Below are positions 1-64,000 of a stretch of 64,000 nt of DNA, piece after piece. The position numbers were made by a program, and so were the translations under genes. The notes under the pieces were generated by a model. It saw only the letters and a program-made list of their open reading frames with translations, did not search any database and was not told the origin of the DNA. The DNA is from Candidatus Kapaibacterium sp. (GTDB lineage Bacteria; Bacteroidota; Ignavibacteria; Kapaibacteriales; WFXC01). The stretch covers positions 1 to 64,000 of the forward strand of contig WFXC01000006.1 in NCBI GenBank assembly GCA_015490805.1, in the 5' to 3' direction. Position 1 is the first letter of the stretch. Each line of letters opens with the position of its first letter.

Positions 1-2
1 GC

Positions 3-170
3 GGGTATCGGTTTTTGCCGGGCGGGGATTTTCTGAGCAATGATCGGCTGGTGGTGACGATGGTGCCGCCGAGAGATACGTTGCCGTTTGCGTATGGGTA
101 TCTGTACGAAGTGGATTTGCAGGGACAGATCATCCGGCAGTTGACAATGATCCCGTTGCCATTTAAGTAG
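3..170 (+). CDS. C-terminal fragment of an unidentified CDS (truncated by window start)
   Basis: Frame 3 is open from base 3 to TAG at 168-170 (GYRFLPGGDFLSNDRLVVTMVPPRDTLPFAYGYLYEVDLQGQIIRQLTMIPLPFK*). Confidence 0.5.
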   Translation, partial: GYRFLPGGDFLSNDRLVVTMVPPRDTLPFAYGYLYEVDLQGQIIRQLTMIPLPFK

Positions 171-194
171 CGTTTCACAAAGAGGAGTGAGGAG

Positions 195-1004
195 ATGCAT
201 CGAAGGTGGATGGTGGTGATCGTGGCAGTTGGGATCATTGGTGGAGGGGTGATCGGGGGATGTGAGGATGTGACTGGACCGCGGAAGGCGCGGAGGGTGA
301 TGGCATTGGATTCGGGGAATTGGTGGGAATACGAATGGGTAGTGGGGAGCCTTGATACCCTGAAGTTTACAAAGTGGGTGCGGATCGAGGTAGTAGGAAG
401 GCGGAGGGTTGATGGTCGAGCGGCGGCGATGGTGGTGTGGCGGTGGCAGTCGGAAGGTGGGGAGTTTCGGGATACGGTGTTCTGGGAGGAACGGAATGGG
501 CAGTTATGGGAGAAGCGGAAGCGGTGGGGGCGAGTGTTTATGGGTGAAGGGCTGGGATGGGGAGCGAAGGTTCGGTGGCTGCCGCTGGCAGATTTTGGAA
601 AGCCGGGATGGGAATACCGGGAGCAACTGAGGGATCTCGATACTGTGGAGATGGTCTTTGTCGATGGTCGGGGAGATACAACAGCGGTTGCGAAGATGGT
701 ACCGGAGGGTGCGGAGTACGGGGTGCGGTATGAAGGGAGGGAGGAGATAGGTTTTGCAGATACAACGGCGGTTGCCCTGCGGTATCGGTGTGGGATGCGG
801 GTTAAGTATACGACGTACGGGTTAGGGAGCAGGGAGTATCGGGGGTGCGAGGGGCAGTGGTTGTGGATCTGGGTTGTTCGGGGGATCGGGATCGTGCAGA
901 TTCAGGTGGCAGATGACTGGTCGTGGGAGTTTATGACTGATTATGAGCCGTGCGAGCCGAGGGATCCGGTGATGTGGCGGTTGCGGCGGTATTCGATTCG
1001 GTAG
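195..1004 (+). CDS. putative lipoprotein, hypothetical
   Basis: ORF of 269 aa with N-terminal hydrophobic stretch ending in GGC lipobox (VGIIGGGVIGGC) and an AGGAG-like RBS upstream. Confidence 0.7.
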   Translation: MHRRWMVVIVAVGIIGGGVIGGCEDVTGPRKARRVMALDSGNWWEYEWVVGSLDTLKFTKWVRIEVVGRRRVDGRAAAMVVWRWQSEGGEFRDTVFWEERNGQLWEKRKRWGRVFMGEGLGWGAKVRWLPLADFGKPGWEYREQLRDLDTVEMVFVDGRGDTTAVAKMVPEGAEYGVRYEGREEIGFADTTAVALRYRCGMRVKYTTYGLGSREYRGCEGQWLWIWVVRGIGIVQIQVADDWSWEFMTDYEPCEPRDPVMWRLRRYSIR

Positions 1005-1211
1005 TGGGAGGTATGCTGGCATCATCAGTGTTCTGATTTGTTCCGTTCGAGCATAGCGTTGCCCTTTTGGTATCGTGATGCAAACCTGCTGTGTCTGATA
1101 CTGCCCTGCGGGGTTGCCAGGCTGAAATCTTCAGGTGCTGTGACGCAGTTCTGCTTTGTGGAGATTCCTTCCTTTACAGCGCAGCGGAATTTCCGTTTTT
1201 GCAGGGGCGCT

Positions 1212-1342
1212 GACTTTAGTCGGCAATTGCTGGGAGCGCCGGCTTCAGCCGGCAAAAATGCACACGGCAGCGTGTGCTTCCAGCGCAATATATAGGGGCA
1301 CAGCACCGCTGCGCTCACGGGCAGCCCATTAGGTTGCCCCTA
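1212..1342. repeat. cluster of short perfect palindromes upstream of the cmr operon
   Basis: GACT-TT-AGTC (1212-1221), GCCGGCT-TC-AGCCGGC (1238-1253), GCACACG-GCAG-CGTGTGC (1260-1277), TAGGGGCA...TGCCCCTA (1293-1300/1335-1342). Confidence 0.65.
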
Positions 1343-1558
1343 CGAGATTTGGGAATTCGGGTAAGCACAGAGGATCGTCTCTCCAGGTATGACCTGAACG
1401 GTGCAGGGATAAATTGATATGTCTGCACACGGCAACGTTACGTACTTGTGCAAATCCTCTCCTATTTTGAGAACCTTCTCAAATTGTGCGAACAGCAACG
1501 ACATAACGCGCAATCTCGTATCTTTGCGACCAGTAGCAACAGAATGGGAAGCTGGTAA

Positions 1559-2692
1559 ATGGCATCCGAAATGCACGGTTTGATCACGCTGGAATTGGTA
1601 ACACCTGCTTTCATCGGGGGTGCTGAACCGCGAGGAAAACCGGAATTCCGCATCCCTTCTTTACGCGGCGCCCTTCGCTACTGGTGGCGTGCGCTGTTCG
1701 GAGCAGGAGTAGAAGACTCGCGAGCGCTGCTCCAGAAAGAATCGAAACTTTTTGGGAGTACAGATAAAGTATCAGCGGTGCAGCTTCGGTTACACAAAGC
1801 AGCCACGCCCACACCGAAATCCTACAGTAAGCTCACCCAAGGGAAACCCGGCATCAGCTATTTATGGTTTGCGGCACGGAAAACCAAAAACGACCCTGAA
1901 CGGCAAGCGTTACCCGATGGGTCACGGTATGTTATTGATGCTTCAATCCACCACCGATCCAGCCCACAGGAACTCTGGAAACAGTTCTACGCCGCTCTCT
2001 GGCTTCTTACCCGCCTTGGGGGCATTGGCACTCGCGCTCGCCGAGGAGCAGGCGGAATACAGGTAGCAGACATACAGTCCTCCACAGAACTCTCTAACCT
2101 TCCTCCGCTGCCAATTCGAGCAACGACAGTAGAACAATTCGGGGAAGAGCTTCAATCGGGAATCCAGCAACTTCGGCGGAACCTACCACCTGATGCATTG
2201 TCAACACAGCCCACATTTCACCTTTTGCATCCAGAATTTGCAGAGATTTGCCTGATAGATCGCTCTTTCTCATCGTGGCAAGAAGCGCTGAACTTTATTG
2301 GTTCCTCCCTGCAAAGCTTTCGCAAATCCAGGTTTCCGGAAGATGCTCGCATTGTTAGTGATCTCATTTTCCGCCACCATTACACTCCTAATCGTACAAT
2401 CCGCCGAGCAGCTTTTGGACTGCCGCTGCCTTTCTTCTTCCGGAGAGAACGACGTGGTGCCACGGTTGATCCCCGACGCGGATCACCCCTGTTCATCCGT
2501 ATTGTGAAACTGGCTGGGCAACAACGCTACGCAATCGTCCTGACATTTTTCAAAGCGCAATTTCTCGACAATGATCACCGCCCCAGTATTCGGGGTCAAA
2601 AGTTTCAAATTCCATCGTATGCTCCCATTGAGCAATGGCTGGATACGCTGAATCTCTTCCAGATCGAACTGAATCGGCATAACGAAGGATAA
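1559..2692 (+). CDS. cmr1: type III-B CRISPR RAMP protein Cmr1
   Basis: N-term LITLELVTPAFIGGAEPRGKPEFRIPSLRGALRYWWRALFG typical of Cmr1 RAMPs; first gene of cmr operon. An internal ATG at 1571 is also possible. Confidence 0.93.
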   Translation: MASEMHGLITLELVTPAFIGGAEPRGKPEFRIPSLRGALRYWWRALFGAGVEDSRALLQKESKLFGSTDKVSAVQLRLHKAATPTPKSYSKLTQGKPGISYLWFAARKTKNDPERQALPDGSRYVIDASIHHRSSPQELWKQFYAALWLLTRLGGIGTRARRGAGGIQVADIQSSTELSNLPPLPIRATTVEQFGEELQSGIQQLRRNLPPDALSTQPTFHLLHPEFAEICLIDRSFSSWQEALNFIGSSLQSFRKSRFPEDARIVSDLIFRHHYTPNRTIRRAAFGLPLPFFFRRERRGATVDPRRGSPLFIRIVKLAGQQRYAIVLTFFKAQFLDNDHRPSIRGQKFQIPSYAPIEQWLDTLNLFQIELNRHNEG

Positions 2693-2697
2693 AACCA

Positions 2698-5600
2698 ATG
2701 GCTGTTTCTCGCTGGGAACGAAAAATTGTTGCGCTCCTGCACGATCCTCCGGATAAGCCATTTGCGATTAGAAAACACGCGGACCGGGGCCGAGATCTCG
2801 TAGAAATTCTCTTGGGTACTGAGCCCAAAACCCAGTCAAACGTCAAAACAGCAGATCAACAAATGTCTGCTGCTGACCGTTTGGTCTTTCCCGATGGAGT
2901 GAGCCGGTTCTGGTCAACCCATCCCCCATTGCTGGTTCATCCTACCAGCGGGCGGCAGCATCGCCTCCCTGACACCATTATGGACTTTGATCCTGAGATC
3001 ACGAAATCTGTCATAGCTCAATTCTCCAAAGGCTTTACACCAGAAGAACAGACACTGGAAAAACAGCAGCGGCTCTACCTCGCATTATGGCGTTGCCTGC
3101 CCGATGCGCTCAGCCAGGCGTTTGCCTCGACCCCAGGGAATCTTTTCGAGCTCCTACCCGCCGAAACCCGACAACCGGACCACCCACTACCGCTGCACGT
3201 TGCCCTGACAGCAGCAGCCGCTGATGCCCTGCAGGGAAAACCTGCGATCCCCGCACTCCTGCATTTTTCCTTTTCGCCAGTGCAAAGCTTTATCGCTGCT
3301 GCGCGCAAAACGCAGGACCTGTGGATGGGAAGCTGGCTCCTTTCATACCTGAGCTGGACTGCCATCCAAACAATTGCCGACGTGTACGGTCCCGACGTCA
3401 TCCTGTACCCGTGGCTTTACAAACAGCCGCTCTGCGACGACTGGCTGCTTCGGGAAAAACAACTGGGAACGCTCCTGAACAACAATCTCTGTACCCTTGC
3501 ACCTCCTCGGTTAGATCTTCGGTTAGATCTTCCCACCTTACCCAACAAATTCGTGGCGTTGCTTCCGTGGGGCGTTCAGAAAGGTCCCCCATATCAGCGC
3601 GTCCAGGAAGTTGCTGCCCGTGCAGAGCAGATGTTTTATCAACGATGGAAAGACATTGCTCAGGCGGTCAAAAATTTTCTGAAAAACGAAATTCCCCACC
3701 TGTGGGATCATTACACTGAACAAATCTGGGACGAACAAACGGGAATCGGGGCCCGTTCCTCCACCATTCCCTTCTCTGTCTTCTGGACAATCTTCCCTTG
3801 GGGCTTCGGCGATTCTGCTGACCCCAACAGTGTGCTACAACTGTACAGGAACCTTTGCAATCCCGGTGATGACTGGGAATTTCAAAAAGTCTATGACGTT
3901 CTCAAATCCAGAGGGAAATATAAGCCCAAACTTGGAACCGTCTACTCCGTGGTGTACGAACTTTCCGACCGATTCTTCCGCTCCCGCAAAACCACGCGCG
4001 TGTTTAGCCAGCGGGCAATACGCGGCAGCAAATGCACAATGTGCGGTGAGCGTGAAGCGCTGCACTCAGAGCCGGCAAGGGCGCGAGAATTCTGGACGCA
4101 GGTAGCCAGGCAGAACCAGCTTTCAACAAAGTTCAAACCTGAAGGGAAAGAACGACTGTGTGCCGTCTGCACAGTGAAGCGACTTTTACCGGAAATTCTG
4201 CGATCTGCTAAAGCAACGGAACTCGGACTTCCGCAATTCTCCCGCACCAGCTATCCTTCCACCAGTGACATTGCATCCCGGGAGGACTCGAACCCCCAAC
4301 CCTCTGATCCGACCAGCTATCCTTCCACCAGTGACATTGCATCGGCAGCTTTCAAGCAGGATCTGCTCCACGCACTCAAAGAAACAGATGCCCAAAAAGC
4401 CCATCACAGAGCGGCATTGCAAAAAGCACTGGAAGCGCTTTTTAACGCTCTCGAAGCCCTGAAAGTCAGACCAACGAATGATCCTCACACCATCCCCCGA
4501 TTGGGCAAGCTGGTCCAACACCTACCCAAAGATCTGCGACCACTCGGCGAACAAATTGTCCAGCTTGACGGAGAAATTTTCTACGAAGAGCGGTACACCG
4601 TCGAAAGTTTTCAAGAGTCAACGGGCGAGTCACCGTCGGAAGCACAACTGGAGGCAGCACGGCAGAAACTTCGCACCGTTCTCGCCATAGCGGATCGGTT
4701 AGGTATTCGAAAACCCGAAAAATACTATGCCATCGTGCTGATGGACGGCGATCAGATGGGGAAGTGGATCAGCGGTGCTCATGATGGACTCCCACGGTTT
4801 CGAGATATACTCTATCCGGGATTAGCCGAAGAGTTGCTCAGTAAAGATTCTTCGGACTCCCAGAACCAATGGACGGCATTGCTGGAACTCAAGCGGATTG
4901 TTACCCCCTCTTTTCACGCCCTTATCTCCTTCGCACTGAATAACTTTGCCCTCCGCTTAGTACCGAAAATCGTCGAGGAACTGTGTCCGGCACGACTGGT
5001 TTATGCCGGCGGCGATGACGTTCTGGCACTGGTGCCGCTGCGATATGCGCTGGAAATAGCGCGCTTGCTGCGCGCCGCTTTCTCAGGAGAAATTCGCTTC
5101 GATGGCGATAATGCCAGAGCGCTCTTTGGCTCACCGGAAGCAACCGGATACGTCGAACTCGACGGCGCTCTGCTGCTCACGATGGGTCCGCCAGCAACTG
5201 CTTCCGCTGGCATCGCCATCACCCACCATCTGGATCCCCTGGACATCGCGCTCCAGGCAGCACGATTGGCAGAAAGGACGGCAAAACACCAGTACGGAAG
5301 AAATGCCCTCAGCCTTTACCTGCTCAAACGCTCCGGCGAAGAACTGCGCGTAGGCAATGCCTGGTTCGTGTCCCTGAACGGCGCCACCGTGGACATTGTT
5401 CAGCAGTTGAACAAAATCGCAACCGCTTTACAAACGGCAAAACTCAGCCGCTCCTTCCCGAAATCCGTAGCAGCCGAAGCAGAAGATCTGGAACAGCTTC
5501 CTATCGAAGCACGCATCAGCCGCACGAGCTATCTACTTTCGCACACTGGGGAACGCCCCAGATCCTCCAGCGAAGAAGATCAGAACGGGTTATCAAAGAA

Positions 5601-5760
5601 AGAACTGGAAGCGTTACTCCAGCAACTGGTGAGGATTTTTGCATCGGACAATGCCGCCAGAACCGATACCGCAGATAAAACCAATGGATCTTCGTGGCAA
5701 CGCTTCGGGATGCTGGCAGAATGGCTGAATGTCTTACGATTCCTGACAACGGAGGCGTAG
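2698..5760 (+). CDS. cas10: type III-B CRISPR Cas10/Cmr2, HD and GGDD motifs present
   Basis: LLHDPPDKPF HD-type motif, CTMCGE...CAVC zinc finger, LVYAGGDDVLALVPL palm motif, 1020 aa. Confidence 0.95.
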   Translation: MAVSRWERKIVALLHDPPDKPFAIRKHADRGRDLVEILLGTEPKTQSNVKTADQQMSAADRLVFPDGVSRFWSTHPPLLVHPTSGRQHRLPDTIMDFDPEITKSVIAQFSKGFTPEEQTLEKQQRLYLALWRCLPDALSQAFASTPGNLFELLPAETRQPDHPLPLHVALTAAAADALQGKPAIPALLHFSFSPVQSFIAAARKTQDLWMGSWLLSYLSWTAIQTIADVYGPDVILYPWLYKQPLCDDWLLREKQLGTLLNNNLCTLAPPRLDLRLDLPTLPNKFVALLPWGVQKGPPYQRVQEVAARAEQMFYQRWKDIAQAVKNFLKNEIPHLWDHYTEQIWDEQTGIGARSSTIPFSVFWTIFPWGFGDSADPNSVLQLYRNLCNPGDDWEFQKVYDVLKSRGKYKPKLGTVYSVVYELSDRFFRSRKTTRVFSQRAIRGSKCTMCGEREALHSEPARAREFWTQVARQNQLSTKFKPEGKERLCAVCTVKRLLPEILRSAKATELGLPQFSRTSYPSTSDIASREDSNPQPSDPTSYPSTSDIASAAFKQDLLHALKETDAQKAHHRAALQKALEALFNALEALKVRPTNDPHTIPRLGKLVQHLPKDLRPLGEQIVQLDGEIFYEERYTVESFQESTGESPSEAQLEAARQKLRTVLAIADRLGIRKPEKYYAIVLMDGDQMGKWISGAHDGLPRFRDILYPGLAEELLSKDSSDSQNQWTALLELKRIVTPSFHALISFALNNFALRLVPKIVEELCPARLVYAGGDDVLALVPLRYALEIARLLRAAFSGEIRFDGDNARALFGSPEATGYVELDGALLLTMGPPATASAGIAITHHLDPLDIALQAARLAERTAKHQYGRNALSLYLLKRSGEELRVGNAWFVSLNGATVDIVQQLNKIATALQTAKLSRSFPKSVAAEAEDLEQLPIEARISRTSYLLSHTGERPRSSSEEDQNGLSKKELEALLQQLVRIFASDNAARTDTADKTNGSSWQRFGMLAEWLNVLRFLTTEA
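4246..4343. repeat. 32-bp direct repeat (4246-4277 and 4312-4343) flanking a 34-bp antisense tRNA-like segment, in frame within cas10
   Basis: ACCAGCTATCCTTCCACCAGTGACATTGCATC occurs twice, identically, period 66 bp = 22 codons; the core CCGGGAGGACTCGAACCCCCAACCCTCTGATCCG is the reverse complement of a tRNA T-arm/variable region. Confidence 0.9.
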
Positions 5761-5762
5761 CA

Positions 5763-6944
5763 ATGAAGTGGCACTTATTGTTAGAACCCGTGGATGTCTG
5801 GCTCTTTCGCGATGGACGTCCTTTCGTTGCCGGTGAAGCCCACCGTGCACGAAGTATTTTTCCACCAACGCCCTACACGCTACAAGGCGCGATTCGTGCC
5901 AAAGTGCTGTTTGACGCAGGTGTTGACCTGATGGAATACGCTCACCAGAGCAGCGAAGCTGCTCGCGAGCTTGCCCGCCGCATTGGCGCTCCGGGGCGTG
6001 GATACGGGCAACTCCGCATCACCGGTCCCGTTTTAGCCCGATCAACCAACGGACAAATCACCCTGTACTACCCTGTTCCGGCGGATATGGTCAGAATCTC
6101 GGCGGAAAACGACGGAGAGACAACAGACACGGTCAAAATCACTGCAACAACGCTCCAGCCACTTGGAAAGGATTTTATGATGGAGGATTTTTCCGATATT
6201 CAAGTTCCCGCCCTTCAATTTCTCTGGGTACCCCGATCCCATATCGAATCCGTTGGGGGATGGCTCACTGCCTCGGACTTCGAGAAATACTTAGCCAACA
6301 GCGGGAAAGACTTTCAAGTCACGATCTACCGCAACAGCTTCTTTTTCCAGACTGAACGCCGGGTTGGGATTCAAATAAATCCTGAGCGGCTCACCACCGA
6401 AGAAGGACGGATCTACCACGCTGATTTCCTCCGCTTTACGCCCGGTACCAGCCTGGTTGCTCAAATCGCTGGAATCGAACCGTTTACCCCTCAAACTGGC
6501 TATTTACAACTGGGTGGAGAAGCTCGCGCTGCCTACTACACCGTTGAACAACAACCGCTGTCCGGATGGTTTCTTAACCAATCCGTACTGAACAATGCGA
6601 CGTTTTCCGGCAGATTCAAGATGATCTTCCTGACCCCCGCCTACTTTCGTCACGGCTGGCATCCTGAGGATTGGTCGACCTTCTTCCCGAATGCCAGCGT
6701 TCGGTGTGTCGGCGCTGCTATTCCGGGAGCCCAGATGATCGGTGGGGCGGTTGTTGATGACCGTCGTCGATCGAGAAATTTTGAACGGACGGCGTACCGC
6801 TTTCTTCCTGCAGGATCGGTGCTGTTCTTTGAAACCGATCAGCCGATTTCGTATAATGGACAACCGGTAACCGAAACACCGGAAGACAGTGACGGGGATC
6901 TCCAGCATATTGGCTTTGGGAGCGTTGTAATTGCTCCTTACTGA
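5763..6944 (+). CDS. cmr3: type III-B CRISPR RAMP protein Cmr3
   Basis: MKWHLLLEPVDVWLFRDGRPFVAGEAHRARSIFPPTPYTLQGAIRAK, typical Cmr3 N-terminus; ATG at 5763 rather than the longer ORF start. Confidence 0.93.
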   Translation: MKWHLLLEPVDVWLFRDGRPFVAGEAHRARSIFPPTPYTLQGAIRAKVLFDAGVDLMEYAHQSSEAARELARRIGAPGRGYGQLRITGPVLARSTNGQITLYYPVPADMVRISAENDGETTDTVKITATTLQPLGKDFMMEDFSDIQVPALQFLWVPRSHIESVGGWLTASDFEKYLANSGKDFQVTIYRNSFFFQTERRVGIQINPERLTTEEGRIYHADFLRFTPGTSLVAQIAGIEPFTPQTGYLQLGGEARAAYYTVEQQPLSGWFLNQSVLNNATFSGRFKMIFLTPAYFRHGWHPEDWSTFFPNASVRCVGAAIPGAQMIGGAVVDDRRRSRNFERTAYRFLPAGSVLFFETDQPISYNGQPVTETPEDSDGDLQHIGFGSVVIAPY

Positions 6945-7004
6945 AGAAAGACACAGTTGAACACTGATGCAAAGTGAGAGTTTTACAATAAACGGAGCAA
7001 AACG

Positions 7005-7943
7005 ATGTATCAACAAGCAATGATCCTCAGCCTGTACGCCGAAACCCCTGTCCACGCAGGTACGGGGGCAACGCCGGGTATTGTTGATCTCCCGATTCAG
7101 CGAGAACGGCATACGCAGTACCCCATTATCCAGGGATCCGGCGTCAAAGGCGTGCTACGCGATCTGGCAGCGATGCGATCTCAGAACAACGCCGGGTTGA
7201 TAGACAGCATTTTTGGACCCGATTCCCAGAGAGCTTCAGAGTACGCTGCTGCAATCTCCGTTTCTGACGCTCGCATTCTCTGCTTTCCAGTGCGATCGCT
7301 GCAAAATGTTTTCGTATGGGCAACTGCTCCTTTTGCTTTAGCCCGATTGCAGCGTGATGCAATCAATAGCGGAATTCCACTGCCCTGGACACCGCCTCAA
7401 CTCGATAACAACACCGCTCTGGTGGCTTCCGATGCAGTGTTGATCAACAACACCTTGATCCTCGAAGAGTTCAGTTTCCAGGCACAATCCTCTCCCGCCG
7501 CTATGGAAATTGCCCGGTGGATTGCTGAGCACCTTTTTCCTGCTGACGATCATTACCAATTCTGGAAAGACGCCTTCACGAAACGCTTTGTCATTCTCCC
7601 CGAAGACGTTTTCCGTGATTTCGTCCAGCATTCAACTGAGATCGTCAGCCGCACCAAATTAGATGACAGCACAAAAACCGTTCAGCGGGGTGCTCTCTGG
7701 ACAGAGGAATATCTCCCCAGCGATTCGTTGCTTTACAGTACGATCCTGGCGACTCAGACTCGCGCTCCCCGAAATGGTGACAATGCGCCGCCACAGTTAG
7801 ATGCTCAACTGGTCATCAACCAGCTCAAACAATGGTTCAACAACCAGCGTATCCAGATCGGCGGCAATGCCACCATCGGGCGTGGAATAGTAGCGTTACG
7901 AACACTTACCGCTTCGTCCAACAACACAGGAGGAGCACAATGA
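7005..7943 (+). CDS. cmr4: type III-B CRISPR RAMP protein Cmr4 (backbone, RNase subunit)
   Basis: YAETPVHAGTGATPGIVDLPIQRERHTQYPIIQGSGVKGVLRD, Cmr4 signature incl. the Asp in the thumb loop. Confidence 0.95.
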   Translation: MYQQAMILSLYAETPVHAGTGATPGIVDLPIQRERHTQYPIIQGSGVKGVLRDLAAMRSQNNAGLIDSIFGPDSQRASEYAAAISVSDARILCFPVRSLQNVFVWATAPFALARLQRDAINSGIPLPWTPPQLDNNTALVASDAVLINNTLILEEFSFQAQSSPAAMEIARWIAEHLFPADDHYQFWKDAFTKRFVILPEDVFRDFVQHSTEIVSRTKLDDSTKTVQRGALWTEEYLPSDSLLYSTILATQTRAPRNGDNAPPQLDAQLVINQLKQWFNNQRIQIGGNATIGRGIVALRTLTASSNNTGGAQ

Positions 7944-8383
7944 GCAAGGGAGCAGCAGCGATGAACCGACGAACCTTAGAACAGCAGCGGGCATATGCTG
8001 CGTGGAAAGCAGTAGCGGAAGTCAAGCCAAAGGAAGCCAAGCAAAAAGACTTCCACGTAAAATATCGGAGCTTAGCCCGGAATCTTCCTTCAATGATTCT
8101 CAGCAACGGACTGGGCGCAACCTTAGCCTTTATCAAGTCCAAGGGCAGTGCAGAACATCAGACAATATACACCCATCTGGATCGCTGGCTGGCCCAATGG
8201 ATCCGTTCCTGGTTGAACAGCACCGTTTCTCAAGGTATCCTTGAATGGATCGTTGCCGAGAGCACCAGTGAAACATACCGTATGGTCACTACCGAGGCAC
8301 TGGCTTTCTCTCAATGGCTGAAACGCTTTGCGGAATCAGAAATCCCGGACGAACAATCGCCGGACGAACAATCGGAGGCATAA
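7940..8383 (+). CDS. cmr5: type III-B CRISPR small subunit Cmr5
   Basis: MSKGAAAMNRRTLEQQRAYAAWKAV..., ATGA overlap with cmr4, small helical protein at cmr5 position; start chosen at 7940 with AGGAGG RBS. Confidence 0.88.
   Translation: MSKGAAAMNRRTLEQQRAYAAWKAVAEVKPKEAKQKDFHVKYRSLARNLPSMILSNGLGATLAFIKSKGSAEHQTIYTHLDRWLAQWIRSWLNSTVSQGILEWIVAESTSETYRMVTTEALAFSQWLKRFAESEIPDEQSPDEQSEA
8345..8374. repeat. 15-bp tandem duplication (x2) at the cmr5 3' end
   Basis: CCGGACGAACAATCG repeated exactly, encodes PDEQS-PDEQS. Confidence 0.9.
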
Positions 8384-8387
8384 GCAG

Positions 8388-9263
8388 ATGGCAAAAGGGA
8401 AAAAATACCGACCTCATCATTCCGGCAAAAAGAGAAACGACAAGCATAAACCCCAACCAGTGGTCTACCTGCCCAAAAGTGTTCGCGAGCAATTACCCAA
8501 AACACCCAGCGGCTCTGTTCGAGACCATTTAGGACTCTGGCTCTCAAAGTACATTAGCTGGGAACAGGATAAAGATGGGAAAGTGAAAGTCTCCCGGACT
8601 TTCCAGCGTCGACTTACCCACCACGGAATTCTTCACCTTGGCGGAAACGCTGCCAAAATAGCCGAAGCAGCATTACAGCGACAGCGTCGTCTGCTCCAGA
8701 AGCTTCAGCAGCAGGGTTATCACACCCACGCTTTTGAACTGGTGACAGCTTCCCGAATGGTTGTGGGATTGGGCATTGAAAGTGTGCTGGAAACCAATCT
8801 CCGGCTCCATCACACGTATGGCATTCCCATCATTCCTGGCTCTGCCCTCAAAGGACTTGCCCGATCCGCTGCGCTCCGATCCGTCGATACGTCCAATCCC
8901 ATCTTCCAAACAGCCTTTGGGAAACAGCAACAGGTGGGATCGGTGATCTTTTTCGATGCTCTTCCCCTGCCTCAGGGAAACAATCACGACCGGTTGCTCA
9001 AGCTTCAACTCGATGTAATGAACGTCCACTTTCCAGATTACTACACCGGTAAAAATTTCCCGACCGAGTGGCAAAACCCAAACCCGATTTTCTTTCTTAC
9101 CGTTGCTTCGGGCACTGCTTTCCTTTTCAGCCTTGCGGTACCACCGAACCGGGACCAGCAAACGCTCTCGCAGGTTGCGCAATGGCTCCAGCAAGGACTT
9201 ACCACAATGGGAATTGGCGCCAAAACTTCTGCTGGTTATGGATTTTTCCGAACGCCTTCGTAG
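8388..9263 (+). CDS. cmr6: type III-B CRISPR RAMP protein Cmr6
   Basis: HTHAFELVTASRMVVGLGIESVLETNLRLHHTYGIPIIPGSALKGLARS and C-term GIGAKTSAGYGFF, Cmr6 signatures; ATG at 8388 (MAKGKKYRPHH). Confidence 0.93.
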   Translation: MAKGKKYRPHHSGKKRNDKHKPQPVVYLPKSVREQLPKTPSGSVRDHLGLWLSKYISWEQDKDGKVKVSRTFQRRLTHHGILHLGGNAAKIAEAALQRQRRLLQKLQQQGYHTHAFELVTASRMVVGLGIESVLETNLRLHHTYGIPIIPGSALKGLARSAALRSVDTSNPIFQTAFGKQQQVGSVIFFDALPLPQGNNHDRLLKLQLDVMNVHFPDYYTGKNFPTEWQNPNPIFFLTVASGTAFLFSLAVPPNRDQQTLSQVAQWLQQGLTTMGIGAKTSAGYGFFRTPS

Positions 9264-9335
9264 TCCTTGCCCCCTTTGCACTCCAATTCCGACTGACTCT
9301 TTTTCGCAAATATCACATCCTAACCTTCAAACCAA

Positions 9336-9364
9336 AAAGGGACGGCAACCACCGCCGTCCCTTT
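9336..9364. terminator. bidirectional hairpin between convergent cmr6 and rpoC
   Basis: AAAGGGACGGC-AACCACC-GCCGTCCCTTT, perfect 11-bp stem. Confidence 0.8.
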
Positions 9365-9390
9365 CGATCTCACCTTCGCGCAACTTCTCC

Positions 9391-12300
9391 TTACACAATC
9401 ACTTCGCCACTTTCTTCGCCATCGGAAGAGACCGCAGCGAACTCTTCTTCCCGGGCAAAGATAGATTCTCCAGTTTCTTCCAGCACGATATCCTGATACT
9501 TGCGGACCCCTGTTCCAGCCGGAATAAGCTGTCCCAGAATGATGTTCTCTTTCAACCCGCGTAAGTGATCCACCTTTGCCGCCATTGCCGCTTCAGCAAG
9601 GACTTTCGTTGTCTCCTGGAAGGACGCAGCCGACAGGAAGCTCTCCGTTGTAAGTGCCGCCTGAGTAATACCCAGCAACACTGGCTCAGAAACCGCTGGC
9701 TCCGCTGGACGTGCCTCGATTGGTTTTTTCCCTTTGCTGATCAGATCCTGATTGATCTCTTCCAGCTTATCCTTCTTAATCAGCTCTCCAACCCGATACT
9801 TGGAATCGCCTTTGTCCTCAACAACGTACATATCGCGCAGTTTCTCGTTTTCTTCCAGAAATCGCTGTCGATCCACGAAATCCCCTTCCAGGAAAATCGA
9901 ATCGCCAGGCGAAGTCACCCGGACTTTTTGCAGCATTTGCCGAACGATGATCTCAATGTGCTTGTCATTAATGTTCACACCCTGCATCCGGTAAACTTCT
10001 TGAATCTCGTTGAGCAGGTACTCCTGTGCCGCGACGATTCCTTTAATCCGCAAAATATCGTGAGGATTCAACGGACCTTCGGTCAGCGGATCTCCGGCAC
10101 GGATCGTGTCACCATCCTGAACCAGCAGGTACTTGTTGACAGAAACGGAATACTCTTTGACTGTCAATCCATCAAAACTGGTAATAATCACCTTGCGTAT
10201 CCCGCGACGTGGCGGCTCTACAGTGACCTTCCCATCAATTTCACTGACAATCGCCGCTTTCTGCGGAACCCGCGCTTCAAACAGCTCTGTAACCCGCGGC
10301 AAACCACCCGTAATGTCGTGGGTTTTCCCAATGTCCCGTGGCAGCTTTGCCAGCAAGGTTCCGGGACCAACGTATTCACCTTCGTCGACCGTCACCTGTG
10401 CGCCAGTGGGCAGAATGTAGGACTGTAATACCTTGCCCTTTTCATTCAAAATCTCAATCGTCGGCGACTTTGTCCGCTCCCGCGACTCGATCACCGTCTT
10501 GCTGATATGCCCGGTTTGTTCATCGATTTCTTCCCGATACGTGATGTTTTCGATGAAATCTTTGAATCGAACGTAACCAGCAACCTCGGTGAAAATGATG
10601 TTGTTATAAGGATCCCACTCGTAGAGAATCTGTCCTTTCTCGACTTTCTGACCATCCTCGACTCGCAGCCGTGCTCCATACATTGCATTGTACCGAACCA
10701 GCTCTCGATTATTTTCTGGCTCTACGATCCGGATCACTCCACCGCGATTTGCCACGATCTTGACTTCTTCCTCATCCTCGTGTGTTGTAATCGTACGCAC
10801 GTGCTCGAACTGCACGATTCCTCCAAACTTCGCCGTGACCACAGACTGCGCTGCTACCAGAGAAGCCGTCCCTCCCGTGTGGAAGGTACGCAGCGTTAAC
10901 TGCGTTCCCGGCTCTCCGATGGACTGCGAAGCAATCGTACCCACCGACTCTCCAACGCTGACCAGTTGTCCTGTCGCCAGATCTCGACCGTAGCACTTGG
11001 CACAGACGCCGTGTTTTGCCTCACAGGTCAGCACGGACCGAACCCAGACCGACTCAATCGAAGTCTCGGCAATTTTCTGGGCTTTTTCCTCATCAATCAT
11101 CTCGCCAGCTTTTACCACAACCTCATCGGTCAGGGGATCCACTACATCGACCAGCGCAATCCGTCCCAGCACCCGTTCATACAATGGCTCCTTGATATCC
11201 TCTCCTTCCTTCAGTGCTCGCATTTCAATCCCCCGGATCGTCCCGCAGTCATACTCCCGAACCACCACATCCTGCGCAACATCGTGCAGCCGTCGGGTCA
11301 GGTATCCAGCATCTGCGGTCTTCAACGCGGTGTCAGCCAATCCCTTCCGTGCACCGTGTGTCGAGATAAAGTACTCCAGCACTGAGAGCCCTTCTTTAAA
11401 ATTCGAAAGCACCGGATTCTCAATCAATTCACCCACGCCACCGCGAATTGTCTTACGCGGTTTTGCCATCAATCCACGCATTCCTGCTAACTGGCGAATT
11501 TGCTCTTTCGATCCCCGTGCCTGCGAATCCAGCATCATCCAGAAGGGATTGAAACCATCTTTGTCTTTGCGGAGCATCGTATACAGCCGCTCTGCAACGC
11601 GATTCGTCGCCGAAGACCAGACATCAATGATTTTGTTATACCGCTCACCAGCCGTAATGACTCCCATCCGATAGTGCTCTTCAATCCGCTCCACTTCTTC
11701 CTGCGCCTGCTGAATAATCTTATCTTTATCCTGCGGCACGACCAGATCCTCAACATTCACTGACAGTCCCGCCAGTGTCGAATACTTGAAGCCCAGATCT
11801 TTCAGGTCATCCAGAAAGTCCACGGTACGAGCCATCCCGCTTTCCTGGAAGCATTGCGCAATCAGTTGCCGCAAGCGTTTCTTTGTGAGCAACTCATTGA
11901 CGAACCCTACCTCTTTGGGTACGATCTGGTTAAACAGTACCCGTCCCGGCGTTGTTTCAACCATTTCCCCATTGATGCGAACCTTAACCAACGCGTGAAG
12001 ATCGACCTGCCGATGATCCAGTGCGATCAGCACTTCCTGTGGGGAACCGAAAACCTTTCCTTCGCCCCGCACACCGTGCCGTACTTTGGTCAGGTAATAC
12101 AATCCAAGCACCATATCCTGCGACGGCACTGTAATAGGTGTCCCGTTTTGCGGATTGAGCACATTATGGGCACTCATCATCAACAGAATGGCTTCCAGTT
12201 GCGCCTCATTACTCAACGGCACGTGCACTGCCATCTGGTCGCCATCAAAGTCTGCGTTGAACGCTGTACATACCAGCGGGTGCAGCCGAATCGCTTTTCC

Positions 12301-13659
12301 TTCGATCAATCGTGGCTGGAACGCCTGAATACCCAGACGGTGCAACGTAGGTGCCCGGTTCAGCAGCACTGGATGGTTTTGTATCACTTTCTCCAGAATT
12401 TCCCACACGTATTCAGGCTTCTTGACTTCAACCAATCGCTTGGCAGTTTTAACGGTCTTCACATACCCTCGCTCGATCAGCTTCCGGATCACAAACGGTT
12501 TGTACAGCTCCAGTGCCATGTCTTTGGGTAAACCACACTCGTGAATTTTGAGGGTTGGTCCCACAACAATCACCGAACGACCGGAATAATCCACCCGTTT
12601 CCCCAGCAGATTTTGCCGGAACCGTCCCTGTTTGCCGCGAAGGATATCGGACAGCGACTTGTATTGCCGCTGGGGAGAACTTCGCGCCTTGATCTGCCGG
12701 CTATTGTCGAACAACGAATCAACTGCTTCCTGGAGCATCCGCTTTTCGTTACGCAGGATCACATCCGGCGCTTTAATGTCGATCAATCGCTTCAGCCGGT
12801 TATTCCGAATAATTACTCGACGGTACAGGTCGTTCAAATCGGAAGCAGCAAAGCGCCCTCCTTCCAGAGGAACCAGGGGACGAAGCTCCGGCGGGATAAC
12901 AGGAATCGCATCCAGCACCATCCACTCCAGCTTGTTTGGACGTCGCTCTTCGGTGGGACGAAATGCTTCCAGCACCCGCAATCGTTTCAGCAGCGCTTCG
13001 CGCTTTTGCTGTGACGTTTCCTGCTTCAACTGTTCCCGGAGCCGGTGCGATTCTTCCACTGGATCAATCAACCGGAGCAATTCCCGAATTGCCAGTCCAC
13101 CCATAGCAGCAAAGAACTTGCGTGGATCTCCATCCTCCAGCCGCTTCTCGGATGGCGGTAAATTGTCCAGAATCCGCAGATACTCATCTTCTGTCAACAG
13201 ATCGCCCCGCTGCAACCCTGTCGAACCGGGATGGATCACCACGAAAGATTCGTAGTAAATGATGCGATCTACATCCTTGGTCTGCATTCCCAGAACGGTC
13301 GCGATTTTGCTGGGCTGGATTCGGTGATACCATACGTGAACTACCGGCACTGCCAGCATAATATGCCCGAACCGTTCCCGACGCACACTCTTACTGGTTA
13401 CTTCAACGCCACACCGATCGCACACAATGCCTTTATATCGAATCCGCTTATACTTCCCACAGGCACACTCCCAATCGCGGACTGGACCGAAGATCTTTTC
13501 ACAAAACAGTCCGTCTTTTTCAGGACGGAATGAGCGGTAGTTAATCGTTTCGGGCTTCACCACCTCACCGTGCGACCACTGAATGATCTCATCCGACGAT
13601 ACCAGCCGAATTGTTACTCGCCGGAACCCTTTCCGAGGAATTGTTCGAGACTGCAACAT
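9391..13659 (-). CDS. rpoC: DNA-directed RNA polymerase subunit beta'
   Basis: 1422 aa; [16 protein letters not shown] catalytic motif, full-length homology pattern. Confidence 0.98.
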
Positions 13660-13688
13660 CTCTTTATCTCCGTTCTATGAAACTTTTT

Positions 13689-16600
13689 TTATTCTTCCAG
13701 ATTCATTTCGATTGCTAATCCACGCAATTCGCGCATCAATACATTGAAAGCCTCCGGAACGTGCGGAAGCGGCATTGGCTCTGTCTTGACGATTGCTTCG
13801 TACGCCTTACTCCGCCCCTGAATATCATCCGACTTCACAGTGAGAATTTCCTGCAGCGTAAAGGCAGCGCCATACGCTTCCAGTGCCCACACTTCCATTT
13901 CTCCAAAGCGCTGACCACCAAATTGTGATTTTCCGCCCAGCGGCTGCTGCGTGATGAGGGCATAGGGACCGACAGCGCGAGCGTGGATTTTATCTTCCAC
14001 CATATGGATGAGCTTCATCATATAGATGTAACCAACCGTTACCTTTTCCTCAAACGGTTCACCAGTTCGCCCATCGTACAACACGGTTCGCCCATCTTCC
14101 GGTAATCCCGCTTCTCGCAAATACTGTTGCACTTGTTCCCAGGTAGCGCCATCGAATACCGGTGTTGCGAAATATTTCCCCAGCTTGTGAGCAGCCCATC
14201 CTAAGGCTGTCTCGTACAACTGACCAATGTTCATCCGCGATGGCACTCCCAGCGGATTGAGAATGATGTCCACGGGTGTACCATCAGGCAGGAATGGCAT
14301 ATCCTCTACCGGCACAATCTTCGCCACCACTCCCTTATTCCCGTGGCGTCCTGCCATTTTATCGCCCACCTGGATCTTCCGCTTGGAGGCAACATATACT
14401 TTTGCCATTTCCACAATACCCGGCGGCAGTTCATCACCGGTGATAACCTTTTGCCGCTCCAAGCGAAACTCATCCTGAATTTCTCGCTCTTCCTGCTTGT
14501 ATGCCTGGTACAAGCGCCGTACCAGCGCCATTGCGGCATCATCATCCAGGAATGACTTCTCCAGGTCGATCTGATCCAGACTTTCCACCTTGCGCTCTGC
14601 CAGCCGTTTCAGTACCTTTTCCTCTGTGAGCTTCGTCCCCGAGCTGAAGATCAAGGTTCCATCGACGGTTCGGATACCACCAACAACTTTATGTCCATCG
14701 GCTATTTTCGCAAAGCGCCGCAATGCTTCTTGCCGCAACTCTTTAAGCTGCTCACGCTCTGCCTTATCCAACAGCTCCTGTCGCCGCTTCTCCCGTCGCC
14801 GAACCTCTGCTTCGCGGCTTCGGAACTTCCGGCTAAACAGCTTCGTATTAATCACAACGCCCCGCAATCCCGGTGGGGCTTTTAAGGACGCATCCTTCAC
14901 TTCGCCAGCTTTATCACCAAAAATCGCGCGGAGTAACTTCTCTTCCGGCGTCGGCTCCACTTCTCCTTTGGGCGTTACTTTTCCGATGAGAATGTCTCCT
15001 TCGCGCACCTTTGCACCAACCCGAATAATGCCCCGCTCATCCAGATCTTTGAGCGCCGCCTCGCTGAGATTGGGGATGTCTCGTGTGAACTCCTCTAATC
15101 CTCGCTTTGTATCCCGCACCTGAAGCGTAAACTCCTCGATGTGGATCGAGGTATACACATCTTCAGCAACCAGCCGTTCCGAAATCACAATTGCATCTTC
15201 AAAGTTATACCCTTCCCACGGCATAAATGCTACCAGCACATTCTGCCCCAGAGCTAATTCTCCCTGATCGGTAGAGCCAATATCAACCAACGGCTCTCCT
15301 TTCTTCACTCGCTGTCCTGGCTTTACAATAGGTCGCTGGTTAATACAGGTATTCTGATTGGTTCGGAAGAACTTTTTCAACCGGTATTCCTTAACCGGCT
15401 CATACCGGAACCGCAGCAATTTTTCCTCTTCGCTGAAATTATCATCATAGCGAATGCGGATCTTGTCAGCGCTCACGTATTCCACAACCCCATCTTCTTC
15501 CGCTACCATTAGCGATCGGGATTCTTTAGCAATTTTCCACTCCATTCCGGTTCCAACATATGGAGCAGAAGGACGCAGCAATGGCACTGCCTGCCGTTGC
15601 ATATTTGATCCCATCAACGCACGGTTCGCATCATCGTGTTCCAGAAATGGAATGAGCGAAGCGGACATCCCCGTAATCTGATGCGTGGCAACATCCATCA
15701 ACTCTACTTCTTCAGGATCCACGCTGACGAAATCTCCAGAGCGCCGCGCTCGAATCTTCTTTTGTCCCGGTGGCGGTTGAAGCCGCCCTTTCTTATCAAT
15801 CGGCGTCGAAGCAGGAGCAATGATCCGATTCTCTTCACGGTCAGCCCGCAAATAAATAATTTCGTCGGTAACTTTCCCCTTCTTCACCACACGATATGGC
15901 GTTTCCAGAAAACCCAGCTCATCAACGCGAGCATACAGCGCCAATGAGTTAATCAATCCAATGTTTGGTCCTTCTGGTGTTTCAATGGGACACAACCGCC
16001 CATAGTGCGTGTAATGCACGTCCCGCACTTCAAATCCTGCCCGCTCCCGGCTTAACCCTCCGGGACCCAACGCCGAGATTCGCCGTTTATGAGTCGTTTC
16101 CGCCAGCGGATTGGTTTGATCCATAAACTGAGATAGCTGGTGAGTACCAAAGAATTGATTGAGCACACTGGTGATGGTCCGCGCCGTCACCAGGTTACTG
16201 GGCATCAATTCTTCTTGATCCTGAATGCTCAATCGTTCCCGGATAGTCCGCGCCATCCGCGCCAACGCAATGTGGAGCTGCTCAGTCAATTGTTCTCCAA
16301 CGGTACGAATTCGCCGATTACCAAGGTGATCAACATCATCTACGCTGTGTTTCCCCTCTTTCAGATCCAGCAAATATCGGATGATCACGATGATATCTTC
16401 GGGCGTCAGCGTCCGCACATCATACGGCACATTCATCTTTAACTTTTCATTGATCCGGTAGCGTCCTACAAAGCCCAGATCATACCGTTTCGGATTAAAG
16501 AACAGGCGATCGATCAATGCTTCCGCCGTCTCCATATCCGGTGGCTCGCCTGAACGCAACTGTCGATAAATGATATCCAGAGCTTCCTCCCGCGACCGTG

Positions 16601-17501
16601 ACGGATCCTTTACCAAAGTTCGCGCAATAATAGGTTCGTCGGGCGTATCCGCTTTGTAGGTAAACAACTTAATAGGCAAGGCTTGCTTTAGTGATCGGAG
16701 ACGTTCCATCAAATCTTCCGTCAACACATCGTCTCGGCTGGCAATAATTTCCCCCGTTTCTAAATCGATAATGTCACCGGCAATTTTGCGCCCCAGATAC
16801 TGATCGGGATTTTTCAGGATTTCTTCCAGTGTCACTTCTTCCATCAAGTCGAACAAGCGCAGAATATCTTCATCAGAGGAATACCCGATGACCCGCAGCA
16901 GCATTGTCACCGGAAACTTTTTCTTGCGGTCGATGTACACGTTCATCGTTTGCTGCACATTCGTGCTAAACTCCAACCACGATCCTTTCATTGGAATAAC
17001 GCGTGCTGAATAGATTCGAGTTCCGTTGGGATGAACAGCATCCTGAAAAATAACGCCTGGCGACCGGTGAATTTGTGAGACAACGACACGCTCAGATCCG
17101 TTGATAATAAAGGTTCCTCGTTCCGTCATCTGCGGGATATGTCCCAAATACACCTCCTGTTCGATCGTTTCGATGTAGTCCTCAGATTTGGGATCAGCTT
17201 TGGAAGACAAACGCAGTACGGCTTTCAATGCCCGGCTATAGGTCAACTCCCGCTCCCGACACTCATCTTCTGTGTATTTCGGAGGATCCAACGTGTAAGA
17301 AACAAAATCCAGCTCATATAGTTCTCGGCTATCGGTGATAGGAAAATTTGCCTTGAACGCCGCCTGTAGTCCAACTTCTTGTCGCTTATCCGGCGGAACG
17401 TCTGCTTGCAAAAATTCTTCAAAGGACTGCAACTGAATCGCCAGCAAATCAGGCGGTTCCATTGCTGGCTCAAACCGACGGAACGAGATTCGCTCTCTCA
17501 T
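13689..17501 (-). CDS. rpoB: DNA-directed RNA polymerase subunit beta
   Basis: 1270 aa; GGKSQFGGQRFGEMEVWALEAYGAA, SQFMDQTNPLAETTHKRRISALGPGGLSRERAGFEVRDVH. Confidence 0.98.
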   Translation of the reverse strand: MRERISFRRFEPAMEPPDLLAIQLQSFEEFLQADVPPDKRQEVGLQAAFKANFPITDSRELYELDFVSYTLDPPKYTEDECRERELTYSRALKAVLRLSSKADPKSEDYIETIEQEVYLGHIPQMTERGTFIINGSERVVVSQIHRSPGVIFQDAVHPNGTRIYSARVIPMKGSWLEFSTNVQQTMNVYIDRKKKFPVTMLLRVIGYSSDEDILRLFDLMEEVTLEEILKNPDQYLGRKIAGDIIDLETGEIIASRDDVLTEDLMERLRSLKQALPIKLFTYKADTPDEPIIARTLVKDPSRSREEALDIIYRQLRSGEPPDMETAEALIDRLFFNPKRYDLGFVGRYRINEKLKMNVPYDVRTLTPEDIIVIIRYLLDLKEGKHSVDDVDHLGNRRIRTVGEQLTEQLHIALARMARTIRERLSIQDQEELMPSNLVTARTITSVLNQFFGTHQLSQFMDQTNPLAETTHKRRISALGPGGLSRERAGFEVRDVHYTHYGRLCPIETPEGPNIGLINSLALYARVDELGFLETPYRVVKKGKVTDEIIYLRADREENRIIAPASTPIDKKGRLQPPPGQKKIRARRSGDFVSVDPEEVELMDVATHQITGMSASLIPFLEHDDANRALMGSNMQRQAVPLLRPSAPYVGTGMEWKIAKESRSLMVAEEDGVVEYVSADKIRIRYDDNFSEEEKLLRFRYEPVKEYRLKKFFRTNQNTCINQRPIVKPGQRVKKGEPLVDIGSTDQGELALGQNVLVAFMPWEGYNFEDAIVISERLVAEDVYTSIHIEEFTLQVRDTKRGLEEFTRDIPNLSEAALKDLDERGIIRVGAKVREGDILIGKVTPKGEVEPTPEEKLLRAIFGDKAGEVKDASLKAPPGLRGVVINTKLFSRKFRSREAEVRRREKRRQELLDKAEREQLKELRQEALRRFAKIADGHKVVGGIRTVDGTLIFSSGTKLTEEKVLKRLAERKVESLDQIDLEKSFLDDDAAMALVRRLYQAYKQEEREIQDEFRLERQKVITGDELPPGIVEMAKVYVASKRKIQVGDKMAGRHGNKGVVAKIVPVEDMPFLPDGTPVDIILNPLGVPSRMNIGQLYETALGWAAHKLGKYFATPVFDGATWEQVQQYLREAGLPEDGRTVLYDGRTGEPFEEKVTVGYIYMMKLIHMVEDKIHARAVGPYALITQQPLGGKSQFGGQRFGEMEVWALEAYGAAFTLQEILTVKSDDIQGRSKAYEAIVKTEPMPLPHVPEAFNVLMRELRGLAIEMNLEE

Positions 17502-17544
17502 TATCCCCTCCTCTATCCTTTAATTGTTCCACTTGTTTCCCTAA

Positions 17545-17598
17545 CAAAAAACAAAAGAGGCTCCCTGCGTCCATCAAAATGGACGGAATGGGAACCTC
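17545..17598 (-). terminator. terminator-like attenuator hairpin in rplL-rpoB intergenic region
   Basis: On the minus strand: GAGGTTCCCATTCCGTCCATTTTGATGGACGCAGGGAGCCTC followed by TTTTGTTTTTTG. Confidence 0.65.
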
Positions 17599-17685
17599 AG
17601 AAAAAATTCCACTGTCTTGAGATTCATTCGGCTTTTGTTACCAAGCCTTGCTTGTTTGTGTTTCTTCAGGAGCTGCAAGCACCGG

Positions 17686-18072
17686 TTATTTCAAGGTCAC
17701 CTTTGCGCCTGCTTCTTCCAACTTCTTCTTGATTTCTTCCGCTTCTTCCTTGCTGACAGCTTCCTTGATCACCACTGGCGCTTTTTCTACCGTATCTTTC
17801 GCATCCTTCAAGCCCAGGCCTAACAACTCTCGAACTGCCTTAATAACGTTGATCTTTTGCGAACCAATTTCCGTCAACTCAACATCAAATTCTGTCTTTT
17901 CTTCTTCAGCAGCAGCAGCACCTGCTTCTGCGCCAGGCATAGCACCGGCCATCATCACAGGCGCAGCAGCAGTCACACCATATTTTTCTTCCATCGCATT
18001 CTTCAGTTCCACCAGTTGCGCGACGGTTAAATTGTCGATCTTCTCCAAAATTTCCTGCACAACATCACTCAT
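17686..18072 (-). CDS. rplL: 50S ribosomal protein L7/L12
   Basis: [46 protein letters not shown]-terminal domain. Confidence 0.97.
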
Positions 18073-18142
18073 TGTTCTTCCCTTTGCTTTGTTTGTTGAA
18101 CTTTCACTATTCGTTGAATTTCACAGGTTCAATCTGGAAATC

Positions 18143-18673
18143 TCAGGCAGCTTCTGCCTTCTTTTTGGCGACCTCGTCAATGACACTGACCAGGTCTCGA
18201 ACGAGGTTATGGAAAATACTGATAACGTTGGACAGAGGCGCTTGCAGGCTTCCCACAATACCTGCATAAATTTCCTCGCGGGTTGGAAAGCTTGCTAACT
18301 GCGCCAACTGCTCTTCGCCGAAGAATTCATCTTCAATGACCGCCGCCTTGAACCGAATTTTGTTATCGTCGACCAGTTTCTTAATAAATCGCACTGGCCG
18401 AATCGGATCTCCGTAAGCGAAGGTCACAGCCGTTGGACCGAAGAAGCGATCGTCGGGAACGTTGGTAAAACGCTCAGCTTCTCGCAGCGCGCGCTGAATC
18501 AAGGTGTTCTTCGCCACCTTCATCTCAGCTTCCAGCTTCTTAATCTCGCGCCGCGCTTCAATTGTGTCCTGTACAGACAATCCCGTAAAGTCCAGCAAAT
18601 AAATGCCGTTACTTTTCTGAAGCTTCTCCACCAATTCCGCAACGATCTGCTGTTTCTGTTCTCGCGTAATCAT
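18143..18673 (-). CDS. rplJ: 50S ribosomal protein L10
   Basis: MITREQKQQIVAELVEKLQKSNGIYLLDFTGLSV, position in the rpl-rpo operon. Confidence 0.96.
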   Translation of the reverse strand: MITREQKQQIVAELVEKLQKSNGIYLLDFTGLSVQDTIEARREIKKLEAEMKVAKNTLIQRALREAERFTNVPDDRFFGPTAVTFAYGDPIRPVRFIKKLVDDNKIRFKAAVIEDEFFGEEQLAQLASFPTREEIYAGIVGSLQAPLSNVISIFHNLVRDLVSVIDEVAKKKAEAA

Positions 18674-18762
18674 TCCATTCCTCTTCCACTGTTTCAGCCA
18701 ATCTTCCGCTAACTAAACCCCAGGATGTTGGCATTTATAGATCAAGAGTGCGTAACCACATT

Positions 18763-19455
18763 TCAGGCAAATTCTCGTTCATCGATCGGAATACCGACAC
18801 CCATTGTCGGAGAAATATGGACACTTTGCAGATATTTTCCTTTAGCTGCTGCCGGCTTTGCCCGCAAAACACTTTGGACAAAGGTACGAATATTGTCTAT
18901 CAGCTTCTCATCCTCAAAGGATTTCCGCCCAATCGAAGCATGAATATTGCCACCTTTATCAACCCGGAACTCGACTTTCCCTGCTTTGACTTCCCGCACT
19001 GCTTTTGCCACATCGGTTGTAACCGTCCCACTCTTTGGATTCGGCATCAAGCCACGCGGTCCCAGAATCCGTCCCAATCGTCCAACAACTGGCATTACAT
19101 CCGGCGTCGCGATGGCAACATCAAACTCCAGCCATCCAGATTGAATTTTCTCCACATATTCCTCCAGACCCGCATAATCAGCCCCCGCTTCTAAGGCTTC
19201 TTTGTCGACCGGCGGCTTTGCAAAAACTAAAACTCGGACCTCTTTACCGGTTCCGTGAGGCAGCACCACCGATCCTCGAACCATTTGATCTGCCTTCCGG
19301 GGATCCACTCCCAGGTGCAAGGCAATGTCGATCGATTCATCGAATTTCGCCGTAGCTGTCTTCTTCGCCAATGCCACCGCTTCCTGCAACGAATATCGTT
19401 TCCCTTTCTCTACCAACTGTGCAATTTGTCGATATCGCTTCCCATGCTTCGGCAT
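18763..19455 (-). CDS. rplA: 50S ribosomal protein L1
   Basis: [22 protein letters not shown] signature. Confidence 0.97.
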
Positions 19456-19487
19456 CAGTCTTTACTGCTTTCTTGGTTCCACTGACC

Positions 19488-19916
19488 CTATCCTTCTACC
19501 ACCTGGATGCCCATACTCCGAGCGGTACCCAGAATCATCTGGACAGCACTTTCCAGACTATCGCAGTTCAGATCAGGCATCTTTGTTTTTGCGATTTCCT
19601 CCACTTGCTTCATCGTTACCTTGCCGACAATTTCCCGGCTCGGCATCTGCGCTCCTTTTTCAACGCCGGCTGCCTGCTTGAGCAAAAAGGAGGCTGGTGG
19701 TGTCTTGATCTGAAAAGTAAAGCTTTTATCCGTATAGAAGGTCACTACCACCGGAATCAATTGTCCTGCCAATTTCGAAGTGCGCGCATTAAATTGCTTC
19801 ACAAACTCCATCCCATTTAACCCGCGCTGTCCAAACGCTGGACCGACCGGTGGCGCCATTGTTGCCTGTCCTGCGGGAATCAGCAACTTAAACGTTCCTG
19901 CAACTTCACGTGCCAT
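19488..19916 (-). CDS. rplK: 50S ribosomal protein L11
   Basis: [32 protein letters not shown] signature. Confidence 0.97.
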
Positions 19917-19940
19917 TGCTTTCAGAATCTCTTATTTCTT

Positions 19941-20489
19941 CTACGGACGTTCGATCTCAATTTGCGTAAAATCCAACTCGACTGGTGTTTTCCGTCCTAA
20001 GATGCCGACTTCAACCTTTACCTTCTGCTTCTCGTTGTTTACTTCTTTCACGACCCCCGAAAATCCGGTAAAGGGTCCATCAATGATGCGAACCGGATCA
20101 CCCACTTCAAAACTGGCTTCAATGGTTGCAATATCCCGCCGTTCTTCCATCCGTCCCAGAATGCGCTCCACTTCGTGGGGTTTCAGCGGAATCGGTTCGC
20201 TCTTGGTACCTACAAACTGCACCCCTGCCATATTGTTGATCAAATCCCGAACATAGTTATCCAGTTTGGCGTGTATCAGAATATATCCGGGTAGAAAATT
20301 TTTCACTTTCGTCCGCTTTTTCCCTCCACGCACCTCAAACACCGTTTCCTGCGGCACCAGCACCTCATCGACCCGATCTTCCAGCCCTAGGCGCCGAATT
20401 TCCGTTTCCAGCAAAAGCTTTACCTTTTCTTCCTGCCCTGTCAAAGTCCGAAGAGCATACCATTGTTTCTCGTTATTTGGGGTCTCCAT
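19941..20489 (-). CDS. nusG: transcription termination/antitermination protein NusG
   Basis: WYALRTLTGQEEKV N-term and GDPVRIIDGPFTGFSGVVKEVN KOW motif. Confidence 0.96.
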   Translation of the reverse strand: METPNNEKQWYALRTLTGQEEKVKLLLETEIRRLGLEDRVDEVLVPQETVFEVRGGKKRTKVKNFLPGYILIHAKLDNYVRDLINNMAGVQFVGTKSEPIPLKPHEVERILGRMEERRDIATIEASFEVGDPVRIIDGPFTGFSGVVKEVNNEKQKVKVEVGILGRKTPVELDFTQIEIERP

Positions 20490-20506
20490 AAACGTTTAGC
20501 CCTTGC

Positions 20507-20692
20507 TTAAGCGAACAATCCTGCCACCAATGTGGAGATGAGCCAATCTAGTAGCCCGATGAAGGCGGTAATGACCAAGCAACTCGCAATCACCACTTGC
20601 GTTGATTCCCATACTTCCTCTCGGGAGGGCCACGAAACCTTTCGCATTTCGCGAGAGACTTCGTTCAAAAACTGTCGCAATTTTTCAAACAT
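20507..20692 (-). CDS. secE: preprotein translocase subunit SecE
   Basis: MFEKLRQFLNEVSREMRKVSWPSREEVWESTQVVI; start at internal Met of the listed ORF (the upstream part overlaps tRNA-Trp sequence). Confidence 0.93.
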   Translation of the reverse strand: MFEKLRQFLNEVSREMRKVSWPSREEVWESTQVVIASCLVITAFIGLLDWLISTLVAGLFA

Positions 20693-20719
20693 TGCTACCC
20701 TGCTTTTCTCTACCTGCTG

Positions 20720-20792
20720 CACGAGCGGAGGGACTCGAACCCCCAACCTGCGGTTTTGGAGACCGCTGCTCTACCAATTGAGCTACGCTCGT
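20720..20792 (-). tRNA. tRNA-Trp (anticodon CCA)
   Basis: Cloverleaf: acceptor ACGAGCG/CGCTCGT, TAGCTC D-arm, loop TCCAAA, T-arm GGTTCGAGTCC. Confidence 0.95.
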
Positions 20793-20800
20793 ACCTGGAG

Positions 20801-20874
20801 AGCTGATGGCCGGAGTCGAACCGGCGACCTCTTCCTTACCAAGGAAGCGCTCTAACCGCCTGAGCTACATCAGC
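20801..20874 (-). tRNA. tRNA-Thr (anticodon GGT)
   Basis: Acceptor GCTGATG/CATCAGC; anticodon loop CTTGGTAA; T-arm GGTTCGACTCC. Confidence 0.95.
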
Positions 20875-20883
20875 TTTTGCAAG

Positions 20884-20956
20884 AGCGGGAGACGGGAATC
20901 GAACCCGCGACCCTCAGCTTGGAAGGCTGATGCTCTGCCAACTGAGCTACTCCCGC
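20884..20956 (-). tRNA. tRNA-Gly (anticodon TCC)
   Basis: Acceptor GCGGGAG/CTCCCGC; loop CTTCCAA. Confidence 0.95.
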
Positions 20957-21005
20957 CTGCCATTGCTCATCGTTCAGTCAAAACATCTTCAAAGAGCATC
21001 TGTGG

Positions 21006-21078
21006 AGCGGGAGACGGGAATCGAACCCGCGACCCTCAGCTTGGGAAGCTGATGCTCTGCCAACTGAGCTACTCCCGC
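21006..21078 (-). tRNA. tRNA-Gly (anticodon CCC)
   Basis: Same body as the preceding tRNA-Gly except the loop TTCCCAA. Confidence 0.94.
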
Positions 21079-21088
21079 TTCACCATCG

Positions 21089-21171
21089 TGGGTGGGGGAG
21101 GATTCGAACCTCCGAAGGCATGTGCCAGCAGATTTACAGTCTGCCCCGTTTGACCGCTTCGGTACCCACCC
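21089..21171 (-). tRNA. tRNA-Tyr (anticodon GTA)
   Basis: Acceptor GGGTGGG/CCCACCC; loop CTGTAAA; long variable arm (class II). Confidence 0.95.
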
Positions 21172-21334
21172 AGAATTGTAAGATCACCACTTTCCCACTA
21201 CTACCGAGCACCGTCTTCGGTAGTCAAACAGGAATTAACGAGTTTCTCAACACAATAGTGCAATACTATTCACTTTTTCCCATCACTATCCGTCGATGGG
21301 AATCTGCCCAACGAAGCAAGCGTAAAAACGAATA

Positions 21335-22573
21335 ATGTCTTCTGCTATTCGATTTATTGCTCGACGCTATCTCCGCAGTCGCCATCAATTCCGATTTATT
21401 TCGCTGCTTACTCTTCTGGCTTTTACCGGTATCACCATTGGCGTTACGGCTTTGATTATTGTGCTCTCGATTTTCAACGGATTTCGGGAGTTGATCCAGC
21501 ATCAACTGCTTCGTTTTGATCCGCATCTTGAGATAACCTTCCCCTCTTCTTTTCCACCGGATTCCCTGGATTTCTATCAGCAGCGTATTCAACACCTTCC
21601 CGGAATCCAATCTGTTGTTCCCGTTGTTTCTGGCAAAGCTCTCCTGCTTTCCGGTAAGCGCTTTCAAATGATCCGTCTCATTGGCATTGCGCCCGACTCC
21701 ACTACTTTCAAGATCCTTGATTCCACCCTCGTGGCTGGCTCCGCCCATTTGCCGCCCTTTCCCCAAAACCGCCTGCTGATTGGCATCAGCTTAGCAAATG
21801 CGCTTTCTCTGCTACCGAAAGACTCAGCAACCATTCTCGCTGCTACCACTTTTGAAGAATTCCTGTTTACCTTTCCTGCTTACCAGCAGCTTGCTTTTCG
21901 CATTCAGGGAGTCTTCCGGGCACAGGACCAGCGATATGATGCTCTTGCTGCCTTTACACACTTCACCTCCGCGCTTCGCATCCTGCCCCCAGCCACACGC
22001 AGACTCCATCTGCGCATCCGGTGCACGCAGATGGAGGAACTCAAATCGGTCAAAGCCCAACTTCAGCCTTTGCTCCCCGCCGGGACGAAGCTCCGCGAAT
22101 GGAAAGAACTCAACCGCAATTTGTACAACGTTATGCAACTGGAACGAACAGTGGCTTTTGGGGTTATTTCGCTAATTGTTTTCGTCGCCATCTTTAGCCT
22201 GACTGCTGTGCTCTTTATGTTGCTGTACGTCAAAAAACCAGAAATTGCCATCCTGAAAACGATCGGTGCCTCATCCAATCACATTCAGCAAATTTTTCTT
22301 CTAATCAGCCTCTTTCTGGGCGCTGGCACGACCCTGAGTGGGAGCCTTCTGGGCAGTGCTTTTGTTCTGAGTCAGCAAATCTGGGGATGGATCCCTCTGG
22401 ATCCGCAGCGGTATATCGTATCCGCATTGCCAATGGCTTTGCATCTGCAAGATGTTGCACTGGTTGCGGGTGTTACTTTCATCCTGACCCTGATTGCTGG
22501 AAGTCTTCCCGCCCGGCGTGCTGCTGCCCTTCGATCCGTCTATGGACTTTTGTACGAAGAACGAATCTCATAA
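21335..22573 (+). CDS. FtsX/LolC-LolE-family ABC transporter permease
   Basis: RFIARRYLRSRHQFRFISLLTLLAFTGITIGVTALIIVLSIFNGFRELIQ N-term, four TM-like segments. Confidence 0.88.
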   Translation: MSSAIRFIARRYLRSRHQFRFISLLTLLAFTGITIGVTALIIVLSIFNGFRELIQHQLLRFDPHLEITFPSSFPPDSLDFYQQRIQHLPGIQSVVPVVSGKALLLSGKRFQMIRLIGIAPDSTTFKILDSTLVAGSAHLPPFPQNRLLIGISLANALSLLPKDSATILAATTFEEFLFTFPAYQQLAFRIQGVFRAQDQRYDALAAFTHFTSALRILPPATRRLHLRIRCTQMEELKSVKAQLQPLLPAGTKLREWKELNRNLYNVMQLERTVAFGVISLIVFVAIFSLTAVLFMLLYVKKPEIAILKTIGASSNHIQQIFLLISLFLGAGTTLSGSLLGSAFVLSQQIWGWIPLDPQRYIVSALPMALHLQDVALVAGVTFILTLIAGSLPARRAAALRSVYGLLYEERIS

Positions 22574-23536
22574 AACCTGCAGCATAGCGCGCGCCCGTGG
22601 TGTGTAAGGACTGGCTGGGAACTGCGTCACTAGTTGCTGATAAAATTTTTTCGCCTTTGGAATATCCTTCATCCGTAGCGCCGCTTCGGCACTGAGAAAG
22701 AGGGCATCATCCATCTTTGCAATAAGTCGAGCTTCCAACACCCTCTGAAATTCTTCGATTGCTTTCTGATACCGCTGTTGCGCAAATGCTATTTCCCCCA
22801 GCCAGTAGTGCACATACGCCCGAACTACGGGGTGAAGACGCGTCTGTTTAAGCAGTGCTGTAAATAATCGCTGCGCCTGAGCATACTCCTTACGAACCAG
22901 TGCTCGCAGTGCTTCGTGGTAACTCTCAGGAAACACAATACCCTGATGCTCAAAGTCTGCGCTGTCTCGATGCGTATCAACAATGTGCAAGACGGAATCC
23001 TCCGGTACTGCTGGCGCTCCCTCTGACACTGACGCAGGTTGCTCCCTGTCGTTATAGATCACTGTATCGGGAAGCAGGACGGTCGTTGCCGTATCGCGCT
23101 TTCGTGTAACGTCCCTTTCCTCCGGATGCGCCGGTGGCTGTTGTACACTGGTGTCAGCAGGAGCAGAGGAGGATGCTGTATCTGCCGTATACTTTGGCTG
23201 TGCCCTCAGCAGTGCTTTTAACGCGCTGATCTCAAGACGCAAAGCCTGTACCTGCTGCACCAGGCTATCCAGACGCGTTTCGATTCGCTCCTGAGATGCA
23301 ACAATACGCTGCATTTGTTCCCGAAGGGTCGGAAGGCGTCGGGGAGTTGCCTGAGGTATTCCTGCCGTCACTTCCGTATCTGCTACCACTGGCGATGTCA
23401 CCGCTCTGTCCCCCGCCCGACTCGTATCGGCCGGTGCCGCTTCAGTCCCCAACACGGCGTTCCACACACTGCATCCTGCAATACTCAGAGCTACAATGTT
23501 AAATGTAAATACCCGAATAATCCGCCTGCTGTACAT
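22568..23536 (-). CDS. TPR/YbgF-like tol-pal-type periplasmic protein
   Basis: Signal peptide with lipobox-like SIAGC, coiled coil, C-term TPRs (YAQAQRLFTALLKQ...YQKAIEEFQRVL...FYQQLVTQFPASPYTPRARAML). Confidence 0.75.
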   Translation of the reverse strand: MYSRRIIRVFTFNIVALSIAGCSVWNAVLGTEAAPADTSRAGDRAVTSPVVADTEVTAGIPQATPRRLPTLREQMQRIVASQERIETRLDSLVQQVQALRLEISALKALLRAQPKYTADTASSSAPADTSVQQPPAHPEERDVTRKRDTATTVLLPDTVIYNDREQPASVSEGAPAVPEDSVLHIVDTHRDSADFEHQGIVFPESYHEALRALVRKEYAQAQRLFTALLKQTRLHPVVRAYVHYWLGEIAFAQQRYQKAIEEFQRVLEARLIAKMDDALFLSAEAALRMKDIPKAKKFYQQLVTQFPASPYTPRARAMLQVL

Positions 23537-23616
23537 CCACTTTATAACATCGCTTTTGAACCAAAAATTCGTATTTTCGAAATTACGAAGTTTAGAGGAA
23601 CAAATCAGCAGCTCCT

Positions 23617-24150
23617 ATGCACATTAAACATCTCTGGCTGTGGATTGGGAGCCTGGGGCTCACCATTGGCGTGCTTGCCAGTTGCGATAGTCAGTTACCA
23701 CCGAACCAGTTCAGCCAGGCAGATGCAGAAGAAATTGCGATCCGAATTGTTCCTGGATCAACGCTCCTTCACGCGTACGACTCCAGTTATCGCCGCACGG
23801 ATGCGTGGTATCTCGTTGTTTCTCCCCCCAACGGTAGCCAGGTTGTTGTCGTGCTGCAGAAAACAACCGGCGAATTGCTCCGTATCTTTGGCAACGTGCC
23901 ACCTTTTGATTACGAGGTAGAACCGGGATTGCTCCTGCTGCCATATTCTATCACTCGTGACACGGCACTCCGTCTTCGTCCTGGCATCCTTCATCGGTGG
24001 GAGCTCCAACGACCCCCTCTCATTCCGCGCTGGGAATACGATTTCATCATTGATGTTCCAGACACCGTCCATCAAGACAGCCTGCGCCGCTGGCTGGTTG
24101 CCATCGATGCAGAAACGGGATTCCCTATCTCCCTGACGCAGCTTCCCTAA
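23617..24150 (+). CDS. putative lipoprotein, hypothetical
   Basis: Signal peptide + lipobox (VLASC); no confident family recognised. Confidence 0.65.
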   Translation: MHIKHLWLWIGSLGLTIGVLASCDSQLPPNQFSQADAEEIAIRIVPGSTLLHAYDSSYRRTDAWYLVVSPPNGSQVVVVLQKTTGELLRIFGNVPPFDYEVEPGLLLLPYSITRDTALRLRPGILHRWELQRPPLIPRWEYDFIIDVPDTVHQDSLRRWLVAIDAETGFPISLTQLP

Positions 24151-24271
24151 AACTACCGGCAGCAACCGGCACTTTCTGTTCCCTGCCGATCATTTGCGGA
24201 AAAACCTGTACATTTGTAGTTTGCTTTTGAAGCACTCAAGGAGTCTGCTTAAGAAATGAAGGGGTGAGCAA

Positions 24272-25015
24272 ATGAATATCCTGATCTGTGTTTCCCGGGT
24301 GCCGGACACAGCAACAAAGGTTAAGGTTGCTGACGATGGCAAAAGCATTGCAACGCAAAATGTCAAATTCATTCTCAACCCTTACGACGAATTCGCAGTG
24401 GAAGAGGGTCTGCAACTCCGGGAGCAGCACGGCGGAAGCGTTACGGTGTTGACCGTGGGTGGACAAGAGTCAACCGACATTCTCCGAACGGCTTTAGCAA
24501 TGGGGGCAGACAAAGCGGCACTGATTCAGCTTGCTAATCCTGATTCTTACCAGGTAGCGGTCAATATCGCTCAATATGCTCGCAATCATTCTTTTGATCT
24601 CATTTTATTCGGTCGTCAAAGCATCGACTTTGACTCTTTCCAGGTTCCCCCAATGGTTGCGCAACTGTTAGATCTTCCCTGCCTGACCATCGTTTCTCAA
24701 TGGAGCATCACAAACGGAACGGTCAAAGCCGAACGGGATATCGAAGGAGGCAAAGAAGAATTTGAAACTACGCTGCCATTGGTAGCATCGGTACAAAAAG
24801 GCATCAACGAGCCCCGATATCCCAAGCTGCCCGACATCATCAAAGCCAAATCAAAACCCATCGAAACTATCGAGCCGGTAGCAGTGGAACCACAACTGGA
24901 AATTCTTTCGATGGAAATTCCGCAAACCGAGCGACGACACGTTATCTTAGGCGATTCCGACGAGGATCTGGAAAAACTCATCCAGTTGCTTCGGGAAGAA
25001 GCCAAGGTGATTTAA
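24272..25015 (+). CDS. etfB: electron transfer flavoprotein beta subunit
   Basis: MNILICVSRVPDTATKVKVADDGKSI...FILNPYDEFAVEEGLQLREQHGG; RBS AGGGGTGAG. Confidence 0.95.
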   Translation: MNILICVSRVPDTATKVKVADDGKSIATQNVKFILNPYDEFAVEEGLQLREQHGGSVTVLTVGGQESTDILRTALAMGADKAALIQLANPDSYQVAVNIAQYARNHSFDLILFGRQSIDFDSFQVPPMVAQLLDLPCLTIVSQWSITNGTVKAERDIEGGKEEFETTLPLVASVQKGINEPRYPKLPDIIKAKSKPIETIEPVAVEPQLEILSMEIPQTERRHVILGDSDEDLEKLIQLLREEAKVI

Positions 25016-25055
25016 ACAACGGTGAGTTCAACAGAGAAAGACGGAGTGTGCAGCA

Positions 25056-26036
25056 ATGAAGATCGCAGCATTTTTACCAAAGCTGGGTGATAAATTACAC
25101 AAAACCGCATACGAAGCGATTACAGCCGCCCATCAGGTGCAAGCGCTTGTTGGCGGCGATGTTGTTGGGTTTGCTATTGACGTCGATCAGCAACAATTAG
25201 AAACAACAGCTCGGTATGGACTCACTCGACTTATCGTCGCTGAGCACCCACTGTTAGCAAACACGTATTCTCCGTCCGCCTTTGCGAAGGTCTTGCATCA
25301 ACTTGCCAGCTCTCAAGAAGTCGACATCCTCATTCTCCCCAACATTACCTATGGCAAGGAGCTGGGTCCTCGAGTAGCGGTCACCTTTGAAGCTGGTTAC
25401 ATCGCCGACGTCATTGGCATTGAAAATCAAGATGGGGAACTCATTTTCCGCAAGCCAGTCTATGCCGGAAAAGCCATTATTGCTGCTCGACTTAAAACAG
25501 CGAAAAAGATCTTTACCATCCGCCCCAATATCTTTACGGCAAAAGCAGCAGAGACGGCAGCTTCCCTCAACATCGAAACGTTCACGCCCGAACTTTCTGA
25601 AGCTGATTTCAGGGAAAAACGTCTGAGTATCACCCGCAGCACCGGAAAATTGGACGTTGCTGAAGCCGATATTGTGGTTTCAGGCGGAAGAGGGTTGAAA
25701 GCACCGGAAAACTTTAAGCTCATCGAGGAATTAGCGGAAGTTCTGGGTGCTGCCGTCGGGGCATCCCGCGCGGTGGTTGACGCTGGCTGGCGTCCTCACA
25801 GCGAACAGGTAGGGCAAACCGGGAAAACCATTTCGCCCAATCTTTATATTGCCGTCGGCATTTCCGGAGCCGTCCAGCATCTGGCTGGAATGTCTTCCTC
25901 GAAGGTCATTGTGGCAATCAATAAAGACAAAGATGCTCCCATTTTCCAGGTAGCGGATTACGGCATTGTAGGCGATGCTCTGGATGTCCTGCCGCGGCTG
26001 ACAGCAAAGCTGAAAGAGGTTCTGCACAAATCATAG
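25056..26036 (+). CDS. etfA: electron transfer flavoprotein alpha subunit
   Basis: C-term [56 protein letters not shown] (FAD-binding). Confidence 0.95.
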
Positions 26037-26112
26037 TGTCAGAACCCAGACAAAATGATCCCAGAAATAGAATCGTCTTAGAACGCCGAGGTGTCGCAAA
26101 AACAGCAAAAGG

Positions 26113-26748
26113 TTGAGAGCAGTGGATAAAGTTCAGGTTGAGATCTTAGGGTTGTCCACCAGTTCCTTCAGCAGCGGAGCTTATGCTTTGATTCTGCAGG
26201 AAATAAATCCACCCCAGCGGCGGCTGCCAATTATCATCGGAGCCTTCGAAGCGCAGGCGATCGCGATGGAATTAGAAAAAGTGAAACCGCCACGTCCTCA
26301 GACGCACGATCTTTTGAAGTCGCTCTTAGAAGCTTTTGATGTCAGCGTCCAGGAAGTGATTATCCACGACCTTCAGGATGGCACTTTTTATGCACACATT
26401 GTTCTGGACGATGGCACCGTTATTGACTCACGCCCCAGCGATGCTATCGCACTGGCTGTTCGCACGCAGTCTGCGATCTATGTGATGGATCACGTGCTGG
26501 AAGAAGCAGGCTTTCTCCCAGAAAGTGAAGAGGAGCTGGAAGAAGAAGAGGAAGAGGAGTTCTACTCGCTCCGCAGTGAAGCAGAAGCCATCTACGAAGA
26601 GGAAAAGGAACCAGAGTCGGAATTGGAACGGCTGCGACGGAAATTGCAAAAAGCCATCGAAGAAGAAAACTATGAGCTGGCTGCCCAACTGCGGGATCAG
26701 ATTAAACGTTTAGAGGAGGACCAATCCTCGTCGGAACAAAGCAATTGA
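26113..26748 (+). CDS. bifunctional nuclease (DUF151) family protein with C-terminal UVR motif
   Basis: LILQEINPPQRRLPIIIGAFEAQAIAMELE ... DDGTVIDSRPSDAIALAVRTQSAIYV; C-term LRRKLQKAIEEENYELAAQLRDQIKRLEE UVR motif. Confidence 0.88.
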   Translation: MRAVDKVQVEILGLSTSSFSSGAYALILQEINPPQRRLPIIIGAFEAQAIAMELEKVKPPRPQTHDLLKSLLEAFDVSVQEVIIHDLQDGTFYAHIVLDDGTVIDSRPSDAIALAVRTQSAIYVMDHVLEEAGFLPESEEELEEEEEEEFYSLRSEAEAIYEEEKEPESELERLRRKLQKAIEEENYELAAQLRDQIKRLEEDQSSSEQSN

Positions 26749-26791
26749 GCAGTAGCGCTATTCGTCAAAAAACAGTGATAAACAATGAAGT

Positions 26792-26864
26792 GCCGGGATA
26801 GCTCAGTTGGTAGAGCAGCGGAATCATAATCCGTTGGTCGGGGGTTCAAATCCCTCTCCCGGTA
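26792..26864 (+). tRNA. tRNA with CAT anticodon (Met or Ile-lysidine)
   Basis: GCCGGGATAGCTCAGTTGGTAGAGCAGCGGAATCATAATCCGTTGGTCGGGGGTTCAAATCCCTCTCCCGGTA. Confidence 0.95.
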
Positions 26865-26955
26865 CAAACAGTTTGGCTATTTGCAGAAAGATTCGTAATT
26901 TTGTAATTGAGTTGAGCGGCAGCTTCTCCCCTCGCTGTCGCGCCAGATGCTCATA

Positions 26956-26991
26956 CCTGGTGACACCTCCTCACCGGGTATTTTTTTTATT
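26956..26991 (+). terminator. rho-independent terminator downstream of tRNA
   Basis: CCTGGTGA-CACCTCC-TCACCGGG followed by TATTTTTTTTATT. Confidence 0.7.
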
Positions 26992-27299
26992 GCTCATCTC
27001 ATCTATACCACCATTCGCCGAAGTCTTGAATCCTTCGCTCTTTCGATGCTGTAGCCAAGGAGTGCTCACATCAATAACGTGAGTATTTCAATACCTGAGA
27101 CTACATTACACTGTAACTTTCCACATCTGGATACTGCTAGTAATTGGCAAATTTTGTCTCTGAATTACTTTGTATCATCAATGGTGCTTTCCATATAATG
27201 CCTGCATGTGGTCCTTTTATCATCTCATCATCTCCAATAATCCAAGGTCTTGAACGAAAAAAGGGACGACAATCAATCTAACACGTCACAGCGGCAGCT

Positions 27300-29831
27300 A
27301 TGAAGCTCACACGTGAACAACGTCGAGTTGTTGAAACCATCTCTGGTCCGCTACTCATCTTCGCTCCTGTGGGCACAGGGAAAACCTCTGTAATGGCTGT
27401 CCGAACTCAACGGGCATTAGAAGCAGGCATTGATCCAGACCGCATTTTGTGTGTTACTTTCACAAATCGTGCTGCTAACGAAATGCGGTTGCGGATGCAA
27501 CAACGGAAGGTGCAGCACTTAGAAAGCTTAATGGTATCTACTATACACTCATTATGTGCCTTTATGCTCCGCTCGCACAGCAAGTCGATCGGAATTCCCA
27601 AAAACTTTCTCATTGCTGATGACCGCGATACTACAGACATTCTCCGCATAGCTGTCCAGCGAGTGAGACAACGTCTCAATGTCTCTGATAAATTTTTCGC
27701 AGTAGACCAATATGCATCAGAAATTCTCACGTACAAATCCAATGTTCATCTTGATGGCTTGGAGCTTACTCCCTTCCCACCTGTTCTCACTGTTCCTAAT
27801 TACATGGGTCCGCCTGAAAACCTATTCCGCCGCATCGATGCAACGGATAAAAAAACAACTTACTTTCTCTCCCAAGTTCTTGACGAATACCATCGACTAC
27901 TACGGCGATCTATGCTTTTGGACTTTGCTGACCTCATCTATTACACTCGAGCTTTGCTCCACCACGACTCTGATTTCCGAAGTTATTGGGAGCACCGCTT
28001 TGGATGGATCCAGGTAGATGAAGTTCAGGATATCACCCAAGCAGAATTCGAGATCCTGCTGGCCCTCTCTCGCCGTCACCAAAACATTGCGCTATTCGGC
28101 GATCCCGATCAAACGATCTACGAATGGCGAGGATCTATGCCATTCGACATCATTGAGCAATTTAAAGACGCTTTCCCCAATTACCGGCAGCTCCAACTTA
28201 CGTGGAACTTCCGTTCGACTAAGCAACTCATCGTTGCAGCCGACAATGTAGCTCGGCACTTTCAACGACGCTATACACAGCTTCGGCCAGCTGAACATCT
28301 CCCGGAGGGAGAGTACCCATTTATCATTGACTTTGATACCGCAACTGAAGAAGCTCTCTGGATTGGGGCAATGATCAATGAGATTTTGGAGGAAGAACCC
28401 CAAGCATCAATTGCAGTGCTGACGCGCACCAATGCCTACGCCGATTCCATCGCTTCTGTCTTAGCAGCTCAAGGATTACAACCCGTTACAGCAACACGTC
28501 TTTCTGGATTTCGATCCCCCGTGACAAAATACGTTACGACCATACTCCGCCTTTTAATGAATCCCCACGACCAATTTGCTGCTCGAACTCTGGTCAATTT
28601 TTACCGATCTCCGGAAATCTCTGCAAAGGTCGAACCACTAACGGCGCCAGGGGTCCACACCGCAAGCTTCTTCTATGACCGCCTAATTCAGTCACCTTCT
28701 TTACTGCAACAATTTCTGAATGCGCTGGCTGAAGACCGTGTGTACATTATCGATATCGAAACAACCTCCGTGCATCCCCACACAGCAGAAATTGTGGAAA
28801 TTGCAGTGGTACAGATCGATTCACAGCTACAGATTCGCAATTGGTTCCATCGATATATCTCGCCAGAACGGTTTCCCAGCAACCAGAAAGCAATTCATCG
28901 TCTCACTCCCGACTTCCTACAGCGATACGGAGACGACAAAGAACAGGTCCTTTTGGAACTGCTGCACTTTGTCGGTCTCCAACCCTTTTTTGTAGGATAC
29001 AATGTAACTTTTGATCTTAATATTCTGCAAAAGGAACTGGAACAGCACCAACTGAGCTATATTAGTTTCTCCGCCCTGGATTTGCTGCCGATTGTTCAGC
29101 AAACAATGGAGTTGAAACAATTCTCTCTCTCAGCAGTTGCAAAACACTTGAAATTCCCTCCGTATCCCTCTCATATGGCAATGGCAGATGTCAAAACGAC
29201 TATCCGCCTCCTACGATACCTTTTCCCTACCATCCAGCGCCTGTCCACCCAAAACCCTTTAGCACCTCTTCCCTCAGAAGTGCAGACCTTTTGCCGCGCA
29301 GCGGCTGAAAAATTGGGAGAATGGCGCGAAATTAGCGCAATCTATCCTCTTCAGAAACTGCTCCACCTGATTTTCTCAACGGATCGCTTTCCCGGTTTTG
29401 CCCCAATTGCCCGTCAGTATTCCGCCTTCCTCCCAGCGATTAAAACTTTATTGGACACTGCCTCTGAATGGGACCAGAAAATTCGTAATCCCTTTCTTCG
29501 CCTCCAAACCTTCCTCGGATTTTTGTCGCTTAGTCGCTCCATTGATGACGACCGATCGCGTGGTGATTGTCTCGTGACTACCGTCCATCAGAGCAAGGGA
29601 ATGGAATTCGATGTCGTCTTCCTTGCTGGGGTAAGTTTTGTGGACTTTCCTCACATTCAAGCTGTAGTCCAAAAAAACAAAACACAAGCGATCGAAGAAG
29701 AAAAGCACCTTTTCTATGTTGCCATTACTCGAGCGAAACGTTTTCTTTTTCTTACTTGGGCACGAACAGATTTTTGGCGTAATAAGGATTTAGAAGGAAG
29801 TCCCTTTTTGGATTTCCTTGCTCACAATTGA
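27300..29831 (+). CDS. UvrD/PcrA-like SF1 helicase with internal DEDDh 3'-5' exonuclease domain
   Basis: Walker A APVGTGKTS, QVDEVQDIT, LFGDPDQTIYEWRG, LTWNFRST; inserted VYIIDIETTSVHPHTAEIVEIAVV...FFVGYNVTFDLNIL...HMAMADVKTT; then TTVHQSKGMEFDVVFL...LFYVAITRAK. Confidence 0.92.
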   Translation: MKLTREQRRVVETISGPLLIFAPVGTGKTSVMAVRTQRALEAGIDPDRILCVTFTNRAANEMRLRMQQRKVQHLESLMVSTIHSLCAFMLRSHSKSIGIPKNFLIADDRDTTDILRIAVQRVRQRLNVSDKFFAVDQYASEILTYKSNVHLDGLELTPFPPVLTVPNYMGPPENLFRRIDATDKKTTYFLSQVLDEYHRLLRRSMLLDFADLIYYTRALLHHDSDFRSYWEHRFGWIQVDEVQDITQAEFEILLALSRRHQNIALFGDPDQTIYEWRGSMPFDIIEQFKDAFPNYRQLQLTWNFRSTKQLIVAADNVARHFQRRYTQLRPAEHLPEGEYPFIIDFDTATEEALWIGAMINEILEEEPQASIAVLTRTNAYADSIASVLAAQGLQPVTATRLSGFRSPVTKYVTTILRLLMNPHDQFAARTLVNFYRSPEISAKVEPLTAPGVHTASFFYDRLIQSPSLLQQFLNALAEDRVYIIDIETTSVHPHTAEIVEIAVVQIDSQLQIRNWFHRYISPERFPSNQKAIHRLTPDFLQRYGDDKEQVLLELLHFVGLQPFFVGYNVTFDLNILQKELEQHQLSYISFSALDLLPIVQQTMELKQFSLSAVAKHLKFPPYPSHMAMADVKTTIRLLRYLFPTIQRLSTQNPLAPLPSEVQTFCRAAAEKLGEWREISAIYPLQKLLHLIFSTDRFPGFAPIARQYSAFLPAIKTLLDTASEWDQKIRNPFLRLQTFLGFLSLSRSIDDDRSRGDCLVTTVHQSKGMEFDVVFLAGVSFVDFPHIQAVVQKNKTQAIEEEKHLFYVAITRAKRFLFLTWARTDFWRNKDLEGSPFLDFLAHN

Positions 29832-29956
29832 GCTTTTCTTTCTAAAGATGCTCTCCATCTCCAACTGTCCACCCTCGAACATTGTTCAAGGGGATCTAGC
29901 AACGTAATTTCCCAGGGTGCGAACAAATCAAAGCCTTAGATAGGCTGCTTACACAA

Positions 29957-30712
29957 TCACAGCCGCACGCGGCGAATGCCCCGATCGGGAATTGTAAAGA
30001 GTGTGGTATCGTACTCGCCGCCACACTGTAACTGCTGGATGGCAATGTCTGCCTGAATGGAGTGTTCTGGCAAGTACAGCCGCAGTTTCTGGGGATACAA
30101 CAGCGTATCCGCTACCCGAAATGCGTGATACCGAACACCAAAGGTTTGCCGGCTCTGGTGATCTCGCCATTGATACTCGCGTGGTAACCCCGTTGTATCC
30201 ATAATCAAGCGTTCCACAACCGAGGCATGCAATCGGTAAAGGGTATCGACGGAACCACGATAAGAACGCCACTGTTGAAGATCAAAGCATCCAATCAAAA
30301 TGCGAATATAGGTAGCCGCATTTTGTGGCGCTGCAGCGAAAGCAGTTGCAATTTTCCGTAGTGAATCGGTCTCGTACAGCGTTTGTGCCAGGACGTCATA
30401 ATACTGAAATCGGTTCGAATCTCCTGCAACAATAGCAAGCGGAATACCCAGCGGACCCCGCAGGAGCAGTTGAAAAGCCGATGGTTTTTGAATGGCACAG
30501 ACAAAGCTCCCCTGCAGCGTCTGATGAGCAGAAGACACTACCAGCGAACCTGACAGTAGAGGGGCGTTGTTAATCCAGGCACACGGAGGAAGCAGTTTTG
30601 AGGGTCGTATTTCCCGAAACTTCTTTTCTATCTGTTCCGGCGACTGACACTGCCACACACTTACTCCCAATAGCATACCGACCAGTACCGCAGCAATCCG
30701 CAAAACCATCAC
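29957..30712 (-). CDS. putative lipoprotein, DUF4292-like
   Basis: N-term signal + Cys (SVWQC); SGSLVVSSAHQTLQGSFVCAIQKPSAFQLLLRGPLGIPLAIVAGDSNRFQYYD resembles LolA/DUF4292-type outer membrane lipoproteins; follows the TPR gene directly. Confidence 0.6.
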   Translation of the reverse strand: MMVLRIAAVLVGMLLGVSVWQCQSPEQIEKKFREIRPSKLLPPCAWINNAPLLSGSLVVSSAHQTLQGSFVCAIQKPSAFQLLLRGPLGIPLAIVAGDSNRFQYYDVLAQTLYETDSLRKIATAFAAAPQNAATYIRILIGCFDLQQWRSYRGSVDTLYRLHASVVERLIMDTTGLPREYQWRDHQSRQTFGVRYHAFRVADTLLYPQKLRLYLPEHSIQADIAIQQLQCGGEYDTTLFTIPDRGIRRVRL

Positions 30713-32341
30713 CTATCTTCCAGCTTCTTGCAGAAGTCGATCAACGTTTTCCAGTCGCTCTTTGATCGAGACTTTTTCCGGGTCCAACTGCAATGCCTGT
30801 TCCCACATCTGGCGTGCAAGGCGATATCGCCCCAATTGGAAATAAACATCCCCCAGATGCTCCAGAATCACTGCCGATGGATCTCCCGCAGCCCTGGCTT
30901 TTTCTAACCATTGCACAGCCTTGTCATATTGTCCAAGCTTGAAGTACACCCATCCGATCGTATCCAGAAAGGAGGCATTGGTGGAATCTGCTGCTACTGC
31001 TCGCTGTGCCAGCTGAAGTGCAACATCCAGGTGGATACCCTGCTCTGCATAGGAATATGCCAGATTATTCGCCGCTACAGCATCAGAAGAATCCAGCGCC
31101 AGTGCCCGAGCATAGGCAGCATCAGAGGAATCTCGCTGTTCCATTGCTCCGTAAACAATTCCCAGTTGGGTCCACGATGCTGCATCCGTTGAATCAATGC
31201 CCACCGCTTGCTTTGCGTACACCAGAGCGGAATCATATTGCTTCAACTGGACATAATGAGCGGCGATGAAAGCAGGGAACCGAACATCCTGTGGATAGCA
31301 TTGCATATAGCGCCGCAAAATTGCAATTGCTGGGAGGTATCGATGATGGTCAAAGAGCAAAGCAGCTACCTGCAAAGGACGAGTTGCTGGTGTATCGGCC
31401 GCAACCAGTGCCTGTTCCAGGAATGGAAGTCCAACACTATCTGCACCCGATGCAATTGCCAATGCGCCACACAAGAACTGCACGTTCCAATCTTCAGGAT
31501 AATAGCGTGCTAACTGCCACAAGCGGGGCAATACCGAACGATCCACTGTATCTGCTTCCAACCAGTGATAGCAGACGTATGCAAAGTGGGAGAGGAACTG
31601 TTCTCGAGACAGAAAGAATTCTTCGTCAACTAGTTGCTGATACGCGTCGCGAAATCGGCGATGTTGCACTGCCAGTTCAATGGCGGCTGTTGCCATTGGG
31701 AAAGAGGTAGGATTATTTTCCAGAAATCGCCGAAGATAGTGCCAGGCGTGCTCATAGTCATTACGCTGTACGTACAACCGCACTAACCGTCGAATCACCT
31801 CTGAATGATCTTCCCGTTGCAGCAATCGCTCATACAACACAATCGCAGTGTCAGGGGAGCGATACTCGTACAACCGACCCAGAAGGTAGCCATACTGGAG
31901 AGAGTGAGGCTTTCGCCGATAGAGCGCTCGATACACTTGCAAGGCACTGTCCAACTGACCATTAGCGATGAACAACTCCCCAAGAAGTGCCAAGGCGGGT
32001 TCAAACTGAGGATCCAGTCGCAGCGCTTGGCGTACCGCCGTCAGCGCTTGCGATGTCTTATCGATATCGGCATAGCTCTGCGCTAACAGGTAATACAATT
32101 CTGCCGATTGCTGATATTGGAGTGCCTCCTGCAAATTAACAATAGCACGATGATAACGCTGATGTAGTCGATCAATAGCAGCGCTAATCGCTGCATCCCA
32201 CATCTGCCGATTGGCATAGATATCAGTTGTCGACAGTTTCGGTTGTTTTTTCTGAACCTGCGCAGTCTGGCACCCAGCTATTCCCCCCAACAAGACCAGG
32301 CTTCCAGTAAAAATCACAAGCCGTACTGCCCACATTAACAT
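30713..32341 (-). CDS. tetratricopeptide repeat lipoprotein
   Basis: Lipobox LGGIAGC; many TPRs (e.g. AVAANNLAYSYAEQGIHLDVALQLAQRAVAADSTNASFLDTIGWVYFKLGQYDKAVQWLEKA). Confidence 0.88.
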   Translation of the reverse strand: MLMWAVRLVIFTGSLVLLGGIAGCQTAQVQKKQPKLSTTDIYANRQMWDAAISAAIDRLHQRYHRAIVNLQEALQYQQSAELYYLLAQSYADIDKTSQALTAVRQALRLDPQFEPALALLGELFIANGQLDSALQVYRALYRRKPHSLQYGYLLGRLYEYRSPDTAIVLYERLLQREDHSEVIRRLVRLYVQRNDYEHAWHYLRRFLENNPTSFPMATAAIELAVQHRRFRDAYQQLVDEEFFLSREQFLSHFAYVCYHWLEADTVDRSVLPRLWQLARYYPEDWNVQFLCGALAIASGADSVGLPFLEQALVAADTPATRPLQVAALLFDHHRYLPAIAILRRYMQCYPQDVRFPAFIAAHYVQLKQYDSALVYAKQAVGIDSTDAASWTQLGIVYGAMEQRDSSDAAYARALALDSSDAVAANNLAYSYAEQGIHLDVALQLAQRAVAADSTNASFLDTIGWVYFKLGQYDKAVQWLEKARAAGDPSAVILEHLGDVYFQLGRYRLARQMWEQALQLDPEKVSIKERLENVDRLLQEAGR

Positions 32342-32529
32342 CCTGTCTATCCTCTCCTGCCTTGCTTTGCAGCCAAGACGCCTACGGTCTGCAATGAGTG
32401 TGCAAAAGAAATCCGATCACCTCCCTTGACCATCATCAACGCTGATGAGCTATCACCCCTACTCTTGTCACCCGCAGGGGACAAAGGAACTTGACAGGAA
32501 ACGCAACGCCTCCAGATACCACGCAGGTC

Positions 32530-32808
32530 TTAGATCAACTTCTTCTGGAGTTTTTTCTCCAACTGCCGAATAAGCTCCGTCTCTCCTCGCTTCTTCAAAT
32601 CCTTCACCATCCCGTAAAATCCTTTCTTATCCAGCGTCCGCAGCGCTCGGGTAGAAATCCGCAACCGAATCCATTTTTGCTCTTCGGGAATCCAGATCCG
32701 CTTGTACTGGAGATTGGGAAGAAAACGCCGCTTTGTGCGATTATTGGCATGCGAAACATTGTGTCCCACCTGCGGCTTTTTCCCTGTCAGTTGACACCGT
32801 CGAGCCAT
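32530..32808 (-). CDS. rpmB: 50S ribosomal protein L28
   Basis: MARRCQLTGKKPQVGHNVSHANNRTKRRFLPNLQYKRIW; start at 32808. Confidence 0.95.
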   Translation of the reverse strand: MARRCQLTGKKPQVGHNVSHANNRTKRRFLPNLQYKRIWIPEEQKWIRLRISTRALRTLDKKGFYGMVKDLKKRGETELIRQLEKKLQKKLI

Positions 32809-33083
32809 TTTGTGTAGTCCTTTTTTTATTCTTCGATCTCCGTTTTGCAAAATTGTATTGACGGAAAAGCTGGAAAAAATTGCGAAAGATCGTTGCTCCC
32901 TGTAGGAGCTGCTCTCCATTGTTTCCGCACTATGGTCGCAATGATACCGGTTGCATTTGCCCAAAAATTGCAAATTTTGATAGATTTCCAAAAGCTTCTT
33001 GCTGTCTTTTTCCCATATCCTAAAAATTTCGTAATTTGCAATGCAGCTTGGTAGACACGGGTCGGAAAAATTCTCTTATTGAG

Positions 33084-33131
33084 GCGCACTGTTCTCTGAA
33101 CCTGACCCAAGGCAGGTGAGAACAGAGGCGC
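33084..33131 (+). promoter_or_regulatory. structured leader element upstream of nrdJ
   Basis: TGTTCTC-(TGA)-ACCTG-ACCCAAGG-CAGGT-GAGAACA bulged hairpin (33090-33124) closed by GCGC/GCGC. Confidence 0.5.
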
Positions 33132-33187
33132 TTACTGTGTGCAAAGCAAACTATGGAAAAAGTTTCTCATAAACAGGGGTACAGCAG

Positions 33188-36100
33188 ATGAAAATTGAAC
33201 GGCGCTTTACGCAACCGGGGACCAGTCCATTTGAGATGTTTGAGTACACTCGCCGATCCTCTGTGTTACGGAATCCCGATGGATCGGTGGTGTTTGAAAT
33301 GGACAACATTGAAGTGCCAAAGCATTGGTCGCAAATGGCGACTGATATTCTGGCACAGAAGTATTTTCGCAAAACGGGTGTTCCACAATACGATGAGGAT
33401 GGCAATCCAATTCTTGATGAAGAAGGAAATCCCGTATTGGGTCCGGAACGCTCCATTAAGCAAGTGGTTCACCGCTTAGCGGGTTGCTGGCGCTGGTGGG
33501 GAGAACAATATGGGTATTTTGACTCACCGGAAGATGCGCAAGCATTCTATGACGAAATCGCCTATATGCTGCTCCGGCAAATGGCTGCTCCGAATTCCCC
33601 ACAATGGTTCAACACCGGCTTAGCCTTTGCCTACGGAATTACTGGAAAGCCACAAGGACATTACTACGTAGATCCAGAAACTGGAGAACTGAAAGCTTCC
33701 GAAGATGCTTATACCCGTGCTCAGGTTCACGCCTGCTTTATTCAGTCGATCAAAGATGATCTGGTGAACGAAGGAGGAATTTTTGACTTATTGATGCGAG
33801 AAGCCCGGATCTTCAAATACGGGTCTGGAACCGGGACCAATTTTTCACCGCTGCGGGCAGCCGGGGAACCGCTGTCTGGTGGTGGGGTCTCTTCAGGATT
33901 GATGAGTTTCCTCAAGATCTTTGATCGTGCTGCTGGAGCGATCAAGTCGGGCGGTACAACCCGCCGCGCTGCAAAAATGGTGATCGTGGATATTGACCAT
34001 CCGGACATTGAAGAGTTCATCGAATGGAAAGCAAAGGAAGAGGACAAAGTCGCTGCTTTAGTTACCGGCTCAAAGGTTATGCGGCAATACCTGCAACCCA
34101 TTTTAGATGAAGCATTGGCAAGAGGAACCGACTACCGGCAAAATCCACAACTGGCAAAGCTCATTCGGCGAGCAATCAATGCGGGGATTGTTCCTGCGTA
34201 TGTCTTCCAGGTACTGTCGCTGGTCGATCAGGGATTTACCTCCTTACAATTTGAAGAGTTCGACACCCATTACGAATCCGAAGCCTATATCACGGTCAGT
34301 GGGCAGAATTCCAACAATTCTGTCCGTGTGTCCAATGCATTTATGCAGGCAGTGCTCAACGATGACCTCTGGGAACTGAAATGGCGAACCAATGGCGAAA
34401 CAGCTCGAGTAGTACGTGCCAGAGATTTATGGAACAAAATCGCTCTGGCTGCCTGGCGGAGCGCTGACCCCGGCGTGCAATTTGACACAACCATCAATGA
34501 ATGGCATACCTGCTTGAACGACGGGCGAATTAACGCCAGCAATCCCTGCTCTGAATATATGTTCCTGGACGACACCGCTTGTAATCTGGCAAGTTTGAAT
34601 CTTATGCACTTCTACGATGAAAACTCCGGGCAATTCAAGGTGGATGATTTCCGCCACGCTGTTCGGCTCTGGACCATTGTTCTGGAAATTTCCGTGTTGA
34701 TGGCGCACTATCCATCAAAAGCAATCGCGCTCCGGAGCTACCAATACCGAACGCTGGGATTGGGATTTGCTAACCTGGGTGCGCTGTTGATGACAATGGC
34801 AATCCCCTATGATTCGCCGCAAGCACTGGCAATCGCTGGCGCAATCTCTGCGCTGATGACCGGCGAAGCGTATGCAACGTCGGCTGAACTGGCAAAAGCA
34901 CTGGGTCCTTTTGAACGCTTTGAAGCGAATCGGGACGTGATGTTGCGGGTGATCCGGAATCATCGGCGCGCCGCATACAATGCACCTGCTGAGGAGTACG
35001 AATCTCTTACGATCAAACCGTTGGGCTTGCAAGCGGACCTGTGTCCCGACAAACAACTGGTGCAGGCGGCTCGCGAAGCCTGGGACCGAGCCCTTGCCCT
35101 CGGTGAAAAATACGGCTATCGTAATGCACAGGTAACTGTCATCGCTCCGACAGGAACCATTGGGCTGGTGATGGACTGCGACACTACCGGCATTGAACCA
35201 GATTTCGCACTGGTGAAATACAAAAAATTAGCCGGTGGAGGATACTTTAAAATCGTGAACCAATCAGTGCCCAAAGCCTTAGCTCGATTGGGATATACGC
35301 CAGAGCAGATCGAAGAGATCGAAAAATACGTCAAAGGGCACGGAACGCTGGTCGGATGTCCCCACATCAACCGGCAATCGCTCAAACAGTTAGGCTTTAC
35401 TGATGAGAAACTGGAAGCTATCGAGCAACAGTTAGATACCGTATTCGACATTCGCTTTGCTTTCAACAAATGGACGCTGGGTGAAGATTTCCTGAAAACC
35501 TTAGGCTTTACCGATGCGCAACTCAATGACCCCGACTTCGACTTGCTGGAAGCGTTAGGCTTTACAGCAGAGCAGATCGAGGAAGCCAACGAATACGTAT
35601 GCGGAACAATGACACTGGAAGGCGCTCCGCATCTGCTGCCTGAACATTTACCCATCTTTGACTGTGCCGTTAAATGTGGAAAGAAAGGAACCCGCTACAT
35701 CGACTATATGGCACACGTGCGGATGATGGCAGCGGTGCAACCGTTCATTAGCGGTGCTATTTCTAAAACAGTCAATATGCCGGCGGAAGCGTCAGTTCAG
35801 GATATTGCCGACGTTTATATGGAATCCTGGAAGCTGATGGTAAAAGCTATTGCACTCTACCGCGATAGCTCGAAACTCTCCCAGCCACTGGCAACAACGG
35901 TGGCAAATTCCTTAGAAGAAATCTTAGCACTGCCTGAAGAAGAGGAGCCAGAAAAAGTCAAAATCGTCGAACGAGTCTACCACCGGGCGCAGCGGCGACG
36001 TTTACCCAAGCGCCGGAAAGGATTTATCCGGGAAGCATACGTTGGTGGACACAAAGTCTTCCTCCGCACCGGAGAATACGAGGATGGTTCGCTGGGTGAA

Positions 36101-36652
36101 ATCTTCATTGATATGTACAAAGAAGGAGCGGCGTTCAAAGGCTTGCTCAACTGCTTTGCCGTGTTAGCCTCGAAAGCGCTGCAATACGGAATGCCGCTGG
36201 AAGAATTAGTCGACAGCTTTACCTTTACCCGGTTCGAACCTGCCGGACCCGTAGAAGGACACGAGGCGATCAAGTATGCAACCAGCGTACTGGACTACGT
36301 TTTCCGGAGTCTTGCGTATGATTATCTGGGACGAACCGATTTTGTCCACGTGAAAGCCGTCGACGAGATCTCTCCTGCTGCACCAGAGCTCACGAAAGCA
36401 GCAGCAAAAGAAGGAGAGGAAACGGAAGAAGCGGGACAGAACCAACAATCTGATCCAGAAGGGGAAGCAGAATATGAACTGCTCCATAGCGAGGTTGTTA
36501 GCCGGGAAAGAGAGCAGTTTCGGGAATACCACGTCGTTCGTTCTCAGGGATACACGGGCGAACAGTGTCCGAACTGTGGCTCAATGCGAGTACGTCACAA
36601 CGGTAGCTGTATGGTCTGCGAAGATTGCGGGTCAACTACTGGCTGCTCATAA
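33188..36652 (+). CDS. nrdJ: vitamin B12-dependent (class II) ribonucleotide reductase
   Basis: 1154 aa; [51 protein letters not shown]-term [28 protein letters not shown]. Confidence 0.95.
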
Positions 36653-36685
36653 ACTCACTTATCCCTGGCAATCGCTTAAAAATCG

Positions 36686-36716
36686 GGGGCAGTTTTTCTG
36701 CCCCTTTTTATTTTTT
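36686..36716 (+). terminator. rho-independent terminator of nrdJ
   Basis: GGGGCAG-TTTTT-CTGCCCC-TTTTTATTTTTT. Confidence 0.85.
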
Positions 36717-36757
36717 GCACCGACCGAGTGCACGACTAACGAAATAACCGCCGGTCC

Positions 36758-37882
36758 CTATGACACTTCTGTTCGCTTGTCCGAGGTCCCATAGTTGCTG
36801 AGAAATTCAGCAACAAACTGAAGGAGTGCAAACATTCGAGGATAATACATACGCTTCGGTCCAATCAGCCCGATAGTACCGGTCGCCTGATCGAACCGGT
36901 ATTGGGCTGTCAGCAAACTGTATTCTTTCAAAATCTCATTGCTTACTTCTGGAAGCTGCTCCTGAAATTCTTTGCCAATATAAGCACGAACTGTTCCGGT
37001 TGCGTTCGGCTCCGCACACTCCTCCAGCAAATGAACGACGATTTCCTCCTCCTCGATGAGTTCAATAATTCCTTTGAGCCGTTCTACCCGTTCGAATTCT
37101 GGATGCTCCAACAAATGTGGAATTCCTGCAATGTGTACTTTCTGCTCTGAATATAACGCCGGCGATAACAATCGCTCAGCAGATTCTACGAAGAGTCGCA
37201 CAACCGCAGAATCATACGAATGCGGTTCCAGCAGTTCGCGTAAATGCTTTTGCACAATCCGCAAACTCTTGCCCGCCAGTCGCTCATTAAGTTGCGCCTC
37301 TACTACCTGAATTTCCTCCGGTGTAATCTCTGAATGGGCTTCCACGGTGAGTGTGCGCACCACATCTGAAGCTAAAGCTACCACAATGAGAATACGCTCT
37401 GAAGAGAGTTGAACGATGCGGATCCGCTCAATTTCTATATCTGCTAATTCCGGCAATTTGATGATGCTCAAATAATGAGACAACGTGCCCAGGATCTTCG
37501 TCGTACTGCGCAGCAACTCCTCTTCTGACGTGCTTTCCAATCGTTGCCGCAATTGTTCCGCCTCTTGCTCGCTTAACTCTTCCACCGCCATCAGGGAATC
37601 AACATAGATACGATACCCCTGATCCGTGGGAACTCGTCCGGCTGACGTATGCGGATGGGTAATCAACCCCATCTCCTCCAGATCTGCCATAATGTTGCGA
37701 ATCGTGGCAGGGCTGACGCCTAATTCCTGCGCCAGATGTTTCGCCAGAAAGCGAGAGCCGATTGGACGCGCTTCTAAAATGTAATTGTGCACAATTCCCC
37801 GTAGCACGATCATCTCTCGATCGCTCAACTGCACCTCCTGCTGCTTCCAGGATCCTTTGTGAGAATACTGAAGTTGCTGCAT
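36758..37882 (-). CDS. hrcA: heat-inducible transcription repressor HrcA
   Basis: LSDREMIVLRGIVHNYILEARPIGSRFLAKHLAQELGVSPATIRNIMADLEEMGLITHPHTSAGRVPTDQGYRIYVD. Confidence 0.95.
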   Translation of the reverse strand: MQQLQYSHKGSWKQQEVQLSDREMIVLRGIVHNYILEARPIGSRFLAKHLAQELGVSPATIRNIMADLEEMGLITHPHTSAGRVPTDQGYRIYVDSLMAVEELSEQEAEQLRQRLESTSEEELLRSTTKILGTLSHYLSIIKLPELADIEIERIRIVQLSSERILIVVALASDVVRTLTVEAHSEITPEEIQVVEAQLNERLAGKSLRIVQKHLRELLEPHSYDSAVVRLFVESAERLLSPALYSEQKVHIAGIPHLLEHPEFERVERLKGIIELIEEEEIVVHLLEECAEPNATGTVRAYIGKEFQEQLPEVSNEILKEYSLLTAQYRFDQATGTIGLIGPKRMYYPRMFALLQFVAEFLSNYGTSDKRTEVS

Positions 37883-37953
37883 ATCAAACGAACAGACTTT
37901 AACCCTTTCTTATCAAAGCGCTTCTTTACGAGACGAACAAATGTGCAAAAAAT

Positions 37954-37985
37954 GACAAAAAAAAGGCTACCCTATTGGGTAGCCC
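37954..37985 (-). terminator. rho-independent terminator of the downstream-oriented giant secreted protein gene
   Basis: Minus strand GGCTACCC-AATA-GGGTAGCC followed by TTTTTTTTGTC. Confidence 0.8.
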
Positions 37986-38039
37986 TCAGCCACTCCAAGA
38001 TCGCCCTCCTCCCTCCAAGAGGGCGTTCTCGCTATGCGC

Positions 38040-41000
38040 CTACTTTTGAATGATCACCGGGATGCTGACGCTGTGAGATCCACTGCGCAGGGTCAGAAGA
38101 TAAGTCCCACTGCTAAGCGATTGGATCGGAAGCGTAAGCTGATGCGAACCATCGTCCACATTCCCGGCATCAACTACCAGTACAACCGACCCCGCAAGAT
38201 CATGCAACTCCGCCTGAACGGGCATTGTCAATCCACTTGCCAGATACTGAACGGTCACGTTCTGCCCCTGTGCCGGCTGCGGTGTGACGGTCACAATCTC
38301 CAGTTGACTATCGGTTGCTTCAATCGACTCCGGTGCACTATCCCCCACTATGATTGGACCAACCCGACCCCGCAGCGTTGCGGTCGGATACGGCGAGACA
38401 CCGGGGATCACAGCCAACAACGTTCCAGACCGTAACCCGTTCGTTCCACTATTGGCATCAAACGCCACAACAACGTCCACCGTGCTCCCTGCTGCCAACG
38501 TATAATTCGACGGTCCACTGACAATAGAAAAGTTCGATGAACCCAACGTCAACACCGAAGACACCGTCACCGCACTGTTCCCATCATTGTGCAGCGTGAA
38601 AGTGTACTGCCCACTCTGATTGCCAAAGTTGTATTGCGACGGCGTGAAGTACACCACCGGTGCCCCCGTCCCGTAGAACGCCGTGCCACGGACGTTGAAG
38701 TAGAACGGTCCCGTTGTGTTGTAAACGACGATTTGTGCTTCTTTGACTGCCGGATTGGTATTGGTCGGAATGAATTGCAACGTGAAGCTGCGACTGCTGT
38801 GGGGTGGCACCAGCAGTGGCAGGGAAGCAGAAACATTAAACTGCGTCGGGTTACTACCACCGCGGCTGATCTGGCTAATGGTAATGGGAGCGGGACTGTT
38901 GTTTTCGACAATCATTGTTTTTGTCCCAATTTGCCCCACCGGGACCTGACCAAAATCAACCCAATCCCCGGCATTAACCTGGGTACCATCGACGCTGAAG
39001 ACAATCTGATCTGCTCGGGCAGCTAAACCATTGCCGCTCATCGGAACAATTTCATTGATCACGCCGGTAATATTCAATTGACCGGTTTGCAAGCCTGCTG
39101 CTGATGGACTGAAGAAGACCTGAACAACAACAGCACTGTTACTTGCCGGCATTGGAACGGTAAGCGTCTTTGCGCCACCAGCAAAGTGGAAATCATTGCC
39201 GGTAATGGTCAGCACTGCATTACCCGCCACGCCACTTTGATTCCGCAAAATCAGATTCTTGCTGAAGGTCAATCCGACCGGGACAGTCCCAAAGTTCAAC
39301 TGCGTCGGATAGACTGGCAACGCTGTCGGATCGTTGAGCACTTCACCAACCACGGTAACGGTCAGTGCGCGCCGTGCATTCGAAATGCCCGTTCCAGAAC
39401 CATCAGATAACTGGAACTCCGCATTGTATGCTCCCGGTTGCGTATTTAATGCCGGCTGCTTGAGCCGCACATACAGCAACCACGGTTGTACATCACTGAC
39501 TACGATCGGATTGTTGGCAGAGGGATTTGCCCAAATGGAAGGATCACTGAGATTCCCGTCAGGTACAACCTGACCATTGGCATCATACGTACCGCGTACG
39601 AAGTATTTCCCCTGATTACTGACAAACTCAAACATTCCCGCGCCAGCGCCGGACAGGGTTGGGACCTGATAAATTTCGACATCGACGACGCTGCCGCGGG
39701 TCAGCGGAATGCCAACACTGTTTTCATCGAAGCTCGCATAGGTTTGCCCAATCGCGGCTGGCGGCGTTTGCACTAAGGTAGGTGCAACCAGGATCGGTGA
39801 TCCAATGCGTCCTTCAATCCGAATAACGCTGACCGGACCATTCGCAGCACTATGCTGAATATGGAGCTCCGCTTCCTTCTTGCCCGGAGCAACACCTGCA
39901 ACGGTCATTTCAATCGTAACAAAAACATCACCGGACAACGCGGCTGGCACCGTTGAGGTCACCCGGAACAACGCAGCATCAGGACCCGCAAAGGAAACAT
40001 TTGAAATTTCAATTGGCTCATCCAGCGGCAACTGATCCGCACTGATCATAATCGTGCGAATCAAAGGCTGCGTCTCACCTGCTTCTCGCTGTCCCATATC
40101 CAGCACATTGTTCGGATCCAGAAGATCCAGATTACCATTATCCGGATCAACCGCCGTCAGTGATGCATAGTATCCAGTCACTTGATCCGTATAGGCTCCC
40201 TGCGGTGCATTGTTATAGAAGGTTGCCATAAGCGTCTGCTGTCCGGGCTGGCTCACCCCTTGAATACCAAATACCACATCAACATCCTGCGATGCTCCTG
40301 CAGGCAGCGTGAAAGTGGATGGAACAGGTGTTGTAGTCCCTGAGAGATAGGTCTGGAAACTCCCCACATCGCCGCCCCATTGGACATTGCTGACGCTAAT
40401 GGGATCCTTTGCCGACGTGTTCCATAAGGTCAGGGTCTTGGTCGTCTGGCGTCCAATCGTTCCGAAGTCTTTGTCACCCATCAAATACAGCGATGGGGGT
40501 GAAATAAAAGCACCACAATCGGGAAACTGCATACTCCGTGGATCGCCATTGATATCCGTTGTCACTTCGCTGAGCGGCGTTGCAGTGAATTTCGCTGCTG
40601 GGGAATTCCACGGAATGCGATAGTCGTTATCCAGCAACGGATCTGCTGCTACAGAATTTGCATCCTGTCCACTGGCAGCTTGATAGGACGCTAAATCTCC
40701 ATAAGCAGTCCACATATACGTCCCGGGGAAGTTAAATCCACTGCTGCCGTTGGCGTACAACACATTGTGATCACTATTCAACGCTCCACCACTGGGGGAA
40801 TACCATACGCACATATTGTAGCCTGTGCCACCACGGGTGATCGCCACGATATTATTTTGCACATCGGTCGTTGCTCCACCAGCGTTCCACTCAGTAACTC
40901 GAATCCCAACGCTGTAAGCGCTTGTAGCTGTAGGATCCGTTAAAGCCAAGGTATTATGGTAAATTTTCGTTGTACCCGAAGCCCCGGAATTGTACACATA

Positions 41001-44000
41001 AATGGTATACAGGTAGCCAGTAGTATTCAGGTTATAAAACAAATTGTTAGCGATCAGCGTAGTTCCATTGACCTGCGATCCATTGTAGATGTACAAAGCG
41101 TTGGTATAGTAAGAGCTTGCCGATGGCCCAACCGTGTGGATCCGGTTCCGCAGGATCTGCGCACCATTACAATTATTGAGATAAACCCCATAGAAGGAAC
41201 TCAGCAATGATCGATTTGCCCGATGAAGCTCGTTTGCTTCGAATAAGATATTTTGGGCATAGCTGAAGTATACACCGTAATAGTAAAAATCTCGGATAAC
41301 GTTGTTAGTAAATGTAACGTTCGAAATTCCTCCGTTGAAGTCGTACAAATAGATAGCGTAGAAACCACCACCGATAATTTCATTGTTTGTAAACACCGCG
41401 TTGGTTAAGCCAGCATTATACGCTTCAATCACACGAGTGCTCCAACCAGTATTGGTCAAACCGGCATCCAAAACGCAATTTTGGACCACAATATTATTGT
41501 TACTCCCTTCAAAATCCATAATTCGGTATGAACCAAAACCGGTATATCGCAAAGTAATTGCATTGAGTACCCAGTTACTGGCATTTCGGAACAGCACGAT
41601 CTGATAATTTGGGTAAGAAAGGCTGGTCGGCTGAAACACAACATCTGCTGGATTACCCGTTGCCGACTGCAATGTTACGGTGTAACTGGGATCGGAGCTG
41701 ACAAAGGGACCCAACTCCATAACATCAGTATAGGTTCCAGATGCCATATCGAACCAGACATTTCCTACAATACCCCCTTGATCCAGAGCGGTCAGTGCAT
41801 CTCCGAGGGTGGGGAAATCAGAGCTGGAAGTTCCAACCGAATAATGACCAATCAGCGCTGGGCGCAATGTCTCTTGGTCAGTATTGTTCGACGCAACGTC
41901 ATCAGCGCCACCATTTACTTCCAGAATCGTCACCACTAAGGTTACCAGGCTCTGCAAGTTATACGGCGTAGAAAAGCTCAACGTCGCCGATCCTTCGCTG
42001 GGAATATTGAGTCCAGTAAAGACCTGCTGAACGGTGGTTGTACCATCGCTGTACTGCAACCGCACCGAGGTGATCGGCGTTGTGCGGATGTTGACAATCT
42101 TGACAGTCACCGTGTTGTTGCCCGGTGGCGCAGGCTTGACCGGAGACATCAGCACGATCGTTGCATCCAAACCTGTGGGCGTAAATTCATCAGCACCAAT
42201 ATCGGGTGCAACCGTATTCCGGACATTGCCGTCGATATCTTCATCAATTCCTACATAGGTGCCAGCTCCGTTGAGTAAAGGCTCACTTACATGCAAGTCC
42301 GTCGTTGAAGTAAACCCTGGGTCTACATCCAGCGAATTCGCATCCCACCCTGTTGCGCTTTGCCAGGCGCTCAGCGAATTGCGATCGCCATTGTAGTAAC
42401 AGTACCGGGATGAGGATGCTGTGTAGATATCGTTGTAATCCATCATTCCAATACCGGTGCCAAAACCATAAATTGCATATCCATTGCCGGTATTGGCAAT
42501 GACATTATTGACTATGTTCAAATTTGTTCCGTAGGCACCAAAATACAGTGCTCGTCCAAAACTGGAAGCACTGGCACAGTTGATGTTGTTGTGATAGAAA
42601 TTCAGGTGAGAGCAGTAATAAACATACGCTCCGTAGGCAGAATAGCTATAGGAAGGATCCCCGATCTGGATAAAGTTGTTTGCTACCAATGCAGGATTGG
42701 CAGCCGTCCCGCTGACGCGATAGAGGTAGAGTCCATATCCTCCTCGGGAACCAGCAATTGTGTTCTTCGTGTACGTAAAGCCGTCAACATATCCAAAGTA
42801 ATGCACATACATAAAGGAATAAGTCGAGTTCGTTTGTGCACTGTTCCCAGATACCGTTACATTGTCCACGTAGTAACAGTAAATGCTCCGGTAGTAGTAG
42901 TTAGTAAAGGTATTGTTCAGTATCTGGAGTCCCGACCCGTGCGTACCCCAGCTTCCATACCAGTAAATGCTGTAACTACCATTGTTAAAAGTGTTGTTGC
43001 GAATGATGTTGTTGTTGTTTTGAGCCGTGGAAGATGCATAGGAATAAACAATTGCTCGATAGTAGGAACTACTACCACCAACCCCCTCGAAGACGTTTCC
43101 ATCCAAAATATTGTTATTGGCTCCGTTATAGAACTCAACACACCGGGCATAATACGTGCTCAACGGCTGAATCGTCGTATTCTTCCACGTCACATAGTCT
43201 GCCCCATCAAACCGAACCACCCAATTATTCATCGAGCTGGTGCTGTTATACTGAATCACCACATCAGAGGCATTTCCCGTTTGAGACTGAAACGTCACAC
43301 GCGCATTTGGTCCTGCCCCCGGAATTTCCGGAATGGTTATCTGCTCTGTATACGTGCCTGACTTAATGTTAAAGGTGACGTTACAGCTCACCCCTGCCGA
43401 AGCGACCAGATTGACTGCCTCCTGAATCGTTGCAAAATCCGATGGGGCAGGTCCAATAGTATACGTGCCACAGAGTGCCGATGCCATCACTGCATCATAC
43501 TGGTCATTGCTGGGATTGTCATCTGTTGTATTGTTGGGATTTTCTGTCCACACGGAGAAATTATACAATGAACCACTGGCAAAGGTCCAGTTTCCCAGGA
43601 CAACTTCTGTGGTTTGTCCACTTCCTAAGGAGCCCGTCCAATTGATAGTGCCTTGCTGTGTTCCATCAACCGACCATTTGATCGTTACACTGGTCAGGGT
43701 CGCAGCACCAAAATTCCTCAATTCTGCCTTCACCTGATATGTCCCCGGCGAAAAGGGAGAAACAGGCGCAGTAATTGCAGTAATGCCCGCGTCGTTCTGC
43801 GGCAATTGCCATCGGTAAATTGTTCCGGATGCTGGATACTGGGAATTGTTCAGGTAACACTGGTCGTTATATGATGTCCCTTGCTGCGGGCTGGACCAAC
43901 TGCCGCCGATGTTGACTCGAACATTATTGAAATCTGTGCGGGTTTCTCCCCGTAACCCGACTTCCTTGGAGTACCAGGAAGACGTTGTACCTGTAAAGGG

Positions 44001-44519
44001 CCCGTAATGAATTTCTATCTTGTTGGAGGTTTCATACAGCCGAATCTGGAAGTTGTAAAGATTACTCTGATAATATCGTCGCCAGTTCTTCCACTGGATC
44101 ACGCAGACGCGGTTTGGTGCCGACCCAATGGTCTGGATTCGGAGTTCCCCATTGGAGTTGTCCCCTTTCAGGTCATCGCCCAGCGCCGAGACAACCCCGG
44201 ATCCCGTATAAGTCGAACTCCGAGAAATAGGATTTGGAATATACAAACCAAAGCTGTTGGAACCAAACCAGATAAAGCCATTGGTGTTGATCGATACCGT
44301 TGTGTAATTCTGTCCGTTAAATGTAAAGGTAAATCCAATGGACTGTCCGGTATACGTTACATCATCAGCACCTCCTGTCGCTAACACAGTCCCCCCACTA
44401 ATTTCCTGATAGGTTCCGCTAACAACCGAAAATGCATAACTGGAAAGATCCGCCCGCGCGGTAACAATACTGACACCAAACATCACAATAAGGGCAAAAA
44501 AACTGTACAACTTGCTCAT
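38040..44519 (-). CDS. giant secreted beta-helix / choice-of-anchor-D (ASH-like) protein with T9SS type A C-terminal domain
   Basis: Signal peptide; two PbH1-type beta-helix regions; LDFGTVPVG / VDFGQVPVGQIGTKTMIVENNS ASH modules; C-term VQAELHDLAGSVVLVVDAGNVDDGSHQLTLPIQSLSSGTYLLTLRSGSHSVSIPVIIQK. Confidence 0.85.
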   Translation of the reverse strand: MSKLYSFFALIVMFGVSIVTARADLSSYAFSVVSGTYQEISGGTVLATGGADDVTYTGQSIGFTFTFNGQNYTTVSINTNGFIWFGSNSFGLYIPNPISRSSTYTGSGVVSALGDDLKGDNSNGELRIQTIGSAPNRVCVIQWKNWRRYYQSNLYNFQIRLYETSNKIEIHYGPFTGTTSSWYSKEVGLRGETRTDFNNVRVNIGGSWSSPQQGTSYNDQCYLNNSQYPASGTIYRWQLPQNDAGITAITAPVSPFSPGTYQVKAELRNFGAATLTSVTIKWSVDGTQQGTINWTGSLGSGQTTEVVLGNWTFASGSLYNFSVWTENPNNTTDDNPSNDQYDAVMASALCGTYTIGPAPSDFATIQEAVNLVASAGVSCNVTFNIKSGTYTEQITIPEIPGAGPNARVTFQSQTGNASDVVIQYNSTSSMNNWVVRFDGADYVTWKNTTIQPLSTYYARCVEFYNGANNNILDGNVFEGVGGSSSYYRAIVYSYASSTAQNNNNIIRNNTFNNGSYSIYWYGSWGTHGSGLQILNNTFTNYYYRSIYCYYVDNVTVSGNSAQTNSTYSFMYVHYFGYVDGFTYTKNTIAGSRGGYGLYLYRVSGTAANPALVANNFIQIGDPSYSYSAYGAYVYYCSHLNFYHNNINCASASSFGRALYFGAYGTNLNIVNNVIANTGNGYAIYGFGTGIGMMDYNDIYTASSSRYCYYNGDRNSLSAWQSATGWDANSLDVDPGFTSTTDLHVSEPLLNGAGTYVGIDEDIDGNVRNTVAPDIGADEFTPTGLDATIVLMSPVKPAPPGNNTVTVKIVNIRTTPITSVRLQYSDGTTTVQQVFTGLNIPSEGSATLSFSTPYNLQSLVTLVVTILEVNGGADDVASNNTDQETLRPALIGHYSVGTSSSDFPTLGDALTALDQGGIVGNVWFDMASGTYTDVMELGPFVSSDPSYTVTLQSATGNPADVVFQPTSLSYPNYQIVLFRNASNWVLNAITLRYTGFGSYRIMDFEGSNNNIVVQNCVLDAGLTNTGWSTRVIEAYNAGLTNAVFTNNEIIGGGFYAIYLYDFNGGISNVTFTNNVIRDFYYYGVYFSYAQNILFEANELHRANRSLLSSFYGVYLNNCNGAQILRNRIHTVGPSASSYYTNALYIYNGSQVNGTTLIANNLFYNLNTTGYLYTIYVYNSGASGTTKIYHNTLALTDPTATSAYSVGIRVTEWNAGGATTDVQNNIVAITRGGTGYNMCVWYSPSGGALNSDHNVLYANGSSGFNFPGTYMWTAYGDLASYQAASGQDANSVAADPLLDNDYRIPWNSPAAKFTATPLSEVTTDINGDPRSMQFPDCGAFISPPSLYLMGDKDFGTIGRQTTKTLTLWNTSAKDPISVSNVQWGGDVGSFQTYLSGTTTPVPSTFTLPAGASQDVDVVFGIQGVSQPGQQTLMATFYNNAPQGAYTDQVTGYYASLTAVDPDNGNLDLLDPNNVLDMGQREAGETQPLIRTIMISADQLPLDEPIEISNVSFAGPDAALFRVTSTVPAALSGDVFVTIEMTVAGVAPGKKEAELHIQHSAANGPVSVIRIEGRIGSPILVAPTLVQTPPAAIGQTYASFDENSVGIPLTRGSVVDVEIYQVPTLSGAGAGMFEFVSNQGKYFVRGTYDANGQVVPDGNLSDPSIWANPSANNPIVVSDVQPWLLYVRLKQPALNTQPGAYNAEFQLSDGSGTGISNARRALTVTVVGEVLNDPTALPVYPTQLNFGTVPVGLTFSKNLILRNQSGVAGNAVLTITGNDFHFAGGAKTLTVPMPASNSAVVVQVFFSPSAAGLQTGQLNITGVINEIVPMSGNGLAARADQIVFSVDGTQVNAGDWVDFGQVPVGQIGTKTMIVENNSPAPITISQISRGGSNPTQFNVSASLPLLVPPHSSRSFTLQFIPTNTNPAVKEAQIVVYNTTGPFYFNVRGTAFYGTGAPVVYFTPSQYNFGNQSGQYTFTLHNDGNSAVTVSSVLTLGSSNFSIVSGPSNYTLAAGSTVDVVVAFDANSGTNGLRSGTLLAVIPGVSPYPTATLRGRVGPIIVGDSAPESIEATDSQLEIVTVTPQPAQGQNVTVQYLASGLTMPVQAELHDLAGSVVLVVDAGNVDDGSHQLTLPIQSLSSGTYLLTLRSGSHSVSIPVIIQK

Positions 44520-44784
44520 GAGAGTATACCCCTCTTTAATGAGACATTCCCTACAATTTTTGCTCTATTTCTCTTTTCCAAGAATTGCTAAGTTACAAAA
44601 ATTTCCCCAATTGTCAGATGCAATTAAAACAAATGAAATGCTATCCCGGTTACATTTTCCCATCTCCTACCCACCATGCTCTAGAGGGTTGATCTGCAAA
44701 GTCATTGGATATTTCCTCAATAGTTTGTAATTTACGTAAGTTTTTAAAGGTATTCGTATCGTGTTAAACAAACAGGGGCAGACA

Positions 44785-47700
44785 ATGAATCAACGATTCA
44801 CAACCTTTGTCATCGCTACGCTCCTTTGGAGTAGCATTGTAACGTTATTGGCACAGCAAGGTCCGGAAGATCCAACCCGTGCAAAATTCCGCTCAATGCT
44901 TCCCTCACTTCTATTGGGGAACACCAACGCCGGAACGGAATTCTATTTCTCGTTTCCGCCGTGCTACGAAGTACCGATGCCAGGCAACAGTGTGCGGCTT
45001 TACATTTCATCTGGCGTCCGCACCTTAGTCACGGTCGAAGTCGAAGCTACGAATTACTTTCAGCAAAAATACACGATCCCTAATGACATTATCGATTTTG
45101 AAATTCCTCCTGCTTTAGGACAACCGTACCAGAAAAATCCTCAAGATCCTCCACCGCCAGATCAGATATACCGTGGCGCTGCAATCCACATTACTGCGGA
45201 AGATCCAATTATCGTGTATGGAGTAACGCGCTTCCGCTGGACCAGTGATGGATTTTTAGCAATCCCTGTCTCGGCCTTAGGTCGCGAATACCGTATTGCT
45301 TCCTATGCCGATATGAGCGCAATGTATCCCGGATATGAACTACCCAGCGAAACCACGATTACCGCTGCGTTCGATGGTACAACGGTCATCTTTGAAGTTG
45401 GAGGAAATTTGATGACTCGTACTGCTTCTGACTGGAAACCCGGCGATCGCAAAGTATTCACCTTACAAGCAGGTGATGTTCTTGTAGTCTCCACCAAGAC
45501 CAAGGAAGGAGATCTATCGGGAAGTCGTGTGACGGCAACGAAACCAGTAGCAGTAGTTTCAGGAAACCAGTGTGCAAATATTCCGACCTACATCCGATGG
45601 TGCGACTATATTTCCGAAATGGAATTACCCGTTCATACGTGGGGCACTGTCTATCACGTGACTCGAATTGCTGGACGTCAAAAGAACTCTTATATAAAGG
45701 TATTTGCAAAGGAACCTAATACGACGGTTTACATCAACGGTCAACCGGTTGGACTCATCCGCAAAGCGTGGGGAATGGAAGGCGAGGCATTCCTGCATCA
45801 GCGGGTTTCAGAAGAAGAACCGGGAGCGTTCTTAGTTCACGCGGACAAGCCGATCTATGTTGTGCAATACAATACCGGGCAAGAAGATGATAATGTTCCT
45901 TCTGACCCTTTCCAATTAGTCCTGACCCCCTTAGAGCAATTCCAGACGGAGATTGTCTTCAACACCCCCGGTGTTCGGGGAACCAATCGGGGCTTTACCC
46001 GAAACTACGTAAACTTGGTATACCAACTGGACTCCGGCGACGTCATTCCAGATGATTTAGAATTTGCTGTTGTGAACAACGGGCAATTCCAATGGCGGAA
46101 AGTCAAAGAGCTTTTTGGTCCTTTTCCCGGTGATATCTTCCCTTTCGAGATCGAGGGTAAAAAATTCGCTGCGAAAATCCTGGAATTGCCCGGAGATGGT
46201 GTTTACCGTATCCGTGCTTCCAAACCATTTGCCGCCTATGCATACGGATTTAGCGATTATGATTCCTACGGCTTTCCGACCAGTGTTGCTTTGGCAGACC
46301 TGACAGTCCCTGACACGGTTGCTCCTAACCCGACTTTCACCATCAACTGTGACACGTCCGAAATCTCCGGGGAAGTAGAAGATCTGCCAGATAATCCAGC
46401 GATCCGTAGTAACCTAGCGAAAATCGTTTTAGATCCCCTTCAGAGTTACAACTATACCCTAAGGTACAAGCGATTTACTCCGGGTGAATCCTTCAAAACC
46501 AGCTGGTCACTCAAAGTTGATACCTTAGACAAACCCGCTCGCGCCGTTGTAATCTTCACCGACCGTGCAGGGAATGACACGACTATCGAATTCCGCTACC
46601 GCCCCTACTTAGTTGCGCTCCATCCACCCCAACTGGACTTCGGCGTTCTGAAGAAGGGAGAACAAAAAACACTGACAGGATGGCTGGTCAACCTTTCTCA
46701 AGAGTCTCCGGTTACTATCACCCGGTTAGAACTTCAGCAGGGATCGCAAGGCTTCGAATTTGTCACGAACGTGCCACTTCCCGTAACACTCCAACCCGGT
46801 GATTCTATCCCGGTAGAAATCCGATTTACCGCTTTTGCTCCAGGAAAATATGAAGACTCGGTTGGACACGGCAACGAGTGCGTGTTCGGATACGACCAGC
46901 TATTAGAGGCAGTCGTAAACGCACCGCGGATCGAAGTCACTGACGCAGACTTTGGGAAAGTCGTTGTCAATGACGTTGCCCGCCGCAACGTTACGATTTA
47001 CAACAACAGCGATGCACCGGTGGTCATTTATGGCTACAGCGGACCGAACAATCCAGTATTTACTGCTCGGCTCTCTCCCGATGACTTTCCAATGACTCTG
47101 GGACCGAAACAACGCTACACCTTTCAGGTTGAATTTTCACCCACTGCGACCCGGACGTATTCAGACCAGATCATTTTCAGCAATGATGCGCAGGAAATTG
47201 ACAGTATTGCGGTTTTGGTCGGTGAAGGAATTGAACCAGGTCTACTGGTGCAGAATTACGACTGGGGACGGAAGCGAGTCTTTACCGGTCCATACGCTGG
47301 TGAAATCGTGCTGGAAAACACGGGAACGGCGGATGTAATGATCACCCAAATTACACCCGTCGCAGGCGGAGACATTGATCAGTTTAATCTTCCGGACTTC
47401 GCCCAGTTGGTTCCTCTCCAGCTCAAACCTGGTGAAACCAAGACGATCCCTGTAGAGTTTGCTCCGACGGCTGAAGGACCGCAGGAAGTCGTGGTCGAGT
47501 TTACATACAACAAAGCAGGGCAACCAGCAACGGAAACTTCGCGGTTGACCGGGATTGGGATTGTTCCGCGGCTGATCACAGAAGATGTGGACTTTGGACA
47601 AATGTACTTAGGGAATCCCAGGGTACAGCGACAGATGGAAATCCGTGCGCCAGAAGGGGACTACAATGATTCGGTTGTTGTCACAGCACTTAATCTACAA

Positions 47701-48978
47701 CTCCTTCAGGCAGAAACAGATGAGTTTACCTACAACCCTGTCTTTCGACGGAACGGCGTCCCTGTGACGCTACCGTTCACTCTGCAACCTGGTGACGTCG
47801 TTACCTTAGACGAGTGTTTCTTTGACGCCAAACAACCGGGTACTCGCACCGCTCAGATGGAAGTGGCTACCCTTTATCCCGTGTATGATAACAATCTTCA
47901 GGAGACTTCTGTCATTTCCAACTGGCGCGGCGAAGGCATTGCTGCCGGTGAAATCAGCGTAGGACAACCCAATGAACCCCGAATTTGCGAAACAGATACA
48001 GCTCACATCCTTATCCCAATTGAAAACACTGGTAATGCACCGTTCGACATCACCGACGTTCAGGTAACCGATGGCGATGTCGCAGACTTCTATGTTCCGA
48101 CATCTCAACAATTTCCCATCACAGTGCCAGCACAAGGGAGTATCACGCTCATTGTTGTATTTGATCCCAAGCAGACCGGGACTCGTCGGGCAACCCTTAC
48201 GATCTTCAACACGACCTTGGACAACCCAGAAGCAACAATCGAAATTCAAGGTACTGCAGAGCTATTCAGGTCAGGACTGATAGTACAAACCAGCAATCAG
48301 CGCCCGATCCCATCTGAGAACTTTACCGTAACTGTGGGTCTTACTTCTCCAATTGACGCTTTAGCACAAGTGGATCAATTGACAATTGAACTTACGTATG
48401 ATGGTACGTTGTTCGACCCAGTTTTAGATCAGATCAGTATCGCCCGCGCTGATGCCACTATCGACAATATCCAACGTGACGCTGGAAAAACTGGGCGTTT
48501 GCGTTTCGATATTCGCTTTACTTCTGCTGGACAAATCGATGCAGGCGACTTAGCCACGATCCAGTTCCAGACACTGCTTTCCGGCGCAACGAAATCGCCG
48601 ATTTCCGCTACTGCAGTAGCGGTGGGCAATGAGTGTGTCAACATTACGCCAGCGAGCTACACGCAGGAAATTGGCGAGGTGTGTATCCTCAATCTCCGCA
48701 CTGTCCGCCTTGCGCCAGGTAGCTATGCGCTGCTACCACCCCAACCGAATCCGATGGAACGAACGGCACGCATTGATTTCAGCATCCCGTTCGAAGATCA
48801 CGTCTGGATCGGACTGTACAACAGTGAAGGGGAACTGGTTCAGGTGCTGGTAGACCAAAAACTCCAACCAGGACAATATCAGATCCAGCTCCAGCGCGAA
48901 CGTCTCCCTGCGGGGATCTACTTCTATCGAATGAAGTCGGGTCGATATATACAAACCCAACGTTTGATTGTGCAGTAA
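44785..48978 (+). CDS. secreted protein: IgGFc-binding-like N-terminal region, ASH repeats, cohesin-like domain, T9SS C-terminal domain
   Basis: ATG at 44785 gives a signal peptide (MNQRFTTFVIATLLWSSIVTLLAQQ); GTEFYFSFPPCYEV...RLYISS; C-term NPMERTARIDFSIPFEDHVWIGLYNSEGELVQVLVDQKLQPGQYQIQLQRERLPAGIYFYRMKSG. Confidence 0.82.
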   Translation: MNQRFTTFVIATLLWSSIVTLLAQQGPEDPTRAKFRSMLPSLLLGNTNAGTEFYFSFPPCYEVPMPGNSVRLYISSGVRTLVTVEVEATNYFQQKYTIPNDIIDFEIPPALGQPYQKNPQDPPPPDQIYRGAAIHITAEDPIIVYGVTRFRWTSDGFLAIPVSALGREYRIASYADMSAMYPGYELPSETTITAAFDGTTVIFEVGGNLMTRTASDWKPGDRKVFTLQAGDVLVVSTKTKEGDLSGSRVTATKPVAVVSGNQCANIPTYIRWCDYISEMELPVHTWGTVYHVTRIAGRQKNSYIKVFAKEPNTTVYINGQPVGLIRKAWGMEGEAFLHQRVSEEEPGAFLVHADKPIYVVQYNTGQEDDNVPSDPFQLVLTPLEQFQTEIVFNTPGVRGTNRGFTRNYVNLVYQLDSGDVIPDDLEFAVVNNGQFQWRKVKELFGPFPGDIFPFEIEGKKFAAKILELPGDGVYRIRASKPFAAYAYGFSDYDSYGFPTSVALADLTVPDTVAPNPTFTINCDTSEISGEVEDLPDNPAIRSNLAKIVLDPLQSYNYTLRYKRFTPGESFKTSWSLKVDTLDKPARAVVIFTDRAGNDTTIEFRYRPYLVALHPPQLDFGVLKKGEQKTLTGWLVNLSQESPVTITRLELQQGSQGFEFVTNVPLPVTLQPGDSIPVEIRFTAFAPGKYEDSVGHGNECVFGYDQLLEAVVNAPRIEVTDADFGKVVVNDVARRNVTIYNNSDAPVVIYGYSGPNNPVFTARLSPDDFPMTLGPKQRYTFQVEFSPTATRTYSDQIIFSNDAQEIDSIAVLVGEGIEPGLLVQNYDWGRKRVFTGPYAGEIVLENTGTADVMITQITPVAGGDIDQFNLPDFAQLVPLQLKPGETKTIPVEFAPTAEGPQEVVVEFTYNKAGQPATETSRLTGIGIVPRLITEDVDFGQMYLGNPRVQRQMEIRAPEGDYNDSVVVTALNLQLLQAETDEFTYNPVFRRNGVPVTLPFTLQPGDVVTLDECFFDAKQPGTRTAQMEVATLYPVYDNNLQETSVISNWRGEGIAAGEISVGQPNEPRICETDTAHILIPIENTGNAPFDITDVQVTDGDVADFYVPTSQQFPITVPAQGSITLIVVFDPKQTGTRRATLTIFNTTLDNPEATIEIQGTAELFRSGLIVQTSNQRPIPSENFTVTVGLTSPIDALAQVDQLTIELTYDGTLFDPVLDQISIARADATIDNIQRDAGKTGRLRFDIRFTSAGQIDAGDLATIQFQTLLSGATKSPISATAVAVGNECVNITPASYTQEIGEVCILNLRTVRLAPGSYALLPPQPNPMERTARIDFSIPFEDHVWIGLYNSEGELVQVLVDQKLQPGQYQIQLQRERLPAGIYFYRMKSGRYIQTQRLIVQ

Positions 48979-49030
48979 TTGATAAGAAGCCGCAGATTTC
49001 GGAGAACATAATCGTTTACTCGTCCTCATC

Positions 49031-49064
49031 TTCCCCCTCTCCTCCTTAGGGGAGAGGGGGAGAA
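49031..49064. terminator. bidirectional strong hairpin between convergent genes
   Basis: CCCCCTCTCC-TCCTTAGG-GGAGAGGGGG. Confidence 0.65.
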
Positions 49065-49211
49065 ATTTTCTATGCAAAAATCCTAAGGTTTGTCATTACC
49101 ATCCTTTCCCCAACGAGAAAGAATTGAAGACAGTGATCCCTCATTGATGACTCACAGTGTATCTGCAAACCCTATGTGAAATTGTTTCTTGGGAAATTCT
49201 CAATACCCCCC

Positions 49212-49304
49212 TGATCACCCAGAGTGTACTCTCTCAATCGCTGATCAAAGATGCTAATGCACTTGTAGCATATCCTTGATCACCCAGAGTGTACTCTCTC
49301 AATC
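49212..49304. repeat. 28-bp direct repeat pair (49212-49239, 49277-49304); one copy encodes the C-terminus of the restriction gene
   Basis: TGATCACCCAGAGTGTACTCTCTCAATC, identical, separated by 37 bp. Confidence 0.9.
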
Positions 49305-52300
49305 ACCCTCCGGTCTTTTTCCGAAAGACCATACAGGTGATATACAATTTGGTCGATCAAGAGATCGGTGCGCTCAATGTCTCTGTGCTTCTGGCATAGA
49401 CGATCTCTGGCAATTTCTCGCTGAACTTCGCTGTTCAGGTTTTCTTCCCACTCTGGATGGAGTGTCAGCTCTTTGAGAACTCGAACCCTTTCCCGCGTTC
49501 CGCTTTCCAGACGACCTTGGGCAAACAACTCCAAAAGATAGCGCAACTTTTGCATTTCCGCCATCTGTTTGGCAAGAAACGCCAGAAAATCGTGCAACAC
49601 GGCTGAGCTTGAGGGTAAAGAGCGGACGCGGGATATTGGATTCTTGCCTCCGTTGTATGCTTCCTGCAAAACTCTGAGGATCTGCTGATCTCGAGTTGCA
49701 AAATCAATGATGGGAATAGGTAGCGGTTCAAGAAACTGTTTGTTGGCTGCAAAATGACCTCCTCGATGTGGTACGCTGATACACTTGAAATAGACATCCT
49801 CCGCCCTACTGTTTAGTATAGCAAGCAAAAACCAAAAATCATAGGGACTGTCACTCTCTACAAGGATTCCATTTACCCGAACGTTGTGGAAATAAAATTG
49901 AGCTTGAGCGTCCAGAAATACTTCCAGTCTTTTCACCGTTTGAGCTACACCAAACTTCCGCCGTTCATGCTTATCAAGGTTTTGAGTTCTACTCAACCTA
50001 TACCATTCCGAATCACCAAACTTTCCACCCTCCCTGTTGCGTAATGCTTCCTCGTGCATTTTCAGGTACTCCCAAACGTTGGGATACTCAAGCTGAAATT
50101 CCGCAGGTGTTATTAGCTCCGCTCCACCTTCCGGAAGGAGTTTGTAAGGGAATAGCAGGAGTTTATTACTCATACGCACATAATACCGCTCGATATCCTC
50201 TCCGGATATGAGTGGTTTAAGCAGATCCTTTTCTAGAAGGAATTCCCGCTGGCTGGCTTTAGAGAAAACGCGATAATACGCCCCTTTGTCCTCTCGCTTC
50301 TCAAGTATGTAAATGGGATCAGCGCTGGTAATGAGCCCCTGGAAGATCTGCTCCACGATTTGCCCCAGCGGTTTTCCTCGTTTCTCCATTTTCCGCATAA
50401 TTTCAGCTTCTTCTCCAGAGACCAGAATCCACGGCGCCTCTCCCAGCGATGCCAAAGGAACGGCTTGCATCTCCTTATCGGCTTCTTTCAGCCATACTGG
50501 CAGCGGTTTTTCCACGGTGGAAGGAATCTGAGCGACCATACAGGTATCAGGCGCTTCTTCTTGAGAGAACTTTCGCAGGAATAGCAAACTGGTATACGTT
50601 GTTTGCTCCGGGAACACCTGACGATCTCGAAAATCAATAAACTTCCAGAGAAATGGACGAACCATTTGGCGGAACTTCTGAGCAAAGTCCAGCTTGGTGA
50701 ACTTGTTGGGAAGTATAAATCCAAGCACTCCCCCTTCTTTCAGAAGGATCAATCCCTTTTCCACGAACAGGATATAAATATCGTAGGAGCCCTGAGGGGA
50801 TTTGAAAACCTGGTTGTAATAATCCACCTCATCCGCATGGGATCTGCGCATTTCCTGAATACGAATGTACGGAGGATTGCCCAGCACCACATCAAAACCA
50901 GGGTTTGCTTTCACGCCGTGCTGGTTGTACCATACTTCGGGGAATTCCAGTTTCCAGTGGAAAAATCGCTTTTTCCGTGCCAGTTGCAATCGTTCCTGCA
51001 GTTTCTGGAAATCGTCGGGAGTCATTTCCTCCTCACCGTTTGCAGTTTGCAACTTTCCTTCCACAACTTTCAGCGGATCGAATACTTCCATCATTGCCCA
51101 GGCCCACGGCACGGACGATCGTCTGTGATTTTTTCTGTTACTGTTCTGCTGAAGGTAGCTTTTCACTTTTTTCAGCTCTACAAAAAACTCGGCTGTGTAC
51201 AGGTCCAGGGCTTTCGTCAGTGCAGACAGATTCTGGGATACCTGTTCATAAAGGCGAGCGCTTTCTTCCACCTCCGATATATCTGCATCGGTCAGCTCCT
51301 GAAGTTTTTGAATTGTATCCACTACGGAGAAAGCACGATGAAAATGTTGTCCCATTAGCGAAGAGCCCAGCACCTGGCGCACTTCTTCCGGATCTGCGCC
51401 GACCAGCGAATTACCACACTTCAGGTGATGATCCAGAAAGGACAGGGGAGCACCGACGGTAAAAGTATGCAACCACAGGGACACTTTTGCCAGTTCCACA
51501 GCCAAAGGATTGACATCCACGCCATAGATACAACGTTTCAGAAGAATGCGTTTAATGAGATTCCGATCTTCCAGTTTAGCTTCATCAATGGCATATCCTT
51601 CTTTTTGTGCCCGGCTTAGAATCCGAAACCGGATTTCTTCCAGCTTCTGTAAAAGTGGACTTCGATACACGACGCCACGGAAATACTCTTGCTCTGAAGT
51701 TTCCGAAAGAATTTCCAGAATACGATCGGCAAGATAGTCGACAGCCGCCACCAGGAAATGTCCGCTCCCCATAGCAGGATCCACAATTTTCAGAGAGAGT
51801 AAACGCTGCGCCGGATCCTTGAGCTGCAAAAGCGCGTTCCGGTACTCATTAATGGTCTTCTCTCCAACAATTCGCCCCTCTTCGTCATATTGTTTGGGAT
51901 CAAAGTAAATCCCGGAATTCTCTATCCTTTTCCGAAGTTCCGCCTTAGAGCGGATTCTTTGCAGCTTTTGTCGCCATTGCTCAAACTCGCTCAAAAAGTG
52001 CTCCACATACGGTTCCACGGTGCTGCGAACGATGTACTGAACAACATAATCTGGTGTGTAATACGAACCGGTTGCTTTGCGCTCTGCACGGTCATTAGTC
52101 AGGTACAACATCCCCCGGTGCAGAATAGCCTTGTGTGAGTCTTTTGCAGCAACGTATATTTCCCTTCCGTTTCTTTTGCGAACTACCAGATCTTCTTCGG
52201 CTATTTTGAGCCTGAACTCCAGCAGTCCTTCATAAATACTTCCTAACTGGCGAACGGACAGGTCTCGATAATTGATCCTCTTTGGGGGAGATTCCGCGTA

Positions 52301-53476
52301 ATCCCGGCTCAATTTATCCAGAGCAGGAACCAACCAAAAATCGGGAACAGCATACGTTTCTAAAAAGGGATGCCTGGACGGATCAAACAGCGCCCCGTTA
52401 TAAGCGGGAACTCCAATAGAAGGATCTCCAGAATGAACAATGGCAAATACAGTACGCAAACAGTCATAATAGCACGTTGCTTTCTTACTGAGATGGATGC
52501 TCTTTCCCATTTTCTCAGCAATCTCCGAGCGAATTCGAGAAAGAGAGTATTGAAAATACGCTCCGGTCCGCACCGGAAGTAAGTCCCGATCCTCAGCGTA
52601 GAACAGAAAGAGAAGGCGATATAGGAATACTAAGGTGTGGTGATACACCTGGTCCAGCACAGAGGCATCTACCCGTGTTCCTCTTTCTTGGACACTATGC
52701 AAGAATCCTTGAGCAATGGAAGGGAAGATGTCCGTAAAGATCGTTTCCTTAAGCGTTTCCGACACTCGTGCTTCCCACCGTTTCCCTTCTTCCAGTGCAA
52801 TTTCCAGGAAGGTACGGTGAGGTCGGTATGCTGCGGGGATAAAAGCCTCTTTCCGAAAGATGAAGTAAAATCGCTTAAACTGCTCAAAGCCTTCTGAATC
52901 TTCTTGCTGAGCTAATTCAAGAAGATCGAATTCCACATATCCATCGATCCGGGAAGGAGCACGGTGATAATACAGCCTCCAGACCCTGCCGTTGGTAAGC
53001 ATTCCCCAAAGAAGGCGCCCATTGGAAACAACCTCCGCAGTAGAAAGATACCGCAGCATCTGGCTGGAGGGAATCCGTGGATCAATGGGATCTGACCGAT
53101 CACTTCTATCCAGCAACCTTCCCCATCGCTTTGCTTCCAAAATGGCAATAGCTTCTTGCCACCTCCTTTCCGGCGAGCGATCGAAACTTTCTTTGGCTTC
53201 CCCAGTCGCGAAGAGCACATAGTCAGGTACGTTGCGCCGCTGCTGGAAATCCAATGGCTTTTGGCGGGAATACGAAAATCCCAATAGTTTCAGCACCGGC
53301 TCGATCAGGTCTGTTTCCGTATCTGCTTCGTCCGGCTCTTCTCGCTGTGTAAATGAAAGAACGCATCTCCGAATCTCTTGCCACACTTTCTGTGCAGATT
53401 CGACCGAAAGGTTTTTCCAATCAGGCGTATTCTGGATTCCTTCGGACAAAAAGTACTCGCTGAAAAGATTTGCCAT
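49280..53476 (-). CDS. single-chain restriction enzyme/N6-adenine DNA methyltransferase (Eco57I-like, type IIG)
   Basis: N-terminal PD-(D/E)XK-like VPDYVLF...AIAILEAKRWGR; SAM motif IVDPAMGSGHFLVAAVDY; catalytic VVLGNPPYIR; C-terminal target recognition-like region. Confidence 0.88.
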   Translation of the reverse strand: MANLFSEYFLSEGIQNTPDWKNLSVESAQKVWQEIRRCVLSFTQREEPDEADTETDLIEPVLKLLGFSYSRQKPLDFQQRRNVPDYVLFATGEAKESFDRSPERRWQEAIAILEAKRWGRLLDRSDRSDPIDPRIPSSQMLRYLSTAEVVSNGRLLWGMLTNGRVWRLYYHRAPSRIDGYVEFDLLELAQQEDSEGFEQFKRFYFIFRKEAFIPAAYRPHRTFLEIALEEGKRWEARVSETLKETIFTDIFPSIAQGFLHSVQERGTRVDASVLDQVYHHTLVFLYRLLFLFYAEDRDLLPVRTGAYFQYSLSRIRSEIAEKMGKSIHLSKKATCYYDCLRTVFAIVHSGDPSIGVPAYNGALFDPSRHPFLETYAVPDFWLVPALDKLSRDYAESPPKRINYRDLSVRQLGSIYEGLLEFRLKIAEEDLVVRKRNGREIYVAAKDSHKAILHRGMLYLTNDRAERKATGSYYTPDYVVQYIVRSTVEPYVEHFLSEFEQWRQKLQRIRSKAELRKRIENSGIYFDPKQYDEEGRIVGEKTINEYRNALLQLKDPAQRLLSLKIVDPAMGSGHFLVAAVDYLADRILEILSETSEQEYFRGVVYRSPLLQKLEEIRFRILSRAQKEGYAIDEAKLEDRNLIKRILLKRCIYGVDVNPLAVELAKVSLWLHTFTVGAPLSFLDHHLKCGNSLVGADPEEVRQVLGSSLMGQHFHRAFSVVDTIQKLQELTDADISEVEESARLYEQVSQNLSALTKALDLYTAEFFVELKKVKSYLQQNSNRKNHRRSSVPWAWAMMEVFDPLKVVEGKLQTANGEEEMTPDDFQKLQERLQLARKKRFFHWKLEFPEVWYNQHGVKANPGFDVVLGNPPYIRIQEMRRSHADEVDYYNQVFKSPQGSYDIYILFVEKGLILLKEGGVLGFILPNKFTKLDFAQKFRQMVRPFLWKFIDFRDRQVFPEQTTYTSLLFLRKFSQEEAPDTCMVAQIPSTVEKPLPVWLKEADKEMQAVPLASLGEAPWILVSGEEAEIMRKMEKRGKPLGQIVEQIFQGLITSADPIYILEKREDKGAYYRVFSKASQREFLLEKDLLKPLISGEDIERYYVRMSNKLLLFPYKLLPEGGAELITPAEFQLEYPNVWEYLKMHEEALRNREGGKFGDSEWYRLSRTQNLDKHERRKFGVAQTVKRLEVFLDAQAQFYFHNVRVNGILVESDSPYDFWFLLAILNSRAEDVYFKCISVPHRGGHFAANKQFLEPLPIPIIDFATRDQQILRVLQEAYNGGKNPISRVRSLPSSSAVLHDFLAFLAKQMAEMQKLRYLLELFAQGRLESGTRERVRVLKELTLHPEWEENLNSEVQREIARDRLCQKHRDIERTDLLIDQIVYHLYGLSEKDRRVIERVHSG

Positions 53477-53935
53477 CGTCAGTTTCTAACTGCAAATTTA
53501 CACAGGGAAACGTAATACCTTAATCTTCTGTTCCTTCCAGCCACGCTATCTACAAGCCTCGATCTCTGCTTACTGGATCTTTCAAGTCAAGACGACCATC
53601 GTCCCAACGGATATGAGGAACCAGCCCTGAACACGCGACATCACACCGTTACCCACACCAACCGATCGACGATAGTTTCCCCAACTCCTTGTCCAACGCT
53701 TCTACCGGACAAATGATCCGCTCTTGACACGGAACAATTTCGGAGGAAGCAAAAATACGACATCTGAGAAAATCGGGAATGCCCAGGAAAGAACAACGCC
53801 TTAAGCTCAGCAGAGCAATGGTTCTCAATTCAGCATTCTATGTGAAAGCTGCTTCCGGACCCCAATGAGCACCCCCATCCAAATTACCCCTAACATTTCA
53901 GCGATTTGTCAGCTTTGAACTTCCAGAGCATACGG

Positions 53936-54015
53936 GGCAATTTTCCACCTCGGTGGAACACTTCCAGTATGGGCTGGGCACAGCAATAGGAAACTCACGC
54001 TGGTAATTTTCCACC
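53936..54015. repeat. GG(C/T)AATTTTCCACC direct repeats, possible IS-end remnant
   Basis: 14-bp repeats at 53936-53949 and 54002-54015 with one mismatch, in an otherwise ORF-poor 1 kb gap. Confidence 0.35.
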
Positions 54016-54552
54016 CCACTGAGGAACTACCGTCGGCTTTAGGAGCCTCCAGAGAACCTGGGTGTTTCCTACCCACGCCCACTTGCAAAATTTGTCGCCC
54101 TGCAGAAATTCCAAAACAGTATTCAAGGGTCGCGGAGACATCGAAAACCAATGGCAAATGCTCGTTCTCTTTAAGATGGCACCAGCCTCCTGAACTGAAA
54201 GCTTCCTTGCGTTGGGTTACGACGCTCTTCACTCCCTACCATCCCGCTCCTGCTCTCGTGCTCTGTTCTGGGAAGTTTGTCTTCCCCACTGTGACTGGGA
54301 AAAAGCTGTTCAATCTCGCCATAGTATCTGGCTCTGTCTGAGCCTCGGGCAAGCTATGTCCTGCTTGAAGCCCTTCCTTTCCACAGTACCTGGTCTGTCC
54401 GCAACAGGATACACCCACATTGCCATTTCGGCATCGAGTAGCTACGGAGCCAATAGGATCTCTCACCCTCTAAGGTGATCTGCCTACCACAGCACCTTGT
54501 ATTTGCCCGCCATTTCTCGCCCTTACTTGCATCTTGCCACTCGGCGTACTCT

Positions 54553-57500
54553 TTACGGCACTTGCGTCACCCGGAAGGTGTTGTTCCGCACGATGGTACG
54601 ATCGGTGGCATCCACCACGCCATCCAAATTCACATCGCTGGCATCATATCCAACGGATCCAGAAGCGTTGCGGACTGATACGCGATCGCGGGCATTGATA
54701 ATCCCATCGGCAAAGGCGTCACCAGCCACCATACCGTACACTCCAACGCTGAGCTGAATGAGAGGAGGCATAAATTGCTGATAAGCAGCGCTGGAACTGG
54801 AGGTAAACTCTAAGGATGCAATCGCATTTTCTGACAGCACAACCGCACTGGTACTCATAATCGCCAGGTGATTTCGATGGCGGATGACAATGTAGTAAGC
54901 GCCTTCAGCGACATTGAAGAATTTAACGACCGTCTGTCCGTCCGGATCTAACAGTATTCCATCGGAACGCATCAACGCAGCCTTGCGTGCCACAACGACG
55001 GCTGGGGTATCCGCCCGACGCAGCTCAACCAACACCCAGTCTACAACTGCACTGGTCACAGAAGATACTGTCACACTGTTCAGGTATGGATCGGTCATCG
55101 GTAGGTAATGCTGCTGATTCAGCAAGGTGTGCATCGTTCCCGTTGTGGTTTCGTATGGTCCCTGAAGGAACGCTGTCATAGAGACACGCAGCGGACGAGA
55201 AAGAATCATTGTGAAGGCTTCTGCTGTATCCTGCCACTCTGTATTTCCAACACTATCGCGAGCAACGACAAAGAAGGCATAGGAACGCCCACGCTCGCCA
55301 ACGTAGTCATACGTTGTATCTTCGATAGCACGCGCAATTTCCTGCCACGGTCCGCCATCGATCGAAACATACAAGTCATAATTCTGGACACCAACGCCTA
55401 AGCTATCATCTTGTCCAACGTTCCACCGGAGTTCAACAAGCGTGGTATCCAGAAATGGCGGAAGTGGCAACAGGCGTGCCCAGGGAGCTTCTCCTTCCAG
55501 TTGATTGGTCCATACATTCGTGCTCAGCGGATCGTTCTGGTCAAACACAATCGTTGCCTGGGCAACGAGAGTATCCCCGTTTGGCATATTGCGATTAGGC
55601 TCGATCGTGAAGGTCACAAAGCCTTCTCCCTTTCCTGTTGAGTCATTAGGAGGCAAGAATCCCAATTCCGGCTGTGACGCCAACGGTGGCATCTGCGTCG
55701 CAGGATCAATCGTTTGCAGATACCAGAACAACCGATGGTTGGCAACATCAATCCCTGCGGTCACCATCAGATCAAATCCCAAGGAATCTGGCAAATCATA
55801 CACTTTATTGATCGTAGATCGATTTTCTGGAACTTGCAACACATACGGACCAAATCCCATCTGTCCCAACCGAAACGTCCTCGGGTCGAAATCATCATCT
55901 AAGGGCACGGTAATTTCCACACGCTGTGCAGGAGCAGTTGCCGTAGAAACGTTCTCAAATTTCACTTGATAGGCTAACTGGCTTCCTCGAGCAATCAACC
56001 GTTCTGCTCCATATCCTTCTGGACCTATAATCTCATTGGGGTCGGAGGACCTCAAAATCACAACGGGTGGAGTCACATAATCTTTGCAGAATCGATTGAG
56101 CGCGAACACAATAAGATTTTTCGCCAGAGCAACCGCAAAACTTTTGCCCACAATTTTAGCAGCACCTCTCACACTCTGTCGCACCAGCTTCTTTTCGGAA
56201 AATTGCCACTTGCCATCCGCATTCCGATATGGAGAGGTCAACCGCTTAGCATATACCTTCATATCCTTGATCTGCAGCCTCTGTCTATAGACGCGCTTTT
56301 CGGGATCCCATACCCGTGGCGTATATCCTCTAACACTTTCCACTTCGATAGCTGAGGAGGCAACCGCTCCTATGGTATTTGTACCAACTTCACTAATGGT
56401 AGACGGGTCATCACTGAAGCAATCAGAGTACAACCCATATCCACAAGTAATCACCTTGTACGCTGCAACCACCCATCCTATTGGTCCACTTGCAGCCCCG
56501 ATGACAACATCCCCAATGCTGAGGGCGCACTCTGCTATAGCAATTCCACACTTTGCATAATTCAACCATCGTAGAAACGTCTGAAGCCACTCGCACGCTT
56601 TGCGGATCACACTGGAATGGAAGAACAGCGGTTGCTGACCTTGCCGTTTCTGAAACTCACACGGGAGGCACGGTCCAACCGCCGCATCAGGAGGCGGTAT
56701 CACCCCATCATCGGTTCTACTGCTGGCAACCTCATCCATCCAGACCATCACAGTATCAAAAACGGCGGACAGGAGCCAATACCCCACGGTATCTTCCTCG
56801 GACAACCATCCGGCATACATATAAGCAGTCAACATACTATCCCGAAAGGCTTTCGGATCTGGCGCTGTCAGTGCTAACACTCGGAGCAGATCATCCTGCA
56901 AAAACGGCTGTGGATTTGCCATTACGCCACGTCGCAGGACTTCCCAGGTAGCAAGCAGATGGATCAAATATCCTACATCATCAACACCCCGGACCCGAAT
57001 CGGCGACACATAATAAGAGCTCCCGTCGTGCTGCACCACTTCGGTGGCAAACACCAGCTTATAACCAATCGAGAAGCTTGCATTGGGCGGAAGATCCCGA
57101 ACGAGGAATGGCACCACCTGAACCGTTCGCTGAGCACTGCTATCGAACACTGAGTACGAAGCTCGCGTAACGCTGGTATTAGCGATGCTCAAATCATTCA
57201 TCAGCAGACAGTTCTCGGAGGTGATGATCCGATCAACTGCTGTGGGTAAGTAAGCATTCCCCATCACTACTGGAATATCTACGTTGCTCTTGTTTACAAA
57301 ATGATTCCACACGTGGAAGGATCTCCCACCTCGCACACTGCTTGGCTGTGCCGTTCTCACTCCTAAGAACCACGGCCTCGCCGGCTCTACGACCAGTGCC
57401 GAATCCAGTTGGACTGTCGCTGCCGTCCCGTTTGCAGCAACCAGGTGGTAGGTCCCTGTGGAAACAGCGTGCAGCAGCCACCGAATTTCTGCTTCCATTC

Positions 57501-60500
57501 GAGACAGAACGCGAACGGTCAGAGCCGTTGAAACAATTTCCTGACTGATGGGATCTTTGAGTTGGAAGTACACGCTATCCGTAAAGCCGGCACCCAGCAC
57601 TCGACAGGTCACCTGTCCCTGTCCCATCACATCTGGGGTTATCCGGAAAATGCTAAAGGGCAAGGCTCGAGCATAGAGAGTCAGAGTCTCGTCCTGTCCG
57701 GTCAAATTCCGAACCATCAAATAGTAATCCCCAGATCGGGTATCAGGAATCAGCACAATTTTATCTGTTCCATAGGGCTCCTGATGTGCAAAATCATAAT
57801 CAGTTAACTTCGGTACTCGCTCAAAGGCAACGTATGCCTCATTGATCCCACTCTGAACATTGCTGGTCACGGTGAGCAAGATATCATAGCCTGCGGGAAC
57901 TGTCATCTTGTAGTATATTCGTCGCCCCGCTGGCAACAGGGTCTGGGTCGTCACCCCAAGCGTTAGCGTACGCACCTGGACCGCCACTGCCGTGGTACTA
58001 ATCAACGTATTGTTTGTCACCGTTGCTTCCTGGATAGCTGCCCGCAGGTTTGTCCGAACAACGCTATGTTGTGCTAAGGTGACCTCTACATCATAGAAGG
58101 GGGCTGTCAGCGTCATCTGAGGGGTCTGATGACCGGGCTGCAAGCCGAGGTAGTAGCTCCTTGTACCAAAGAGAGGATCGAAAGCGGCATCAAAAACCTG
58201 ATCTGCGGACCAGAACAATCCATCAGTGTTCAAGCCCACAGCAGCATTGGTTCCTATATTCCGCACCCGGTAGGAAACCGTTACCATATCTCCTAAGGTA
58301 GCGGTCGTCGGTAGGACAATTTCCGAGACGATCAGATCACTCCGGGGCGCCGGGGTGACGGTCACTGTCGTGACGAATACATTGTTCGCCTCCTTGCCGT
58401 GCTCGTATACCTCATTGTTGTCATCAGCCGAAACCATAAGATAGAAGTGTCCAACAAGGTGCGGAGGAATGGTCACCTGGGTCGTCACTGTACGCGTTGC
58501 GCCGGCTGCTAATGGCTGTGTCTGATTAATCCATCCTATGCTTCCGCTTCCTGCCGGTACTGGTGCTGATCCAATCAATATTCTATCGATCCAATTACTA
58601 CGAGTTGCTCCCGTTCCTGCATTGTATATCTGATACTGCACAGTCACTTGCGTGCCAGCCGTTACAACAGAGGGAGCAGTCACTGACAGAATTTGCAGAT
58701 CTGGGGGCGGGGTCAATTGCACCAGTAGCGATGCTGTCGTCACATTGTTGCCGCTCTGGGTATCCCATCGATCCCCAACTTGAATACGCAACAAATGGGA
58801 TCCGGAAATTCCATTGGGAATCTCCAGCGACACGGTGCGCGTATAACTATCGCCGGGGGCAAGCCTCCCTCTTACTCCAACCCGTGACCGTTGTTTCACC
58901 GCGTTCGTCCCAGTTTCCACCAACTCTATCCGGTCGGTTCGATAATAACTGCCGGTTCTTGCAGAGCCAACGTTTTCAACTCGATACGACAGATGCACTA
59001 CCGTTCCGGAAGATGCTATGGTCGGAGCTGTCACAATGCTCACCGCTAAATCACTTTCCGGTGTCGGAGGCACTTGGACAACAATGCCCACTGGACCGCC
59101 GATGTTGTTATCTTCTCCCTGGTGCTCGTACAAGCGATCGCTGATGTCTGTTTGCACAAAGAGATAATACACGCCCGGGCTAAGATCAGAAGGAATCGTC
59201 ACGACCGTAGCCACGGTAACTGTCGCTGAGCTTGCTAAGGCCGCTGAGTGAGAAACGGTTTTCAGCACTCCTATGTGCTGCCTTGGATTCCAGACGGACG
59301 AGCGGGAAAGAATCACTCCATCCATCCACTGATTTGCAGCAGCGTTCCCTTGATTGGTCACCTCCCATTGCAACTGCAGATTCCCGCCGCGATACACCGC
59401 TGTCGTACTACTCTGAAGGTTCTGCACGACTAAATCAGGTGTCGCAGGAACACGAAACTGTACGGCTGCTGAACGCAATAAGTTATTCGATTCGGCGGCG
59501 GCATAGTACTCAAACACGGTGTTTGCTGCATCCGTCAGGAGATACCAATAGTACGTTCCGCTCAGCCCATTCGGTACTGGGAAGGAGCGGATAACGGTAT
59601 ACGCCGAATCACGTTGAAGCCGAGGATTATTGGAACGGACAACCGCAAAGGAATCTACGACTGCCGATCTCCGAAATACCGGAGTTGCACAAAGATAAAC
59701 TCGATCCACCCATCCCGATTCCAACACTTGACTGAGCCCTTCGTTCTTGACTGTCCACGTTAACCCATAATCCGTACCAGAATAGGCAACCGTTGCTCCC
59801 GTAACACTCTGAGGCACCAAATCCGGCGGGGGGAAGAGCAAAACGTTCAGAGTATCTGTTGAGACCCATCGATTATTGTTTTCTGCTTCCTCTTGCACCC
59901 GATTTGTCGCGTCGACATCCAAGATCAGGAAATATTTGCCAACGGCTGTATGAGGAATAACGACCTGGGCACTTCCCGTCGTCGTAGTATTGACCTGCAA
60001 GGTATCGGTCAGTTGGAGGGTAAAGGTTCCCAGTCCAAACGTTTCACTATTGTCAACTGCCAGCAATGTAATGCGTGTCCAAATGTTCTGTGGCGGGACG
60101 AATTGGTTCCCTTCGTTCCTCACCGTGTACAGGATAGTCAGGGTATCATTTCCAAACACTGTCTGCGGAACCCCAGCAACCTGAGAGATGACCAGATCTG
60201 GTCGCGGTGGCAATGTAATCTGGACTGTTCCAACACTCCGGGTTATGTTGTTATCCGTTCGCGCTTCCTGAAGCGTCCGTGGCTGGATCCGCACGAAGAC
60301 TGAAAACGTTCCTGCCACCACCGGAGCCGTAAACGACCGATTGCGGACGTACGACTCTCCAGGAAGAAGAAATCCAAGATTCGGAACACTTCCCAGATAC
60401 AGATTATCGCCCGTAGTTTCAAACGAAGTATCAGCGGACAAATACACATGCTCATACCAGGACTGCGACAGGGTGGCTCCTTGACCAATATTTTGCACCT

Positions 60501-63500
60501 GCCACGACAAAGGCAAGGACGAGCCAGCAACGACCGAGGCTGGGGGCACAGAAATGGAAGCAACTCTCAAATCAGGCAAATGCCGAACTGCAAAAGTATA
60601 AATCGGACCGTCCGTTTCCACCGTGCTATCCAGACACACATATTTTGCCACCACCTGCCATCGATAACTTTTACCGTACTCCAGATTTCCATACCTCGTT
60701 TGTATTGCGGTCAAGTTCGAACGGACTGGTTGCGCTGGCCGCGTATTCGTCGTTGCCTCCCAGATATACAGGTCATAATGCGTTGCGTTCGCTGCTGGCT
60801 CCCAAGTAAAAGTGATGGGAAGGGATAAGTTACTACTTCCATTGGCTGGGGTCATTGAGGCAATGGTCGCTGGAACATACACCGGTAAGTGCTGCACAGA
60901 GACTTCCAGGGTGTCGTTTTCTGGACGGGCATCGTTTGCGAAATCGACCCAGACTTTCAGGGTATAATGAGCGATGGAAGAAAGATCCAGACCTGCGGCG
61001 ACGGTGATCGTTGTCGTCTGATCCGTCTGGATCGCAAAGCCCGTTACCGTCTGACTCCCGCTTGTTACCGTCGCCCCCGTAACGTGCCATCCAATAGTGC
61101 AGGTTGTGGCAACCTCACCGCCGCGATTGGTCAAGCGAACAACGATGCTTTCGGAGGTGGACAACCGGCACGAAGTCGATGGGGCTTCAATAGCAGTGAC
61201 TGCCAGATCATAGGCGGGAAGCTCACTCAGCCGTACCTGATCAACGCCAACACCTTCGGTACCATACCAATTACTGCTCCGCCTCATAACTATCCGGAGC
61301 CGGGCATTGGTGCTTCCCGCATACCCCACCAACCGATGCTGCGTTTGCTTCCATCCGTTACTGTTTCCAGACCATATCGGCGTTACCCGCGTCCAGGTTG
61401 ATCCTCCATCAGTCGAAATATCCACCCAATGCTCAGAATTGGGAGTCCAGATATGCTGGAACTGTAACACTGGATCATACGTCAAATTTGAAAAATCGAT
61501 GCAAGGCGACATTAAAATCTGGTAGCCGTATTGGGAAACTCCTCCATTGAGATTTGTGACATACGCCTTGCTTCCCTGGCCAGCCGCTGCAATCAATGCT
61601 CCTCCGGGTTCTCCCCATTCCCACTCTGCATTCCCTTCGGGCAACCATCCTCCTTCCCAGTCCTCAAATCCTTCCACGTATGGAAACTGAGCAATCACTG
61701 GAATGTGGTAAACCACGGTCTCCAACGTATCATTACTTCGGTCTGGATCACCGGCGAGATTAGTCCAAATACGGAAATGGTAGCGGCTGGGTTCAGAAAA
61801 ATCAAATCCACTCGGGAACTGAAAATGAATGGTATCTCCGGGTGCCAATGCGATGTTTGTCGCAGTAGTAGTCATTGACCAGGTTGTGGAAGTACTCTGG
61901 ATCCAGAGCCCTATTTGTGCCGTCGTAATCTGGTTGAATCCATAGTTCTGAATAGCAACCTTGACAATGGTACCGCTCGTCAATCCACACGCCGTTTGGG
62001 GTTGGAGTAAGGCTATAATCCCGATATCATTGTTCCGAACTTCTAACTCATCTGCTCCAATGTCGGGATAGTTGGGATCTCGCGCTTCACCATCCCAGTC
62101 GAGAGTGACAAAGCTCAGTGGAGTCGCTGCCGAATCAAACTGTGCCTGTCGAGAGTGTAAATCGGTGGCTGACACGAATAAAGGATTGGCAAACACTGAA
62201 TTCTGGTTGGTCTGTGTCGCATTCTGTAGATGCGACAGCGAGTTGTAATACTGTCCCGCGATCCGACCTAAATTCTGTCCCGTGGTATAGAACGCATTAT
62301 AGTCAAACGTCGAATTCGCACCCAAAGAGGAAATATCAAATGTCAATCCTCCTGTGGAAGACATAAAAATATTATTCAGGATGCGCATAGATTGAGGAGA
62401 TGATGAGACTTGCAGGGGCGTCGATGATGCAACCACAGAGTTAAAGACAATATCAACGAACTGTTGCGTTCCCCAGATGTTAATACCCCCAACCAGCATA
62501 TTGTTCGCAAGAACACAGCGATCAGCGCTCTGCCCCTGAACATTCTGCAAAGCGATCGCCCTACCCGCTGACACGGTGATCCAATTGCGGCGAACTTCCG
62601 ATCCTGCTGCTACATTGTCCAACAGCACACCATAAGTCCTACTTTGGGCAATTCGACATTGCTGAAGAGCAAGCCGAGCATTTGCAATGCTCATTCCTGT
62701 GTAACAGTTTTCAACCACTGTAGAATCGATGGCTATGTGCGTTGTTCCTATGGAAGGTTTGACTCGAATACCGGTGACATAATTCTGGGTGGCTACAAAT
62801 ACACACTGGGTAATCTGGATTGCTGTATCGCGGACGCCTCCTTGAGCAAGCCAGAGAAATCCTCCATTCCTTTCCCCAACAAACCGCACTCTTTGAAACC
62901 GAAGATTGCGCACATTCCCCAAAAGGCGCACAAGGAGAGAACTATTCCCCCGAAGGGTCAGATCTCTAAAGACAAGATGGGAAGCACCAATTAAGACAAG
63001 GAATGATGAATTCGACGGTTTCCACACAACATCTGTCGAATCTTCAGTTTCGGACATAAACGTAACGGTAGCTGTAGACGAAGCGCCACGGATCGGTGCA
63101 ATGGTAACGCTTTCAGTGTAGGTTCCAGACCGGATCTGGAAAATGACAGAATCGGCAACTCCATACGTGTCGAGTGCCTGAACTGCCTGGGCTATACCGG
63201 CAAAATCGGGCGGCGGGGCACCGGGTCCAACCGTATAGATGCCTGCCAGCCCAGGAGCTACTGTACGACGCAACGTATCATTTGCTTGATTCTGGTCTGT
63301 CTGTCCATTGACTTGATGCACCCACACCTCTACTTCCTGAGTTGTACGATCGACCAGGGTGATTGCTCCCAGAGGCACTTCCACTGTCTGTCCTGGCGCT
63401 AACGTCCCGTTCCACGCTACCAGCGGCTGGAGCGTTCCTGCCAGCTTCCATCGCAACTTCAGCGATGTGACGGTCGCTCCCCCTTGATTCTGCACCACAA

Positions 63501-63996
63501 CCGATGCCGTCGTTGTCCCCGGAAGCACTGGCCGCTGATACAATGGCATTGCTACAACGGCGATATCGCGAGAAGGTGGAGCAAATTCCACAGCTCCAAT
63601 ATCCGGATCGGTGAGGCTACGAAGGGTACCGAAGATATCGCGAGTGGTTCTCCACGCAACGGCTGCGGCTCCATTGAACAATCGTTGACGCGGTATAAAC
63701 GAAGTATCTGACTCGAAATAGGGCGGAGCTTCTACAGAATGCATCTCTTTCCCTGTAGCGTACTGCCACCAGTACAATGACGGATATACCACACTGCCAC
63801 TACGAATCAGCGCTCCGTCCGAAAAGAAGCCATTGTAATCACTGTTGATGTTGGTCAGCGGAGCGCGGTAGTCGACCGCTACGCCTTGAGCAAAAGCAGC
63901 GAAAAGATTGTTGTAAATGTACACATTGTTAGACCCATACACCCTCAGAGCAGCACTATAGGAGGAACTCCCTCTAAGGGAAACCGTATTATGCAC
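54553..63996 (-). CDS. giant secreted protein (N-terminus beyond window): beta-helix, CARDB repeats, DUF11/DUF7619-like region, dockerin-like C-terminus
   Basis: Repeated PDLVVQNLQSS.../PPPDLQILSVTAPSVVTAGTQVTVQYQIYNAGTG CARDB-like units; SSDPNEIIGPEGYG...; C-term DVNLDGVVDATDRTIVRNNTFRVTQVP. ORF is open to the window edge. Confidence 0.85.
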   Translation of the reverse strand: MHNTVSLRGSSSYSAALRVYGSNNVYIYNNLFAAFAQGVAVDYRAPLTNINSDYNGFFSDGALIRSGSVVYPSLYWWQYATGKEMHSVEAPPYFESDTSFIPRQRLFNGAAAVAWRTTRDIFGTLRSLTDPDIGAVEFAPPSRDIAVVAMPLYQRPVLPGTTTASVVVQNQGGATVTSLKLRWKLAGTLQPLVAWNGTLAPGQTVEVPLGAITLVDRTTQEVEVWVHQVNGQTDQNQANDTLRRTVAPGLAGIYTVGPGAPPPDFAGIAQAVQALDTYGVADSVIFQIRSGTYTESVTIAPIRGASSTATVTFMSETEDSTDVVWKPSNSSFLVLIGASHLVFRDLTLRGNSSLLVRLLGNVRNLRFQRVRFVGERNGGFLWLAQGGVRDTAIQITQCVFVATQNYVTGIRVKPSIGTTHIAIDSTVVENCYTGMSIANARLALQQCRIAQSRTYGVLLDNVAAGSEVRRNWITVSAGRAIALQNVQGQSADRCVLANNMLVGGINIWGTQQFVDIVFNSVVASSTPLQVSSSPQSMRILNNIFMSSTGGLTFDISSLGANSTFDYNAFYTTGQNLGRIAGQYYNSLSHLQNATQTNQNSVFANPLFVSATDLHSRQAQFDSAATPLSFVTLDWDGEARDPNYPDIGADELEVRNNDIGIIALLQPQTACGLTSGTIVKVAIQNYGFNQITTAQIGLWIQSTSTTWSMTTTATNIALAPGDTIHFQFPSGFDFSEPSRYHFRIWTNLAGDPDRSNDTLETVVYHIPVIAQFPYVEGFEDWEGGWLPEGNAEWEWGEPGGALIAAAGQGSKAYVTNLNGGVSQYGYQILMSPCIDFSNLTYDPVLQFQHIWTPNSEHWVDISTDGGSTWTRVTPIWSGNSNGWKQTQHRLVGYAGSTNARLRIVMRRSSNWYGTEGVGVDQVRLSELPAYDLAVTAIEAPSTSCRLSTSESIVVRLTNRGGEVATTCTIGWHVTGATVTSGSQTVTGFAIQTDQTTTITVAAGLDLSSIAHYTLKVWVDFANDARPENDTLEVSVQHLPVYVPATIASMTPANGSSNLSLPITFTWEPAANATHYDLYIWEATTNTRPAQPVRSNLTAIQTRYGNLEYGKSYRWQVVAKYVCLDSTVETDGPIYTFAVRHLPDLRVASISVPPASVVAGSSLPLSWQVQNIGQGATLSQSWYEHVYLSADTSFETTGDNLYLGSVPNLGFLLPGESYVRNRSFTAPVVAGTFSVFVRIQPRTLQEARTDNNITRSVGTVQITLPPRPDLVISQVAGVPQTVFGNDTLTILYTVRNEGNQFVPPQNIWTRITLLAVDNSETFGLGTFTLQLTDTLQVNTTTTGSAQVVIPHTAVGKYFLILDVDATNRVQEEAENNNRWVSTDTLNVLLFPPPDLVPQSVTGATVAYSGTDYGLTWTVKNEGLSQVLESGWVDRVYLCATPVFRRSAVVDSFAVVRSNNPRLQRDSAYTVIRSFPVPNGLSGTYYWYLLTDAANTVFEYYAAAESNNLLRSAAVQFRVPATPDLVVQNLQSSTTAVYRGGNLQLQWEVTNQGNAAANQWMDGVILSRSSVWNPRQHIGVLKTVSHSAALASSATVTVATVVTIPSDLSPGVYYLFVQTDISDRLYEHQGEDNNIGGPVGIVVQVPPTPESDLAVSIVTAPTIASSGTVVHLSYRVENVGSARTGSYYRTDRIELVETGTNAVKQRSRVGVRGRLAPGDSYTRTVSLEIPNGISGSHLLRIQVGDRWDTQSGNNVTTASLLVQLTPPPDLQILSVTAPSVVTAGTQVTVQYQIYNAGTGATRSNWIDRILIGSAPVPAGSGSIGWINQTQPLAAGATRTVTTQVTIPPHLVGHFYLMVSADDNNEVYEHGKEANNVFVTTVTVTPAPRSDLIVSEIVLPTTATLGDMVTVSYRVRNIGTNAAVGLNTDGLFWSADQVFDAAFDPLFGTRSYYLGLQPGHQTPQMTLTAPFYDVEVTLAQHSVVRTNLRAAIQEATVTNNTLISTTAVAVQVRTLTLGVTTQTLLPAGRRIYYKMTVPAGYDILLTVTSNVQSGINEAYVAFERVPKLTDYDFAHQEPYGTDKIVLIPDTRSGDYYLMVRNLTGQDETLTLYARALPFSIFRITPDVMGQGQVTCRVLGAGFTDSVYFQLKDPISQEIVSTALTVRVLSRMEAEIRWLLHAVSTGTYHLVAANGTAATVQLDSALVVEPARPWFLGVRTAQPSSVRGGRSFHVWNHFVNKSNVDIPVVMGNAYLPTAVDRIITSENCLLMNDLSIANTSVTRASYSVFDSSAQRTVQVVPFLVRDLPPNASFSIGYKLVFATEVVQHDGSSYYVSPIRVRGVDDVGYLIHLLATWEVLRRGVMANPQPFLQDDLLRVLALTAPDPKAFRDSMLTAYMYAGWLSEEDTVGYWLLSAVFDTVMVWMDEVASSRTDDGVIPPPDAAVGPCLPCEFQKRQGQQPLFFHSSVIRKACEWLQTFLRWLNYAKCGIAIAECALSIGDVVIGAASGPIGWVVAAYKVITCGYGLYSDCFSDDPSTISEVGTNTIGAVASSAIEVESVRGYTPRVWDPEKRVYRQRLQIKDMKVYAKRLTSPYRNADGKWQFSEKKLVRQSVRGAAKIVGKSFAVALAKNLIVFALNRFCKDYVTPPVVILRSSDPNEIIGPEGYGAERLIARGSQLAYQVKFENVSTATAPAQRVEITVPLDDDFDPRTFRLGQMGFGPYVLQVPENRSTINKVYDLPDSLGFDLMVTAGIDVANHRLFWYLQTIDPATQMPPLASQPELGFLPPNDSTGKGEGFVTFTIEPNRNMPNGDTLVAQATIVFDQNDPLSTNVWTNQLEGEAPWARLLPLPPFLDTTLVELRWNVGQDDSLGVGVQNYDLYVSIDGGPWQEIARAIEDTTYDYVGERGRSYAFFVVARDSVGNTEWQDTAEAFTMILSRPLRVSMTAFLQGPYETTTGTMHTLLNQQHYLPMTDPYLNSVTVSSVTSAVVDWVLVELRRADTPAVVVARKAALMRSDGILLDPDGQTVVKFFNVAEGAYYIVIRHRNHLAIMSTSAVVLSENAIASLEFTSSSSAAYQQFMPPLIQLSVGVYGMVAGDAFADGIINARDRVSVRNASGSVGYDASDVNLDGVVDATDRTIVRNNTFRVTQVP

Positions 63997-64000
63997 GAAC

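What the first reader, a model, noticed from the sequence alone, without database searches (positions are those of the whole stretch)
4246..4343. tRNA 3'-half captured antisense and in frame inside cas10
Seen directly: the 32-bp sequence ACCAGCTATCCTTCCACCAGTGACATTGCATC is present twice, perfectly, 66 bp apart (exactly 22 codons), around a 34-bp core. The reverse complement of the core plus its edges, TCGGATCAGAGGGTTGGGGGTTCGAGTCCTCCCGGGATGCA, reads as a tRNA 3' half: anticodon 3' arm (TCAGA), variable region GGGTT, T-stem GGGGG / T-loop TTCGAGT / CCTCC, then an acceptor-like CGGGATGC. 18 nt (GGTTGGGGGTTCGAGTCC) are identical to the tRNA-Trp gene in this window (20720-20792). The anticodon-side sequence looks most like tRNA-Arg(NCG) by memory of that family. 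The tRNA-like 3' end GATGCA is shared with the start of the flanking repeat, suggesting microhomology at the tRNA 3' end, the usual att core of tRNA-targeting integrases, or capture of a tRNA fragment. The result is a 22-aa insert (TSYPSTSDIASREDSNPQPSDP) between the zinc finger and palm of an otherwise intact Cas10. tRNA-derived coding insertions in Cas10 are not something I know of.
Basis: partly seen in the sequence, partly recalled or inferred. Interest (0 to 1): 0.68.

Follow-up and report, generated by a model that had tools for sequence, protein, structure and literature searches.

The report
Off-target CRISPR spacer inserted into cas10
A piece of the bacterium's own tRNA gene was pasted into its cas10 immunity gene, most likely by the CRISPR memory-writing enzyme Cas1-Cas2 missing its target, and the same genome carries about 30 other such misplaced insertions, so the integrase appears to act as a slow genome-wide mutagen that seeds new miniature CRISPR-like arrays.

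Summary
Two perfect 32-bp copies (4246-4277, 4312-4343) lie 66 bp apart inside an intact cmr2/cas10. The core is 36/36 identical to the host tRNA-Arg(UCG) gene (tRNA positions 35-70 of 75). Both congeners lack exactly these 66 bp.

The unit measures 30-bp target duplication + 36-bp insert = 66 bp. The host's native CRISPR arrays have a 30-nt repeat, 35-37-nt spacers and a 65-67 bp period. It is best explained as one off-target spacer integration by Cas1-Cas2.

Scanning 98% of the genome found 36 two-copy repeat pairs at period 64-67 (1.7 expected; none at 61-63 or 68-71). They have unrelated repeats and cores, and one lies elsewhere in this window (49212-49304). Thirteen sites have empty-site alleles in one or both congeners. 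At least four sites have three or more repeats. Insertions are concentrated just 3' of cas2 in the congeners; 27 cas1 loci from other genera show only native arrays.

Off-target integration is known (Nivala 2018). Its natural genome-wide scale, array growth and in-frame contribution to cas10 look new. No target-site similarity to the native repeat or leader was detected.

The parts
2698..5760 (+). cmr2/cas10 (type III-B), 1020 aa, intact; carries the in-frame 66-bp insertion
   Evidence: ORF; Pfam Cmr2_N and Cas10-Cmr2_palm2; PDB Cmr2 matches
4247..4276 (.). target-site duplication, copy 1 (inferred 30 bp; maximal observed repeat 4246-4277)
   Evidence: both congeners have a single copy
4277..4312 (-). 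36-bp insert ('spacer'), 36/36 identical to host tRNA-Arg(UCG) positions 35-70, antisense to cas10
   Evidence: native spacers are 35-37 nt, mode 36
4313..4342 (.). target-site duplication, copy 2 (maximal observed repeat 4312-4343)
49212..49239 (.). second ectopic unit in the window: repeat copy 1 (28/28 identical; 30/31 over 49209-49239)
49240..49276 (.). core of the second unit, no other match in the genome
49277..49304 (.). repeat copy 2 of the second unit; overlaps the 3' end of a 1398-aa minus-strand ORF (49280-53476)
49145..49172 (.). probable degenerate third repeat of the second unit (17/28 identical, 67 bp upstream)
1559..9263 (+). cmr operon around cas10: three RAMP proteins (1559-2692, 7005-7943, 8328-9263) and cmr3 (5763-6944)

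Best explanation
The 98-bp segment is a natural off-target spacer integration. A 36-bp double-stranded fragment of the host's own tRNA-Arg(UCG) gene was captured as a prespacer. The Cas1-Cas2 integrase (G000:C8 cas4-cas1-cas2) inserted it into cas10 instead of the CRISPR leader end. The two strand transfers were staggered by one repeat length, so gap filling duplicated 30 bp of cas10 on either side. The 66-bp result is a multiple of 3 without stops, so Cas10 gained 22 residues in a predicted disordered loop and stayed open. It is one of about 33 such sites in this genome, of graded ages, which together record continuing off-target integration in this Kapabacteria genus; some sites were reused and grew into mini-arrays. 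Shown: the anatomy, tRNA identity, empty sites, length match to native arrays, genome-wide excess and presence of cas1-cas2. Inferred: that Cas1-Cas2 was the catalyst, and that the Cas10 insert is functionally near-neutral.
For: The native arrays have a 30-nt repeat, spacers of 35-37 nt (mostly 36) and periods 65-67; the cas10 unit is 30 + 36 = 66. After removing native arrays, tandem repeats and dispersed families, 36 pairs remain at period 64-67 against 1.7 expected, with zero at 61-63 and 68-71. Repeats and cores differ between sites, and only the cas10 core has a full-length self match, so this is neither slippage nor a dispersed element. Alignments show about 65-67 extra bp with one repeat left at sites 1, 5, 7, 8, 11, 12, 20 and 28 against both congeners, 9 and 14 against G002, and 18, 19 and 24 against G001 (sites 9 and 19 are split into two gaps against one relative). 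G002 has its own private perfect unit next to cas2, empty in G001. Units found in all three species have lower copy-to-copy identity (25.8 against 27.7 of 30, p = 0.03). Three or more repeats occur at sites 2, 14, 21 and 26; at site 14, G002 has R-S1-R while G000 and G001 have R-S2-R-S1-R. Units are dense beside cas4-cas1-cas2 in all three congeners. 27 cas1 loci from other genera show only native arrays.
Against: Target sites do not resemble the native repeat (z = 1.1) or the leader-repeat junction beyond chance, whereas off-target sites in E. coli are reported to resemble the native locus. Four cores had no exact 24-mer match in viral contigs, so foreign origin of the other cores is unproven. 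There is no experiment linking Cas1-Cas2 to these events. The host genome is a 48-contig draft assembly.
Confidence: 0.92

Rival explanations
1. One reading: a tRNA-targeting integrase att core, or microhomology-mediated capture of a tRNA 3' fragment.
For: The core is truly tRNA-Arg sequence.
Against: The tRNA 3' end is not included (positions 35-70 of 75) and the overlap with the repeats is 1 nt per side. About 30 other units share the architecture with non-tRNA cores. No integrase or element accompanies the site.
Confidence: 0.02
2. Repair of double-strand breaks with about 30-nt 5' or 3' staggers and filler DNA, or replication template switching, giving a local duplication plus filler.
For: Such repair can give duplications flanking filler DNA (general knowledge).
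Against: It gives broad length distributions; here both the duplication and the insert lengths are fixed (period 64-67 only) and equal the CRISPR values. It does not explain serial growth at site 14 or clustering near cas2.
Confidence: 0.04
3. An undescribed miniature mobile element with a 30-bp target duplication.
For: Precise insertions with a fixed duplication and with empty sites.
Against: Cores share no sequence with one another, so there is no element; the cas10 core is a tRNA piece; lengths coincide with the native CRISPR period.
Confidence: 0.02

Closest known systems
Non-canonical (off-target) Cas1-Cas2 spacer integration, Nivala, Shipman & Church 2018 (doi 10.1038/s41564-017-0097-z; paper not held; cited in PMC9456107 and PMC11788318)
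   Same: Spacer-length DNA inserted outside the array with duplication of a repeat-length target, proposed as a route to new CRISPR loci
   Different: In E. coli mostly seen on Cas1-Cas2 overexpression (PMC11788318) and near IHF-like sites (PMC9456107); from memory only a few natural cases were proposed (Yersinia pestis, Sulfolobus islandicus). Here about 33 natural sites in one genome, polymorphic between species, some grown into mini-arrays, one coding in frame in cas10, clustered near cas2, with no detectable site motif.
Ectopic spacer acquisition in Streptococcus thermophilus arrays (PMC7999890, PMC5338259)
   Same: Spacers integrated away from the leader-proximal end
   Different: That is within a genuine CRISPR array at a native repeat; here the targets are unrelated chromosomal sequences.
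Insertion-sequence transposition into cas genes (PMC10359306)
   Same: A natural insertion in a cas gene flanked by a target duplication
   Different: Inserts there are IS elements that inactivate; here the insert is 36 bp of host tRNA and the frame is kept.

Membership tests
Off-target Cas1-Cas2 spacer integration | Target duplication length equals the native CRISPR repeat | tested here: met
   30 bp inferred for cas10 (maximal repeat 32, 1 nt chance extension per side); native repeat 30 nt
Off-target Cas1-Cas2 spacer integration | Insert length equals the native spacer length | tested here: met
   36 bp; native spacers 35-37, mode 36
Off-target Cas1-Cas2 spacer integration | Single-copy empty site before integration | tested here: met
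   both congeners lack exactly 66 bp in cas10; 12 other sites likewise against one or both
Off-target Cas1-Cas2 spacer integration | Cas1-Cas2 encoded by the host | tested here: met
   cas4-cas1-cas2 at G000:C8
Off-target Cas1-Cas2 spacer integration | Insert derives from another DNA (self or foreign) | tested here: met
   tRNA-Arg(UCG) gene for cas10; source of the other cores unknown
Off-target Cas1-Cas2 spacer integration | Target resembles the native leader/repeat (reported trait in E. coli, not strictly defining) | tested here: inconclusive
   no excess similarity overall
Off-target Cas1-Cas2 spacer integration | Dependence on Cas1 catalysis | not testable with these tools
   needs an experiment
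tRNA-targeting integrase att site | Core includes the tRNA 3' end and flanks an integrated element | tested here: not met
   tRNA positions 35-70 of 75 only; no element
Native CRISPR array | Repeat identical to the host CRISPR repeat | tested here: not met
   the repeat is cas10 sequence, unrelated to GTTTCAATTCCGACACGGTGCGATCAAAAC

The most novel reading that the evidence does not exclude
A bacterial genus carries a naturally promiscuous Cas1-Cas2 that continually inserts 66-bp repeat-spacer units across its genome, preferentially beside its own genes. Some of these ectopic units grow by polar addition into neo-CRISPR arrays that are transcribed and used, and others, as in cas10, become part of proteins and alter the immune system that made them.
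Probability: 0.2. Interest if true: 0.92.

Novelty: new variant of a known kind. Interest (0 to 1): 0.8.

Why it matters
CRISPR arrays must arise from somewhere, and off-target integration has been proposed as a route but known mostly from overexpression. A natural lineage with about 33 off-target events of graded age, polymorphic between species and several of them growing into mini-arrays, makes array birth, integrase specificity and the mutational cost of adaptation directly testable. It also gives a case of a host tRNA fragment becoming coding sequence in a CRISPR effector gene.

Tried and rejected
Similarity of the duplicated target sites to the native repeat and to the leader-repeat junction: not above random. 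Viral sources of four young cores by exact 24-mers: none. Phage search with the 98 bp: none. RNA-derived spacer via RT-Cas1: the cas1 ORF is 358 aa with only a Cas1 domain, so there is no RT fusion and a DNA origin is preferred. Microsatellites, dispersed hairpin repeats (...GCCGACT..AGTCGGC..) and native arrays were filtered out of the count. Sites 2, 16, 17, 21 and 26 had no match in the congeners, and sites 3, 4 and 23 stayed unclear.

Full report
Observation. The window holds a 32-bp sequence twice, perfectly, at 4246-4277 and 4312-4343 (0 expected), inside a 1020-aa Cas10/Cmr2 ORF (2698-5760) of a type III-B cmr operon. Searching the host genome, 36 consecutive bases (4277-4312) are identical to tRNA-Arg(UCG) at G000:C22, and 35 to tRNA-Arg(ACG) at C31. 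The tRNA match runs from the first anticodon base to position 70 of 75 and does not reach the 3' end.

Insertion, not ancestry. Two congeners (G001, G002), corresponding to 'Candidatus Kapaibacterium' MAGs JALWUI01 and JALWJX01, have Cas10 at 90% identity. Both lack exactly 66 bp, with one copy of the repeat left. Among nine aligned Cas10 proteins only the window's has the 22 extra residues 517-538. They sit in a segment predicted as an unstructured, low-confidence loop between helices (pLDDT below 50 at 514-539). The duplicated stretch TSYPSTSDIA is itself conserved in other Cas10s (TSFPSTSTVA in bacteria HR08 and HR10).

Dimensions. The spacer-sized core is 36 bp, which leaves a 30-bp duplication. 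The host's two long native CRISPR arrays (L016:34-1126 beside cas4-cas1-cas2; L153) use a 30-nt repeat, GTTTCAATTCCGACACGGTGCGATCAAAAC, with spacers of 35-37 nt (mostly 36) and periods 65-67. The cas10 unit therefore has exactly the dimensions of one repeat-spacer unit, but with cas10 sequence in place of the repeat.

Genome-wide. 2.62 of 2.67 Mb were scanned for two-copy direct repeats over a range of spacings. After removing native arrays, tandem repeats and dispersed families, 36 pairs fall at spacing 64-67 (2, 8, 17, 9), none at 61-63 or 68-71, against a background of 0.43 per spacing (1.7 expected; Poisson P about 1e-34). The clearest perfect examples have repeats of 28-34 bp. Cores have no other full-length copy in the genome except the cas10 one and do not resemble each other. 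About 33 sites were catalogued by hand; most lie in intergenic DNA although 87% of the genome is in ORFs by a crude ORF call. The three clear cases inside longer ORFs (cas10; a 2242-aa ORF in L108; a 200-aa ORF in L124) all have the frame-preserving 66-bp length. One further site is in the window, at 49212-49304, with a likely third, decayed repeat at 49145.

History. A concatenated empty-site query against the congeners and local alignments classify the sites. Empty in both congeners: 1, 5, 6, 7, 8, 9, 11, 12, 20, 24, 28, 32 (gaps for 6 and 32, and for 24 in G002, are less clean). Filled in both: 10, 13, 15, 25, 29, 30, 31, 33, 34. Filled in one: 14, 18, 19 and probably 27. Copies are more alike in the private units (27.7 of 30) than in the shared ones (25.8 of 30; p = 0.03), as expected of younger and older events. 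G002 has a private perfect unit at the end of cas2 that is empty in G001. Patterns such as site 14 (present in G000 and G001) against 18 and 19 (present in G000 and G002) imply some losses, for instance by recombination between the repeats, or gene exchange.

Growth. Sites 2, 14, 21 and 26 have three or more repeats at the same spacing. At site 14, G002 has repeat-S1-repeat while G000 and G001 have repeat-S2-repeat-S1-repeat, S2 lying between the two most similar repeats at one end. This is what polar spacer addition at a new locus would leave; loss of S2 in G002 is the alternative.

Place. Beside cas4-cas1-cas2, events 23 and 26 flank the operon in G000. In G001 and G002 six distinct sites lie in about 7.7 kb around their cas1 genes, three of them within about 900 bp 3' of one cas2. 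In 27 cas1 loci of other genera of the order (95 kb) essentially only native multi-copy arrays appear at these spacings. The phenomenon thus looks genus-specific and biased to the adaptation locus.

Mechanism. Among known activities, only Cas1-Cas2 duplicates a target of repeat length around an insert of spacer length (established knowledge of spacer acquisition). I infer that a prespacer cut from the tRNA-Arg gene was integrated off target into cas10. What remains unshown is the catalyst itself, the reason for low specificity (no motif was found) and the source of the other cores. Nivala et al. 2018 described off-target integration in E. coli; it is cited for overexpression effects in PMC11788318 and for IHF-like sites in PMC9456107. 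The paper itself was not available, so its natural examples are from memory. Literature searches found no report of a natural genome-wide set, within an open-access library only.

Verdict. The tRNA capture is real, but it is one instance of a much larger phenomenon: natural off-target CRISPR spacer integration, at a scale and with an evolutionary record not found in the library searched.

Noticed in passing
window 49145-49304: A second ectopic repeat-core-repeat (period 65) with a likely decayed third repeat; its last repeat forms the 3' end of a 1398-aa minus-strand ORF.
   Followed up: partly
L055:3437-3530 (G000:C41): The core of this ectopic unit ends in GTTTCAATTC, the first 10 nt of the native CRISPR repeat; in reverse complement it reads like a crRNA 5' handle (..GAATTGAAAC) followed by 28 nt of an unknown spacer, as if array DNA or a crRNA copy had been captured.
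   Followed up: no
L114:777-883 (G000:C24): A two-repeat mini-array of the native CRISPR repeat (period 66), the first repeat degenerate, away from cas1-cas2.
   Followed up: no
L200, L201 (G002:C3, G001:C133): A second adaptation module, cas6-like gene, cas4, cas1 (330 aa) and cas2, in both congeners; the Pfam Cas1 search finds only one cas1 (358 aa) in the window's genome. G001 has both modules, G002 only this one.
   Followed up: partly
L071:5413-5577, L185, L168: Site 14: an ectopic mini-array with one spacer in G002 and two in G000 and G001.
   Followed up: yes
genome-wide, e.g. L059:9180-9228, L047:451-479, L061:1426-1456: A dispersed family of short palindromic hairpins (GCCGACTTTCGTCGGC / CACACTGAAGTGTG flanked by GCGCTCCCAG), excluded from the count.
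   Followed up: no
window 4246-4343, Cas10 residues 517-548: The duplicated stretch TSYPSTSDIA is a conserved motif in other Cas10/Cmr2 proteins, so this Cas10 carries the motif twice.
   Followed up: partly
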